DNA of 37,688 bases from the NCBI GenBank assembly GCA_905182635.1, contig CAJJCM010000045.1, forward strand, positions 1-37,688, read 5' to 3'. Shown one piece after another: positions 1 to 37,688 of this stretch; the first letter of the stretch is position 1, and the number at the start of each line of letters is the position of its first letter. Source of the stretch: an uncultured Candidatus Poseidoniales archaeon. Lineage in GTDB: Archaea; Thermoplasmatota; Poseidoniia; Poseidoniales; Poseidoniaceae. The notes beneath the pieces were generated by a model that saw nothing but the letters and a program-made list of their open reading frames with translations, was not told the origin of the DNA and ran no database searches. The translations under genes and the position numbers were made by a program.

Positions 1-178
1 ATACAATATTTGGAATTGGTGCAGGTTCTGCGTCAGAAGCAAATATGTCATCCATACTGTCGAACATTGAGAGTGCTGCAAAGGAAATGGTAACGAACAT
101 CAATGCGGCAATACCGAATGCCTTCCAAGTTTCAGCCTGCTTAAACACGCCAAAATCTGCCTGTTCCCACAGTCCCAT
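1..178 (-). CDS. Membrane-anchored protein, N-terminal part only (runs off the left edge)
   Basis: A reading frame opens with ATG at 178 and stays open to base 1, giving 59 residues before the window ends. Residues 1-17 are polar (MGLWEQADFGVFKQAETWK is the start), followed by one hydrophobic helix at about residues 21-39 (AFGIAALMFVTISFAALSMF), then an acidic, Pro-rich stretch (SMDDIFASDAEPAPIP). That pattern fits a single-pass anchor with a larger domain beyond the window. A weak G-rich stretch (GGTGGGG) lies just before the ATG. The family cannot be recognised from this much sequence. The hydrophobic helix and clean opening make it likely real. Confidence 0.6.
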   Translation of the reverse strand, partial: MGLWEQADFGVFKQAETWKAFGIAALMFVTISFAALSMFDSMDDIFASDAEPAPIPNIV

Positions 179-252
179 ATCCCCACCAAATCATCGCACC
201 ATTTGAACATAAGGGATGAACCGCCACTGGTACATTGATTGACTTCGAATCA

Positions 253-266
253 TTCATTCGAATGAA
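253..266. repeat. Perfect 14-bp palindrome between divergent genes
   Basis: TTCATTCGAATGAA reads identically on both strands. It lies in the 174-base gap (179-352) between the left-edge minus gene and the small membrane protein on plus. The position suits an operator for a dimeric regulator, but nothing else in the sequence shows that. The rest of the gap is AT-rich and holds only a weak TATA-like stretch (GATACATAAC, near 311-320), about 37 bases before the ATG at 353. Confidence 0.4.
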
Positions 267-352
267 AAGAATTGAATTCCTTGCCAATGGACTGTAAAAT
301 GTGTGATACATAACAGAGATGAACCAAAATAGCAGTTCTACTACGGGTAAGC

Positions 353-601
353 ATGGACTTTGCAATATATTCAATCTCGCTGATCGTGAGTTATGCATTC
401 ACACGATACGTTACTGAACACACTACGATTCATATCCGCATGAAGGGCTTTTGGATTCACCATTGGATTATCGCCACGCTGTTCATGATTTTGTTATTCG
501 GATTGGGAATTCAACACGCTTGGGCCTGGGGGATACTTACTGGAATCGCACTTGAGGGATTACCAAGGAAAAATTGGTCAATACGAGATAAAGAGTTGTA
601 A
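353..601 (+). CDS. Small two-helix membrane protein, unknown function
   Basis: 82 residues starting at ATG 353. Helix 1 covers about residues 3-18; helix 2 covers about residues 39-66 and ends in the Gly-rich stretch GILTGIALEGL. Between them is a short basic, His-rich segment (KGFWIHHW). The protein ends in a polar tail. The repeated His-Trp pairs and Gly-x3-Gly spacing look conserved-like rather than random, but I do not recognise a family. Its stop codon sits three bases from the 3' end of the oppositely oriented tRNA-Val. No strong ribosome-binding site is visible, so a short-leader or leaderless transcript is possible. Confidence 0.6.
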   Translation: MDFAIYSISLIVSYAFTRYVTEHTTIHIRMKGFWIHHWIIATLFMILLFGLGIQHAWAWGILTGIALEGLPRKNWSIRDKEL

Positions 602-603
602 AG

Positions 604-676
604 TGGGCTCGGAGAGATTTGAACTCTCGATCTTCGCCATGTGAAGGCGACATCATAACCCCTAGACCACGAGCCC
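604..676 (-). tRNA. tRNA-Val (anticodon CAC)
   Basis: On the minus strand the sequence folds into a full cloverleaf. The 7-bp acceptor stem is GGGCTCG/CGAGCCC, and the D arm begins GTC. The anticodon stem is TCGCC/GGCGA around loop TTCACAT, which gives anticodon CAC and reads GTG (valine). The T stem is GAGAG/CTCTC with loop TTCAAAT. The discriminator base is A at 604. CCA is not encoded and there is no intron. A TATA box sits at the correct distance upstream. Confidence 0.96.
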
Positions 677-703
677 TAAGGTAAACGGTCGTAAAGCCAC
701 GGC

Positions 704-711
704 GATATAAG
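704..711 (-). promoter_or_regulatory. TATA box (box A) of tRNA-Val
   Basis: CTTATATC on the minus strand, about 28-35 bases before the mature 5' end of the tRNA, with a G-rich stretch just upstream that could serve as a BRE. This is the spacing expected of an archaeal promoter. Confidence 0.75.
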
Positions 712-732
712 CCTCCCCGTCAAACACTTAGG

Positions 733-1818
733 TTAACGGTGAGCGTTGAGATGAACCATGCCAACTTCGAGGCGGTCATGGGTCGGATGGACTTCGATGA
801 GATGTACCGGAACATTGACGACTTCTGCTAATTCCTCAGCGAGCGAGAGTGGCAATTCGATACGCTGATGTTCAGCATTATACCGAATCCAACCCTCGGC
901 GACTTGCAGTTCTTCAATCAATTCGGCGACATCATCAGATGCATCTTCAAGTGTCGTAGGAATTGAGCCAAACAGAATGGTGTCATCATCACTCAAAACT
1001 TCATAGGGTCGCAAATTCGCTTGACCTCTACGGCGGAAACGGGCTCGGAGTTGTCCGGCATCCTTGTAGTGAGAAGAACAAAACTTGAGATGGAAGCTGA
1101 GGTCTTTTGCTGCATCTTTTAATCGCAACGCCAATTCAGCAGAACCCTCTGCCGCTGCGGTAATTCCACCGCTAAGGTTGAATCCCCGTACATCCATATT
1201 TTCTTGGTTGCCAACAGTTATTTCCAACTCATTGAGATTAAGAAATTCAACAGGCGAATCATGTAAAGTGTCGAGTAAGGCGAACAGTTGTTCCTCTTTA
1301 TCCGGTTCACATGGTAATTCAATTCCCACATGGATTCCTGCATCAGCACAGGCTTGAATCACGGGGAGGTATTTCGGCAGAGTACCAGCTAAGAGGTGGA
1401 AACGAATTTCATCTAATCCTGCTGCGCCAAAATCAGCGGCTCGGTCAATTTGGAAGGGGATGGATGTATAGAGGTGAATGTGATGCTCTTTTCCAAACGC
1501 TGCTTTGAGTTGAAGAACAGCTTCCAATGATTTCTCCATATCCAGCATAGGGTCTCCACCGGTAATTCCTGTACCAGTGGCTCGCATAGCGTGGCCTTCT
1601 TCGATGACATCTGCCCAAGAAGAGCAACGTCGTTCGTTGGCAAACATGTCTGGTGATTCACGTCTATTTTCGGAGAGTGGACAATAATCGCAACCCCAGT
1701 GGCATTTTCCTGTGACAAATAAAACCAGTTTACTGCCATGTTGACACTGGATACATCCTTCGGCCTCACCGTCTTCAGCAGGGAGGATTTCGGTCGCCAT
1801 TGGCAAAGACACAGTCAT
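733..1818 (-). CDS. Radical SAM protein, COG2108-like
   Basis: About 361 residues from ATG 1818. An upstream TTG at 1854 is also in frame, but an AGGAG-like site precedes the ATG. Near residue 38 is the radical SAM cluster motif GKCHWGCDYCPLSE (Cys-x3-Cys-x2-Cys), preceded by a CIQC pair that could bind a second metal. The GITGGDP segment is the SAM-binding GGE-type motif, and IHLYTS is typical of COG2108, an archaeal family named as related to pyruvate formate-lyase activase. The substrate of this family is unknown to me. It lies 57 bases downstream of pdxT on the same strand, so co-transcription is likely. It needs a [4Fe-4S] cluster, which the suf operon in this window could supply. Confidence 0.85.
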   Translation of the reverse strand: MTVSLPMATEILPAEDGEAEGCIQCQHGSKLVLFVTGKCHWGCDYCPLSENRRESPDMFANERRCSSWADVIEEGHAMRATGTGITGGDPMLDMEKSLEAVLQLKAAFGKEHHIHLYTSIPFQIDRAADFGAAGLDEIRFHLLAGTLPKYLPVIQACADAGIHVGIELPCEPDKEEQLFALLDTLHDSPVEFLNLNELEITVGNQENMDVRGFNLSGGITAAAEGSAELALRLKDAAKDLSFHLKFCSSHYKDAGQLRARFRRRGQANLRPYEVLSDDDTILFGSIPTTLEDASDDVAELIEELQVAEGWIRYNAEHQRIELPLSLAEELAEVVNVPVHLIEVHPTHDRLEVGMVHLNAHR

Positions 1819-1875
1819 TGAACTCAAACACTCCTGTCGTCTTTGGTGTTTCAACCTCTCCCTTGCTCACATTCC

Positions 1876-2562
1876 TCATTGAGCCGAATTGGCTTGGTTA
1901 AGGAGCCAACGATGAAATCGATAATCACCTGTGAGTTCAGGATGAAAAGTCAGTGCCAATCGAGGCCCATCAAGAACACCAACGATTTCCTCTCCAAAAG
2001 AAGCAACAGGTGTACATTCAATGCTGGATTGGTCAAATCTCGGAGCCCGAATAAAGACGCCGTGAAAGGTTGTATTGTTTTCGAAAGATACACTGCCACC
2101 TACTGGAAGCGGTTGATGGTTAAACTGGTCACGCTCAGAAGCCTGAGGTGAAATGCTTTCTCCAGATGGAATTTCAAGCGAAACTTCCACTTCTGCTTCA
2201 AAAGAATCACGTTGTCGGCCCCAAGCATTTCGTGAAATACCAGCGCGAAGAAATGGAATCCGCGTGTCTCCGGGGTTGGCGAGAAGAATCGCTCCTGCAC
2301 AGGTCCCAAGAACAGGGCGTTGGGGGTATTGTTCCATCCATGAAAACAATGAAGAAAGGAGTGATTCACTTTGGCTTGCTTTTCGCATTGCGGTTGATTC
2401 CCCACCGGGTAGAACAAGACAATCGAGGTCTCCATCGACTTCATCCTCACTCCGCAATTCTACAATCTCAAGGTTGATGTTGAGTTGTTTGGATGCGGCA
2501 CGAAGTGCCTCAGCGTGCTCATGACGAGCGCCTTGAAGCATCGCAAGTCCGACACGCACCAT
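1876..2562 (-). CDS. pdxT: PdxT, glutaminase subunit of pyridoxal 5'-phosphate synthase
   Basis: 228 residues from ATG 2562 (starts MVRVGLAMLQGARHEH). The frame is open further upstream, but that part overlaps the divergent gene and does not resemble the family. PdxT hydrolyses glutamine and passes ammonia to PdxS to make PLP. Family marks are visible: LPGGEST (residues 51-57), the nucleophile Cys88 in GTCAG, RNAWGRQRDSFE, FIRAPR, and HPELT near the C-terminus carrying the catalytic His and Glu. Length is slightly above the usual 190-200. PdxS is not in this window. The gene is followed by the radical SAM gene and diverges from a PLP-dependent aminotransferase. Confidence 0.93.
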   Translation of the reverse strand: MVRVGLAMLQGARHEHAEALRAASKQLNINLEIVELRSEDEVDGDLDCLVLPGGESTAMRKASQSESLLSSLFSWMEQYPQRPVLGTCAGAILLANPGDTRIPFLRAGISRNAWGRQRDSFEAEVEVSLEIPSGESISPQASERDQFNHQPLPVGGSVSFENNTTFHGVFIRAPRFDQSSIECTPVASFGEEIVGVLDGPRLALTFHPELTGDYRFHRWLLNQANSAQ

Positions 2563-2602
2563 GGCTGATGGTGGAGGCACTTGCCTAAGAGTTCGACGAC
2601 AA

Positions 2603-2620
2603 GGTATTGGGAGCAATACC
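2603..2620. repeat. Perfect 7-bp inverted repeat between pdxT and the aminotransferase gene
   Basis: GGTATTG, a 4-base spacer GGAG, then CAATACC. It sits in the 79-base gap between the two divergent starts (2562 and 2642), 22 bases before the plus-strand ATG. It may be an operator shared by both genes, or a hairpin in the plus-strand leader. There is no obvious TATA box at the expected distance for either gene. Confidence 0.45.
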
Positions 2621-2641
2621 ATTGAACGAGAAGTTCCATAC

Positions 2642-3862
2642 ATGGACTTGAAGAACCTCCATGTGTTGCCACTACTCATGGACATCAGCCAAGACTGTTT
2701 CCTCGTTCCGGGCCCTGTTCGAATGGGACAATCCTGCCTCGATGCACTGTCAACTCCCGTGATGACCGCACGTGGTTCCGAATTTAGAGATGTCATGGCG
2801 CATCTTAACTCGGGGTTGCGAAATGCCTTCAATTTAGCACCCTCTGAACCTGTTCGTGGTGTTCAATCTTGGTCTGGTGATGATGATTACAAAGTCGTCG
2901 TTGTGTCTGGAAGTGGAACCGCTGCAATGGAGATGGTCATAGCAAATCGATTCCGTTCCAATGATTTAGTACTGGTTCCAACCAACGGTAAATTTGGAGA
3001 AAGAGTTGCAGAAATGTGTCAGCGTTTCTGTAATGTAAAACATCTCAAATACGATTGGGGGCGCGCTTTTGACTTGTACGAACTCGAACAACAACTTGAA
3101 CGAGGTTGCTATGAAGCGCTTTTGATTTGTCACAATGAGACAAGCACAGGGATTACTCAGGATGCTGCTGCGATTGCAGAAATGTGCGCTCGGCACAATA
3201 CCTCGCTCATTCTCGATGCTATCACATCTGTTGGAGGTATGCCCGTACATCCAACCGAATGGAAGGCTGAAGCGGTTGTAGTTGGAGCTCAAAAGTGTAC
3301 GGCCGGACCTTCCGGAATCGCAGCAATTGCGATCAATTCAAACTTCATCGAACGGGTTCACGCAATCCGAGAACAAGGCGATTCAAATCCGAATTACTAC
3401 CTCGATTTGGTCGCTGCTCTCAAAAAAGGAAAAGATGACCAAACGCCTTGGACCCCATCGGTCAATCTTGCAATGGGCTGGAGTGCTGCCCTGCAAGTTC
3501 TGAAGGATGAGTCAAATAAGGGTCGTTGGGACCGATGTGAAATGATGGCCAATGGTGTTCGCAATCTCTTTATTGACCTCGGTTTTGAACTACTTGCTGA
3601 CACAGAACAACGAAGTAATACTGTCACTGCAATACTCTATCCCGAAGGCATCGATGATGCTTGGAGAGTTCGTCTCAAAGAGGAGTATAACACACAAGTT
3701 ATTGGTGCACAAGACCATCTCAAAGGTAAAATGTTCCGTGTTGGTTCAATGGGCGAAACACCAGTCAGTGAAATGATCGAAGGATGTAATCGTATGATTG
3801 ACTGCTTCACCTCTTTTGGAATGGAACTTCCGAAGGTGGACGTCGAATCTTATTTTGCATGA
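2642..3862 (+). CDS. Class V PLP-dependent aminotransferase (COG0075-like)
   Basis: 406 residues from ATG 2642; a second ATG at 2678 is possible. The fold-type I pattern is clear: FLVPGPVRM near residue 20, TARGSEFRDV (about 42-51), SGSGTAAMEM (89-98, cofactor phosphate binding), NETSTG (165-170), Asp192 in LDAITSVGG for the pyridine nitrogen, and Lys218 in GAQKCTAGPSG as the Schiff-base lysine. The family covers serine-glyoxylate, alanine-glyoxylate and archaeal broad-specificity aspartate/phosphoserine aminotransferases; a role in serine or glycine metabolism is the most likely one, but the substrate cannot be read from sequence. It is followed after 9 bases by nadM. Confidence 0.85.
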   Translation: MDLKNLHVLPLLMDISQDCFLVPGPVRMGQSCLDALSTPVMTARGSEFRDVMAHLNSGLRNAFNLAPSEPVRGVQSWSGDDDYKVVVVSGSGTAAMEMVIANRFRSNDLVLVPTNGKFGERVAEMCQRFCNVKHLKYDWGRAFDLYELEQQLERGCYEALLICHNETSTGITQDAAAIAEMCARHNTSLILDAITSVGGMPVHPTEWKAEAVVVGAQKCTAGPSGIAAIAINSNFIERVHAIREQGDSNPNYYLDLVAALKKGKDDQTPWTPSVNLAMGWSAALQVLKDESNKGRWDRCEMMANGVRNLFIDLGFELLADTEQRSNTVTAILYPEGIDDAWRVRLKEEYNTQVIGAQDHLKGKMFRVGSMGETPVSEMIEGCNRMIDCFTSFGMELPKVDVESYFA

Positions 3863-3871
3863 GGTGACACT

Positions 3872-4423
3872 ATGACGAGGTACATCGTGCTCGGGCGTTT
3901 TCAACCCTTTCACATGGGCCATGAATATTTGATAAAGTCTGCTTTGAGCCACGTTGAAGATGGTGACCAACTTGTTGTCGCCATCGGTTCAAAACAAGCA
4001 GGATGGGAGCCGGATAACCCTTGGACAATAGAAGAACGACAGGCAATGATTCAGGCTTGGGCTGAGCAAGCAAATGTGGAAATGGAACTTGTAGCCATTG
4101 AAGACATCAATGACCCGCCAAATTGGGTTGCCCATGCAGAAAAAATACACGGCAATGGAATACTCGTCACCACAGATGAGGCTACAGCCCAATTGTATCG
4201 TGAGGCTGAATTTGAGGTACGGGTCCCCAAAATGAATCAACGTGAACAATTCGAAGGATGGCGTGTCCGACAAACTGCAAAAATGCTGTCAACAGTTTAC
4301 GACGATGATGCCGTACGTGAAGTGCTCAAGGCAAGCATTCCCAAGCCAGTCATTGAATGGTTGATCGAAACTGATGGGTTGTTCCGGCTTTCAACTTTTG
4401 AAACTGGTGTCCATGCAGGGTGA
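3872..4423 (+). CDS. nadM: Nicotinamide-nucleotide adenylyltransferase, archaeal type
   Basis: 183 residues from ATG 3872, with GAGGTGA just upstream as ribosome-binding site. The enzyme joins NMN and ATP to form NAD. The N-terminal nucleotidyltransferase signature is intact: GRFQPFHMGH (residues 8-17), with the two His of the HxGH motif. The middle region (SKQAGWEPDNPWTIEERQ) matches archaeal NMNATs. The C-terminal ATP-binding motif, normally SGTxIR, reads EGWRVR here, so the Ser and Thr are lost while the Arg is kept. Its stop codon directly abuts the stop of the convergent small gene. Length is close to the usual 170-180. Confidence 0.85.
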   Translation: MTRYIVLGRFQPFHMGHEYLIKSALSHVEDGDQLVVAIGSKQAGWEPDNPWTIEERQAMIQAWAEQANVEMELVAIEDINDPPNWVAHAEKIHGNGILVTTDEATAQLYREAEFEVRVPKMNQREQFEGWRVRQTAKMLSTVYDDDAVREVLKASIPKPVIEWLIETDGLFRLSTFETGVHAG

Positions 4424-4672
4424 TTATTTTTTGAAGAATTTCTTCTTGACTTCTTTTTTCATTTGCTCTTTCATAACACTTTGAGCCTTTTCTTCTGCTT
4501 TGGCTTTGATTCCACTCGCCATGGCCGTCATTTTGTCCTTAGCAGCCTTCTTGACTGGCTTTGATACTTCATCAATGACATGGTGTTTAGCAGTGTGTGC
4601 AGCAATCTTTGCTGCTTTCTTGGCAACATTACCTGCGGCACCGGCTGCTTTACCTGCGATTTTTTTGACCAT
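4424..4672 (-). CDS. Small Lys/Ala-rich basic protein
   Basis: 82 residues from ATG 4672. About half of all residues are Lys or Ala, in a heptad-like pattern (KIAGKAAGAAGNVAKKAAK). The protein has few hydrophobics and no membrane segment, and it ends KKEVKKKFFKK. It should be strongly basic and helical. The composition resembles histone H1-like tails and other small nucleoid or RNA-associated proteins, but also LEA-like stress proteins; no family can be named. It lies 39 bases downstream of grpE on the same strand, with a small hairpin between, which hints at a stress-related role. The compositional bias could also come from a chance ORF, but the gene fits exactly between two stop codons. Confidence 0.65.
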   Translation of the reverse strand: MVKKIAGKAAGAAGNVAKKAAKIAAHTAKHHVIDEVSKPVKKAAKDKMTAMASGIKAKAEEKAQSVMKEQMKKEVKKKFFKK

Positions 4673-4693
4673 GAAGTGATGAGAGCCGCTTCA

Positions 4694-4708
4694 CACAAGA
4701 AACTTGTG
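4694..4708. repeat. Short hairpin just after the grpE stop
   Basis: CACAAG, spacer AAA, CTTGTG: a perfect 6-bp stem with a 3-base loop, starting a few bases after the grpE stop codon (4712-4714) and before the small basic protein gene. It could slow transcription or set off processing of the grpE message. There is no U-run after it, so it is not a classic terminator. Confidence 0.35.
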
Positions 4709-4711
4709 GTT

Positions 4712-5293
4712 TCATTCATCCGATGCGACTACGACACGTGCCGCCAAAAGAATTCGTTGCTTGTACATGTACCCCGCTTCAAGAACATCAACTACATGAC
4801 CTGTAGCAAAGGCATCTGATGCTGGAATCGTGGTGATGGCTTCCATTTTCGCAGGATCAAATGATTGGCCTTTTGCTTCAATTGGAGTGACACCATCCGC
4901 TGAAAGTTCATGCCACATCTTGTTTCTCAAGAGGCGTAAGCCTTGGGCGACTGCTGAAGAATCATCTTTGTCAAGGTTGTCGAGTGCACGGTCCACATCG
5001 CCTAAAACGGTGAGCATGCGTCGAGCAAGCCCCATTCCACTGTACTGTATGAGGTCTGCTTTTTCTGCCATCAAACGCTTTCGTACATTCTGAACTTCTG
5101 CATCTTTGTAGGCAATTTCTTTTTCTGCTTTTTCTGCTCGAGCAAGTGCTTCTTCTAAGGGGTCGAGTTCTTCCACTTCAATGGAGTCTGCCAAGTCAAG
5201 AGTCTCGATTCCTTCTTCGACAATTGGTATTGAGTCATCGGTTTCAATGATGTTTTCTTCCGATTCTTCCGAAGGCAATTTGTCACTCATCAT
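4712..5293 (-). CDS. grpE: GrpE, nucleotide exchange factor of DnaK
   Basis: 193 residues; the start is either of two adjacent ATGs. The N-terminal 50 residues are acidic and disordered-looking. A long coiled coil follows (about 45-100, EEALARAEKAEKEIAYKDAEVQNVRKRL), as in the GrpE dimer stalk. The C-terminal beta domain carries the family signature around GHVVDVLEAGYMYKQRILLAARVVV. GrpE releases ADP from DnaK in the Hsp70 cycle. In archaea the DnaK system is patchy and bacterial in origin. DnaK and DnaJ are not in this window; the neighbours are an unknown gene 37 bases upstream and the small basic protein downstream. Confidence 0.9.
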   Translation of the reverse strand: MMSDKLPSEESEENIIETDDSIPIVEEGIETLDLADSIEVEELDPLEEALARAEKAEKEIAYKDAEVQNVRKRLMAEKADLIQYSGMGLARRMLTVLGDVDRALDNLDKDDSSAVAQGLRLLRNKMWHELSADGVTPIEAKGQSFDPAKMEAITTIPASDAFATGHVVDVLEAGYMYKQRILLAARVVVASDE

Positions 5294-5329
5294 GTAAGGC
5301 GTTACGGAAGTGGTCTTTGAACCTCTCCA

Positions 5330-6010
5330 TTAATCGAGAAGGTACTGTCGAAGGTTCCAGAGGCCATGTCCCCATTGGTCAGCCTTGAGATGTTCTCTAC
5401 CCAAGACCCCGACAAGTGAGGGGGCAGCGTCACAAAGCGTAATTGTGTAGACCAATGCTCGGGTTGCTCGGTCATGAGCCTCATAGGTTGGAACTATTTT
5501 GGGGTCCTCTGTTTCGTCGAGTGTTTCACCGAGTTGTTTTCTGCGCTCCATCCAGTCCAAACATACGGATTCTGCGAATTCGCCTTCAGGGATTCCTTTG
5601 AGCCGCTGAATAAGTTCTTGCCACGTGGATTCTGCATACAGTTCTTGACTGTCAGCAATTGTTCGTCCCAATGCCACATCCAAATAGAGAAACGCTCGGC
5701 CTTCCCACACTTCCCATGCGCCTGGGCTGGCCCATTTCATGAGTTCGAGCAAACCTTGGGAGCCAACGGATGAAGTGCGTAAGACCTCCAAAACTGAACC
5801 TGTATGTACCCCTCCAATCGAATCCATCCAATCGAGGATTTCGGCTTCACAATCTATATCGAAAGCACGTTTTAATCGTCGATCAAAGGCAGGTCTTTGG
5901 TCACGGAATTGTCCTTTTTCCATTCCCTGATAAAGTTCGCTCCATGTGTGATTGAGAAGCATCTTCAAACTTGGTTCATCGACAAGCAAGAGAACCAGTT
6001 CTATGCCCAT
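5330..6010 (-). CDS. Protein of unknown function upstream of grpE
   Basis: 226 residues from ATG 6010. The frame stays open further upstream, but that part overlaps the start of the DRG GTPase and has no better start; GTG 6082 is an alternative. Soluble and helix-rich, with many Trp and Leu (ILDWMDSIGG, LLELMKWASPGAWEVWEGRAF, WGHGLWNLRQYLLD at the end). It has no membrane segment and no motif I recognise. It shares strand and a 36-base spacing with grpE, so the two are probably one transcript, which makes a chaperone-linked role possible but unproven. It diverges from the DRG gene across a shared 132-base gap containing a TATA-like AGTATATCC. Confidence 0.75.
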   Translation of the reverse strand: MGIELVLLLVDEPSLKMLLNHTWSELYQGMEKGQFRDQRPAFDRRLKRAFDIDCEAEILDWMDSIGGVHTGSVLEVLRTSSVGSQGLLELMKWASPGAWEVWEGRAFLYLDVALGRTIADSQELYAESTWQELIQRLKGIPEGEFAESVCLDWMERRKQLGETLDETEDPKIVPTYEAHDRATRALVYTITLCDAAPSLVGVLGREHLKADQWGHGLWNLRQYLLD

Positions 6011-6071
6011 AACCGAATCGAAAGGGTTGATTGGTTTGATGTCATCGGCGCAGAGGGGAAGAAATGAAAGC

Positions 6072-6079
6072 AGTATATC
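6072..6079 (+). promoter_or_regulatory. TATA-like box between the unknown gene and the DRG GTPase gene
   Basis: AGTATATC (about 6071-6079) lies 64 bases before the DRG start and about 60 bases before the divergent ATG at 6010. Being nearly symmetric it could serve either direction, giving leaders of roughly 35-45 bases. No other TATA-like element is apparent in this gap. Confidence 0.45.
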
Positions 6080-6142
6080 CACGGATTCTAGAGAAGAGCA
6101 TTGAAGAAGAACGGTTGGTCCGAGACAATTGGAGGCTTTGTT

Positions 6143-7258
6143 ATGGCGACGATTAAGGAGCAGATCGATTTGATCCGCGTCGAGATTGATAAGACTCAAA
6201 AAAACAAGGCTACAAACGCTCATATTGGCAAACTTAAAGCCAAAATTGCTCAATTGAAAATCAAGGAGGAAAAGGCACATGCGCACTCAAAAGCAAGCGG
6301 CGGCGGAAAAGGGTTTGAAATTAAAAAATCAGGCGATGCTACTGTAGCCTTGGTTGGTTTTCCATCAGTTGGAAAATCAACATTGATCTCTAAAGTGACC
6401 GATGCCCACTCGGAAGTGGCAGGTTATGCCTTTACGACGCTGACATGTATTCCTGGTGTGATGGAACACCGAGGTGCGAAAATCCAGATTCTGGATTTAC
6501 CAGGACTCATCAAAGGGGCGGCTGAAGGGAAAGGGCGCGGAAGAGAAATTCTCAACGTCATTCGAAGTGCTGATATGGTGTTGTATATCGTTGACCCTTT
6601 CCAAGATGCCCACTTCAATGTCTTACATCGTGAATTACACAACGCTGGCCTTCGACTCAATGAAACAAAACCACCTGTCTTCATCAAGCGTACAGAGCGA
6701 GGTGGAATTGATGTTCGTACGACTGTTGAGCAAACATATCTTTCGAATGAGGAAATGAGTGAAATCATTCGTTCATTCGGATACACTTCTGCAATTGTTA
6801 CGTTGCGTAATAACACTACTGCAGAGCAAATCGTCGACTGTTTAGCAGAGAATAGAATCTATGAAAAAGCAGTTATTGCAATCAATAAAATTGATATTGC
6901 TACCGAGGAAGATTTAGTGCGCTCACGGAAATCCTTACCTGATGACTGGCCAGTCATGCGAATCTCGGCATTCAAGGATATTGGGCTCGAAGAATTAAAG
7001 GATTTCATTTACGATAACCTCGGATTTATGCGGGTCTATCTCAAACCTCAAGGACAAGATGCAGACATGGAGGAGCCACTCATTGTCAAAGACGATACAA
7101 CGATTGAGCACATCTGTAACAAATTGCACAGGGATTTTGTTCGCAAATTCCGCTATGCTCGTGTGAAGGGGCCAAGTGCGAAATTCGACTGGCAACGCGT
7201 CGGCCTAGACCATCTCCTCAAAGATGGTGATTTGGTAACAATAGTAGTTCGTCGTTGA
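6143..7258 (+). CDS. drg: DRG/Obg-family GTPase with TGS domain
   Basis: 371 residues from ATG 6143, with TTGGAGG eight bases upstream; an in-frame TTG at 6101 is not needed. The start (MATIKEQIDLIRVEIDKTQKNKATNAHIGKLKAK) is typical of archaeal and eukaryotic DRG proteins: a helical arm with the conserved TQKNKAT segment. The G domain follows with G1 GFPSVGKST, G3 DLPG, G4 NKID and the glycine-rich stretch after it. The C-terminal 75 residues form a TGS domain (VYLKPQG to VTIVVRR). DRG GTPases associate with translating ribosomes. The stop codon is one base from that of the convergent sufT. Confidence 0.93.
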   Translation: MATIKEQIDLIRVEIDKTQKNKATNAHIGKLKAKIAQLKIKEEKAHAHSKASGGGKGFEIKKSGDATVALVGFPSVGKSTLISKVTDAHSEVAGYAFTTLTCIPGVMEHRGAKIQILDLPGLIKGAAEGKGRGREILNVIRSADMVLYIVDPFQDAHFNVLHRELHNAGLRLNETKPPVFIKRTERGGIDVRTTVEQTYLSNEEMSEIIRSFGYTSAIVTLRNNTTAEQIVDCLAENRIYEKAVIAINKIDIATEEDLVRSRKSLPDDWPVMRISAFKDIGLEELKDFIYDNLGFMRVYLKPQGQDADMEEPLIVKDDTTIEHICNKLHRDFVRKFRYARVKGPSAKFDWQRVGLDHLLKDGDLVTIVVRR

Positions 7259-7259
7259 T

Positions 7260-7577
7260 TTAATCCCATATGCCCATGTCCATTCGGGCATCTTCGGTCG
7301 CGTGGATTTTTGGATCCCAACGAGGTGCCCAAACAAGGTTGATATGAACGCTTGTCAATCCTTCAGTTTGTAATGCTGCTCGATGGGCAGCAGCCATGAT
7401 CTCAGGTGCTGCTGGGCAACCAGGAGAGGTGAGAGTTAAATCGATCTCAGCATGAAGTATTCCGTCCTTTTCTTCAAAACGAACATCGTAGACAAGCCCT
7501 AATTCGACGATTGATAATTCCAATTCTGGGTCTTCTACTTCATCTAATTGCGTCATAACATCTTGCTTTTCAACCAT
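7260..7577 (-). CDS. sufT: SufT-like Fe-S assembly protein (MIP18/DUF59 family)
   Basis: 105 residues from ATG 7577, with TGAGGA upstream. A single MIP18/PaaD-like domain: the EVEDPELELSIVELGLVYDV opening and the SPGCPAAPEI loop carrying the conserved Cys. Members help place Fe-S clusters on target proteins. It is the last gene of the suf operon, 9 bases after sufE, a placement common for sufT in bacteria. The ending (WAPRWDPKIHATEDARMDMGIWD) resembles other SufT proteins. Confidence 0.88.
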   Translation of the reverse strand: MVEKQDVMTQLDEVEDPELELSIVELGLVYDVRFEEKDGILHAEIDLTLTSPGCPAAPEIMAAAHRAALQTEGLTSVHINLVWAPRWDPKIHATEDARMDMGIWD

Positions 7578-7586
7578 AAAAATTCC

Positions 7587-7997
7587 TCACTGAAGTCCCC
7601 GAATATCTTTCATCACTTTATCAAACATATTTCGGAATCCGTTTGAACGACTTGGAGAGAGTGTGCTAAGAATTCCCATTTCTTCTGCGAAACCTGGTGA
7701 CAGAAGTAAGACCTGAGCAGGTGCGTATCCGTTGACAGCAATACTCAGAATGCCCATGAGACCTTGGACAAGTTTTGCATCTGCACCGGCAAATAAGAGT
7801 ACCTTGCCGTCGTCCAACTCAACATGTACATGGGCTTCGGATTGACAACCCAGAATCCTCGACTCGTCATCCCATCGTTCAGCGGGGTAAGGTACCACTT
7901 CATCTGCCATATCAAACACCATTTCAAGGCGTTCCATCTTGTCATCAATGTCTTGGAATTCTTCGATCAATTCGGCCAATACTTCCGGATAGGTCAT
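7587..7997 (-). CDS. sufE: SufE, sulfur acceptor for cysteine desulfurase
   Basis: 136 residues from ATG 7997, whose start overlaps the end of sufS by four bases (ATGA). SufE takes the persulfide sulfur from SufS and hands it to SufB. The active Cys51 sits in the RILGCQSEAHV motif (usually GCQSxV). The rest follows the SufE pattern, including the LLFAGADAKLVQGLMGIL helix and LSPSRSNGFRNMF near the end. Length matches the family. A SufE partner is unusual in archaea, many of which have only SufB and SufC. Confidence 0.92.
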   Translation of the reverse strand: MTYPEVLAELIEEFQDIDDKMERLEMVFDMADEVVPYPAERWDDESRILGCQSEAHVHVELDDGKVLLFAGADAKLVQGLMGILSIAVNGYAPAQVLLLSPGFAEEMGILSTLSPSRSNGFRNMFDKVMKDIRGLQ

Positions 7998-9187
7998 CCG
8001 AATCTCTCCGTAATTTCTTTGAGTTGTTTGATAAAGAGTTCAGCTTCATGCATCGTATTATACAAATAAAATGAGGCTCGAACCGTACTCGAAATACCTA
8101 ATCTATTGAGCAATGGTTGTGCGCAATGGTGACCAGTACGGACTGCGAAACCTCGTGAATCAAATAAGTGAGCCAAGTCTTCACTGTGGATACTTGGATG
8201 ATTGAATGAGACCACAGCACTGTCATTCTTTTCATGACGGCCATAGACGGCCATACCCATTGAACGTAATTGCTCAGCAACCCAACTTCCAATCTTAACT
8301 AAGCGTTGATGTTCTTTTTCTAAATCAAGTGTTGACATCCAATCCAACGCAGCACTCCAACCGACGGCTTCTGCAATTTTTGGTGTTCCTGCTTCGAATT
8401 TATGTTCATCAGTTTGATAGGTTGAACCAGTGATTGTGACGGTTTCAATCATATCGCCACCACCCATGAATGGTTGCATCGTTTCAAACACCTCAGCATC
8501 GATAAGAAGGGCTCCAATACCGGTCGGCCCACACATTTTATGAGCAGAAAACGCCATGAAGTCAGCACCGGACTCTTGGAAATTAATACGTTCATGTGGA
8601 ACGCCCTGGGCTGCATCAACCAACACCAAAGCACCCCTTGAATGTGCAAGTTCGATGATTTCTTCCATTGGATTACGAACACCCAATACATTGGAAGTAT
8701 GTACCACACAGACGAGTTTTGCACCGTCTAAGGATGCAGCATATGCGTCCATATCGAGCGTAAAATCCTCCATGACTGGAACATATCGCAACTCAATATT
8801 CCGCTCTTCGGCAAGCATTTGCCAAGGAACAATATCCGAATGGTGTTCCATTTCTGTCAAGACGATAACATCGCCTTCAATTAGATTTGCTCGGCCCCAT
8901 GAATGGGCGACGAGATTGATGGCTTCGGTGGTACCACTGGTGAGGACTGCACGCTCAGCATTGAACCAATCCTTCAACTTGGTTCTGCATGCTTCGTACC
9001 CTTCTGTTGCTTCACCAGCCAGAGTATGTACTGCTCTGTGAACATTGGCATTTGAAGAGGTGTAATAGTTGTTCATCGCATCCAAAACGACTTGTGGTTT
9101 CTGTGTCGTTGCTGCATTATCGAGATAAATCAACGGAAAACCGTTGACTTTACGCTTGAGGATCGGGAAATCATCACGCAAAGCCAT
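7994..9187 (-). CDS. sufS: SufS, group II cysteine desulfurase
   Basis: 397 residues from ATG 9187. PLP enzyme of fold-type I that removes sulfur from cysteine. Visible residues are NAATTQKP near the start, TSGTTEAIN (83-91), EHHSD (114-118), Lys217 in SAHKMCGPTGIG as the Schiff-base lysine, and the catalytic Cys355 in RTGHHCAQP, which marks group II (SufS/SufE-type) enzymes. The start is four bases after the sufD stop. The downstream SufE fits the group II dependence on an acceptor protein. Confidence 0.95.
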   Translation of the reverse strand: MALRDDFPILKRKVNGFPLIYLDNAATTQKPQVVLDAMNNYYTSSNANVHRAVHTLAGEATEGYEACRTKLKDWFNAERAVLTSGTTEAINLVAHSWGRANLIEGDVIVLTEMEHHSDIVPWQMLAEERNIELRYVPVMEDFTLDMDAYAASLDGAKLVCVVHTSNVLGVRNPMEEIIELAHSRGALVLVDAAQGVPHERINFQESGADFMAFSAHKMCGPTGIGALLIDAEVFETMQPFMGGGDMIETVTITGSTYQTDEHKFEAGTPKIAEAVGWSAALDWMSTLDLEKEHQRLVKIGSWVAEQLRSMGMAVYGRHEKNDSAVVSFNHPSIHSEDLAHLFDSRGFAVRTGHHCAQPLLNRLGISSTVRASFYLYNTMHEAELFIKQLKEITERFG

Positions 9188-9191
9188 GTAA

Positions 9192-10232
9192 TCACCGCTT
9201 CAATTCGCATTCAAGATGAACAGTAAGACGTGTTCGCATTTCTTCGATGAGATGTTTGTTCGTCAAATTTGAAAAAGCGTTGAGAAGAAAACCATTGACA
9301 ATCATAGCTTGTGATTCTTCGGGGGTCAAACCTCTTGACATCAAATAATGCATTTGCTCCTTGTCGACAGGTGCACTAGCGGCACCGTGAGCAGCGGATA
9401 CATCATCAGCATGAACTTCGAGTTCGGGGATTGCTTCCGCCCTTGCTTTTTCGGAAAGAAGAAGATTACGGAAGACTTGAGATGCATCGGATTTATTGGC
9501 GCCTTCAGCAATCGTGAGCAAGCCAGTACCGATGAAATGACTGCTTCCAGCACATGCTGAATTCATCACTAAATCGGAATTTGTATGGCCGTGAAGATGG
9601 TGGATTTCGACATGCTCATCTTCATGCCGAGCACCAACTGCATTGACTGTGACCGATTGGCGTATTGAAGCGCCTGTTCCATTCAATGTACTGCGAAGGT
9701 CAGATTTGCATCGGAACCCGCCTACAGAAAGAGTCGCATGTTCAAGTTCACTATCACGTTCAATCATCCAATCTTCGCAACGAAGGAATTTGGTATTCGA
9801 GTCGAGTTCATTGATGAAACCAAAAGAGAGTTGAGCATTTGGATGAATCTTGCCTGTAATGTGGAGGCCAACCCATTCCGGTTCGCCTGATATATGAATA
9901 AAAACGACGGCTGAACCTTTGACTTCAAGGTCTAAATGACCAACCGCCACATGACCCGATGCTCGGGCATTGATGTGAATCGGTTCAGGTTCTTCATGGA
10001 TGACTAAACGATTGTATGAGCCTCCAGCAGCCTGTAAAAAGGCTCGAGCAATCTCATCAAAAGAATCCTCGGGCTGTTGTATTTTTTCGAGTGCCTCTCC
10101 GCCTTCGAGTGAAAAAATCACATCGTCAGCAATTGGCACTTCATCGGTAACACTGGGATGGATTCGAGGCCAAGGAGTATAGCGCCACAAATGTTCTGAA
10201 CGAGGTGGGATTGCCATCTGTTGGTAGATCAT
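9192..10232 (-). CDS. sufD: SufD, scaffold subunit
   Basis: 346 residues; start ATG 10232 overlaps the sufB stop by four bases, and a second Met five codons in ([16 protein letters not shown]) is an alternative. SufD pairs with SufB and SufC in the SufBC2D scaffold. The Trp-Arg-Tyr-Thr-Pro element at the start and the beta-helix core are typical. The C-terminal motif [35 protein letters not shown] is the SufBD signature, with the conserved His needed for cluster assembly. Shorter than bacterial SufD (about 420), with a reduced N-terminal helical region. Confidence 0.92.
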
Positions 10233-11635
10233 CCAATGGAGCCCTCCATTTCCAATTCGAGTAGCTTGTTCAACTCCACTGCATATTCCATGGGGAGTTC
10301 TCGAGTAAAGGGTTCAAAGAATCCATTGACAATCAAGCCCATTGCTGCATCTTCAGTGAATCCACGGCTCATGAGATAGAACAGTTGGTCACTTGAAACC
10401 TTAGAAACGCTTGCTTCGTGTTCCAAATCAGCAGTTGAATTACCGATTTCCATCGTTGGGTAGGTATCCGAACGTGAACTGCCATCAAAAATAAGAGCAT
10501 CGCAGACAATTTTTGACCGGCAACCTGTTGATTTTGGGCTGACTTGTAATAATCCACGGTAAGAGGAACGTCCACCTTTCTTTGAAATTGATTTTGACAG
10601 AATATTCGATGTTGTGTTTGAGGCAAGATGATGAACTTTTGCACCGGTGTCTTGGTGTTGTCCTTCTCCAGCATAAGCAACCGATATCACTTCTGCGTGT
10701 GCACCTTCGCCCTTGAGGAGAACGGAAGGGTACTTCATGGTCAATTTGGAGCCGATGTTTCCATCAACCCATTCGATGGTTGCGTTTTTATGAGCAACAG
10801 CACGCTTTGTAACTAAATTGTAGACGTTACTCGACCAGTTCTGAACGGTGGAATAACGAATTTTTGCGCCTTCCATTGCAATGAGTTCAACCACTGCAGA
10901 ATGCAAGGAATCAGTTGAATAGGTCGGAGCAGTACAGCCTTCCACGTAGTGAACAGAACTCCCTTCATCAGCAATGATGAGGGTTCGCTCAAATTGTCCC
11001 ATGTTCTTGGCATTGATACGGAAATAGGCCTGAACTGGCATTTCAACACTAACGCCTTTGGGGATATAGAGGAATGAGCCACCTGACCAAACAGCAGTAT
11101 TGAGGGCAGAGAACTTGTTGTCGCTGTGAGGAATGACCGTTCCGAAATACTTTTTGATAAGTTCTGGATATTGCTTAAGGCCTGAGTCCATGTCAAGGAA
11201 AATGACGCCCTGTTCTTCTAAATCTTCTCGGATGGAGTGGTACACTGCTTCTGATTCGTATTGTGCAGTCACGCCACCGAGCCATTTTTGCTCAGCATCT
11301 GGAATTCCTAGCCGGTCGAAGGTGTTCTTGATGTCATCAGGGACTTCATCCCATGATTTTTCTGTTTTTGTCGATGAACGCAAGAAATAGATAATACTCT
11401 CAAAATCAATCTGGTCCAAGAGTGAACAATTGCCCCAGTCTGGCATCACACGTTCAACGAAATGACGGTAGGCTTTGACACGTATATCCGTCATCCATTG
11501 AGGTTCGTTTTTGAGTTCTGATATATCTCGTACCACTTGTTCTGAAAGGCCCTTATCAAAACGAATTGTTGAATTCTCAGGGTCATGGAAACCATAGCGA
11601 TAGTCGCCGATTACATCTTGTGCTTCATCCGTCAT
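10229..11635 (-). CDS. sufB: SufB, Fe-S cluster scaffold
   Basis: 468 residues from ATG 11635, the usual length. SufB receives sulfur from SufE and builds the cluster with SufC and SufD. Features seen: the [11 protein letters not shown] opening, [20 protein letters not shown], the [18 protein letters not shown] segment, [30 protein letters not shown] holding the conserved cluster-region Cys, and [28 protein letters not shown] at the SufBD C-terminal signature. It starts nine bases after the sufC stop and overlaps sufD by four bases, so the subunits are translationally linked. Confidence 0.96.
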
Positions 11636-11644
11636 CTCAATTCC

Positions 11645-12388
11645 TCAAGCAGTTACATCGAGCCATTCATAGCCCCGGTCTTCAAGTTCAAGCGCCAATT
11701 CAGGGCCGCCAGTTTGAACAATTGCCCCATCGATCATTGCGTGAACGAAGTGTGGTTTCACTAAATCCAGTAGGCGTTGATAGTGAGTGATAATCAAACA
11801 TGCTGAATCGACAGCAACTTCATTGATTCCTTTGGCCACGATTCGCAATGCATCAATGTCCAATCCAGAATCGGTTTCATCGAGCAAGGCGAGTTGTGGT
11901 TTCAGCAAAAGCATCTGCAAAATTTCGAGTCGCTTCTTTTCGCCACCGCTAAAACCATCGTTGACATAACGTGAGAGGAAACTCTTGTCCATGGATAATT
12001 GTTCCATGGCTGCAGTTAATTCTTTGCGGAATTCGCGACCCTTTGGTGGCACGTCTCGTACCGAGGTTACGGACTTCTTGAGAAATGTTCCGACTTGGAC
12101 GCCTGGGATAACGGCTGGATATTGGAATGAAAGGAACATACCAGCACGAGCCCGTTCAAAAACGGCAAGTTCTTCCAACGGTTGACCTTTGTAAAAGATG
12201 CTGCCTTCGGTAATCACATAGGCTGGATGGCCCATGACTACATTCGCCAAAGTAGACTTACCTGCACCGTTTCGACCCATGATTGCATGAATTTCACCAC
12301 GCTGAATTGTGAGGTTGACACCTTTGAGAATGAGCGTACCTTCGACACTGACATGGAGGTTTTCAATTCGTAAGATCTCCTCCGCCAT
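11645..12388 (-). CDS. sufC: SufC, ABC-type ATPase of the Suf scaffold
   Basis: 247 residues from ATG 12388, which has GGTGAGGGTG directly upstream; a GTG nine bases earlier is less likely. Soluble ATPase that drives conformational change in SufB-SufD. Walker A is GRNGAGKST (about 38-46), signature FSGGEKKR (146-153), and Walker B with the SufC-typical extension LALLDETDSGLD (166-177). It is the first gene of the operon sufC-B-D-S-E-T. Its start faces the Nfu-like gene across a 125-base gap. Confidence 0.96.
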   Translation of the reverse strand: MAEEILRIENLHVSVEGTLILKGVNLTIQRGEIHAIMGRNGAGKSTLANVVMGHPAYVITEGSIFYKGQPLEELAVFERARAGMFLSFQYPAVIPGVQVGTFLKKSVTSVRDVPPKGREFRKELTAAMEQLSMDKSFLSRYVNDGFSGGEKKRLEILQMLLLKPQLALLDETDSGLDIDALRIVAKGINEVAVDSACLIITHYQRLLDLVKPHFVHAMIDGAIVQTGGPELALELEDRGYEWLDVTA

Positions 12389-12420
12389 CACCCTCACCTA
12401 ATTACCCCACGCAGAGCCCC

Positions 12421-12429
12421 TTTATCAAG
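12421..12429 (-). promoter_or_regulatory. Probable TATA box of the suf operon
   Basis: On the minus strand CTTGATAAA lies 33-41 bases before the sufC ATG at 12388. That puts transcription start about ten bases before the ATG, just enough room for the GGTGAGGGTG ribosome-binding site. Confidence 0.5.
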
Positions 12430-12474
12430 TGGTGTAATCGAAGTCAATACCGGTTACAGCGAGGATACCACATC

Positions 12475-12483
12475 AATAATACA
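12475..12483 (+). promoter_or_regulatory. Possible TATA box of the Nfu-like gene
   Basis: AATAATACA lies 31-39 bases before the ATG at 12514 on the plus strand. The spacing mirrors that of the sufC promoter on the other strand, leaving about 45 bases between the two boxes for shared regulation. Confidence 0.4.
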
Positions 12484-12513
12484 CTTGAAGAAGAAGAGCG
12501 GTGAGCGAGAGGC

Positions 12514-12972
12514 ATGACCGACGATGACCTCGTGGCAAAATATGCGGCCGAAGCAAAGGCAGCAATGTCCGCCGAAGCAAGCCGTCGAATCGAAGATATG
12601 ACCGACCCTGTTGAAGAAGAACGTCTTCGTTCATCTTCGTTGCTGCCATTCATCGGAACGGGTGATTTCGTCCCGGCTCTACTTTCACGTTTGGGTGATG
12701 TTCGTGCAGCTCTCGATGGGCACGGAGGTGGCATTGCAGTCTCGTCACTTGAGTGGGGTAAAGGCGATGCATCAGAACTCGACCTTGTGTTGGATTTGAC
12801 CGGTGCTTGTCTCTCATGTGGCGCCGCCCCGGGAACGCTTGATGGTGTGAAAACGGATTTGGAAGCAGATAAAGAAATCTTCCGTATTCGCTTTTCTTCG
12901 GCTCTGCTCGATACATTTGATGAATTGGGAAGAGAATTCATTCTTGCCCACGGTGCAGTCGAGTTTGTTTGA
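12514..12972 (+). CDS. NifU C-terminal-like (Nfu) Fe-S carrier protein
   Basis: 152 residues from ATG 12514, preceded by GCGAGAGGC. The second half matches the Nfu domain: ALDGHGGGIAVSSLEW, then LTGACLSCGAAPGTLDGV with Cys99-x2-Cys102, the cluster-binding pair. The canonical form is GxCxxCP; here the Pro is absent and the wording is diverged. The first 45 residues are a helical extension of unknown role. It is divergent from the suf operon with back-to-back promoters, and Nfu proteins carry finished clusters to targets, so a joint function is well supported. tgtA starts eight bases downstream. Confidence 0.8.
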   Translation: MTDDDLVAKYAAEAKAAMSAEASRRIEDMTDPVEEERLRSSSLLPFIGTGDFVPALLSRLGDVRAALDGHGGGIAVSSLEWGKGDASELDLVLDLTGACLSCGAAPGTLDGVKTDLEADKEIFRIRFSSALLDTFDELGREFILAHGAVEFV

Positions 12973-12979
12973 ATGATTC

Positions 12980-15298
12980 ATGCCAACTTGGATGGATGGG
13001 TTGAAAGACACGAAGGAAAGGGTCGATGGTATGGGAGCATGGACTGAAGGCCGTCGAGATGACCCCCTACCATGCCGTGAAGTCGACAGAGGACTGTTTG
13101 AAATCACAACACGCGATGGTCGAGGACGCATCGGACGCTTGCATACTGAACACGGTATTCTGGAAACGCCAGCCTTGTTGCCGGTCATCAATCCAAACAT
13201 CAGAACCATTGAACCCCGTGAAATGTGGGATCGGTATGGAATTGGCGCCCTCATCACAAATTCATACATTATTTGGAAGCACGAAGGACTCAAAGAAACT
13301 GCAATCACTGAAGGAGTTCACAAACTCTTGGACTACCCCGGCGTGGTCATGACTGATTCAGGTACCTTTCAGGCATACATCTACGGTGATGTCGAAGTCG
13401 GTGTGGAAGAAATCGTTGAGTTCCAGCGAAGTATCGGCGTTGATATTGCGACCATGCTCGATGTATTTTCACGACCAGACATGACAGAGGGTCAGGTGGC
13501 AAAGTGTGTTCAAGAAACGATTGAGCGCGCACCAGCAAGCATCGCAGCATCCGGAACCACAATGCTCAATGGTCCGATTCAAGGTGGGATATTCAAGCAT
13601 CTGCGAACTGAATCGGCTCAAGGCATGGGTGAATTCGGTTTCGCCATACACCCAATTGGTGGAATCGTTCCTGTAATGGAACGTCACCTCTACAAAGATT
13701 ATGCCAAAATCATGTTGTCTTCGCTGCCATATCTCCCTCCAAATCGACCCGTGCACATGTTTGGCTGTGGTCATCCAATGTTGTTTCCAATGTCAATTGC
13801 TTTGGGCGCTGACTTATTCGATTCTGCCGCCTATGCGCTCTTTGCACGTGATGGTCGTCTGTTGACACCTTGGGGCACTCAAAAAATCGAGTCACTGGTC
13901 GAATGGCCTGAACGAATGCCTTGTGTTGTTGCTTGCACGCCGGCTGATGTTCGAGCGTTGGGCATGAAGGAGAAGACTGCACTCTTAGCACGGTATAATC
14001 TCGAGGTAACTTTATCGGAACTCGACCGTTGCAAACAGGCCATTCGAGATGGAACCATTTGGCGTTTGGCTGAGCGACGAAGTCACCAGCACCCTGCCCT
14101 TCGTGAGGCCTTTTTGTGGCTCTCTACAAGCCCTCATAATAAGAAACTCAACTTACAATTCTTGGAAGAACTTGTCCTTGATGACCGTGACGCTGCTCGC
14201 GACATTGACCAAAATGCTGGACAGTGGGAACATGCTTGGAATTGGATTGTTGAGTCGCAAGAATCTCCCCGCAAAGGCGGTGAGCCGTGGGGGGGTGAAG
14301 ACACCCAGGTCAGACCTCATATCAATGCTGCAAAGAAGGCATTGAAAGAACATTGGAAACCTCACAATAAGGAAGGGAAAGGGGCAGATGAAGTACTGAT
14401 CGCTTACGGTTCTTCGGGACCATGGCGAGAACGTTTGAGTGACCTCATGGCTCGACTGGAGCATCATTGTCCAGGATTGGAAGTGATGATCCAAACGCCT
14501 ATTGGTTTACTCCCATACTCGCTTGAAGACCTCAATCCATTCACGCACATCGATGGGCCTCAATGGCTCTGGCGTCGCCGTCCGAATCCTGCTGTACTAC
14601 GAGAGGAACTCGGGCACTACGGTTTGGGTGAACGACGTATCATTCTGGTAGATTTACTTGGAGACGGCATTCAATCTCGGGCGTTCAATGCACTGCATCA
14701 AGCAGGTGTTGTCGATGGAATCACCGATACCGATGCCAGTGCTCAGCCCTTGGAAAAAGAACAGCGTGATGAAGCGAAATTACGCCTTCAGCGTCGACAT
14801 GTCGCTGATAAAATGGTTCTCTTACTCAATTTGAAACACGATTTAGTTCAGACGATGTTAACTGATTCCACCTTCGTGGTAAATCGATTGGGGCGGGTGA
14901 AAAACGCAATGCTTTCAAACGGGACGCATATTGTTAGTCCGAGATTGACCGACGGAGGGTTATCACTGACCACCGGTGGAGCGCTTGAAATCCATGCACT
15001 CCGGGAGATTCCAATTCCAAATGGATTTGAAAAGGGTGGAGGAGGAAGTCATCTCTCAAAAGGTCCTGCTTGGGTTGTCGTCAATGACGATGCTGAACCC
15101 TTTGTTCGCCAAGGTCGAAATGTATTCCATGGTTTCATTCTTGCATGTGACTCGTGGGTTTCACCTGGAGATACCTGTCTGCTGGTCAATCAGAAAGGTG
15201 AACTTATTGGACATGGAATTTCGCAGTGTACTCCCGCAGATATGCAACATTTCCAAAAGGGTGTGGCAGTAAAAACTCGCGGTGGAATGGCACAGTAA
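12980..15298 (+). CDS. tgtA: Archaeosine tRNA-guanine transglycosylase with PUA domain
   Basis: 772 residues. The enzyme swaps guanine 15 of archaeal tRNA for preQ0, the first step to archaeosine. TGT barrel: general-base Asp126 in MTDSGTFQ, archaeal-type LDVFSRPD (about 160-167), QGGIF (201-205), FGCGHPML (261-268) and nucleophile Asp281 in LFDSAAYALFARDG. The zinc site, usually CxCxxC plus His, is reduced to PCVVAC (Cys315, Cys319) with downstream SHQHP. A middle C1/C2 region follows, containing TPIGLLPYSLEDLNPF, and a C-terminal PUA domain (about 690-770, LSKGPAWVVVNDDAEPF to VKTRGG) that binds the tRNA end. It is longer than most homologues (about 500-650). It starts eight bases after the Nfu-like gene. 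Confidence 0.93.
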   Translation: MPTWMDGLKDTKERVDGMGAWTEGRRDDPLPCREVDRGLFEITTRDGRGRIGRLHTEHGILETPALLPVINPNIRTIEPREMWDRYGIGALITNSYIIWKHEGLKETAITEGVHKLLDYPGVVMTDSGTFQAYIYGDVEVGVEEIVEFQRSIGVDIATMLDVFSRPDMTEGQVAKCVQETIERAPASIAASGTTMLNGPIQGGIFKHLRTESAQGMGEFGFAIHPIGGIVPVMERHLYKDYAKIMLSSLPYLPPNRPVHMFGCGHPMLFPMSIALGADLFDSAAYALFARDGRLLTPWGTQKIESLVEWPERMPCVVACTPADVRALGMKEKTALLARYNLEVTLSELDRCKQAIRDGTIWRLAERRSHQHPALREAFLWLSTSPHNKKLNLQFLEELVLDDRDAARDIDQNAGQWEHAWNWIVESQESPRKGGEPWGGEDTQVRPHINAAKKALKEHWKPHNKEGKGADEVLIAYGSSGPWRERLSDLMARLEHHCPGLEVMIQTPIGLLPYSLEDLNPFTHIDGPQWLWRRRPNPAVLREELGHYGLGERRIILVDLLGDGIQSRAFNALHQAGVVDGITDTDASAQPLEKEQRDEAKLRLQRRHVADKMVLLLNLKHDLVQTMLTDSTFVVNRLGRVKNAMLSNGTHIVSPRLTDGGLSLTTGGALEIHALREIPIPNGFEKGGGGSHLSKGPAWVVVNDDAEPFVRQGRNVFHGFILACDSWVSPGDTCLLVNQKGELIGHGISQCTPADMQHFQKGVAVKTRGGMAQ

Positions 15299-15374
15299 GT
15301 GTCTCCGAACCCTCTGCAATCCGAGGTATACTTCAAAAAGCGCCTCGGCTCTCTTGTTCTTGGGGGAGAGGGCT

Positions 15375-16385
15375 ATGCAAGACGACCTCATCATCAAAAC
15401 TACAAATTTGACCAAATCATATGGTCCACATGTAGCATTGAATAAACTCAACCTTTCGGTCCCGAAAGGCGCCACTGGCCTACTTGGTCCAAACGGTGCA
15501 GGGAAATCCACATTCTTGAAAACCATCCTTGGTTTAATCCAAACTACAGAAGGAGAAGGTACTGTTCTCGGCCTAAATATTCGCACCCAAGGTGATGAAA
15601 TTCGCTCTCGGATCGGGTACATGCCCGAATACGATTGCTTGAATCCCGATATGGAAGCGATTCATCAAGTACGGTATTCGGGTGAATTGCTCGGCATGAA
15701 CCCGACAATTGCTCTTGCTCGTGCACACGAAACATTGCAGTATGTGGGATTGGGCGAACAACGCTATCGTAATATTGGGAGCTACTCAACAGGAATGAAA
15801 CAGGCGACTAAACTCGCATGTGCCCTTATTCATGACCCGGAATTAATTATTGCCGATGAACCTTCAAATGGTCTTGATATCTCTGCACGTAATTACATGA
15901 TTGAAACGCTCACGCATACAGTTAAGACTGGAAATCGCTCAGTACTCATGGCTTCACATTTAATGGATGATGTCGAACGAGTCTGTGAGAATTTTATCCT
16001 CTTACACAAAGGGAAACTAGCCGCTCAAGGTCGAATTGAGGACCTCAAAGCCTTTGACCGTGAAATTGAGATTCACGTCTGGGGCGGAGCATCACGCTTG
16101 GAGGAAGCGATGATTGCACGGGGCATGGGCGTTCGAAGAGAAGGCAGGGTTATGCGCATTCTCCATGAACAAGAAGACACGACTTCTATGATCTTACAAT
16201 GCGCTGCCGATGTCGGTGCACAAATACGTCGAATGCATGAATACGAAGCATCGTTGGAGGACTTGTTTCTCTCGATTATGGAAAACCTCGGCTATGAAGT
16301 GAAGACCAGTGAAGACTTGTTGTCATCTCCTGCACAAGCACGTAAGGTTGATGCGCCCGGATATATGGGGGGTGGTTCAGCATGA
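15375..16385 (+). CDS. ABC transporter ATP-binding protein (first of a tandem pair)
   Basis: 336 residues from ATG 15375, with GGGGGAGAGG just upstream; the frame is open further back but overlaps tgtA. Nucleotide-binding domain of the ABC-2 exporter type: Walker A GPNGAGKST (38-46), Q-loop region GYMPEYDCL, signature YSTGMKQ (137-143), Walker B LIIADEP (157-163) and switch His195 in ASHLMDD. A C-terminal extension of about 110 residues after the fold resembles the regulatory tails of CcmA/NatA-like ATPases. The stop overlaps the start of the permease by four bases (ATGA), so the two form a unit. Confidence 0.9.
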   Translation: MQDDLIIKTTNLTKSYGPHVALNKLNLSVPKGATGLLGPNGAGKSTFLKTILGLIQTTEGEGTVLGLNIRTQGDEIRSRIGYMPEYDCLNPDMEAIHQVRYSGELLGMNPTIALARAHETLQYVGLGEQRYRNIGSYSTGMKQATKLACALIHDPELIIADEPSNGLDISARNYMIETLTHTVKTGNRSVLMASHLMDDVERVCENFILLHKGKLAAQGRIEDLKAFDREIEIHVWGGASRLEEAMIARGMGVRREGRVMRILHEQEDTTSMILQCAADVGAQIRRMHEYEASLEDLFLSIMENLGYEVKTSEDLLSSPAQARKVDAPGYMGGGSA

Positions 16386-17440
16386 CGACTTCGGAGAATA
16401 CACCACCAATGGCTGCAGCGATTACACCACAACCGGTTGAGTATGCTGCTGAAACACCCGTCACCGGAAAGGTACGACTTGAAGCAGCCTGGGGCTCGAC
16501 TGAAGGTGATGAAGACTTTACAACAACAGCTTCTTCGGCACCAAAGCCTGATGGACAGGTATTCAAACCTCAATACAAACAGTGGAACGGCCAACTCAAC
16601 CCGCGTTGGATGCGGAATTGGGCCATCCTACGCCACCACTTACTCGGAATATTCAAGAAAGGTCACCGACCCTGGGGGATGCCAATCCGATTATATCTCT
16701 TGGTGGTCTTTATTGCGTCGTTAACTGATGTCGGTTTGACGTTGGTGTCAGCATTAATCGGTGACTCAGGCCTCCATTCAATATGGGGTGTGAGCCGTGA
16801 TAATCTCTATGGCCACGTGCTCGGATTCTTCCCACGGAATATGCTCTACTATCCAGTTATTGCTGCCTTGTTGGTGGGAGGCGTCATCTCTGAGGACCGA
16901 CAACATGGCACCTCTGCGCTCTATTTTTCACGTCCAATTACCCGATTTGATTATGTTGGAATGAAATTTCTTTCTGTTGCCCTCATCCAAGGATTGATCA
17001 TCTTGGTCTCATTATCGCTCTACTATTTTGCTGAAATCGCAGCAATGGGGCGTGGCTGGGCGTGGATTATTGACACATTACCTATGTTCCTTGCGACTGT
17101 TTTCAGCGCTGTATTATTGATTTTCACCTACACCAGTATTGGACTTTCTTTGTCAAGCGTTTCCAAGGGCAAATTTTTCCCGGGGATTGCTTTACTTTCA
17201 ATTATTCTCGGCACCAAAATATTGGCATTTATCGTCTCAAATCTCTTTGACCGCGAAATCCTTTATCTCATCTCACCCTACGATTGTCTGGCGCATGTTG
17301 GACAAGCCATTATCGGAACACAACCAACCTATGACCAATACTCATGGACTTGGTCGTTGGCGTCACTTGTGGCAATGAACGCCTTAGCATTGTATGTCTT
17401 AACCACACGCGTTTCTTCAATGGAGGTGACTCGAGAATGA
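16382..17440 (+). CDS. ABC-2 type permease (first of a tandem pair)
   Basis: 352 residues from ATG 16382. The first 95 residues are polar, Thr/Pro/Ala-rich and probably cytoplasmic. Six membrane helices follow, at about 103-125, 158-175, 198-220, 232-256, 262-285 and 327-345. Between helices 2 and 3 is the segment SEDRQHGTSALYFSRPITR, the coupling element seen in ABC-2 permeases. The substrate is unknown. It lies between two ATPases with overlapping ends on both sides. Confidence 0.82.
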   Translation: MTTSENTPPMAAAITPQPVEYAAETPVTGKVRLEAAWGSTEGDEDFTTTASSAPKPDGQVFKPQYKQWNGQLNPRWMRNWAILRHHLLGIFKKGHRPWGMPIRLYLLVVFIASLTDVGLTLVSALIGDSGLHSIWGVSRDNLYGHVLGFFPRNMLYYPVIAALLVGGVISEDRQHGTSALYFSRPITRFDYVGMKFLSVALIQGLIILVSLSLYYFAEIAAMGRGWAWIIDTLPMFLATVFSAVLLIFTYTSIGLSLSSVSKGKFFPGIALLSIILGTKILAFIVSNLFDREILYLISPYDCLAHVGQAIIGTQPTYDQYSWTWSLASLVAMNALALYVLTTRVSSMEVTRE

Positions 17441-18429
17441 TTCCAGATTTTGACCAACAAGGGGCGGCAGAAACCAAGCAATGGGTGCCCGAAGTATCTG
17501 CACCTGCAATACTTTTGGAGAATGTATCCAAAAGTTATGGCCGGATTTTTGCTTTATCAAATATAACTTTAGCTTTGAACGGTGGCGTCACTGGTGTATT
17601 GGGGATGAATGGTGCAGGGAAATCTACCTTGTTCAATTTACTGATGGGAAAACTCAAACCAAGTCAAGGGAGCATCAAATTATTTGGTACTGACCCTTGG
17701 AAAAATCCTGCACCTTATGCACGCGTTGGCTTTGTACCAGAGCATGAAAAGATGTATGATTGGATGACTGGCTATGGCTTTGTTTCGACGTTTGCACGAC
17801 TCAATGGATTGACACGCGATGAAGCAAGTGTTGAAGCAAATCGAGTCTTAGAATTCGTCGGATTAACCGATGTAGCGTATAAAAAAATCGGACAGTATTC
17901 CAAGGGCATGCGCCAACGAGCAAAAATTGCTCATGCATTGGTCAATGACCCAGAATTGATTATTCTTGACGAACCACTCCAAGGCTGTGACCCTCTTGCT
18001 CGAACAACCATCATGAATCTGATTCGGGAACTGGGACGAATGGGGCGAACAGTACTTGTCAGCAGCCACATCTTGCAAGAAATTGAACGTATTACTGAAC
18101 AAATAGTCATTCTACATCAAGGGCGGTTACTTGCTTTAGGAAATTTGCATTCAATTCGAGAACGCCTTGACAAAATCCCTCACAGAATCTCAATTCAAGC
18201 AGAAAACCCAAAAGAATTGGCAAAGGATGTGATCGACATTGATGAAGTGTACGGTGTCTCGTTCCCAGATGGGAAAAACATCTCGATCCAAACTCATAAT
18301 CTTGGTGCAATTCATTCACAACTCCCTCGTATAATTGTTGACAATAATCACAAAGTTTCAACCATCGATAATCCCGATGACGATTTAGCTTCAATTTTGG
18401 GCTACCTCACTTCAGGAGGGGGGATGTGA
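17437..18429 (+). CDS. ABC transporter ATP-binding protein (second of a tandem pair)
   Basis: 330 residues from ATG 17437, overlapping the preceding permease by four bases. Walker A GMNGAGKST (56-64), signature YSKGMRQ (154-160), Walker B LIILDEP (174-180), switch His211. The loop after Walker B reads LQGCDP where related proteins usually have NGLDP, so a Cys sits next to the D-loop Asp. A C-terminal tail of about 90 residues follows. It is diverged from the first ATPase, so the pair is not a recent duplication. The stop codon shares a base with the next start (TGATG). Confidence 0.9.
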   Translation: MIPDFDQQGAAETKQWVPEVSAPAILLENVSKSYGRIFALSNITLALNGGVTGVLGMNGAGKSTLFNLLMGKLKPSQGSIKLFGTDPWKNPAPYARVGFVPEHEKMYDWMTGYGFVSTFARLNGLTRDEASVEANRVLEFVGLTDVAYKKIGQYSKGMRQRAKIAHALVNDPELIILDEPLQGCDPLARTTIMNLIRELGRMGRTVLVSSHILQEIERITEQIVILHQGRLLALGNLHSIRERLDKIPHRISIQAENPKELAKDVIDIDEVYGVSFPDGKNISIQTHNLGAIHSQLPRIIVDNNHKVSTIDNPDDDLASILGYLTSGGGM

Positions 18430-19763
18430 TGGCGACCAAACCGGATACCATCTATCGCGCATTTGACCGTAAGGCTTCTGCCATTGTCGAATTCACCCTC
18501 CGCCAATACCGGACAAAAACTTCTACATGGGTTGTTCTCGGCGTCGGTTTTACAGCACTGGCTTTGATATTCTTAATCTACATCGATGTGATGGGTTCTG
18601 AATTTGAGTCGGTTGATAACGATGGTGATTCTACAGATTATGATAACGACGGATATCCAAAGGGACAAGAACTTCGTTTAGGTACTGACCCTTGGGACAG
18701 TGAATCACATCCGGGATTGTTTGACACTCCGATTGAACCGGACCCGATTTCGATGTACATCAATGAAGATGGTTTTGATTGGGATATTAATTCCAAAATA
18801 GGTTCACAAACAACGGGAATTGATGACGATGGAGATTGTTTGAATTCGAACAAAACAGATTCACAAAAGGATACCGATAACAATGGTATACCTTGCGATA
18901 TTATCGTCGATTTCTACAGGTTGTCCGATGGTCGAATTTACTCCAATGTTCTTGCTGATTCAGGTGTTGACGAAGATCCGGATGAAGATGCGTATTCACG
19001 TGAAGCAATCCATATGGCATTCGTTCTCTCCATTGGGAAATTGGGTTTTGTTCTCTTGCTGGGTATATTCTTACCTTTATTCATGGCAACTGGCCTTATT
19101 CGTGACGAAATGTCTTCTGGTACAATGCACTTTATGCTTGCCAAACCAATTGCACGCTCAGAAGTATTCCTCTATCGTACATTGGGATATCTCGGAATCG
19201 TTTGGCCTTATGTCATTGTTCTTGGGATTCTTGGTGCTCTGGTTTCTGGCTTTGCCGGTTCTGGTGATGCTTTCTTTCGATTTGCGGACCTCGGCGTTTG
19301 GTTGGCTATAATTTTCGCTACCATGATGGCGACGCTCGTGTATGGAATGTTATTCAATGCACTTGGTGTCTTTTGGAAATACGGAATTATTCTTGCCATA
19401 CCATTTGCTGCATGGGAACTGGGAATGGCTTTGCTTTCGATGGGTGCACCAGATGCAATGTTACTGAGGTTTTCAGTGATTGGATGGGCATTGATGATTG
19501 TTGATGCTGCGGCAATGCTGGTCTGGCCAAACCTCGATTTATTCATCGTCATGGGCCAGTGGGGTGGTGGAGGACAAGGAAGTGGATGGGACTTTGACTC
19601 ATCCTTAGAAGGGTCTGGACCACTGGATTTCTTTTCATCCAAACCCGGCCTCGGACTTTCGGCTTTCACTGCAATGATTGTAGCCACATTAGTGATGCTG
19701 TTCCAAGCAGCGATACTCTGGTTCATTGGTGGCGCTATATTCAAGGGTAAGGAGATTCAATAA
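18429..19763 (+). CDS. ABC-2 type permease with Ca-binding TSP3-like external loop
   Basis: 444 residues from ATG 18429, with a G-rich ribosome-binding stretch upstream. Helix 1 lies at about 35-56. It is followed by a loop of about 140 residues, then roughly six more helices from about 200 to 440. The loop holds two Asp/Asn-rich segments of the thrombospondin type 3 kind: VDNDGDSTDYDNDGYPKG with GTDPWDSESHPG after it, and IDDDGDCLNSNKTDSQKDTD. Such DxDxDG repeats bind calcium in other proteins. The coupling segment IRDEMSSGTMHFMLAKPIAR matches ABC-2 permeases. A Gly-rich patch (QWGGGGQGSGW) lies before the last helix. Last subunit of the four-gene ABC block. Confidence 0.83.
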   Translation: MATKPDTIYRAFDRKASAIVEFTLRQYRTKTSTWVVLGVGFTALALIFLIYIDVMGSEFESVDNDGDSTDYDNDGYPKGQELRLGTDPWDSESHPGLFDTPIEPDPISMYINEDGFDWDINSKIGSQTTGIDDDGDCLNSNKTDSQKDTDNNGIPCDIIVDFYRLSDGRIYSNVLADSGVDEDPDEDAYSREAIHMAFVLSIGKLGFVLLLGIFLPLFMATGLIRDEMSSGTMHFMLAKPIARSEVFLYRTLGYLGIVWPYVIVLGILGALVSGFAGSGDAFFRFADLGVWLAIIFATMMATLVYGMLFNALGVFWKYGIILAIPFAAWELGMALLSMGAPDAMLLRFSVIGWALMIVDAAAMLVWPNLDLFIVMGQWGGGGQGSGWDFDSSLEGSGPLDFFSSKPGLGLSAFTAMIVATLVMLFQAAILWFIGGAIFKGKEIQ

Positions 19764-20965
19764 TGACTGAGATGACTGCATTTTCGGGAGACCTTTCCAA
19801 ACTGTGGTCCTTGCAAGAACGCCCACCTCTCAACCACCTCACTTGGGATTGGTGGTGGTGGCTGGTCATGCTCGACGACCCGGATGGGCGTCCGAGTGGT
19901 CGACAACTGATGGTACTCTGGTCGACCAAAGACAACGCTCTTGTTGAAGTGAACGGGGTGCCTTGGATGCCAGCAGGGAGGCCCGGAAGTGATGATGGAA
20001 AAGCAATGGCATTAGATGGAATGGTTTGTGCATGGTGGTTCGATGGAAAACAAATGCATGAGCCTGTCATTCAACAAATATGCCGCATTATTTCACTCCC
20101 CGATACCCACCCCAATTGGCCTAAAAAGTCAGTTCAGTCCGGCAAAGGTGGTGGGGCAGTCGTACCTCTTTTGGACAAGGACCTTTCAATGGGATTGAAA
20201 AGTGATTTGAGTGCGTTTTGGATTCGATTAGCCACGGATGAAGAGGCATCACATCCAAAGGTCCCGAAAATATTTGATCTTCAACTCACCCCTTGGAATT
20301 CGGCGTTATCGACAGCACGACAAGCGAGTGCAAATTATGCTGCAAATATGGGCTACGATATCCTTCGTCTGCATGGAACACGTGTACAAGGGACATTGGA
20401 TGACGAAGAAGTATCAGGCACAGCTTATTTTCAGAAAGTTTGCGTTCAGGCACCCTCGGTCCCTTGGTATTGGGGAATGCTCCATCTCAACGATGGCTCG
20501 TACATCGATTGGTTCCTGCCACATCTCTCCTTTACGGTCAGTGCCCGTGACAATCGCCCTTGGAAGCGTCGAGACACCGGACACCTCGGACTTTCACAGG
20601 GTGGCTTATTCCATGACCCAATCAATAAACGGACCGAACGTTTTACCAAAGTACTGGTACGGAAACTGGCATCTGAACTAACAGAAGGTGAGCATGGTCA
20701 CACTCCTGGCGCTCCTTTACCAATTTTTGAGGTCAAGATGTGGAATGGGCGAACCAAGATTGAACTTCGTGTTCAGGCAATCGAACGGGCGCACTGGACC
20801 TTTAATCAACCAACACGTGGTGGCCTGAAGTCTCATCTTACCTACAATGAATATCCTCTTGAGTTGAAGTATCTAAGAATTCAAGATGAATTCGGGACAC
20901 GCAAAGAATCAGATTATGAATGGGCAAGAGGAAATGCTGAACATTCATGGGGATTATTGCATTAA
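19763..20965 (+). CDS. Trp-rich protein of unknown function, possibly lipocalin-like
   Basis: 400 residues; the ATG at 19763 shares its first base with the stop of the permease (TAATG), so it belongs to the same transcript. No membrane helices. Trp is very frequent, including four in a row (WDWWWWLVMLDD) near residue 28. The central part (GTAYFQKVCVQAPSVPWYWG, then MLHLNDGSYIDWFLPH) recalls the beta-barrel pattern of CrtC/AttH-type lipocalin-like proteins, in which a W-x-G-x-LH-x-DG element is common. That link is a weak visual one. The genomic tie to an ABC exporter suggests it may handle a hydrophobic or envelope compound. Confidence 0.7.
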   Translation: MTEMTAFSGDLSKLWSLQERPPLNHLTWDWWWWLVMLDDPDGRPSGRQLMVLWSTKDNALVEVNGVPWMPAGRPGSDDGKAMALDGMVCAWWFDGKQMHEPVIQQICRIISLPDTHPNWPKKSVQSGKGGGAVVPLLDKDLSMGLKSDLSAFWIRLATDEEASHPKVPKIFDLQLTPWNSALSTARQASANYAANMGYDILRLHGTRVQGTLDDEEVSGTAYFQKVCVQAPSVPWYWGMLHLNDGSYIDWFLPHLSFTVSARDNRPWKRRDTGHLGLSQGGLFHDPINKRTERFTKVLVRKLASELTEGEHGHTPGAPLPIFEVKMWNGRTKIELRVQAIERAHWTFNQPTRGGLKSHLTYNEYPLELKYLRIQDEFGTRKESDYEWARGNAEHSWGLLH

Positions 20966-21046
20966 CCGCAACGGAAAGTGCAAACCTTTCTCTCCATTTA
21001 GATACTTCACTGTGCAAAGGTATTATGTGCGTGGAGTACCACACAA

Positions 21047-21058
21047 GGAGGAGGAGAG
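21047..21058 (+). promoter_or_regulatory. Strong ribosome-binding site of the PH-domain gene
   Basis: GGAGGAGGAGAG, seven bases before ATG 21065, is among the strongest such sites in the window. A TATA-like TATTATGT lies at 21021-21028, 37-44 bases before the ATG, so the gene probably has its own promoter in the 99-base gap after the Trp-rich gene. Confidence 0.6.
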
Positions 21059-21064
21059 ATTTCA

Positions 21065-22114
21065 ATGAGTGAAGAATCCGATGCCGATGAAGAACCAAAT
21101 GTAGATACTCAAACTACTGTTGAAGCGAAATATGAAGCTGAACAAGCACGCTTATCGAAGACATTTCGTTTGATTTCTGGTGAAGAAGTGTTATTGACAA
21201 AACGTCCGAGTGCCTTTGCCTTCATCGGCTTGTATTTACTTGGACTTTTGGTCCTTGCAATTCACTTTATTTTCGATAACGCAAATTCACTCTCCTCAGA
21301 AGATTCGAGTGGATTTCTCAAAGTCACCTTAACGATCATTGATATTACGGGTGGAGAAAAGTGGCCTTTTGGTTTTATTTTTGTTATGCTGTTCGTCACT
21401 TGGATGAATCGCTTGATGAATGCTTCAACATCTGGCCGATGGGTCACCATTGGCCTGCTCATCATCACGTTGACGCCATTAGTCATTCAATTGGATGACT
21501 TATTGCTCTATTTCACTGATAACATCATTGGAATGAACAAACCAATTGGAGGTTTTATCCCACTTGATGAATACAACTACACATTATTCGGACTGGGTTT
21601 TGTTGGAATCTACATGGCTATGACATTCTATTACCAGCGAAGTTTCCATTACGCTGTCACCACAGATGCTGTCATTTTTGAACACAGTTTCTTACTTTCA
21701 CGTTCGCACCGCCGAATTCTCTTCGATCGTATTTCTGAAGTGATGGTGGAACGTTCACCGGTTGGCACTATCTTTGGTTTTGCTACCGTCACCATAATGA
21801 CCGATTCAGGCGTCGGCATTGTAGAGGAAAATACAGGGTCCGGAATGGCAGGCGCCATACCTGGAACCACTGAAAGAGATGGAGACTCAGCGGTAGAGAA
21901 AGCAGGCAAAGGCATTCTTCGTTCGGTCATTGGCCTACTTACCTATCAACGAACCATTCGAGTTGTCCGTCCAGATCCAAAACACTGTATGTATAACATT
22001 CGACATTGGGAAAAGGCCAAGGCACTTCTCAACGAAAAGCACAAGGAACACAGTCAATCAAATCTCCTTAAAGACTTGAAAGACACAATCGTCGCCTCCG
22101 GCGAAGAGAACTGA
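21065..22114 (+). CDS. Membrane protein with bacterial-type PH domain (DUF304/bPH2-like)
   Basis: 349 residues from ATG 21065. An acidic N-terminus (SEESDADEEPNVD) is followed by four membrane helices, at about 50-70, 98-115, 122-145 and 175-192. The PH-like domain starts right after the last helix (YYQRSFHYAVTTDAVIFEHS, then FLLSRSHRRILFDRISEVMV, then VGTIFGFATVTIMTDSG), with the tyr-x-val-Thr-x-Asp and G-x-FGxATV wording typical of the YdbS/YdbT family. A polar insertion of about 35 residues splits the end of the domain before TIRVVRPDPKHCMYNIRHWE. The function of these proteins is poorly known; a membrane-associated scaffold role is likely. Confidence 0.82.
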   Translation: MSEESDADEEPNVDTQTTVEAKYEAEQARLSKTFRLISGEEVLLTKRPSAFAFIGLYLLGLLVLAIHFIFDNANSLSSEDSSGFLKVTLTIIDITGGEKWPFGFIFVMLFVTWMNRLMNASTSGRWVTIGLLIITLTPLVIQLDDLLLYFTDNIIGMNKPIGGFIPLDEYNYTLFGLGFVGIYMAMTFYYQRSFHYAVTTDAVIFEHSFLLSRSHRRILFDRISEVMVERSPVGTIFGFATVTIMTDSGVGIVEENTGSGMAGAIPGTTERDGDSAVEKAGKGILRSVIGLLTYQRTIRVVRPDPKHCMYNIRHWEKAKALLNEKHKEHSQSNLLKDLKDTIVASGEEN

Positions 22115-22179
22115 TTTCTACTTGGTTCGCCGTGTGCTTCAAAAACTGAATACAACCCCGCAGAGATAGAGGCGATGAT

Positions 22180-22701
22180 ATGAGCAACGAAGAAATACTC
22201 CAAGGACCAATCGAAAAACTACGCAGTGGTGACCTAGACGGCGCTATTGCTGACCTAGATGAAATGATGGGGATTCACAAAACCAATGCCGAAGTTCATC
22301 ATATGTTTGCAGAATTTGCCAACATGAAAAATGCAGAAGCACAAGAGGATGTCATCCCAGGTGGGAAAATCATGATGGCTTACAAAAAAGCCATGCAAAT
22401 GGACGAGGAAAACACAGAGTATATCGGTGACTTCGCAACTTTTGCCCTTGAATGTCGCCGTATACCTGTAGCTGTGAAAGAATTCCAACGCTATGCTCGG
22501 TGTCTTGAACTTGAAGACATCCCCGTTGATGAGATCCTGTTTACTGCGAGCCGAAACATCGTCGATGCTATCGAAGTGATGGACCCAAGCAAGCAAAATC
22601 CAATGGTTCAACCTTGGTTGAAGCAAGCGCTCATCTGGTCAGTAGGTGGATTAGGCTTTTCACCTGAAGATGCAATCGAGATGCTCCAACGTGAAGATTG
22701 A
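22180..22701 (+). CDS. Small helical-repeat (TPR-like) protein
   Basis: 173 residues from ATG 22180. Helical throughout, with repeat-like stretches spaced about 34-40 residues apart (LRSGDLDGAIADLDEMM, then KIMMAYKKAMQMDEEN, then RRIPVAVKEFQRYARCLELE), as in tetratricopeptide repeats. It is acidic, with no membrane segment. Such proteins usually act as adaptors; the partner is unknown. truA starts nine bases downstream, so the two are likely co-transcribed. Confidence 0.78.
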   Translation: MSNEEILQGPIEKLRSGDLDGAIADLDEMMGIHKTNAEVHHMFAEFANMKNAEAQEDVIPGGKIMMAYKKAMQMDEENTEYIGDFATFALECRRIPVAVKEFQRYARCLELEDIPVDEILFTASRNIVDAIEVMDPSKQNPMVQPWLKQALIWSVGGLGFSPEDAIEMLQRED

Positions 22702-22710
22702 GGTGAATAC

Positions 22711-23631
22711 ATGGCGGACCCGAGCGTTCGTCTCGCCTTTCGTATTGGCTACCTCGGTGATGGATATCATGGAAGCCAAATCCAACCAGATGTTAAAACA
22801 GTCCAGGGTGAATTGATTCGAGTTTTTCGCAGTCTCAAATGGCTGGATAATTCATCGACTGAACATAACTTAGTCCTCTCCAGCCGAACAGATGCTGGCG
22901 TCCATGTACGTCTCAATGGAGGCGTAGTTACAATCGACAGAGAACTTTGGAATGCATTAACACCTCGTAAGATGATTCGAGCATTGGATGACCGTTTACC
23001 CAAGGATATCGCCTTCCTTGATGTTCGTGAAGTCAATGAGCAATGGAATCCACGTATGGCAAATTACCGAGTGTACCGTTATCGACTTGAAGGAATTGAA
23101 TTTTGGAAGTATCCCGGTGAACAATTTGTCGATTGGTTGAAGATGTTTGAAGGAACCTACGACGCGACCAATTTTGCCCGTCTCGAGGAAGGGAAAAACC
23201 CGATGCGAACAATCCTTTCGTGTACGCCATGGATTGTCAATGGACGAACCATCGGTTTTGAAATCAAAGGCGAGGCTTTTCTTTGGAATCAAGTTCGACG
23301 AACTGCTATGGCCTTACATCGAATGTGTATCGGAGACCTTGAACCAACCGAAATTCTACAAGCGATTCGACATCCAGAAATTGAAGTTGATTTTGGAGTG
23401 GCTCCACCGGATTGGCTCATACTCTGGGGCGTTGATTGGAATGAATTTCCTTTACCAATGGCAAAGCAGGGGGACACACCCCTCACTGCACCTCCAATGG
23501 GACCGGCAGTTGAGCGCACAATGAGAAAGCGATGGCGAGAAGGTGCACGGCATGAACTCAAGAATCTCTTATATCAGGAATGGGCGGGCATTGGTGAATT
23601 ACCAATCGTCAAACATACTCCGGTCACTTGA
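22711..23631 (+). CDS. truA: tRNA pseudouridine synthase A
   Basis: 306 residues from ATG 22711, with GAGGTGA upstream. It converts uridines 38-40 of the tRNA anticodon stem to pseudouridine. The catalytic Asp61 lies in SSRTDAGVH. Other TruA marks are GYLGDGYHGSQIQPDVKTVQ near the start, FLWNQVRRTAMAL for the second half of the active-site cleft, and LRxx-type ending replaced by a basic tail (MRKRWREGARHELKNLL). Its end overlaps the end of the convergent ribK by eight bases. Confidence 0.93.
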   Translation: MADPSVRLAFRIGYLGDGYHGSQIQPDVKTVQGELIRVFRSLKWLDNSSTEHNLVLSSRTDAGVHVRLNGGVVTIDRELWNALTPRKMIRALDDRLPKDIAFLDVREVNEQWNPRMANYRVYRYRLEGIEFWKYPGEQFVDWLKMFEGTYDATNFARLEEGKNPMRTILSCTPWIVNGRTIGFEIKGEAFLWNQVRRTAMALHRMCIGDLEPTEILQAIRHPEIEVDFGVAPPDWLILWGVDWNEFPLPMAKQGDTPLTAPPMGPAVERTMRKRWREGARHELKNLLYQEWAGIGELPIVKHTPVT

Positions 23632-24091
23632 CGGAAATCTGGACGATGTTGCCATCTTCGAGTGAAAGTTTTTCACGCAAGAAAGCACAGGCAATGACTT
23701 CTACGACATCGGTATGCCGTGTCAGGTCTGGAATTAAAATGGCACACTCTACCGTAGCATCGCCTGATTCTAACACCGCCAAGAATGCTGTAGCTCCACC
23801 AAATGAAACGCCATCACGTAAAAATCCACGAATACGATGAGCATCGTACATCGAAACATCGACGTTTGATGCAGCGGAACGATCTGTATCAGATGCATCC
23901 AGAGTATCAATACCAGATTTTCTTCGTAAGGCAATGTAGTGTACCAAATCTTGACCTTGAATGGTAAGATTCAATGTCCCTGGCCAAGCAGTCCCGCCAA
24001 GAAGATGTTTGAATTGTTCTTGATAATGCGGTTGTGCCATGAAGATATGCGCGCGGCCTAAGCCACTGCTCACCGTTCCAGTCAGACGCAT
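23624..24091 (-). CDS. ribK: CTP-dependent riboflavin kinase (archaeal RibK, DUF120)
   Basis: 155 residues from ATG 24091; a GTG 18 bases upstream is an alternative start. Makes FMN from riboflavin using CTP, an archaeal trait. The family pattern is clear: SGLGRAHIFMAQPHYQEQFK, LGGTAWPGTLNLTI (the G-x-PGTLN motif), and the C-terminal ILIPDLTRHTDVVEVIACAFLREKLSLEDGN. No HTH domain is fused, unlike in some archaea. It diverges from the glycine C-acetyltransferase gene across about 114 bases. Confidence 0.92.
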   Translation of the reverse strand: MRLTGTVSSGLGRAHIFMAQPHYQEQFKHLLGGTAWPGTLNLTIQGQDLVHYIALRRKSGIDTLDASDTDRSAASNVDVSMYDAHRIRGFLRDGVSFGGATAFLAVLESGDATVECAILIPDLTRHTDVVEVIACAFLREKLSLEDGNIVQISVK

Positions 24092-24177
24092 ATCATGCCC
24101 AATGCCCACCCCTTTTTGAGTGCATGGTTACAACATTGTGATTTCATCCCCTCAAGCCCGAAAGAACTTGAACGGTG

Positions 24178-24194
24178 AACTGATGCGTTCAGTT
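24178..24194. repeat. Perfect 6-bp inverted repeat before the glycine C-acetyltransferase gene
   Basis: AACTGA, spacer TGCGT, TCAGTT, followed directly by the ribosome-binding stretch TTGGGGAGA and the ATG at 24206. It could fold in the leader and affect translation, or be a binding site in the gap shared with ribK. Confidence 0.4.
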
Positions 24195-24205
24195 GGGGAG
24201 AGCAT

Positions 24206-25387
24206 ATGCCGGGTGACATGACATGGATGAAAACTCGATTTGATGAATTGTCGGAGAACTCTCTCCTTTGGGAACCGCCTACTCTCGAAAGTCCAAATCA
24301 ACCTCGCTGCCAGATGAACGGTAAGCCGACAATCATGCTTTCGGCGAACAATTACCTCAACCTCACTACCCATCCAAAAGTTAAGCAAGCTATGCTTGAT
24401 GCGACCATCAAATACGGTGCTGGAAGTGGAAGTGTCCGCGCTATTGCTGGAACGATGGATATTCATTTGGAAGCAGAAAAGAAAGTAGCAGAATTCAAGG
24501 GTGTTGAAGCATCTCTCATTTATTCCGCAGGTTATACAGTCAATGTTGGATTCATTCCAACCTTGGTCACCGGACCTCAAGATGTGATTATCAGTGATTC
24601 ACTCAATCATGGTTCAATTATTGATGGCGTTCGTTTAACCAAGGCGAGTAGGGGTGTCTATGCCCACAATGACATGGGTGAGTTGGAAGCAGTCCTCAAA
24701 GCCCATGAAGATTCTGAACGGAAACTCATCATCACAGATGGTGTCTTTTCGATGGATGGAGATATTGCTCCACTCGATGAAGTGACACAATTGGCGGAAG
24801 AATACGGGGCAATGGTCTACGTCGATGATTGTCATGGAGAAGGTGTACTTGGCGACAAAGGTGCGGGGATTGTTGCGCATTTTAATCTCCAAGGCAAGGT
24901 TGACTTTGAGACCGGTTCATTTTCGAAAGCACTTGGTGTCCAAGGCGGTATTCTTGCTGGTACGGAAATGACCCGTACGCATGCACTAAATCATTCTCGC
25001 TCATGGCTCCTTTCTGGCTCGCAACCACCGGGTGTTGCAGCAGCTCAAAAGGCAGCCATCGAAGTTTTGATGGATGAACCGGAACATCACGCTCGACTTT
25101 GGGACAACACGAACTACTTCCGCAAAGAATTGCAATCTCTCGGATTCGATACCGGTAATTCGGCCACCCCTATCATCCCGGTGATGTGTGGAGAATCAAG
25201 CGTTGCTAAGGCCATGACCAAAGCACTTGGTGACGAGGGCGTAATGGCTGGTGCGATTGTGTTTCCAATGGTTGCTCGTGACAAAGCCCGAATTCGAACG
25301 CAAATGTCCGCAGGACTTACCCGAGAGGATTTGGACGAAGTGCTCCGTTTGTTCGAAAAAGTGGGACCAACACTCGACTTGATCTGA
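24206..25387 (+). CDS. kbl: Glycine C-acetyltransferase-like enzyme (alpha-oxoamine synthase family)
   Basis: 393 residues from ATG 24206, with GGGGAGAG upstream. PLP enzyme of the family that includes 2-amino-3-oxobutyrate CoA ligase (Kbl), 8-amino-7-oxononanoate synthase and serine palmitoyltransferase. Visible: SANNYLNLTTHP (46-57), GAGSGSVRAIAGT (71-83), the cofactor pair Asp207 and His210 in VDDCHGEG, and Lys241 in GSFSKALGVQGG. Kbl is favoured by overall wording (TDGVFSMDGDIAPL, GAIVFPMVARDKARIRTQMSA), but the acyl-CoA substrate cannot be fixed from sequence. No threonine dehydrogenase gene is beside it. Ends two bases from a convergent membrane protein gene. Confidence 0.85.
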   Translation: MPGDMTWMKTRFDELSENSLLWEPPTLESPNQPRCQMNGKPTIMLSANNYLNLTTHPKVKQAMLDATIKYGAGSGSVRAIAGTMDIHLEAEKKVAEFKGVEASLIYSAGYTVNVGFIPTLVTGPQDVIISDSLNHGSIIDGVRLTKASRGVYAHNDMGELEAVLKAHEDSERKLIITDGVFSMDGDIAPLDEVTQLAEEYGAMVYVDDCHGEGVLGDKGAGIVAHFNLQGKVDFETGSFSKALGVQGGILAGTEMTRTHALNHSRSWLLSGSQPPGVAAAQKAAIEVLMDEPEHHARLWDNTNYFRKELQSLGFDTGNSATPIIPVMCGESSVAKAMTKALGDEGVMAGAIVFPMVARDKARIRTQMSAGLTREDLDEVLRLFEKVGPTLDLI

Positions 25388-25389
25388 AC

Positions 25390-26001
25390 TCATTCCTCTT
25401 CCAGTGCATTGATGACTGAGAGTAACTCTTCATCGCCATCGGTGATATCTTCAATCTCATTTGAATCATTTCTGTGGTCTATATCAAGATGTGCGAAGGG
25501 ATTCACACCATTTTCCAATTGACGCAATAAGCGCCAGCGAGGTGCCCATGAAAGGTGGACATACATCGGACCTGGAAGCAATAAGAGGAGCCAGATGAAA
25601 CTTACTGGCAAAGTCAACATTTCCGTTAGAGAAATCGACAGCAAGGCAAATCCAACAAATGGCATTGGATAGAGTATGTAGCGAGGAGGGGCCACTGGAA
25701 AGCGTTTTGAAATGCTCACAATAATCAATGACATCATACCCAGCAGGAGACAAGCAACCATAATCAATGCTGAATGAAATATCCAATTGGTAAACCAACC
25801 GTTTGAGTCTTGTGCGAATCGGTAAGGGAGAAGCAAAGCAAGCGATACTAAGAGTCCGTAAAAGGCAGAAATATTCGATGGGTGTGAGAGCCAAAGTGGT
25901 AACTTTGTGAACCGACGTGAGAGTGATGTACCTAAGAGGGTTTCACGCTCGTTCGAACTGAGTACCGTAAGATACCCTTGCCATCGCGCAGAAGATTCCA
26001 C
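25390..26001 (-). CDS. Four-helix membrane protein, unknown function
   Basis: 203 residues, probably from GTG 26001, since no Met comes earlier than residue 80. Four hydrophobic helices lie at about 45-60, 72-95, 110-127 and 132-150. A cytoplasmic-looking acidic tail ends in DITDGDEELLSVINALEEE. The segment YVHLSWAPRWRLLRQLENGVNPF after the last helix is amphipathic. A TATA-like TTTACATT about 30 bases upstream would give a very short leader. No family is recognised. It follows another membrane protein gene after a 59-base gap and may share its message. Confidence 0.7.
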   Translation of the reverse strand: MESSARWQGYLTVLSSNERETLLGTSLSRRFTKLPLWLSHPSNISAFYGLLVSLALLLPYRFAQDSNGWFTNWIFHSALIMVACLLLGMMSLIIVSISKRFPVAPPRYILYPMPFVGFALLSISLTEMLTLPVSFIWLLLLLPGPMYVHLSWAPRWRLLRQLENGVNPFAHLDIDHRNDSNEIEDITDGDEELLSVINALEEE

Positions 26002-26060
26002 GTTCTGCGGTAGAGGTTGAGGTTTTCAATGTAAAGGCTCTAATTTAATGCAAACATCTC

Positions 26061-26705
26061 TTATTCCCTGCGGAATTTGGAAAACAAACCTTCAGGTTCA
26101 ATTTCTATCGACTCTTGTTCTTCAAGCCATGAACGTTCAAGTAAACCGGATTCAAGTTGCTCCCGCTCTCGGGCAGATTCGATTGAATCTTCAGTGCCAT
26201 TTACCGCATCACGCAAAGCGATGGCTTGATTGATAAGAATCACATAGCGTTTGAGTGCTGAATGAGTTTGAGGTAATGGACTAAAATGACCAAGGACTGC
26301 ATATGTCTCATCGTCACGGATGAGTAAGGAGCCCCCAATTAATTCATCATTGGTCAGTCGAACTCTGCCCGCCCCCACATCACCCCAAGTACCATCTGAA
26401 TATCGGACCATGACGAGTGCAGCCCCAAATTCGAGGTCACCCATGAATGGATGATTTAGATTCACTGCCAAAGGAACTCGAAGTAAAGGTGATTTGAGAT
26501 AGATGAAAAAGGTACCGAAACCACCAATGAATATGATTCCAATAGCGGCAAGAATAGTACCGCCCAAAGAGAGTTGATAAAAGAGTTTCACACTCGAAAA
26601 GAGAACATACAGAAGACCAGCAAAAAGAAGGTAATAGATGATGAGAATACCGAGAAAACGATACACGAATGGACGCGCAAGTTCCAACGAAATGAAGCGT
26701 CGCAT
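26061..26705 (-). CDS. Two-helix membrane protein with C-terminal soluble domain
   Basis: 214 residues from ATG 26705. The frame opens at 26738, but a TATA box (TTAAATAT at 26744-26737) sits there, so transcription would begin near 26715 and the later ATG fits. Two helices (about 15-37 and 44-66) are followed by a domain of beta character (GDLEFGAALVMVRYSDGTWGDVGAGRVRL) and a charged helical tail with many Glu. No known family is evident. The neighbour downstream is another membrane protein. Confidence 0.7.
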   Translation of the reverse strand: MRRFISLELARPFVYRFLGILIIYYLLFAGLLYVLFSSVKLFYQLSLGGTILAAIGIIFIGGFGTFFIYLKSPLLRVPLAVNLNHPFMGDLEFGAALVMVRYSDGTWGDVGAGRVRLTNDELIGGSLLIRDDETYAVLGHFSPLPQTHSALKRYVILINQAIALRDAVNGTEDSIESAREREQLESGLLERSWLEEQESIEIEPEGLFSKFRRE

Positions 26706-26736
26706 TTCAACCGACAATTCACCTCGCCCCTCGCCC

Positions 26737-26744
26737 ATATTTAA
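26737..26744 (-). promoter_or_regulatory. TATA box of the two-helix membrane protein gene
   Basis: TTAAATAT on the minus strand, centred about 35 bases before ATG 26705. It overlaps the upstream in-frame ATG at 26738, which argues against that ATG being the start. Confidence 0.5.
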
Positions 26745-26814
26745 CCATCGACCCGCTGTCTTTCAACTTCACGGTGCCTTACAGAAATGTGAAGTGAACA
26801 TACATCCGGCTCAA

Positions 26815-26861
26815 GGTGCGGATTGAAGAAAAGTCCATTCTATGTTCAATCGAGCCGCACC
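26815..26861. repeat. Bulged hairpin upstream of the DUF835/DnaA-like operon
   Basis: GGTGCGG (26815-26821) pairs perfectly with CCGCACC (26855-26861). Inside, ATTGAA (26822-26827) pairs with TTCAAT after a four-base bulge (CGAG) on the 3' side; the loop is 17 bases. That is 13 bp in total. It lies in the 202-base gap between divergent genes (26706-26907), 46 bases before ATG 26908. The 7-bp outer stem and the TTCAATC sequence recall a tRNA acceptor and T loop, but the element is far too short for a tRNA. It could be a leader structure, a small RNA or a large operator. Confidence 0.55.
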
Positions 26862-26907
26862 CTTCAAGAAGTGTCTCGTAAGCATCACCCCGTAGAGGTG
26901 AGGGGAG

Positions 26908-28902
26908 ATGGTAGAACTACCGCAAGGAGATGTGACTGAAGTTCGCCGTGGCGGACCCGAAACTTTGCGTTTACTGTCGATCGATATGGCGCGATTAGGA
27001 ACCTCAGGCTACATCAGAATTGAACGCAGGCCAAAGGAGCAAATGCCACGAATTGGCATCGTTGCATTTCGAGAAGGTAAACCGATGCTCGCGTTGCATG
27101 AAGCAGATGCAATCACAATGTCTCTCGAAGCCTTACTGGATATTGAAAGTGATGCAGTGCTGATTGATGCTTTGCTCGCTATTCACGAACTGCCTTTACC
27201 TGACCTCAACCAAATTCTCAATCTTCACCAAGAAGCACTCTTTCAGGTCGATGAACAAACGGAACAAACGGATGAAGGACATCAATGGTGGTCAAAATCT
27301 AAATTGAGAGCGAGTACTTGGAATCGAGAAGAACGCTTACCCGTTATCGAAGTCATGGTGGAAGCACCAGAAGCAATTCGCCAACGTAGCAAAGCCCTCT
27401 TGCGACGATTTGATGGGATTGAAAAAATGTTGCGCCCCGGAGATGCTTACTTTTTCGACTCAATGAATCCAGCACCCCTGTTTGATCTTGCTGGACATTT
27501 GGCTGTTCATGGGCGCCCATTGTATGTACTTGCGAGGCATAACATTGAAGCGCTCAATGTAGAGCACAACATTCCGATTGCATCCAGCTCATGGCTGTCT
27601 CAAAATGGAGATGTGCGTTCGACTGAACCAACATTGGAAAATCTTCGCCGGAAAATTGACGCGTTTCTTTGGGAAAATCTTCGCGCAGTTGTCGTTCTTG
27701 AAGGTGTTGAATATCTCTCCAGCCTCCATGGCGATGAACGCGTCGTTGATTTCTTGCGCGATATTGTCGACGGGGTACGTCTCGAAGACCATATATTCTT
27801 GGCAACAGGTGACTTCAATGCATTTCCAATGACGACCCGTCAGCATTTATCACGCTACATGACTGACCTTGAACCGGCGGTTCTTGAGCATTGGAACCTC
27901 GAACCTGAACGTATACTCGACCACCCGCTCTGTGCGCCACCAAGTGATGAAGAAAGGCAATGGATTGAACAGCAATTACAACAGGCAATTTCGCCATCCT
28001 ATGCAGGGGACTCTCCCCCACAGTCAACCGTCTTTGGAACAATGGAGGGAGGAATTGAATCGCCTGATTCAGAAGATATACAAGCCGCAACGGAATCTCT
28101 TGACACAGTTGTTCGTGAGTGGGCTGAACCTGAAGCAAAGCCTTCTGATGCCATGACCGAACAAAGTGAAATCAATTTTGTTGAAACATTGAACCAAACT
28201 CGTCCGGTCGAAACGATACTCGAGTCGAGCGCCGTCGAAGAAAGTCAAGACTTGCGAGAAGAATTCGTACAGAAGAATGAACCAACTCAAACGAAACCAT
28301 CTGTTGAAATCGATGAATCGGTGGCTGAAGTCATTGTAAATGACATTGTTCGTATCAATCAACCACGAAAACCGCAACGGATTCGAAGGCGAAGAAAACC
28401 AACCGTTACCCGAACAACTCCTCGGAATCAACAAGGTATTCAAGCCGCAGTCGAAAATGCACAAATTGCAAAGGATTTTGTGGACATTGAAAGTTCGCAC
28501 ACAAATCCACGAAGCACATTTTCGAATTCACTTGAAGCCTACGAGAATCGCCAGAACAAAGCGGTTGAAAGTATGCGAGTGAAATCATCAGCGAAGAATG
28601 ATTCGTCGCTCTATGATGCGACACGACAACAGGTCAACAACCAAGAGTTCAACCTACCAGATACGCCTCTTCCAAAGCGGCCACTTGAATCACTAAAAGG
28701 GCGCCAACCAATCAATACACCAACTAAACTCACGCCTTTACTCGCACGACCTGGTGTGTCAAGTTCACCACAACCGAAAGAAGCGATTCGTGAATCTGCT
28801 TCTCGCCAGCAAACAGAATCACCGATTGAAATGAAACTCAGTGCTTGGGATATCGAAGACCGTGCGCGATTGAAAAAGGAATTGGAAGGTGCGAAGAAAT
28901 GA
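26908..28902 (+). CDS. DUF835-like protein with long disordered basic/acidic tail
   Basis: 664 residues from ATG 26908, with GAGGTGAGGGG just upstream. Residues about 10-115 look like a small alpha/beta module of the DUF2226/DUF4388 kind (GTSGYIRIERR, then IGIVAFREGKPMLALHEADA). Residues about 178-320 match DUF835: DAYFFDSMN, GRPLYVLARHNIEAL, SSWLSQNGDVRSTEPTLENL, AVVVLEGVEYLSSLHGDERVVDFLRDIVDGV. The last 340 residues are low-complexity, acidic up to 480, then a basic patch (PRKPQRIRRRRKPTVTR, about 486-502). DUF835 is known mainly from euryarchaea, often beside signalling domains, and its function is undescribed. Its stop overlaps the next start (ATGA), so it is coupled to the DnaA-like protein. 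Confidence 0.82.
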   Translation: MVELPQGDVTEVRRGGPETLRLLSIDMARLGTSGYIRIERRPKEQMPRIGIVAFREGKPMLALHEADAITMSLEALLDIESDAVLIDALLAIHELPLPDLNQILNLHQEALFQVDEQTEQTDEGHQWWSKSKLRASTWNREERLPVIEVMVEAPEAIRQRSKALLRRFDGIEKMLRPGDAYFFDSMNPAPLFDLAGHLAVHGRPLYVLARHNIEALNVEHNIPIASSSWLSQNGDVRSTEPTLENLRRKIDAFLWENLRAVVVLEGVEYLSSLHGDERVVDFLRDIVDGVRLEDHIFLATGDFNAFPMTTRQHLSRYMTDLEPAVLEHWNLEPERILDHPLCAPPSDEERQWIEQQLQQAISPSYAGDSPPQSTVFGTMEGGIESPDSEDIQAATESLDTVVREWAEPEAKPSDAMTEQSEINFVETLNQTRPVETILESSAVEESQDLREEFVQKNEPTQTKPSVEIDESVAEVIVNDIVRINQPRKPQRIRRRRKPTVTRTTPRNQQGIQAAVENAQIAKDFVDIESSHTNPRSTFSNSLEAYENRQNKAVESMRVKSSAKNDSSLYDATRQQVNNQEFNLPDTPLPKRPLESLKGRQPINTPTKLTPLLARPGVSSSPQPKEAIRESASRQQTESPIEMKLSAWDIEDRARLKKELEGAKK

Positions 28903-30941
28903 GCGACCGCCGAGATAATTTAGCTCTTGCATTGGAGTTGGCAAAACAACATCTCAACAAATCCGGAACTGGAATTGACCGAATCAGAATTCCAACAAAT
29001 AAGGATTCGCAATCCTCTCAATCGAAAATGAATCGACTGCTTGGAAAACAAAACGTTCAGGATCAGCGACAAGGAACGCTTCTACAGAGAACAGGTATTG
29101 TCGAGCGACCGACATTTGATGTAGTCGCAGATAAGGTATTGGGGAAAGAAAGCAAACGTAGAAGACCCTCTCTCGACCTTAAATCAAATGGTGACTCATT
29201 AGCAGATATTGCTGCACGCCGCATACGCTCTTTACGGCAACGAACCTATGAGGAAATTGAACAACATACGGGCGGTTCCGAAGAAACAGAAGACGGTTAT
29301 GTCGGAATGGAGGAAGATGGTCGTCCTGTGTGGGAGCGGATTCTCGATGAACAACGAGGTCGTGTGACTCTGGCCTTACCGCCGGATTTGGCACCTGTTG
29401 ATTCCGATTCACCCTTTCACCATGATGTGACTGTCCCTACAGAGGGGGCATGGCCTCAACGTTTGCGCCCTGAGAGTCGCATGAGTTTCAAACAATGGTT
29501 CACCACCAACGAAAATTATCGCGCCACGCAGGCAGCGGAAGCCATTGTCGATTCCCCAGGAGGGTCACTGAATCCACTGATTTTTATCGGACCTACCGAA
29601 ACTGGCCGCTCACATCTCCTTCATGCGACTGCACAAGCTGTTCTTCGCCGCCAAGAAGGGAATGTATATCTCCTCTCTGCTGCAGATCTATCTGGCCTTC
29701 AGCATTTACCTAAAGGCTGGCAAGATAGTCTTGTAAATGCTCGATTGCTTGCCATTGATGACCTTCATGAATGTGCCAGGAACCCTGAACTGGCGCATGA
29801 ACTCGGAACAATGCTTGATTATGCGCTCAATATGGGTGTCCATATCCTCCTCTCTTCGAATTCTGAACCCGAAGATTGGCCAACATCGCGTTTATGGGAA
29901 TTAACTCGCAATGCTGCTTCGGTTCACCTCGGCGCTCCTAAACCCGCCAGCATGGTACTGTATGCTCGGAGTTTGGCTCAAAAGAAGGGATTCATAATGA
30001 ATGACGGTCAACTCGCCAGTATGGTTTTACAAGACATAATTGGCTGGCGTGCAACCAAAGCAAACTTCGATTTGGTCGCTCTCGCCCTCCAATCCGGTCG
30101 AGATATTCTCGATGGCGATGATGTAACTGCACTGCTTTCAAACCAAATGGAAGAGGGAACTGAAGCGGTGCCGATTGAACGCGAAAACGTCGAAGATATT
30201 GCAACTCGATTAGTCGCTTCTGCCGTCGATACCATCTACAGCGACACGGTTCATGGTGGTATTGAGCTGTATTCGGAACTCCCTGAAATAGGAGTCGATA
30301 CGTATAACCCTCCTGAAATCGATACACAAGCGTTGGCACAAGAAGCAGATGCCCGTCATGCTGCTTATCTCAAAGTAGCACTCGAAGACACTGCACCTTC
30401 TGCATCTTCGGTTCTCGCGTTGCATGAGCGAGAGGAGCACCTCATCACACGTAAAGGACACATCGAGGAGCGTGATTATGGGCGTGCTGCTGACTTACTT
30501 ACCGAGTTGGATGAAGCGTTTGATACACAAATAAATACTTTTGAAAGCGATTTCCGCCAAAGTTCTGTGCAACTTGCCCACATTGAAGCAAAGCTAGTGG
30601 ATCTGTCGAAACGAACCTCCGAAGCATCGATGGATGAATTGATTTCGATTACTGATGAATTGAGGGCAATGGAAGGAAATCTCATTGAATTGGATCCTGA
30701 ACGAGACCCCTGGCCCGATATGGAAACGGATGACGCCCCAAAGAAGAGACGCAAAGTCGGCCGGCGAAAACCAACTTCAACAGAGCAATCTTTGAAGAGC
30801 CATGAGCGTGAAGATGAAGGGGATATTGATGTACGAAAGAACAGGGCGTCGGACTTACTTGATGATGAAGAAGTGACTCGGATAATTCGACTCGACCGAA
30901 TCCATTCAGTCCATAGACTCGTCCCAGGTGAAGAAGTATGA
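28899..30941 (+). CDS. DnaA-like AAA+ ATPase with coiled-coil tail
   Basis: 680 residues from ATG 28899; the frame is open upstream but the ATGA overlap marks the start. Residues 1-190 are charged and probably disordered. Residues 196-415 resemble DnaA domain III: SFKQWFTTNENYRATQAAEA, then NPLIFIGPTETGRSHLLHAT (Walker A 231-238, with Arg237 where Lys is expected), LLAIDDLHE (Walker B 283-288, Asp-Asp as in DnaA), ILLSSNSEPEDWP (sensor 1), and a lid with WRATKANFDLVALALQSGRD. No DnaA-box-binding domain IV is present. Instead residues about 505-600 form a coiled coil, followed by a basic patch (PKKRRKVGRRK, 614-624) and an acidic end. Archaea normally use Orc1/Cdc6, so the role is unknown; with the Lys lost, ATP hydrolysis is doubtful. 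Confidence 0.8.
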   Translation: MSDRRDNLALALELAKQHLNKSGTGIDRIRIPTNKDSQSSQSKMNRLLGKQNVQDQRQGTLLQRTGIVERPTFDVVADKVLGKESKRRRPSLDLKSNGDSLADIAARRIRSLRQRTYEEIEQHTGGSEETEDGYVGMEEDGRPVWERILDEQRGRVTLALPPDLAPVDSDSPFHHDVTVPTEGAWPQRLRPESRMSFKQWFTTNENYRATQAAEAIVDSPGGSLNPLIFIGPTETGRSHLLHATAQAVLRRQEGNVYLLSAADLSGLQHLPKGWQDSLVNARLLAIDDLHECARNPELAHELGTMLDYALNMGVHILLSSNSEPEDWPTSRLWELTRNAASVHLGAPKPASMVLYARSLAQKKGFIMNDGQLASMVLQDIIGWRATKANFDLVALALQSGRDILDGDDVTALLSNQMEEGTEAVPIERENVEDIATRLVASAVDTIYSDTVHGGIELYSELPEIGVDTYNPPEIDTQALAQEADARHAAYLKVALEDTAPSASSVLALHEREEHLITRKGHIEERDYGRAADLLTELDEAFDTQINTFESDFRQSSVQLAHIEAKLVDLSKRTSEASMDELISITDELRAMEGNLIELDPERDPWPDMETDDAPKKRRKVGRRKPTSTEQSLKSHEREDEGDIDVRKNRASDLLDDEEVTRIIRLDRIHSVHRLVPGEEV

Positions 30942-31405
30942 GAGCGCCATGGTGGATGAAAGGCGTTGCCTTTTCATGCCAAGCAAGTTGCGGTAAGTGC
31001 TGCGATGAACCCGGTGGTATTGTCTATCTCTCAGTAACTGATGCTGAACGAATATCTTCGGCAAATGAAATGGAGGTCGAGGACTGGCTTGAACGTGATT
31101 GTCGGCAAACGCTCGATGGGCGTTATGTGTTGAAAAGCCGGCCTGAAGATGGAGTCTGTATTAATTTGGATGAAAACAAACAATGCATGATTTACGAAGT
31201 TCGCCCACAGCAATGTGCTGCATTCCCATGGTGGGGTGAGAACTTAGCCACCGACCGAGCCTGGAAGAAAGTGAAAGATGCATGCCCTGGGCTTACTGCA
31301 GATGATGCAATTCTTATCGATGGTGAAACGGTCCGAATCCATATTTTCGCTGACAGAGAATCTACCAAGGGATTTCGTTCGTGGCCACCACATAGTAAAA
31401 GATAG
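30938..31405 (+). CDS. YkgJ-type Cys-cluster (zinc- or iron-chelating) protein
   Basis: 155 residues from ATG 30938, overlapping the DnaA-like gene by four bases. Cys pattern: FSCQASCGKCCDEPGG near residue 14, then GVCINLDENKQCMIYEVRPQQCAAFPWW near 75-100. This is the layout of the YkgJ/DUF-type family, which has a Cys-rich metal site of unknown use. A further Cys lies in DACPG. The protein is soluble. Third and last gene of the trio, and the TATA box and start of citrate synthase come after it. Confidence 0.85.
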   Translation: MRAPWWMKGVAFSCQASCGKCCDEPGGIVYLSVTDAERISSANEMEVEDWLERDCRQTLDGRYVLKSRPEDGVCINLDENKQCMIYEVRPQQCAAFPWWGENLATDRAWKKVKDACPGLTADDAILIDGETVRIHIFADRESTKGFRSWPPHSKR

Positions 31406-31441
31406 AATCTCGATTCATCTTAAAAAAGGTCGCTTTTGAGG

Positions 31442-31460
31442 CTTTATGATTTGCATAAAG
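31442..31460. repeat. Perfect 7-bp inverted repeat upstream of the citrate synthase promoter
   Basis: CTTTATG, spacer ATTTG, CATAAAG, ending ten bases before the TATA box at 31471. The position just upstream of the TATA/BRE region suits a regulator-binding site. Confidence 0.45.
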
Positions 31461-31470
31461 AAGAGCCGTC

Positions 31471-31477
31471 TTTATAC
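31471..31477 (+). promoter_or_regulatory. TATA box of citrate synthase
   Basis: TTTATAC, 36-42 bases before ATG 31513. Transcription would start near 31498, leaving a leader of about 15 bases with the ribosome-binding stretch GAAGGGGA. Confidence 0.55.
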
Positions 31478-31512
31478 GAAAGAGGTAAGTGGGTGGTACC
31501 GAAGGGGACATT

Positions 31513-32679
31513 ATGGCTGAGAATGAGGTGCTTTTGGAAGTGACAGAGAAGCACCTAAACACTGGCCTGCGTGGAGTTCCTGTCGGAACTTGCCGCACCT
31601 CTTTCGTCACACCCACTGAAGGGGTTCATTATTGCGGTTATCCAATCACTGAATTGGCTACTTTCGAACCGGAAGATATCGTTTATCTGCTGTTTAACAA
31701 GGAATTACCAAACGCAGAACAGTCGGTTGCAATTCGCCAAGACCTCGCCTCTCGTGCTGCTCTACCTGGCGACCTTGAATCGGTACTGAAAACTCTACCT
31801 AAATTCGGCCACCCAATGGATTGGCTGAGTGTGGGCATCCACACACTCGGAATGCTTGAAACGACCAATGATTGGAGAGAAGATGCACTCAATCTCATCG
31901 CTCGAATGCCCCGTTTGATGGGACTTATCTTTCGAATCAGAGAAGGCAGAGAACAAGACATTCCTGCTGATGATACTTCGCTTTCGATGGTTGAGCGTTT
32001 TGTCCGAACACTCGATTTGCATGATACAGACCCTGTGAAAATGAGTCAAATAATTTCGACCTACCTCGTCCTTCATATGGACCATGGTGGCGGTAATCTC
32101 TCGACCTTTGTCGGCAAGGCGACTGCATCGAGTAAAGCCACAGTATATTCTTCAATGGCAGGTGCAATGAATGCCTTGTCTGGGCCACTTCATGGTCGGG
32201 CAAACCAATCATGTTTGGAATTTGTTCTGAAAGTTGGAACGAGTGACCCTGTTGAAGTTGAAGCATTTGTTCGGGCTGAATTGAAGGCAAACCGACCTAT
32301 TTTTGGTTTTGGCCATGCTGTTCTTCGGACTGAGGACCCTCGTGCAACAGTCCAGTTCAAATTGGGTTCAGAAATCTGTCCTGATGATGAAAATTTCAAA
32401 ATCATCACTACGCTTCGCGAGGTCGTACCTCGTGTATTGTCCGAAAATCCGAAAATTCGCAACCCAAATGCCAACGTCGATATCGCCAGTGGTGCTTTAT
32501 TGCACCACGCCGGCTTGACTGACCCAACCTATTACACCACTTTCTTCGGATGGGCACGTGTTGCAGGAATCGGCGCTCAAATTGTTGATGAACGCAGTGT
32601 GTTCCGCAATGGAAAAGGTACACCAATTTACCGACCGAAATATATTGCTGAAGCGCAAACTTTGCGTCATGTCGAGTGA
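31513..32679 (+). CDS. gltA: Citrate synthase
   Basis: 388 residues from ATG 31513, chosen for the GAAGGGGA site upstream and the short leader implied by the TATA box; an in-frame start at 31489 is less likely. Condenses oxaloacetate and acetyl-CoA. Catalytic residues: His227 in SGPLHGRANQ, His268 in GFGHAVLRTEDPRA and Asp323 in NANVDIASG. DHGGGNLSTF (190-199) replaces the usual DHE-x-NAST. The ending (RSVFRNGKGTPIYRPKYI) matches family members that bind CoA. Length is near the 370-380 of the archaeal/Gram-positive type. The stop is three bases from that of the convergent GDPD gene. Confidence 0.93.
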   Translation: MAENEVLLEVTEKHLNTGLRGVPVGTCRTSFVTPTEGVHYCGYPITELATFEPEDIVYLLFNKELPNAEQSVAIRQDLASRAALPGDLESVLKTLPKFGHPMDWLSVGIHTLGMLETTNDWREDALNLIARMPRLMGLIFRIREGREQDIPADDTSLSMVERFVRTLDLHDTDPVKMSQIISTYLVLHMDHGGGNLSTFVGKATASSKATVYSSMAGAMNALSGPLHGRANQSCLEFVLKVGTSDPVEVEAFVRAELKANRPIFGFGHAVLRTEDPRATVQFKLGSEICPDDENFKIITTLREVVPRVLSENPKIRNPNANVDIASGALLHHAGLTDPTYYTTFFGWARVAGIGAQIVDERSVFRNGKGTPIYRPKYIAEAQTLRHVE

Positions 32680-32682
32680 TAC

Positions 32683-33831
32683 TCACTTGAACACTGGCCG
32701 TGAAGTCTTACCTGAACCGCGATGACCAATGAGCCGAATCGCCTCCCATGGTGGAGTCGCATCTTTGGAACGTTCAAGAATGCTTGAAGTCGATTCTTCC
32801 CACTTCCATTTCTTACGCCACATCTCGACCAACTCGTTACGGCGTTGCAGATCACATTCGGACCAAGGGGTCGTTTCACATCGGAGTTGATGTAAGATTT
32901 CTTTATGATTCTCGTGAGTAGCGTTCATCAAGGTTTGCTGCTGAATGGCATCCAAAGGTCGAGTAGCAGGGTGAGTCCAGCGTAAATGACCCGAAGGGAG
33001 CCAAGAGGCTTCTGGATCGGAACAATCAGTCAAACCCGTCAAGCCTGCAGCCAGTACATCATGTTCGAGGTCCAATGGAGTAGGCCAAACATAAATCGGA
33101 AAACCACGTTGCCTCGAACTTAATCGCTCCGCTTTCGCACCATATAATCCACCGGCATAGCCCAGAGGAATCCGACTCATTGGAGGTGTGAAATACTCGA
33201 TTGCACATGGAGTCATTGACGCACCTGCTCGACGATTTGACTCAATTAATCGGGCAATTGAAGTGGTAAAAAACTGGGTCATACCCCGCATACGTTTGGT
33301 GTGATGGTTCCCGAAAGGTGGTACATAAGGGGCTAACGCAGCCCAAGGACGTCCAGCACCGGAGGATTGAACCGAAGATTCCATACCCGTATGAAAGGAA
33401 TAATACACCGTATTCTCAGATGGGATTTCAAACTCTTTGAGAAGTAATTCGGTTTGTTCCATCATCATTGCTACATGTGAAATATGCTGCTTCTTGCCGA
33501 AAAATCCGCCCCCATAGAGCGCACGTGGATGCGGACGTTTGAATTCAACACAGCCCATTTTACCCTTATCTCTCCATTCAGTTTGGAGTTGGGTATCCTC
33601 TAACATTGAACGAAAAGAAAGAAAACCGAGTGACGTTAATTCATCGAGGGTATGATTTTCAACCCAAGAATAAGCGTGAGGGAGTTGCTGTATTGGCACG
33701 GATACTTCCGGATCGTGATGAATTATCAATTCTCCATCTCGAGTCATACGCACATCGAATTCAATTCCATCATTGGATTGAATACCATGCCTGAGACTTT
33801 CAAGTGTATTCTCTGGTGCCTGTTGCCACAT
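32683..33831 (-). CDS. GDPD-family phosphodiesterase with C-terminal HRG motif (possible circular permutation)
   Basis: 382 residues from ATG 33831, with GGTGA five bases upstream; a stop codon closes the frame just before an in-frame TTG at 33843. Glycerophosphodiester phosphodiesterases begin with a strand ending in HRG, then ENT, then IEFDV-x-TxDG and HHD. Here the protein starts directly at QQAPENTLESL, followed by DGIEFDVRMTRDGELIIHHD (21-40), GCVEFKRPHP as the Glu-x-Lys strand, and VWPTPLDLEHDVLAAGLTGLTD as the closing barrel strand. The missing strand appears at the very end: IRLIGHRGSGKTS, with His370 and Arg371. The order therefore looks rotated. The middle (GGGFFGKKQHISHVAMMM) is typical. 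It diverges from a PAP2-type gene. Confidence 0.78.
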   Translation of the reverse strand: MWQQAPENTLESLRHGIQSNDGIEFDVRMTRDGELIIHHDPEVSVPIQQLPHAYSWVENHTLDELTSLGFLSFRSMLEDTQLQTEWRDKGKMGCVEFKRPHPRALYGGGFFGKKQHISHVAMMMEQTELLLKEFEIPSENTVYYSFHTGMESSVQSSGAGRPWAALAPYVPPFGNHHTKRMRGMTQFFTTSIARLIESNRRAGASMTPCAIEYFTPPMSRIPLGYAGGLYGAKAERLSSRQRGFPIYVWPTPLDLEHDVLAAGLTGLTDCSDPEASWLPSGHLRWTHPATRPLDAIQQQTLMNATHENHKEILHQLRCETTPWSECDLQRRNELVEMWRKKWKWEESTSSILERSKDATPPWEAIRLIGHRGSGKTSRPVFK

Positions 33832-33944
33832 CAACTTCACCAATCAACTCCACGGGGGGCTCCTTTCTAAGGTCTACCATCTGAATGTGAAGTACTCGAG
33901 GAGATGCTGGAAGTGACCTAGCCTTTACTTTCCGGTCATAATGT

Positions 33945-33952
33945 CTTATATC
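33945..33952 (+). promoter_or_regulatory. TATA box for a leaderless PAP2-type gene
   Basis: CTTATATC, the same octamer as the tRNA-Val promoter, is centred 25 bases before ATG 33974. Transcription would begin at or next to that ATG. Confidence 0.6.
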
Positions 33953-33973
33953 AACTGGCACTGCCCCTTGAAT

Positions 33974-35407
33974 ATGACCCCCTACCAAATCATGATGGGG
34001 CTCATTTTACTCCTCACACCGATAATTTGCTGGTTTTTTACCTCTCACAATATATCGATGCGTACGCCGTTTAGAAAATGGGGGCAGGTTATTCATGACC
34101 AGCGCTATTACTTGCATGCAATGGGTTATATTGTCATTATCAAATGGAAGGCAATAACTGACGCATTGAATGAACCAATCAAACTCAAAACAGGTCATTG
34201 GACTGAGGCTGTCTATTCACTTGAAGGTAATCTTACATTACATATTCAAGAGTTTTTTCTCAATGATACACTCACGACGTTCCTGAATTTCCATTATCTG
34301 TTTATTTACTTGTTTTTGATTTATGTCACTACAGTATATTTTGCCTACACCGGTGACAGGGATATGACTGATAAAGTCACTTTGAATTATTTGTTGATTT
34401 ATGCACTTGCAGTCCCCTATTATCTCTTTTTCAATGTTGAAGTCACCTCTTCATGGATTCCAGGGATGGAATCCTTACTTTACCATGAAGGCTGGTACAG
34501 TGTATTTTATGCAACTCACGACCCACTGGACAATGCTATTCCTTCTCTGCATGTTGCGATCCCCTTTGGAATTCTTCTCTTGAACTACTTGCATGTCAGG
34601 GAAAGCGGTGGAACCATGAAAGAATGGCGCCACTATCGATATCACATGTTTGTCTTAATCAATACACTCTTATTCATGTTCACCATCTTGTATCTCGGAA
34701 TTCACTGGTTCATCGACATACCATTAGGAATGCTTATCGGAGGGGTTGGTGCCCTGTTTATTCATCATCTCCAGCCGCGATTACGTAACGACCATGGCAG
34801 TTTTTTCAAAGGGTTAACAACCAAGAAAGTCCGACAACATCTGCTTGTTGAAGGAATAGTCACCTTACTCATGCTGACGACCATACTGATGGCAGTTCAA
34901 GTACAGACTGAATCGGTTGATGAGCGTGTATCTTTTCAACTTGGACCGGAAGATTCTCGTTTTGAGATCATCCAGGAATTCGTTCCCGGGGCACAAGTCC
35001 ATTCCAATGTTTCAAATCTCGATGATTCTTTGACAATGGAAGTGGTAGTGCTCATGGTCGGTATCGCCCCAGCCGCAATGGAAAATGGTTCAATTGATTG
35101 GTCGATTGTGCAATCGCTTGGTGAGACATATACCATCGGACCTGGAGAAACTCGCCAGCTGGTCATCGATGCACCAAGGGTATTCCACTATATCATGATG
35201 CATAATCCAAGTGATGCTGATTCAGGCGATGTTATACAAGTCCGGATATTAAATGATTATCATGAAGAGAAGATGGGGCAAGCAATATTCCTGTCATTAG
35301 CATCGTTGTGGATGACGGCCTTTGTCGTCAATCGAATTCGACGATTGAAAAAATACAATCGTAAGATCTACGATTCTACACCATCCCACCTGTGGGAACA
35401 AGAATGA
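33974..35407 (+). CDS. PAP2-superfamily membrane enzyme (IPC synthase/phosphatase-like)
   Basis: 477 residues from ATG 33974, chosen because the TATA box lies 25 bases upstream; the ATG at 33941 would fall before transcription starts. Several membrane helices, at about residues 8-25, 100-125, 145-165, 195-215, 225-245 and 250-270. The PAP2 motifs are clear: NAIPSLHVAIPFG (motif 2 with its His) and YLGIHWFIDIPLG (motif 3 with His and Asp). The wording is close to the inositolphosphorylceramide-synthase/PAP2_3 group, which moves phospho-headgroups between lipids. After a seventh helix (about 300-320) a soluble domain of about 120 residues is predicted outside, then a last helix. Adjacent GDPD and this gene suggest polar-lipid turnover. 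Confidence 0.85.
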   Translation: MTPYQIMMGLILLLTPIICWFFTSHNISMRTPFRKWGQVIHDQRYYLHAMGYIVIIKWKAITDALNEPIKLKTGHWTEAVYSLEGNLTLHIQEFFLNDTLTTFLNFHYLFIYLFLIYVTTVYFAYTGDRDMTDKVTLNYLLIYALAVPYYLFFNVEVTSSWIPGMESLLYHEGWYSVFYATHDPLDNAIPSLHVAIPFGILLLNYLHVRESGGTMKEWRHYRYHMFVLINTLLFMFTILYLGIHWFIDIPLGMLIGGVGALFIHHLQPRLRNDHGSFFKGLTTKKVRQHLLVEGIVTLLMLTTILMAVQVQTESVDERVSFQLGPEDSRFEIIQEFVPGAQVHSNVSNLDDSLTMEVVVLMVGIAPAAMENGSIDWSIVQSLGETYTIGPGETRQLVIDAPRVFHYIMMHNPSDADSGDVIQVRILNDYHEEKMGQAIFLSLASLWMTAFVVNRIRRLKKYNRKIYDSTPSHLWEQE

Positions 35408-35428
35408 CATGGTCAATGAGTGTGTGTT

Positions 35429-36265
35429 ATGAGGGTCAGCCCCGTGCATACATCAATGGCAGAAGCGGAAGGTTTGGTCAATGCAGTTGATGAACTGCTT
35501 GATTCACCCGGGGGAGAAATTCTCGTTTCATTCCAGTTGTATCTTCGAAAAAGAGTCAAAATGCTTGCGGTCGTTTTTGCTCTTGGCTTTATGGCGACTT
35601 TTCCTCTGACCAAGAATTTCATTGCCTGGCTTATCGACCCAACCCGATTACCTGCTGATGTCAATATTATTGTCATCACTCCAGTCGAGTTTATTTTACT
35701 GCAAGTCCGACTTGCAGCACACGTAGGCTTGCTCTGTATTGTGATTGTATTCTTATTGGAAGGAAGTTTTCAGGCGAGTAAAAACTTAGCACTCCGTCAA
35801 CGTTTAGCAGAATTGGAAATTCAACCGCCACGGCCAAACAAGACTTTACTTGCCACCTTGTGTTTTACAATTCTACTCTTGATGGGAGGAATATATTATG
35901 CTTGGAATTGGCTCATCCCTATGCTTCTTGAATATCTGACTACGGATGCACAGACTGCAGGTTTGTCGACAGAATGGAGGCTTACAAGTTACATCGGATT
36001 TATTGCGAATCTTGCGATTGCATCTGCCATAGGGTTCCAAGCACCACTGGTTACTTTACTGGTGTTAAGAATGAAAATTGTTCGTCGCACAACAGTACGT
36101 TCGTATCGCAGGCATATCTGGTTTGGCGCCTTTTTGCTGGGAGCATTTCTATCGCCCCCAGACCCACTCTCACTTTTCTTGGTGGCGATGCCGGTTGTGA
36201 TTTTATTCGAAGTCGCTCTCATGATTGATGCACTGTCTCGTCAAGAGACGGCATCGAGTTCTTGA
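35429..36265 (+). CDS. tatC: TatC, twin-arginine translocase core subunit
   Basis: 278 residues from ATG 35429; ATG 35456 is an equally possible start. Membrane receptor for folded proteins with a twin-arginine signal. Six helices are visible from about residue 45. TatC marks: FQLYLRKRVKMLAVVF before helix 1, ITPVEFILLQVRLA, and the highly conserved FLSPPDPLSLFLVAMPVVILFE at the end. TatA is not in this window. The end overlaps the end of the convergent PHP gene by 47 bases. Confidence 0.87.
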   Translation: MRVSPVHTSMAEAEGLVNAVDELLDSPGGEILVSFQLYLRKRVKMLAVVFALGFMATFPLTKNFIAWLIDPTRLPADVNIIVITPVEFILLQVRLAAHVGLLCIVIVFLLEGSFQASKNLALRQRLAELEIQPPRPNKTLLATLCFTILLLMGGIYYAWNWLIPMLLEYLTTDAQTAGLSTEWRLTSYIGFIANLAIASAIGFQAPLVTLLVLRMKIVRRTTVRSYRRHIWFGAFLLGAFLSPPDPLSLFLVAMPVVILFEVALMIDALSRQETASSS

Positions 36266-37133
36266 TGGAAAGCGGAAGAGTCGCTGTTGGAACTGCCATT
36301 CGACCTGGCGTTTGATTGTACATCATTCCGTGGAAATCAGAACCACAGGTCACCGAAAGACCAGAATCCTTGGCTGCTGACCACAATTGGAAACGGTAAG
36401 CATCACTGTGGCTCCGGTGAAAACATTCGATTGCATCGACTCCTGATTCAAGACAAAAGGTAACCAAAGCGTCCGTATCGATGCAGTAATACAAGGGGTG
36501 GGCAAGTGAAGTAATCCCTCCTGCTGCATGGACTGCTGCGCATGCTTCAACAATACTTGGTTTAGGTCGTGTGATATGAACTGGCTTTCCATCACCGATC
36601 CATTTATCGAACGCTTCTTGCCGAGTTTCAACATAACCTGATTTAATCATTTCATCTGCTAAGTGCGGTCTGCCAACGGAATCACCTGCACGAGCGAGGA
36701 CGGCATCAAAATCTACGGGCATTCCAAGTTCAGCCAACTTTTCGACCATGGCCATCATCCGTGGAATTCGACCCTCACCCAAAGGGGCAAGCCAAGCCTT
36801 GAATTGTTTATGTTGCTCATTGTGAAATTCGATTGTAGGAAAATATGCCAAGAGGTGCCACGAATCTGAAGCACGTTCTTGATTTCGCAGTTCAAGAATG
36901 TTGACATCAGCTTGCAATCCAGGCATACATGTCAATTCAACTCCAGGAATAAAGACAAGGCCGTGTGTATCTGCGGCTGTACGGGCAGTATCCCATCCTG
37001 ATATCGTATCATGATCGGTTAAAGACCAACAATGAACATCCGAATCAGACATCATTTGAGCAACATCCTCAACTGGATGCTGTCCATCACTGTTTGTCGA
37101 ATGGCTGTGAAGGTCAAACTTCTCAGTCCACAT
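36219..37133 (-). CDS. PHP-domain phosphoesterase
   Basis: 304 residues from ATG 37133, chosen because PHP proteins start just before DLHxHS; an in-frame TTG lies 39 bases upstream. A TATA-like TTTATTTG upstream fits this start. PHP motifs in order: DLHSHSTNSDGQHP (I), LTDHDTISG (II), GVELTC (III), VGRPHLADEM, SLAHP (IV) and CGSDFHG (V). These residues bind a cluster of metal ions. The wording is close to the YciV/RNase AM-type phosphoesterases that act on 3',5'-bisphosphates or RNA 5' ends; the substrate is inferred only. 3' end overlaps tatC by 47 bases. Confidence 0.88.
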   Translation of the reverse strand: MWTEKFDLHSHSTNSDGQHPVEDVAQMMSDSDVHCWSLTDHDTISGWDTARTAADTHGLVFIPGVELTCMPGLQADVNILELRNQERASDSWHLLAYFPTIEFHNEQHKQFKAWLAPLGEGRIPRMMAMVEKLAELGMPVDFDAVLARAGDSVGRPHLADEMIKSGYVETRQEAFDKWIGDGKPVHITRPKPSIVEACAAVHAAGGITSLAHPLYYCIDTDALVTFCLESGVDAIECFHRSHSDAYRFQLWSAAKDSGLSVTCGSDFHGMMYNQTPGRMAVPTATLPLSIKNSMPSLDETVHQS

Positions 37134-37177
37134 ATGATGAGCCAAGCGCCCAACCTCTATTGAATTATGCAAATAAA

Positions 37178-37688
37178 TCAGAACAAATCATCAAGATTTG
37201 GAAGCGTGGGGAGTACGGTATCTTGTACTTTTTCTTGGGGTTGTTCTGCAAATAAATCATCCAAATCCGGCATCTCAGGCATCTTTTCGTGAGGTACTTC
37301 GATTTCCGGCAACGATTGAGTAGCCCCTGGTAGTGGAACCTGAGCGACACCAGATGTTTGAAACTCATGTGACGATGCCACCTCTGGCAAATCCGGTGTT
37401 GAACGGACTTTTTGTTCCCCGGGCAGAGGTATACTCACGACCCTCGCTTTTTCGATGACCTCTTGTGTAGCACTTGATGACTTGAATACTTCACGGAATT
37501 GTTCAGTTTTCGCATGTGGAGCCGGATTGTTTCGAACGGCGTCAGCTCCAAAGTTTCCCGAATCACCAGAGGATAAGGCGGCAATCGCTGTGCTCATTTC
37601 TACGGGTTTTGTCACTTCATTTTGGCTTAATACAGATGCAGCAAGTACTTGTGAACCCGAGTCACTTTGCGGTGGTGTTTCAAATCCG
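37178..37688 (-). CDS. Pro/Ser/Asp-rich protein, C-terminal part only (runs off the right edge)
   Basis: The frame is open from the right edge to the stop at 37178, giving about 169 residues; an internal GTG at 37615 is not a convincing start because the coding frame continues past it to the edge. The sequence is low-complexity and disordered, with Pro, Ser, Glu and Gln frequent. It closes with two copies of a short motif: MPEMPDLDDLF, then LPTLPNLDDLF at the very C-terminus. A repeated LDDLF tail suggests a docking peptide. The upstream domain and function cannot be seen. The PHP gene starts 44 bases downstream. Confidence 0.6.
   Translation of the reverse strand, partial: GFETPPQSDSGSQVLAASVLSQNEVTKPVEMSTAIAALSSGDSGNFGADAVRNNPAPHAKTEQFREVFKSSSATQEVIEKARVVSIPLPGEQKVRSTPDLPEVASSHEFQTSGVAQVPLPGATQSLPEIEVPHEKMPEMPDLDDLFAEQPQEKVQDTVLPTLPNLDDLF

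Follow-up and report, generated by a model that had tools for sequence, protein, structure and literature searches.

The window, a 37,688-nucleotide stretch of DNA from a Ca. Poseidoniales (Marine Group II) archaeon, encodes a DnaA-like AAA+ protein whose gene is directly preceded by that of a DUF835 protein (Table 1). The last 4 bases of this upstream partner gene, its stop codon included, are also the first 4 of the AAA+ gene, and the AAA+ stop is overlapped by a YkgJ-like gene. We place the AAA+ start at the ATG at position 28899, as the equivalent ATG starts the homologues in the alignment; a TTG at 28845 merely extends the open frame.

Table 1. Features of the AAA+/DUF835 locus, in window coordinates
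Feature	Position	Strand	Evidence
Partner gene, 664 aa: N-domain, DUF835, long low-confidence tail	26908..28902	+	ORF, Pfam, model
Partner N-domain, residues 3-94	26914..27189	+	hhalign vs DnaA-DUF835 fusions
Partner DUF835 (inactive KaiC-like) domain, residues 174-322	27427..27873	+	PF05763, E 4.4e-10
Partner basic stretch RKPQRIRRRRKP	28366..28401	+	
DnaA-like AAA+ gene, 680 aa	28899..30941	+	ORF list, profiles, alignment, predicted model
N-terminal region, residues 1-153, low-confidence structure	28899..29357	+	alignment, predicted model
DnaA/Hda-type AAA+ core and lid, residues 190-415	29466..30143	+	profiles, alignment, model, Foldseek
Walker A GPTETGRS, residues 231-238	29589..29612	+	alignment
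Walker B Asp287-Asp288	29757..29762	+	alignment
Leu335, column of the E. coli DnaA arginine finger	29901..29903	+	alignment
Arg384, sensor II equivalent	30048..30050	+	alignment
Long helices/coiled coil, residues 524-598	30468..30692	+	predicted model
Basic stretch KKRRKVGRRKPT, residues 615-626 of the AAA+ protein	30741..30776	+	
CxxCxxCC (YkgJ-like) protein, downstream	30938..31405	+	Pfam

The original prediction, which concerned the AAA+ gene, was of a DnaA-type AAA+ domain in an archaeon, and both the profile and the structure comparisons bear this out for residues ~190-415. Pfam Bac_DnaA (PF00308) covers residues 194-326 (E 9.7e-11; 42.6 bits, cut-off 23), a family that is unspecific by itself, as a control search with it also matches in three archaea. 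Two NCBIfam models match residues 189-330, that of DnaA (TIGR00362) with E 7.4e-13 and 48.4 bits and that of Hda (TIGR03420) with E 1.1e-12 and 48.0 bits, both far short of their equivalog cut-offs of 343.9 and 194.8 bits. The related DnaC/IstB-type ATPases give weaker matches (PRK06835, E 2.8e-6; IstB, E 0.0004; DnaC, E 0.057; Pfam IstB, E 0.083), and no Orc1/Cdc6 profile appears among the NCBIfam matches at E ≤ 0.1. In the predicted structure, the core at residues 190-410 is confident, with 10-residue pLDDT means of 81-92, and the best Foldseek match of the model is domain III of B. subtilis DnaA (8bv3_A; E 1.1e-13, TM-score by target 0.80), followed by more DnaA and Hda chains.

The regions that flank this core differ from those of bacterial DnaA. 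As had been predicted, the DNA-box domain is missing: neither DnaA domain I nor domain IV (PF08299) is among the four Pfam families matched at E ≤ 1, and domain IV does not exceed its cut-off in any of 243 Thermoplasmatota genomes. The N-terminus, read earlier as disordered, is indeed poorly ordered in the model, but it is not featureless; it carries short motifs in which R70, P71, R108, P143, W145, and R153 are invariant across 55 aligned sequences. On the C-terminal side, the coiled coil and basic patch that had been proposed are both found, the former as predicted long helices at residues 524-575 and 578-598. A basic stretch comparable to KKRRKVGRRKPT occurs past residue 560 in 40 of 77 AAA+ sequences.

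Within the AAA+ domain, the motif order, the conserved NPL before Walker A, the Walker B Asp pair, the sensor II Arg, and the lid are all as in DnaA. Walker B and sensor II are mostly kept across 21 sampled Poseidoniales rows of the alignment (sensor II Arg in 18), and Asp287-Asp288 is invariant in the 55 aligned Poseidoniaceae sequences; the first Asp becomes Glu in L027, of family f2. The replacement of the Walker A Lys by Arg, noted in the original prediction, is real, as evidenced by the CGC codon at 29607-29609, and it is more than the mutation of one copy, since residue 237 is Arg in 41 of 84 aligned sequences. It is not, however, the key feature on its own, as the same site is Lys in 36 sequences and Cys, Gly, Ile, or Thr in the other 7. 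The arginine finger, which we take to be R285 in E. coli DnaA, is found in none of the 21 Poseidoniales rows, and the initiator insert measures 19-21 residues in all 21, as against 27 in 11 of 11 bacterial rows. Eight of these 21 rows nevertheless keep the Walker A Lys. Arginine-finger loss and the shortened insert are thus more telling than the Lys-to-Arg change.

What these residues mean for catalysis may differ among members of the family. The Arg237 protein may bind nucleotide without hydrolyzing it, and the invariance of Walker B would fit retained Mg-nucleotide binding. Some members may still bind and hydrolyze nucleotide, because Lys occurs at the site as often as noted above and because a 13-row Lys clade sits among Arg lineages. 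Parsimony on the Walker A site requires no fewer than 3 switches between Lys and non-Lys and 8 between letters, a count that either one clade's return to Lys or several separate losses would fit.

The candidate partner of this AAA+ protein is the product of the upstream gene. Of 134 AAA+ relatives found, 80 loci were kept for neighborhood counts, and the partner gene lies upstream of the AAA+ gene in 75 of them; in the remaining 5, the AAA+ match begins <460 bases from the contig end. Of the 69 genomes of family f2, 12 carry the AAA+ gene, and the partner gene is found in precisely those 12 (two further AAA+ matches there are bacterial dnaA); in f1 (86 genomes) the pair is near universal. The YkgJ-like gene is present in 74 of the 80 loci, and the Poseidoniales locus has Kbl, YkgJ, and citrate synthase as its neighbors. 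Evolutionary distances of partner and AAA+ protein correlate (partial r 0.635; 58 rows with all five genes), as do those of AAA+ and citrate synthase (0.526) and of YkgJ and Kbl (0.641), so this test is not specific. The last of these is a neighboring pair for which contact is not suspected, and it correlates as highly as the partner and the AAA+ protein do.

In other Thermoplasmatota, an N-domain, a DnaA-type AAA+ domain, and DUF835 are joined in a single protein. Among nine non-Poseidoniales proteins scanned with Pfam, PF00308 is present in all nine and DUF835 additionally in six, and the N-domain is found in eight of nine fusion rows, L047 being the one without. The Poseidoniales pair has all three modules, homologous to those of the fusions and split over two adjacent genes: the AAA+ family matches with E 5.6e-24, the partner DUF835 domain matches the fusion C-terminus with E 2.3e-17, and the partner N-domain matches that of the fusions with an hhalign probability of 98.1% (E 1.3e-13) in a single comparison. 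Shuffled controls for the N-domain reach at most 2.9% probability in the 19 of 20 that returned a score. Unlike the window protein with its degraded AAA+ site, the fusions keep the Walker A Lys in 9/9 rows and the arginine finger in 6/9; those six, and 9/9 other Thermoplasmatota rows, keep Lys, finger, and sensor II together. In the AAA+ tree, which took in 11 bacterial rows, the 21 Poseidoniales rows cluster with 7 of the 9 fusion rows at moderate support (95/87), while L039 and L040 are placed elsewhere and long branches are flagged. With these bacterial rows, the free tree does not unite the archaeal DnaA-like domains against bacterial DnaA, and a constraint that unites them is not rejected (p-AU 0.278). 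Hda and DnaC are not in the tree, and Hda was compared with the AAA+ protein by profile and fold alone.

The expectation that archaea use Orc1/Cdc6 holds in all 40 genomes searched (16 from f2). The source genome is among them and, unlike a genome relying on DnaA, encodes a separate Orc1/Cdc6 at G000:C68. Since Orc1/Cdc6 is present throughout, the AAA+ protein was probably repurposed to serve as a scaffold or regulator instead of initiating replication; of the roles first proposed for it (scaffold, loader, or regulator), that of loader gains no support of its own. An essential replication role was rejected, as 57 of the 69 f2 genomes lack the pair.

On balance, we favor a two-gene module in which a catalytically eroded AAA+ scaffold works with the DUF835 partner, a reading we hold to be reasonably likely. 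The ancestor would have been a Thermoplasmatota protein joining the N-domain, a DnaA domain-III-type AAA+ domain, and DUF835. In Poseidoniales, we infer, the AAA+ domain came to lie in its own gene, adjoining one that keeps the N-domain and DUF835. This AAA+ subunit lacks features on which the initiator role of DnaA depends, namely the DNA-box domain, the full initiator-specific insert, and the arginine finger, and in the lineage of the window additionally the Walker A Lys; it is most likely a structural or nucleotide-sensing scaffold. Its core, in which Walker B and sensor II largely persist, would assemble with the DUF835 partner, and the coiled coil, the N-terminal motifs, and the basic tail of the partner may tether other proteins or nucleic acid. 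The Lys-bearing members, the invariant Walker B, and a simple P-loop pattern seen in 3 of 76 partner sequences count against this reading. A wider reading, to which we give slightly less than even weight, is that a DnaA motor without its DNA-reading domain has been coupled to an inactive KaiC in several families, and that Poseidoniales carry a two-gene pseudo-ATPase scaffold in which catalysis has been lost; such a scaffold would, by analogy, be the DnaA counterpart of pseudokinases.

The strongest competitor, which we regard as unlikely though credible, is a chromosome-associated switch in which the AAA+ protein binds nucleotide without hydrolysis and acts jointly with the DUF835 protein to coat or mark DNA. 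The intact active-site residues of six fusions and of the other Thermoplasmatota rows would suit such a switch, as would the invariant Walker B and a basic stretch comparable to RKPQRIRRRRKP in 71 of 76 partner sequences. The genes near the fusions also point this way: gyrase in the L183, L184, and L187 regions (Pfam-checked in L183 and L187), Rad51-family, RadB-looking genes in L185 and L186, and endonuclease IV-like and OGG genes in L184. Against it, neither window protein has a known DNA-binding domain over the Pfam cut-off, both are strongly negative in net charge (-38 and -31), the insert is shortened in every Poseidoniales row, and the Poseidoniales neighbors are the Kbl, YkgJ, and citrate synthase genes.

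A role like that of DnaC or Hda, as a helicase loader or initiation regulator with Orc1/Cdc6 or MCM as its target, seems improbable. Hda has a shortened initiator insert, as the AAA+ protein does, and also operates as an AAA+ protein without domain IV; its profile scores almost as high as that of DnaA, and its structures are among the top folds. The window protein nevertheless falls far under the Hda cut-off, has large extra regions, and, with domain IV below cut-off in all the Thermoplasmatota genomes scanned, would have no such DnaA to inactivate. The arginine finger is gone in 21/21 rows, no replication gene adjoins the pair in the Poseidoniales regions read, and most f2 genomes do without the pair, yet all 16 f2 genomes searched have Orc1/Cdc6.

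Slightly more doubtful still is a part in signaling or motility, as an archaellum or chemosensory output, which was raised because DUF835 occurs in archaeal two-component proteins. PMC5847659 lists DUF835 as an inactive KaiC domain joined to REC and PAS domains. The window partner shares the DUF835 domain with those proteins and, unlike them, has the N-domain and is paired with a DnaA-like AAA+ protein; Pfam reports no REC or PAS domain in it, and no recognized signaling gene stands beside the pair in the window. The fold matches of the partner include Rad51, FlaH, and KaiC at E about 1e-4, as well as ClpX chains, with TM-scores by target of at most 0.51 among the best 50 rows. In f1, nearly all genomes carry the pair and 82 of 86 have archaellin, but within f2 archaellin accompanies the pair in only 7 of 12 genomes and occurs in 15 genomes without it, so that co-occurrence across 155 genomes leaves an archaellum link unsupported in f2. 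Finally, a random mutation or assembly artefact confined to one genome can be set aside almost entirely as the explanation of Arg237, for although the source assembly is 66.5% complete, the Arg sequences come from separate assemblies, the window's included, and none of the 28 matches examined contains an internal stop.

PMC4158269 describes DnaA-like AAA+ ATPases (arCOG07960) from viruses and mobile elements of archaea. They resemble the window protein, by description only, in being archaeal and called DnaA-like, and differ in being virus-associated. A viral origin was also rejected: 59 pattern matches among viral contigs include no relative of the AAA+ family. A literature search that left most subscription papers outside found nothing joining DUF835 with DnaA, Poseidoniales with DnaA, or "DnaA domain" with Thermoplasmata.

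DnaA-type motors are bacterial replication parts. Here, several families within one archaeal phylum have them, with the DNA-box domain not detected and with some of them joined to an inactive KaiC, and the eroded two-gene form belongs to Marine Group II, which the abstract of PMC6461757 ranks first in abundance among planktonic archaea of surface waters. Together, the relatives offer a natural series that starts with a working motor and ends with a presumed scaffold, so that one can test which elements of the initiator fold are required for assembly and which for catalysis. The upstream DUF835 gene and the fused Thermoplasmatota versions are context beyond the original sequence reading of the AAA+ gene, whose product now has a candidate partner instead of being an unknown orphan.

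The host of the AAA+ protein is a Marine Group II archaeon, and the original prediction of a DnaA-type domain in an archaeon holds, as evidenced by the Pfam assignment of residues 194-326 to Bac_DnaA (E 9.7e-11, 42.6 bits against a cut-off of 23). The best NCBIfam families are DnaA and Hda, almost tied at 48.4 and 48.0 bits, and both scores fall well under the equivalog cut-offs of 343.9 and 194.8 bits. AlphaFold2, given 55 aligned sequences, yields a model whose core, roughly residues 190-410, is confident (whole-chain mean pLDDT 68.6, pTM 0.40). Its top PDB match is domain III of B. subtilis DnaA (8bv3_A, E 1.1e-13, TM by target 0.80), followed by further DnaA and Hda chains and, lower, by general AAA+ proteins (RuvB, spastin). 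The C-terminal GEEE of the family is near-invariant (GEEV in the window), and its conservation may stem from a ribosome-binding site and not from protein function, since the following gene's start region overlaps with it.

Coordinates of the features (in the window unless a locus, L, is named)
Feature	Position	Strand	Remark
AAA+ protein	28899-30941	+	open reading frame, 680 aa
Arg237		+	Walker A Lys position, codon CGC
C-terminal GEEV	30927-30941		
Partner gene	26908-28902	+	DUF835; directly upstream, 4-base overlap with AAA+ start
Unknown, apparently membrane protein	26061-26738	-	no Pfam match over cut-off
Unknown, apparently membrane protein	25390-26001	-	no Pfam match over cut-off
Bacterial dnaA	L200:3093-4466		family f2 genome
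Bacterial dnaA	L201:8017-9453		family f2 genome
Archaeal gyrB	L187:3836-6325	-	carries intein splicing domain
Second, shorter DUF835 protein	L202:8304-9365	-	widespread in the order

The AAA+ protein is probably not a replication initiator. The DNA-box domain IV, whose absence had been predicted, is over cut-off (PF08299) in 0/243 Thermoplasmatota genomes, with one sub-threshold match (genome G234); the genomes matched by the control search, 10 of 14 named ones, were all bacterial. Orc1/Cdc6 (TIGR02928) is present in 40/40 genomes, the host's own included, and over cut-off in 39, in line with the earlier proposal of a scaffold or regulator instead of an initiator. PF00308 occurs in 89 of the 243 genomes at E <= 0.001 (77 over cut-off), a profile that is unspecific by itself, as its control search was positive in 13/14 genomes including three archaea, and many of the weaker matches span only part of it. 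Of the 243 genomes, a small sample of the phylum, 19 outside Poseidoniales have matches above 79 bits. PMC4158269 reports DnaA-like proteins of archaeal viruses.

The predicted replacement of the Walker A Lys by Arg is present at residue 237. We compared this site in 84 rows, comprising the best 80 of 134 relatives found, the window and three sequences of f2, one of two families (f1, f2) of the order Poseidoniales; it holds R in 41, K in 36, C, G and I in 2 each and T in 1. The reading that this copy is simply a mutated member of a canonical-Lys family is not borne out by these counts, and Arg at 237 is a trait of the lineage, no accident. A quick tree built after removal of the Walker A columns demands at least three Lys/non-Lys changes and at least eight letter changes. 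Because a Lys clade of 13 rows sits amid Arg lineages in that tree, either one return to Lys or several losses would explain its history. The Walker B pair D287-D288 is kept in 55/55 sequences of a second alignment; in the f2 sequence L027, outside that set, Glu replaces the first Asp.

We then consider the other DnaA features across 50 aligned AAA+ domains, some rows being near-copies and the bacterial sample small: 11 bacterial DnaA, 9 fusions (other Thermoplasmatota proteins with a DnaA AAA+ and DUF835 in one polypeptide, most with an N-domain too), 9 other Thermoplasmatota DnaA-like proteins and 21 Poseidoniales. Motif names and E. coli residue numbering are those we take to apply to these columns. 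In this order of groups, Arg occupies the arginine-finger column in 11/11, 6/9, 9/9 and 0/21 rows, Asp the sensor I column in 11/11, 6/9, 9/9 and 1/21, and Lys the Walker A position in 11/11, 9/9, 9/9 and 8/21. The initiator-specific insert is 27 residues long in 11/11 bacterial rows, 26-27 in 8/9 fusions (14 in one), 27-28 in 9/9 other Thermoplasmatota and 19-21 in 21/21 Poseidoniales. Sensor II Arg is retained in 18/21 Poseidoniales rows (Arg384 in the window). Arginine finger, full-length insert and sensor I Asp are lost more uniformly in Poseidoniales than the Walker A Lys; erosion is therefore greatest in this order, also in members that keep the Lys.

The partner matches DUF835 in Pfam (E 4.4e-10), a domain described in PMC5847659 as an inactive KaiC in archaeal two-component proteins. 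Structure matches of the partner's model, at E ~1e-4 and low TM scores, include Rad51, FlaH, KaiC and ClpX chains. Of 76 partner sequences, 3 have a simple P-loop pattern and 71 a strongly basic stretch; a stretch of this kind is found at the AAA+ C-terminus in 40/77. Among the best 80 of 134 relatives, the partner gene lies upstream of the AAA+ gene in 75 loci, and in the five others (L073, L090, L102, L108, L110) the AAA+ match begins at most 460 bases from the contig end. A YkgJ-like gene is found in 74/80 loci and citrate synthase in 73/80; L131 and L134 have citrate synthase and no YkgJ-like match. Four f2 regions (L196-L199) have DUF835, AAA+, YkgJ-like and citrate synthase genes as neighbours, sometimes in different orientation. 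The correlation of AAA+ and partner distances did not discriminate. By eye, the f2 regions inspected have frames resembling the two apparent membrane proteins at this same site, flanked by Kbl and the DUF835 gene. The Poseidoniaceae gene block also lies on contigs of MAGs labelled Phycisphaerae and Rhodobiaceae (L120, L130), probably archaeal contigs misassigned to these bins.

Nine strong DnaA-like proteins of other Thermoplasmatota were scanned with Pfam; PF00308 is present in 9/9, and DUF835 too in six (L036, L039, L040, L041, L045, L047). In single profile comparisons with the fusions, the partner's DUF835 matches at E 2.3e-17 and its N-domain at E 1.3e-13, and the AAA+ family matches their middle at E 5.6e-24. 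Shuffled-column controls for the N-domain gave a probability of at most 2.9% in 19/20 returning a score. The N-domain is present in 8/9 fusion rows, L047 being the one without it; that of L041 resembles DUF2226 slightly below cut-off (20.6 vs 22 bits), and that of the window partner, taken by itself, matches no Pfam family over cut-off. In the AAA+ tree the 21 Poseidoniales rows cluster with 7/9 fusion rows (support 95/87), and L039 and L040 are placed elsewhere. On the simplest account, the AAA+ module would formerly have lain within one polypeptide and now be a separate gene beside a gene keeping both ends; the tree support being moderate, so is that for a fusion-to-split direction. Very different architectures are seen in L029 and L030, where the AAA+ domain follows a long helical-repeat array and precedes zinc ribbons, far from usual for a DnaA domain (the repeats were judged by eye, the ribbons identified by Pfam in L030). 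In L032 it is C-terminal in what by eye resembles a membrane protein whose extracellular part is fibronectin-like, and the gene adjoins a KaiC-family ATPase gene.

Co-occurrence was followed in 155 genomes of the order (f1 86, f2 69). In f1, AAA+ is found in 85/86 and a partner-profile match in 84/86, some of these matches being partial or, as in G290, a shorter DUF835 paralogue only; in G146 a partial partner match stands without AAA+, in G304 and G335 the AAA+ without partner match, and four f1 partner matches cross one TGA. In f2 the same 12/69 genomes carry both genes (G027, G031, G032, G198, G215, G260, G261, G263, G265, G267, G301, G309), the G301 AAA+ match being fragmentary and at the end of a contig (E 3.2e-8). 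The module is therefore dispensable, and retained or dropped as a unit. Genome size is 1.6-2.1 Mb in pair-bearing f2 and 1.1-1.7 Mb in the listed f2 without the pair. The f2 AAA+ matches of G277 and G313 (L200, L201) were rejected as bacterial dnaA by frame, G277 by neighbours too (dnaN-, recF- and gyrB-like frames, named by eye, as in contaminant contigs), and the G039 partner match as a shorter DUF835 paralogue.

With archaellin in 7/12 pair-bearing f2 genomes and in 15 without the pair, a specific archaellum link is not supported. We lean towards the AAA+ protein being a subunit of a DnaA-like/DUF835 module that acts as scaffold or nucleotide sensor. Near the fusions lie, among others, gyrase genes (L183, L184, L187; L184 named by eye), Rad51-family genes resembling RadB (L185, L186), endonuclease IV-like and OGG genes (L184) and SepF (L188). 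These neighbourhoods hint at chromosome biology, conserved blocks in related genomes not being independent evidence and the Poseidoniales neighbourhood being different. The helical segment of the shorter DUF835 protein resembles, by eye, those of the DnaA-DUF835 fusions.
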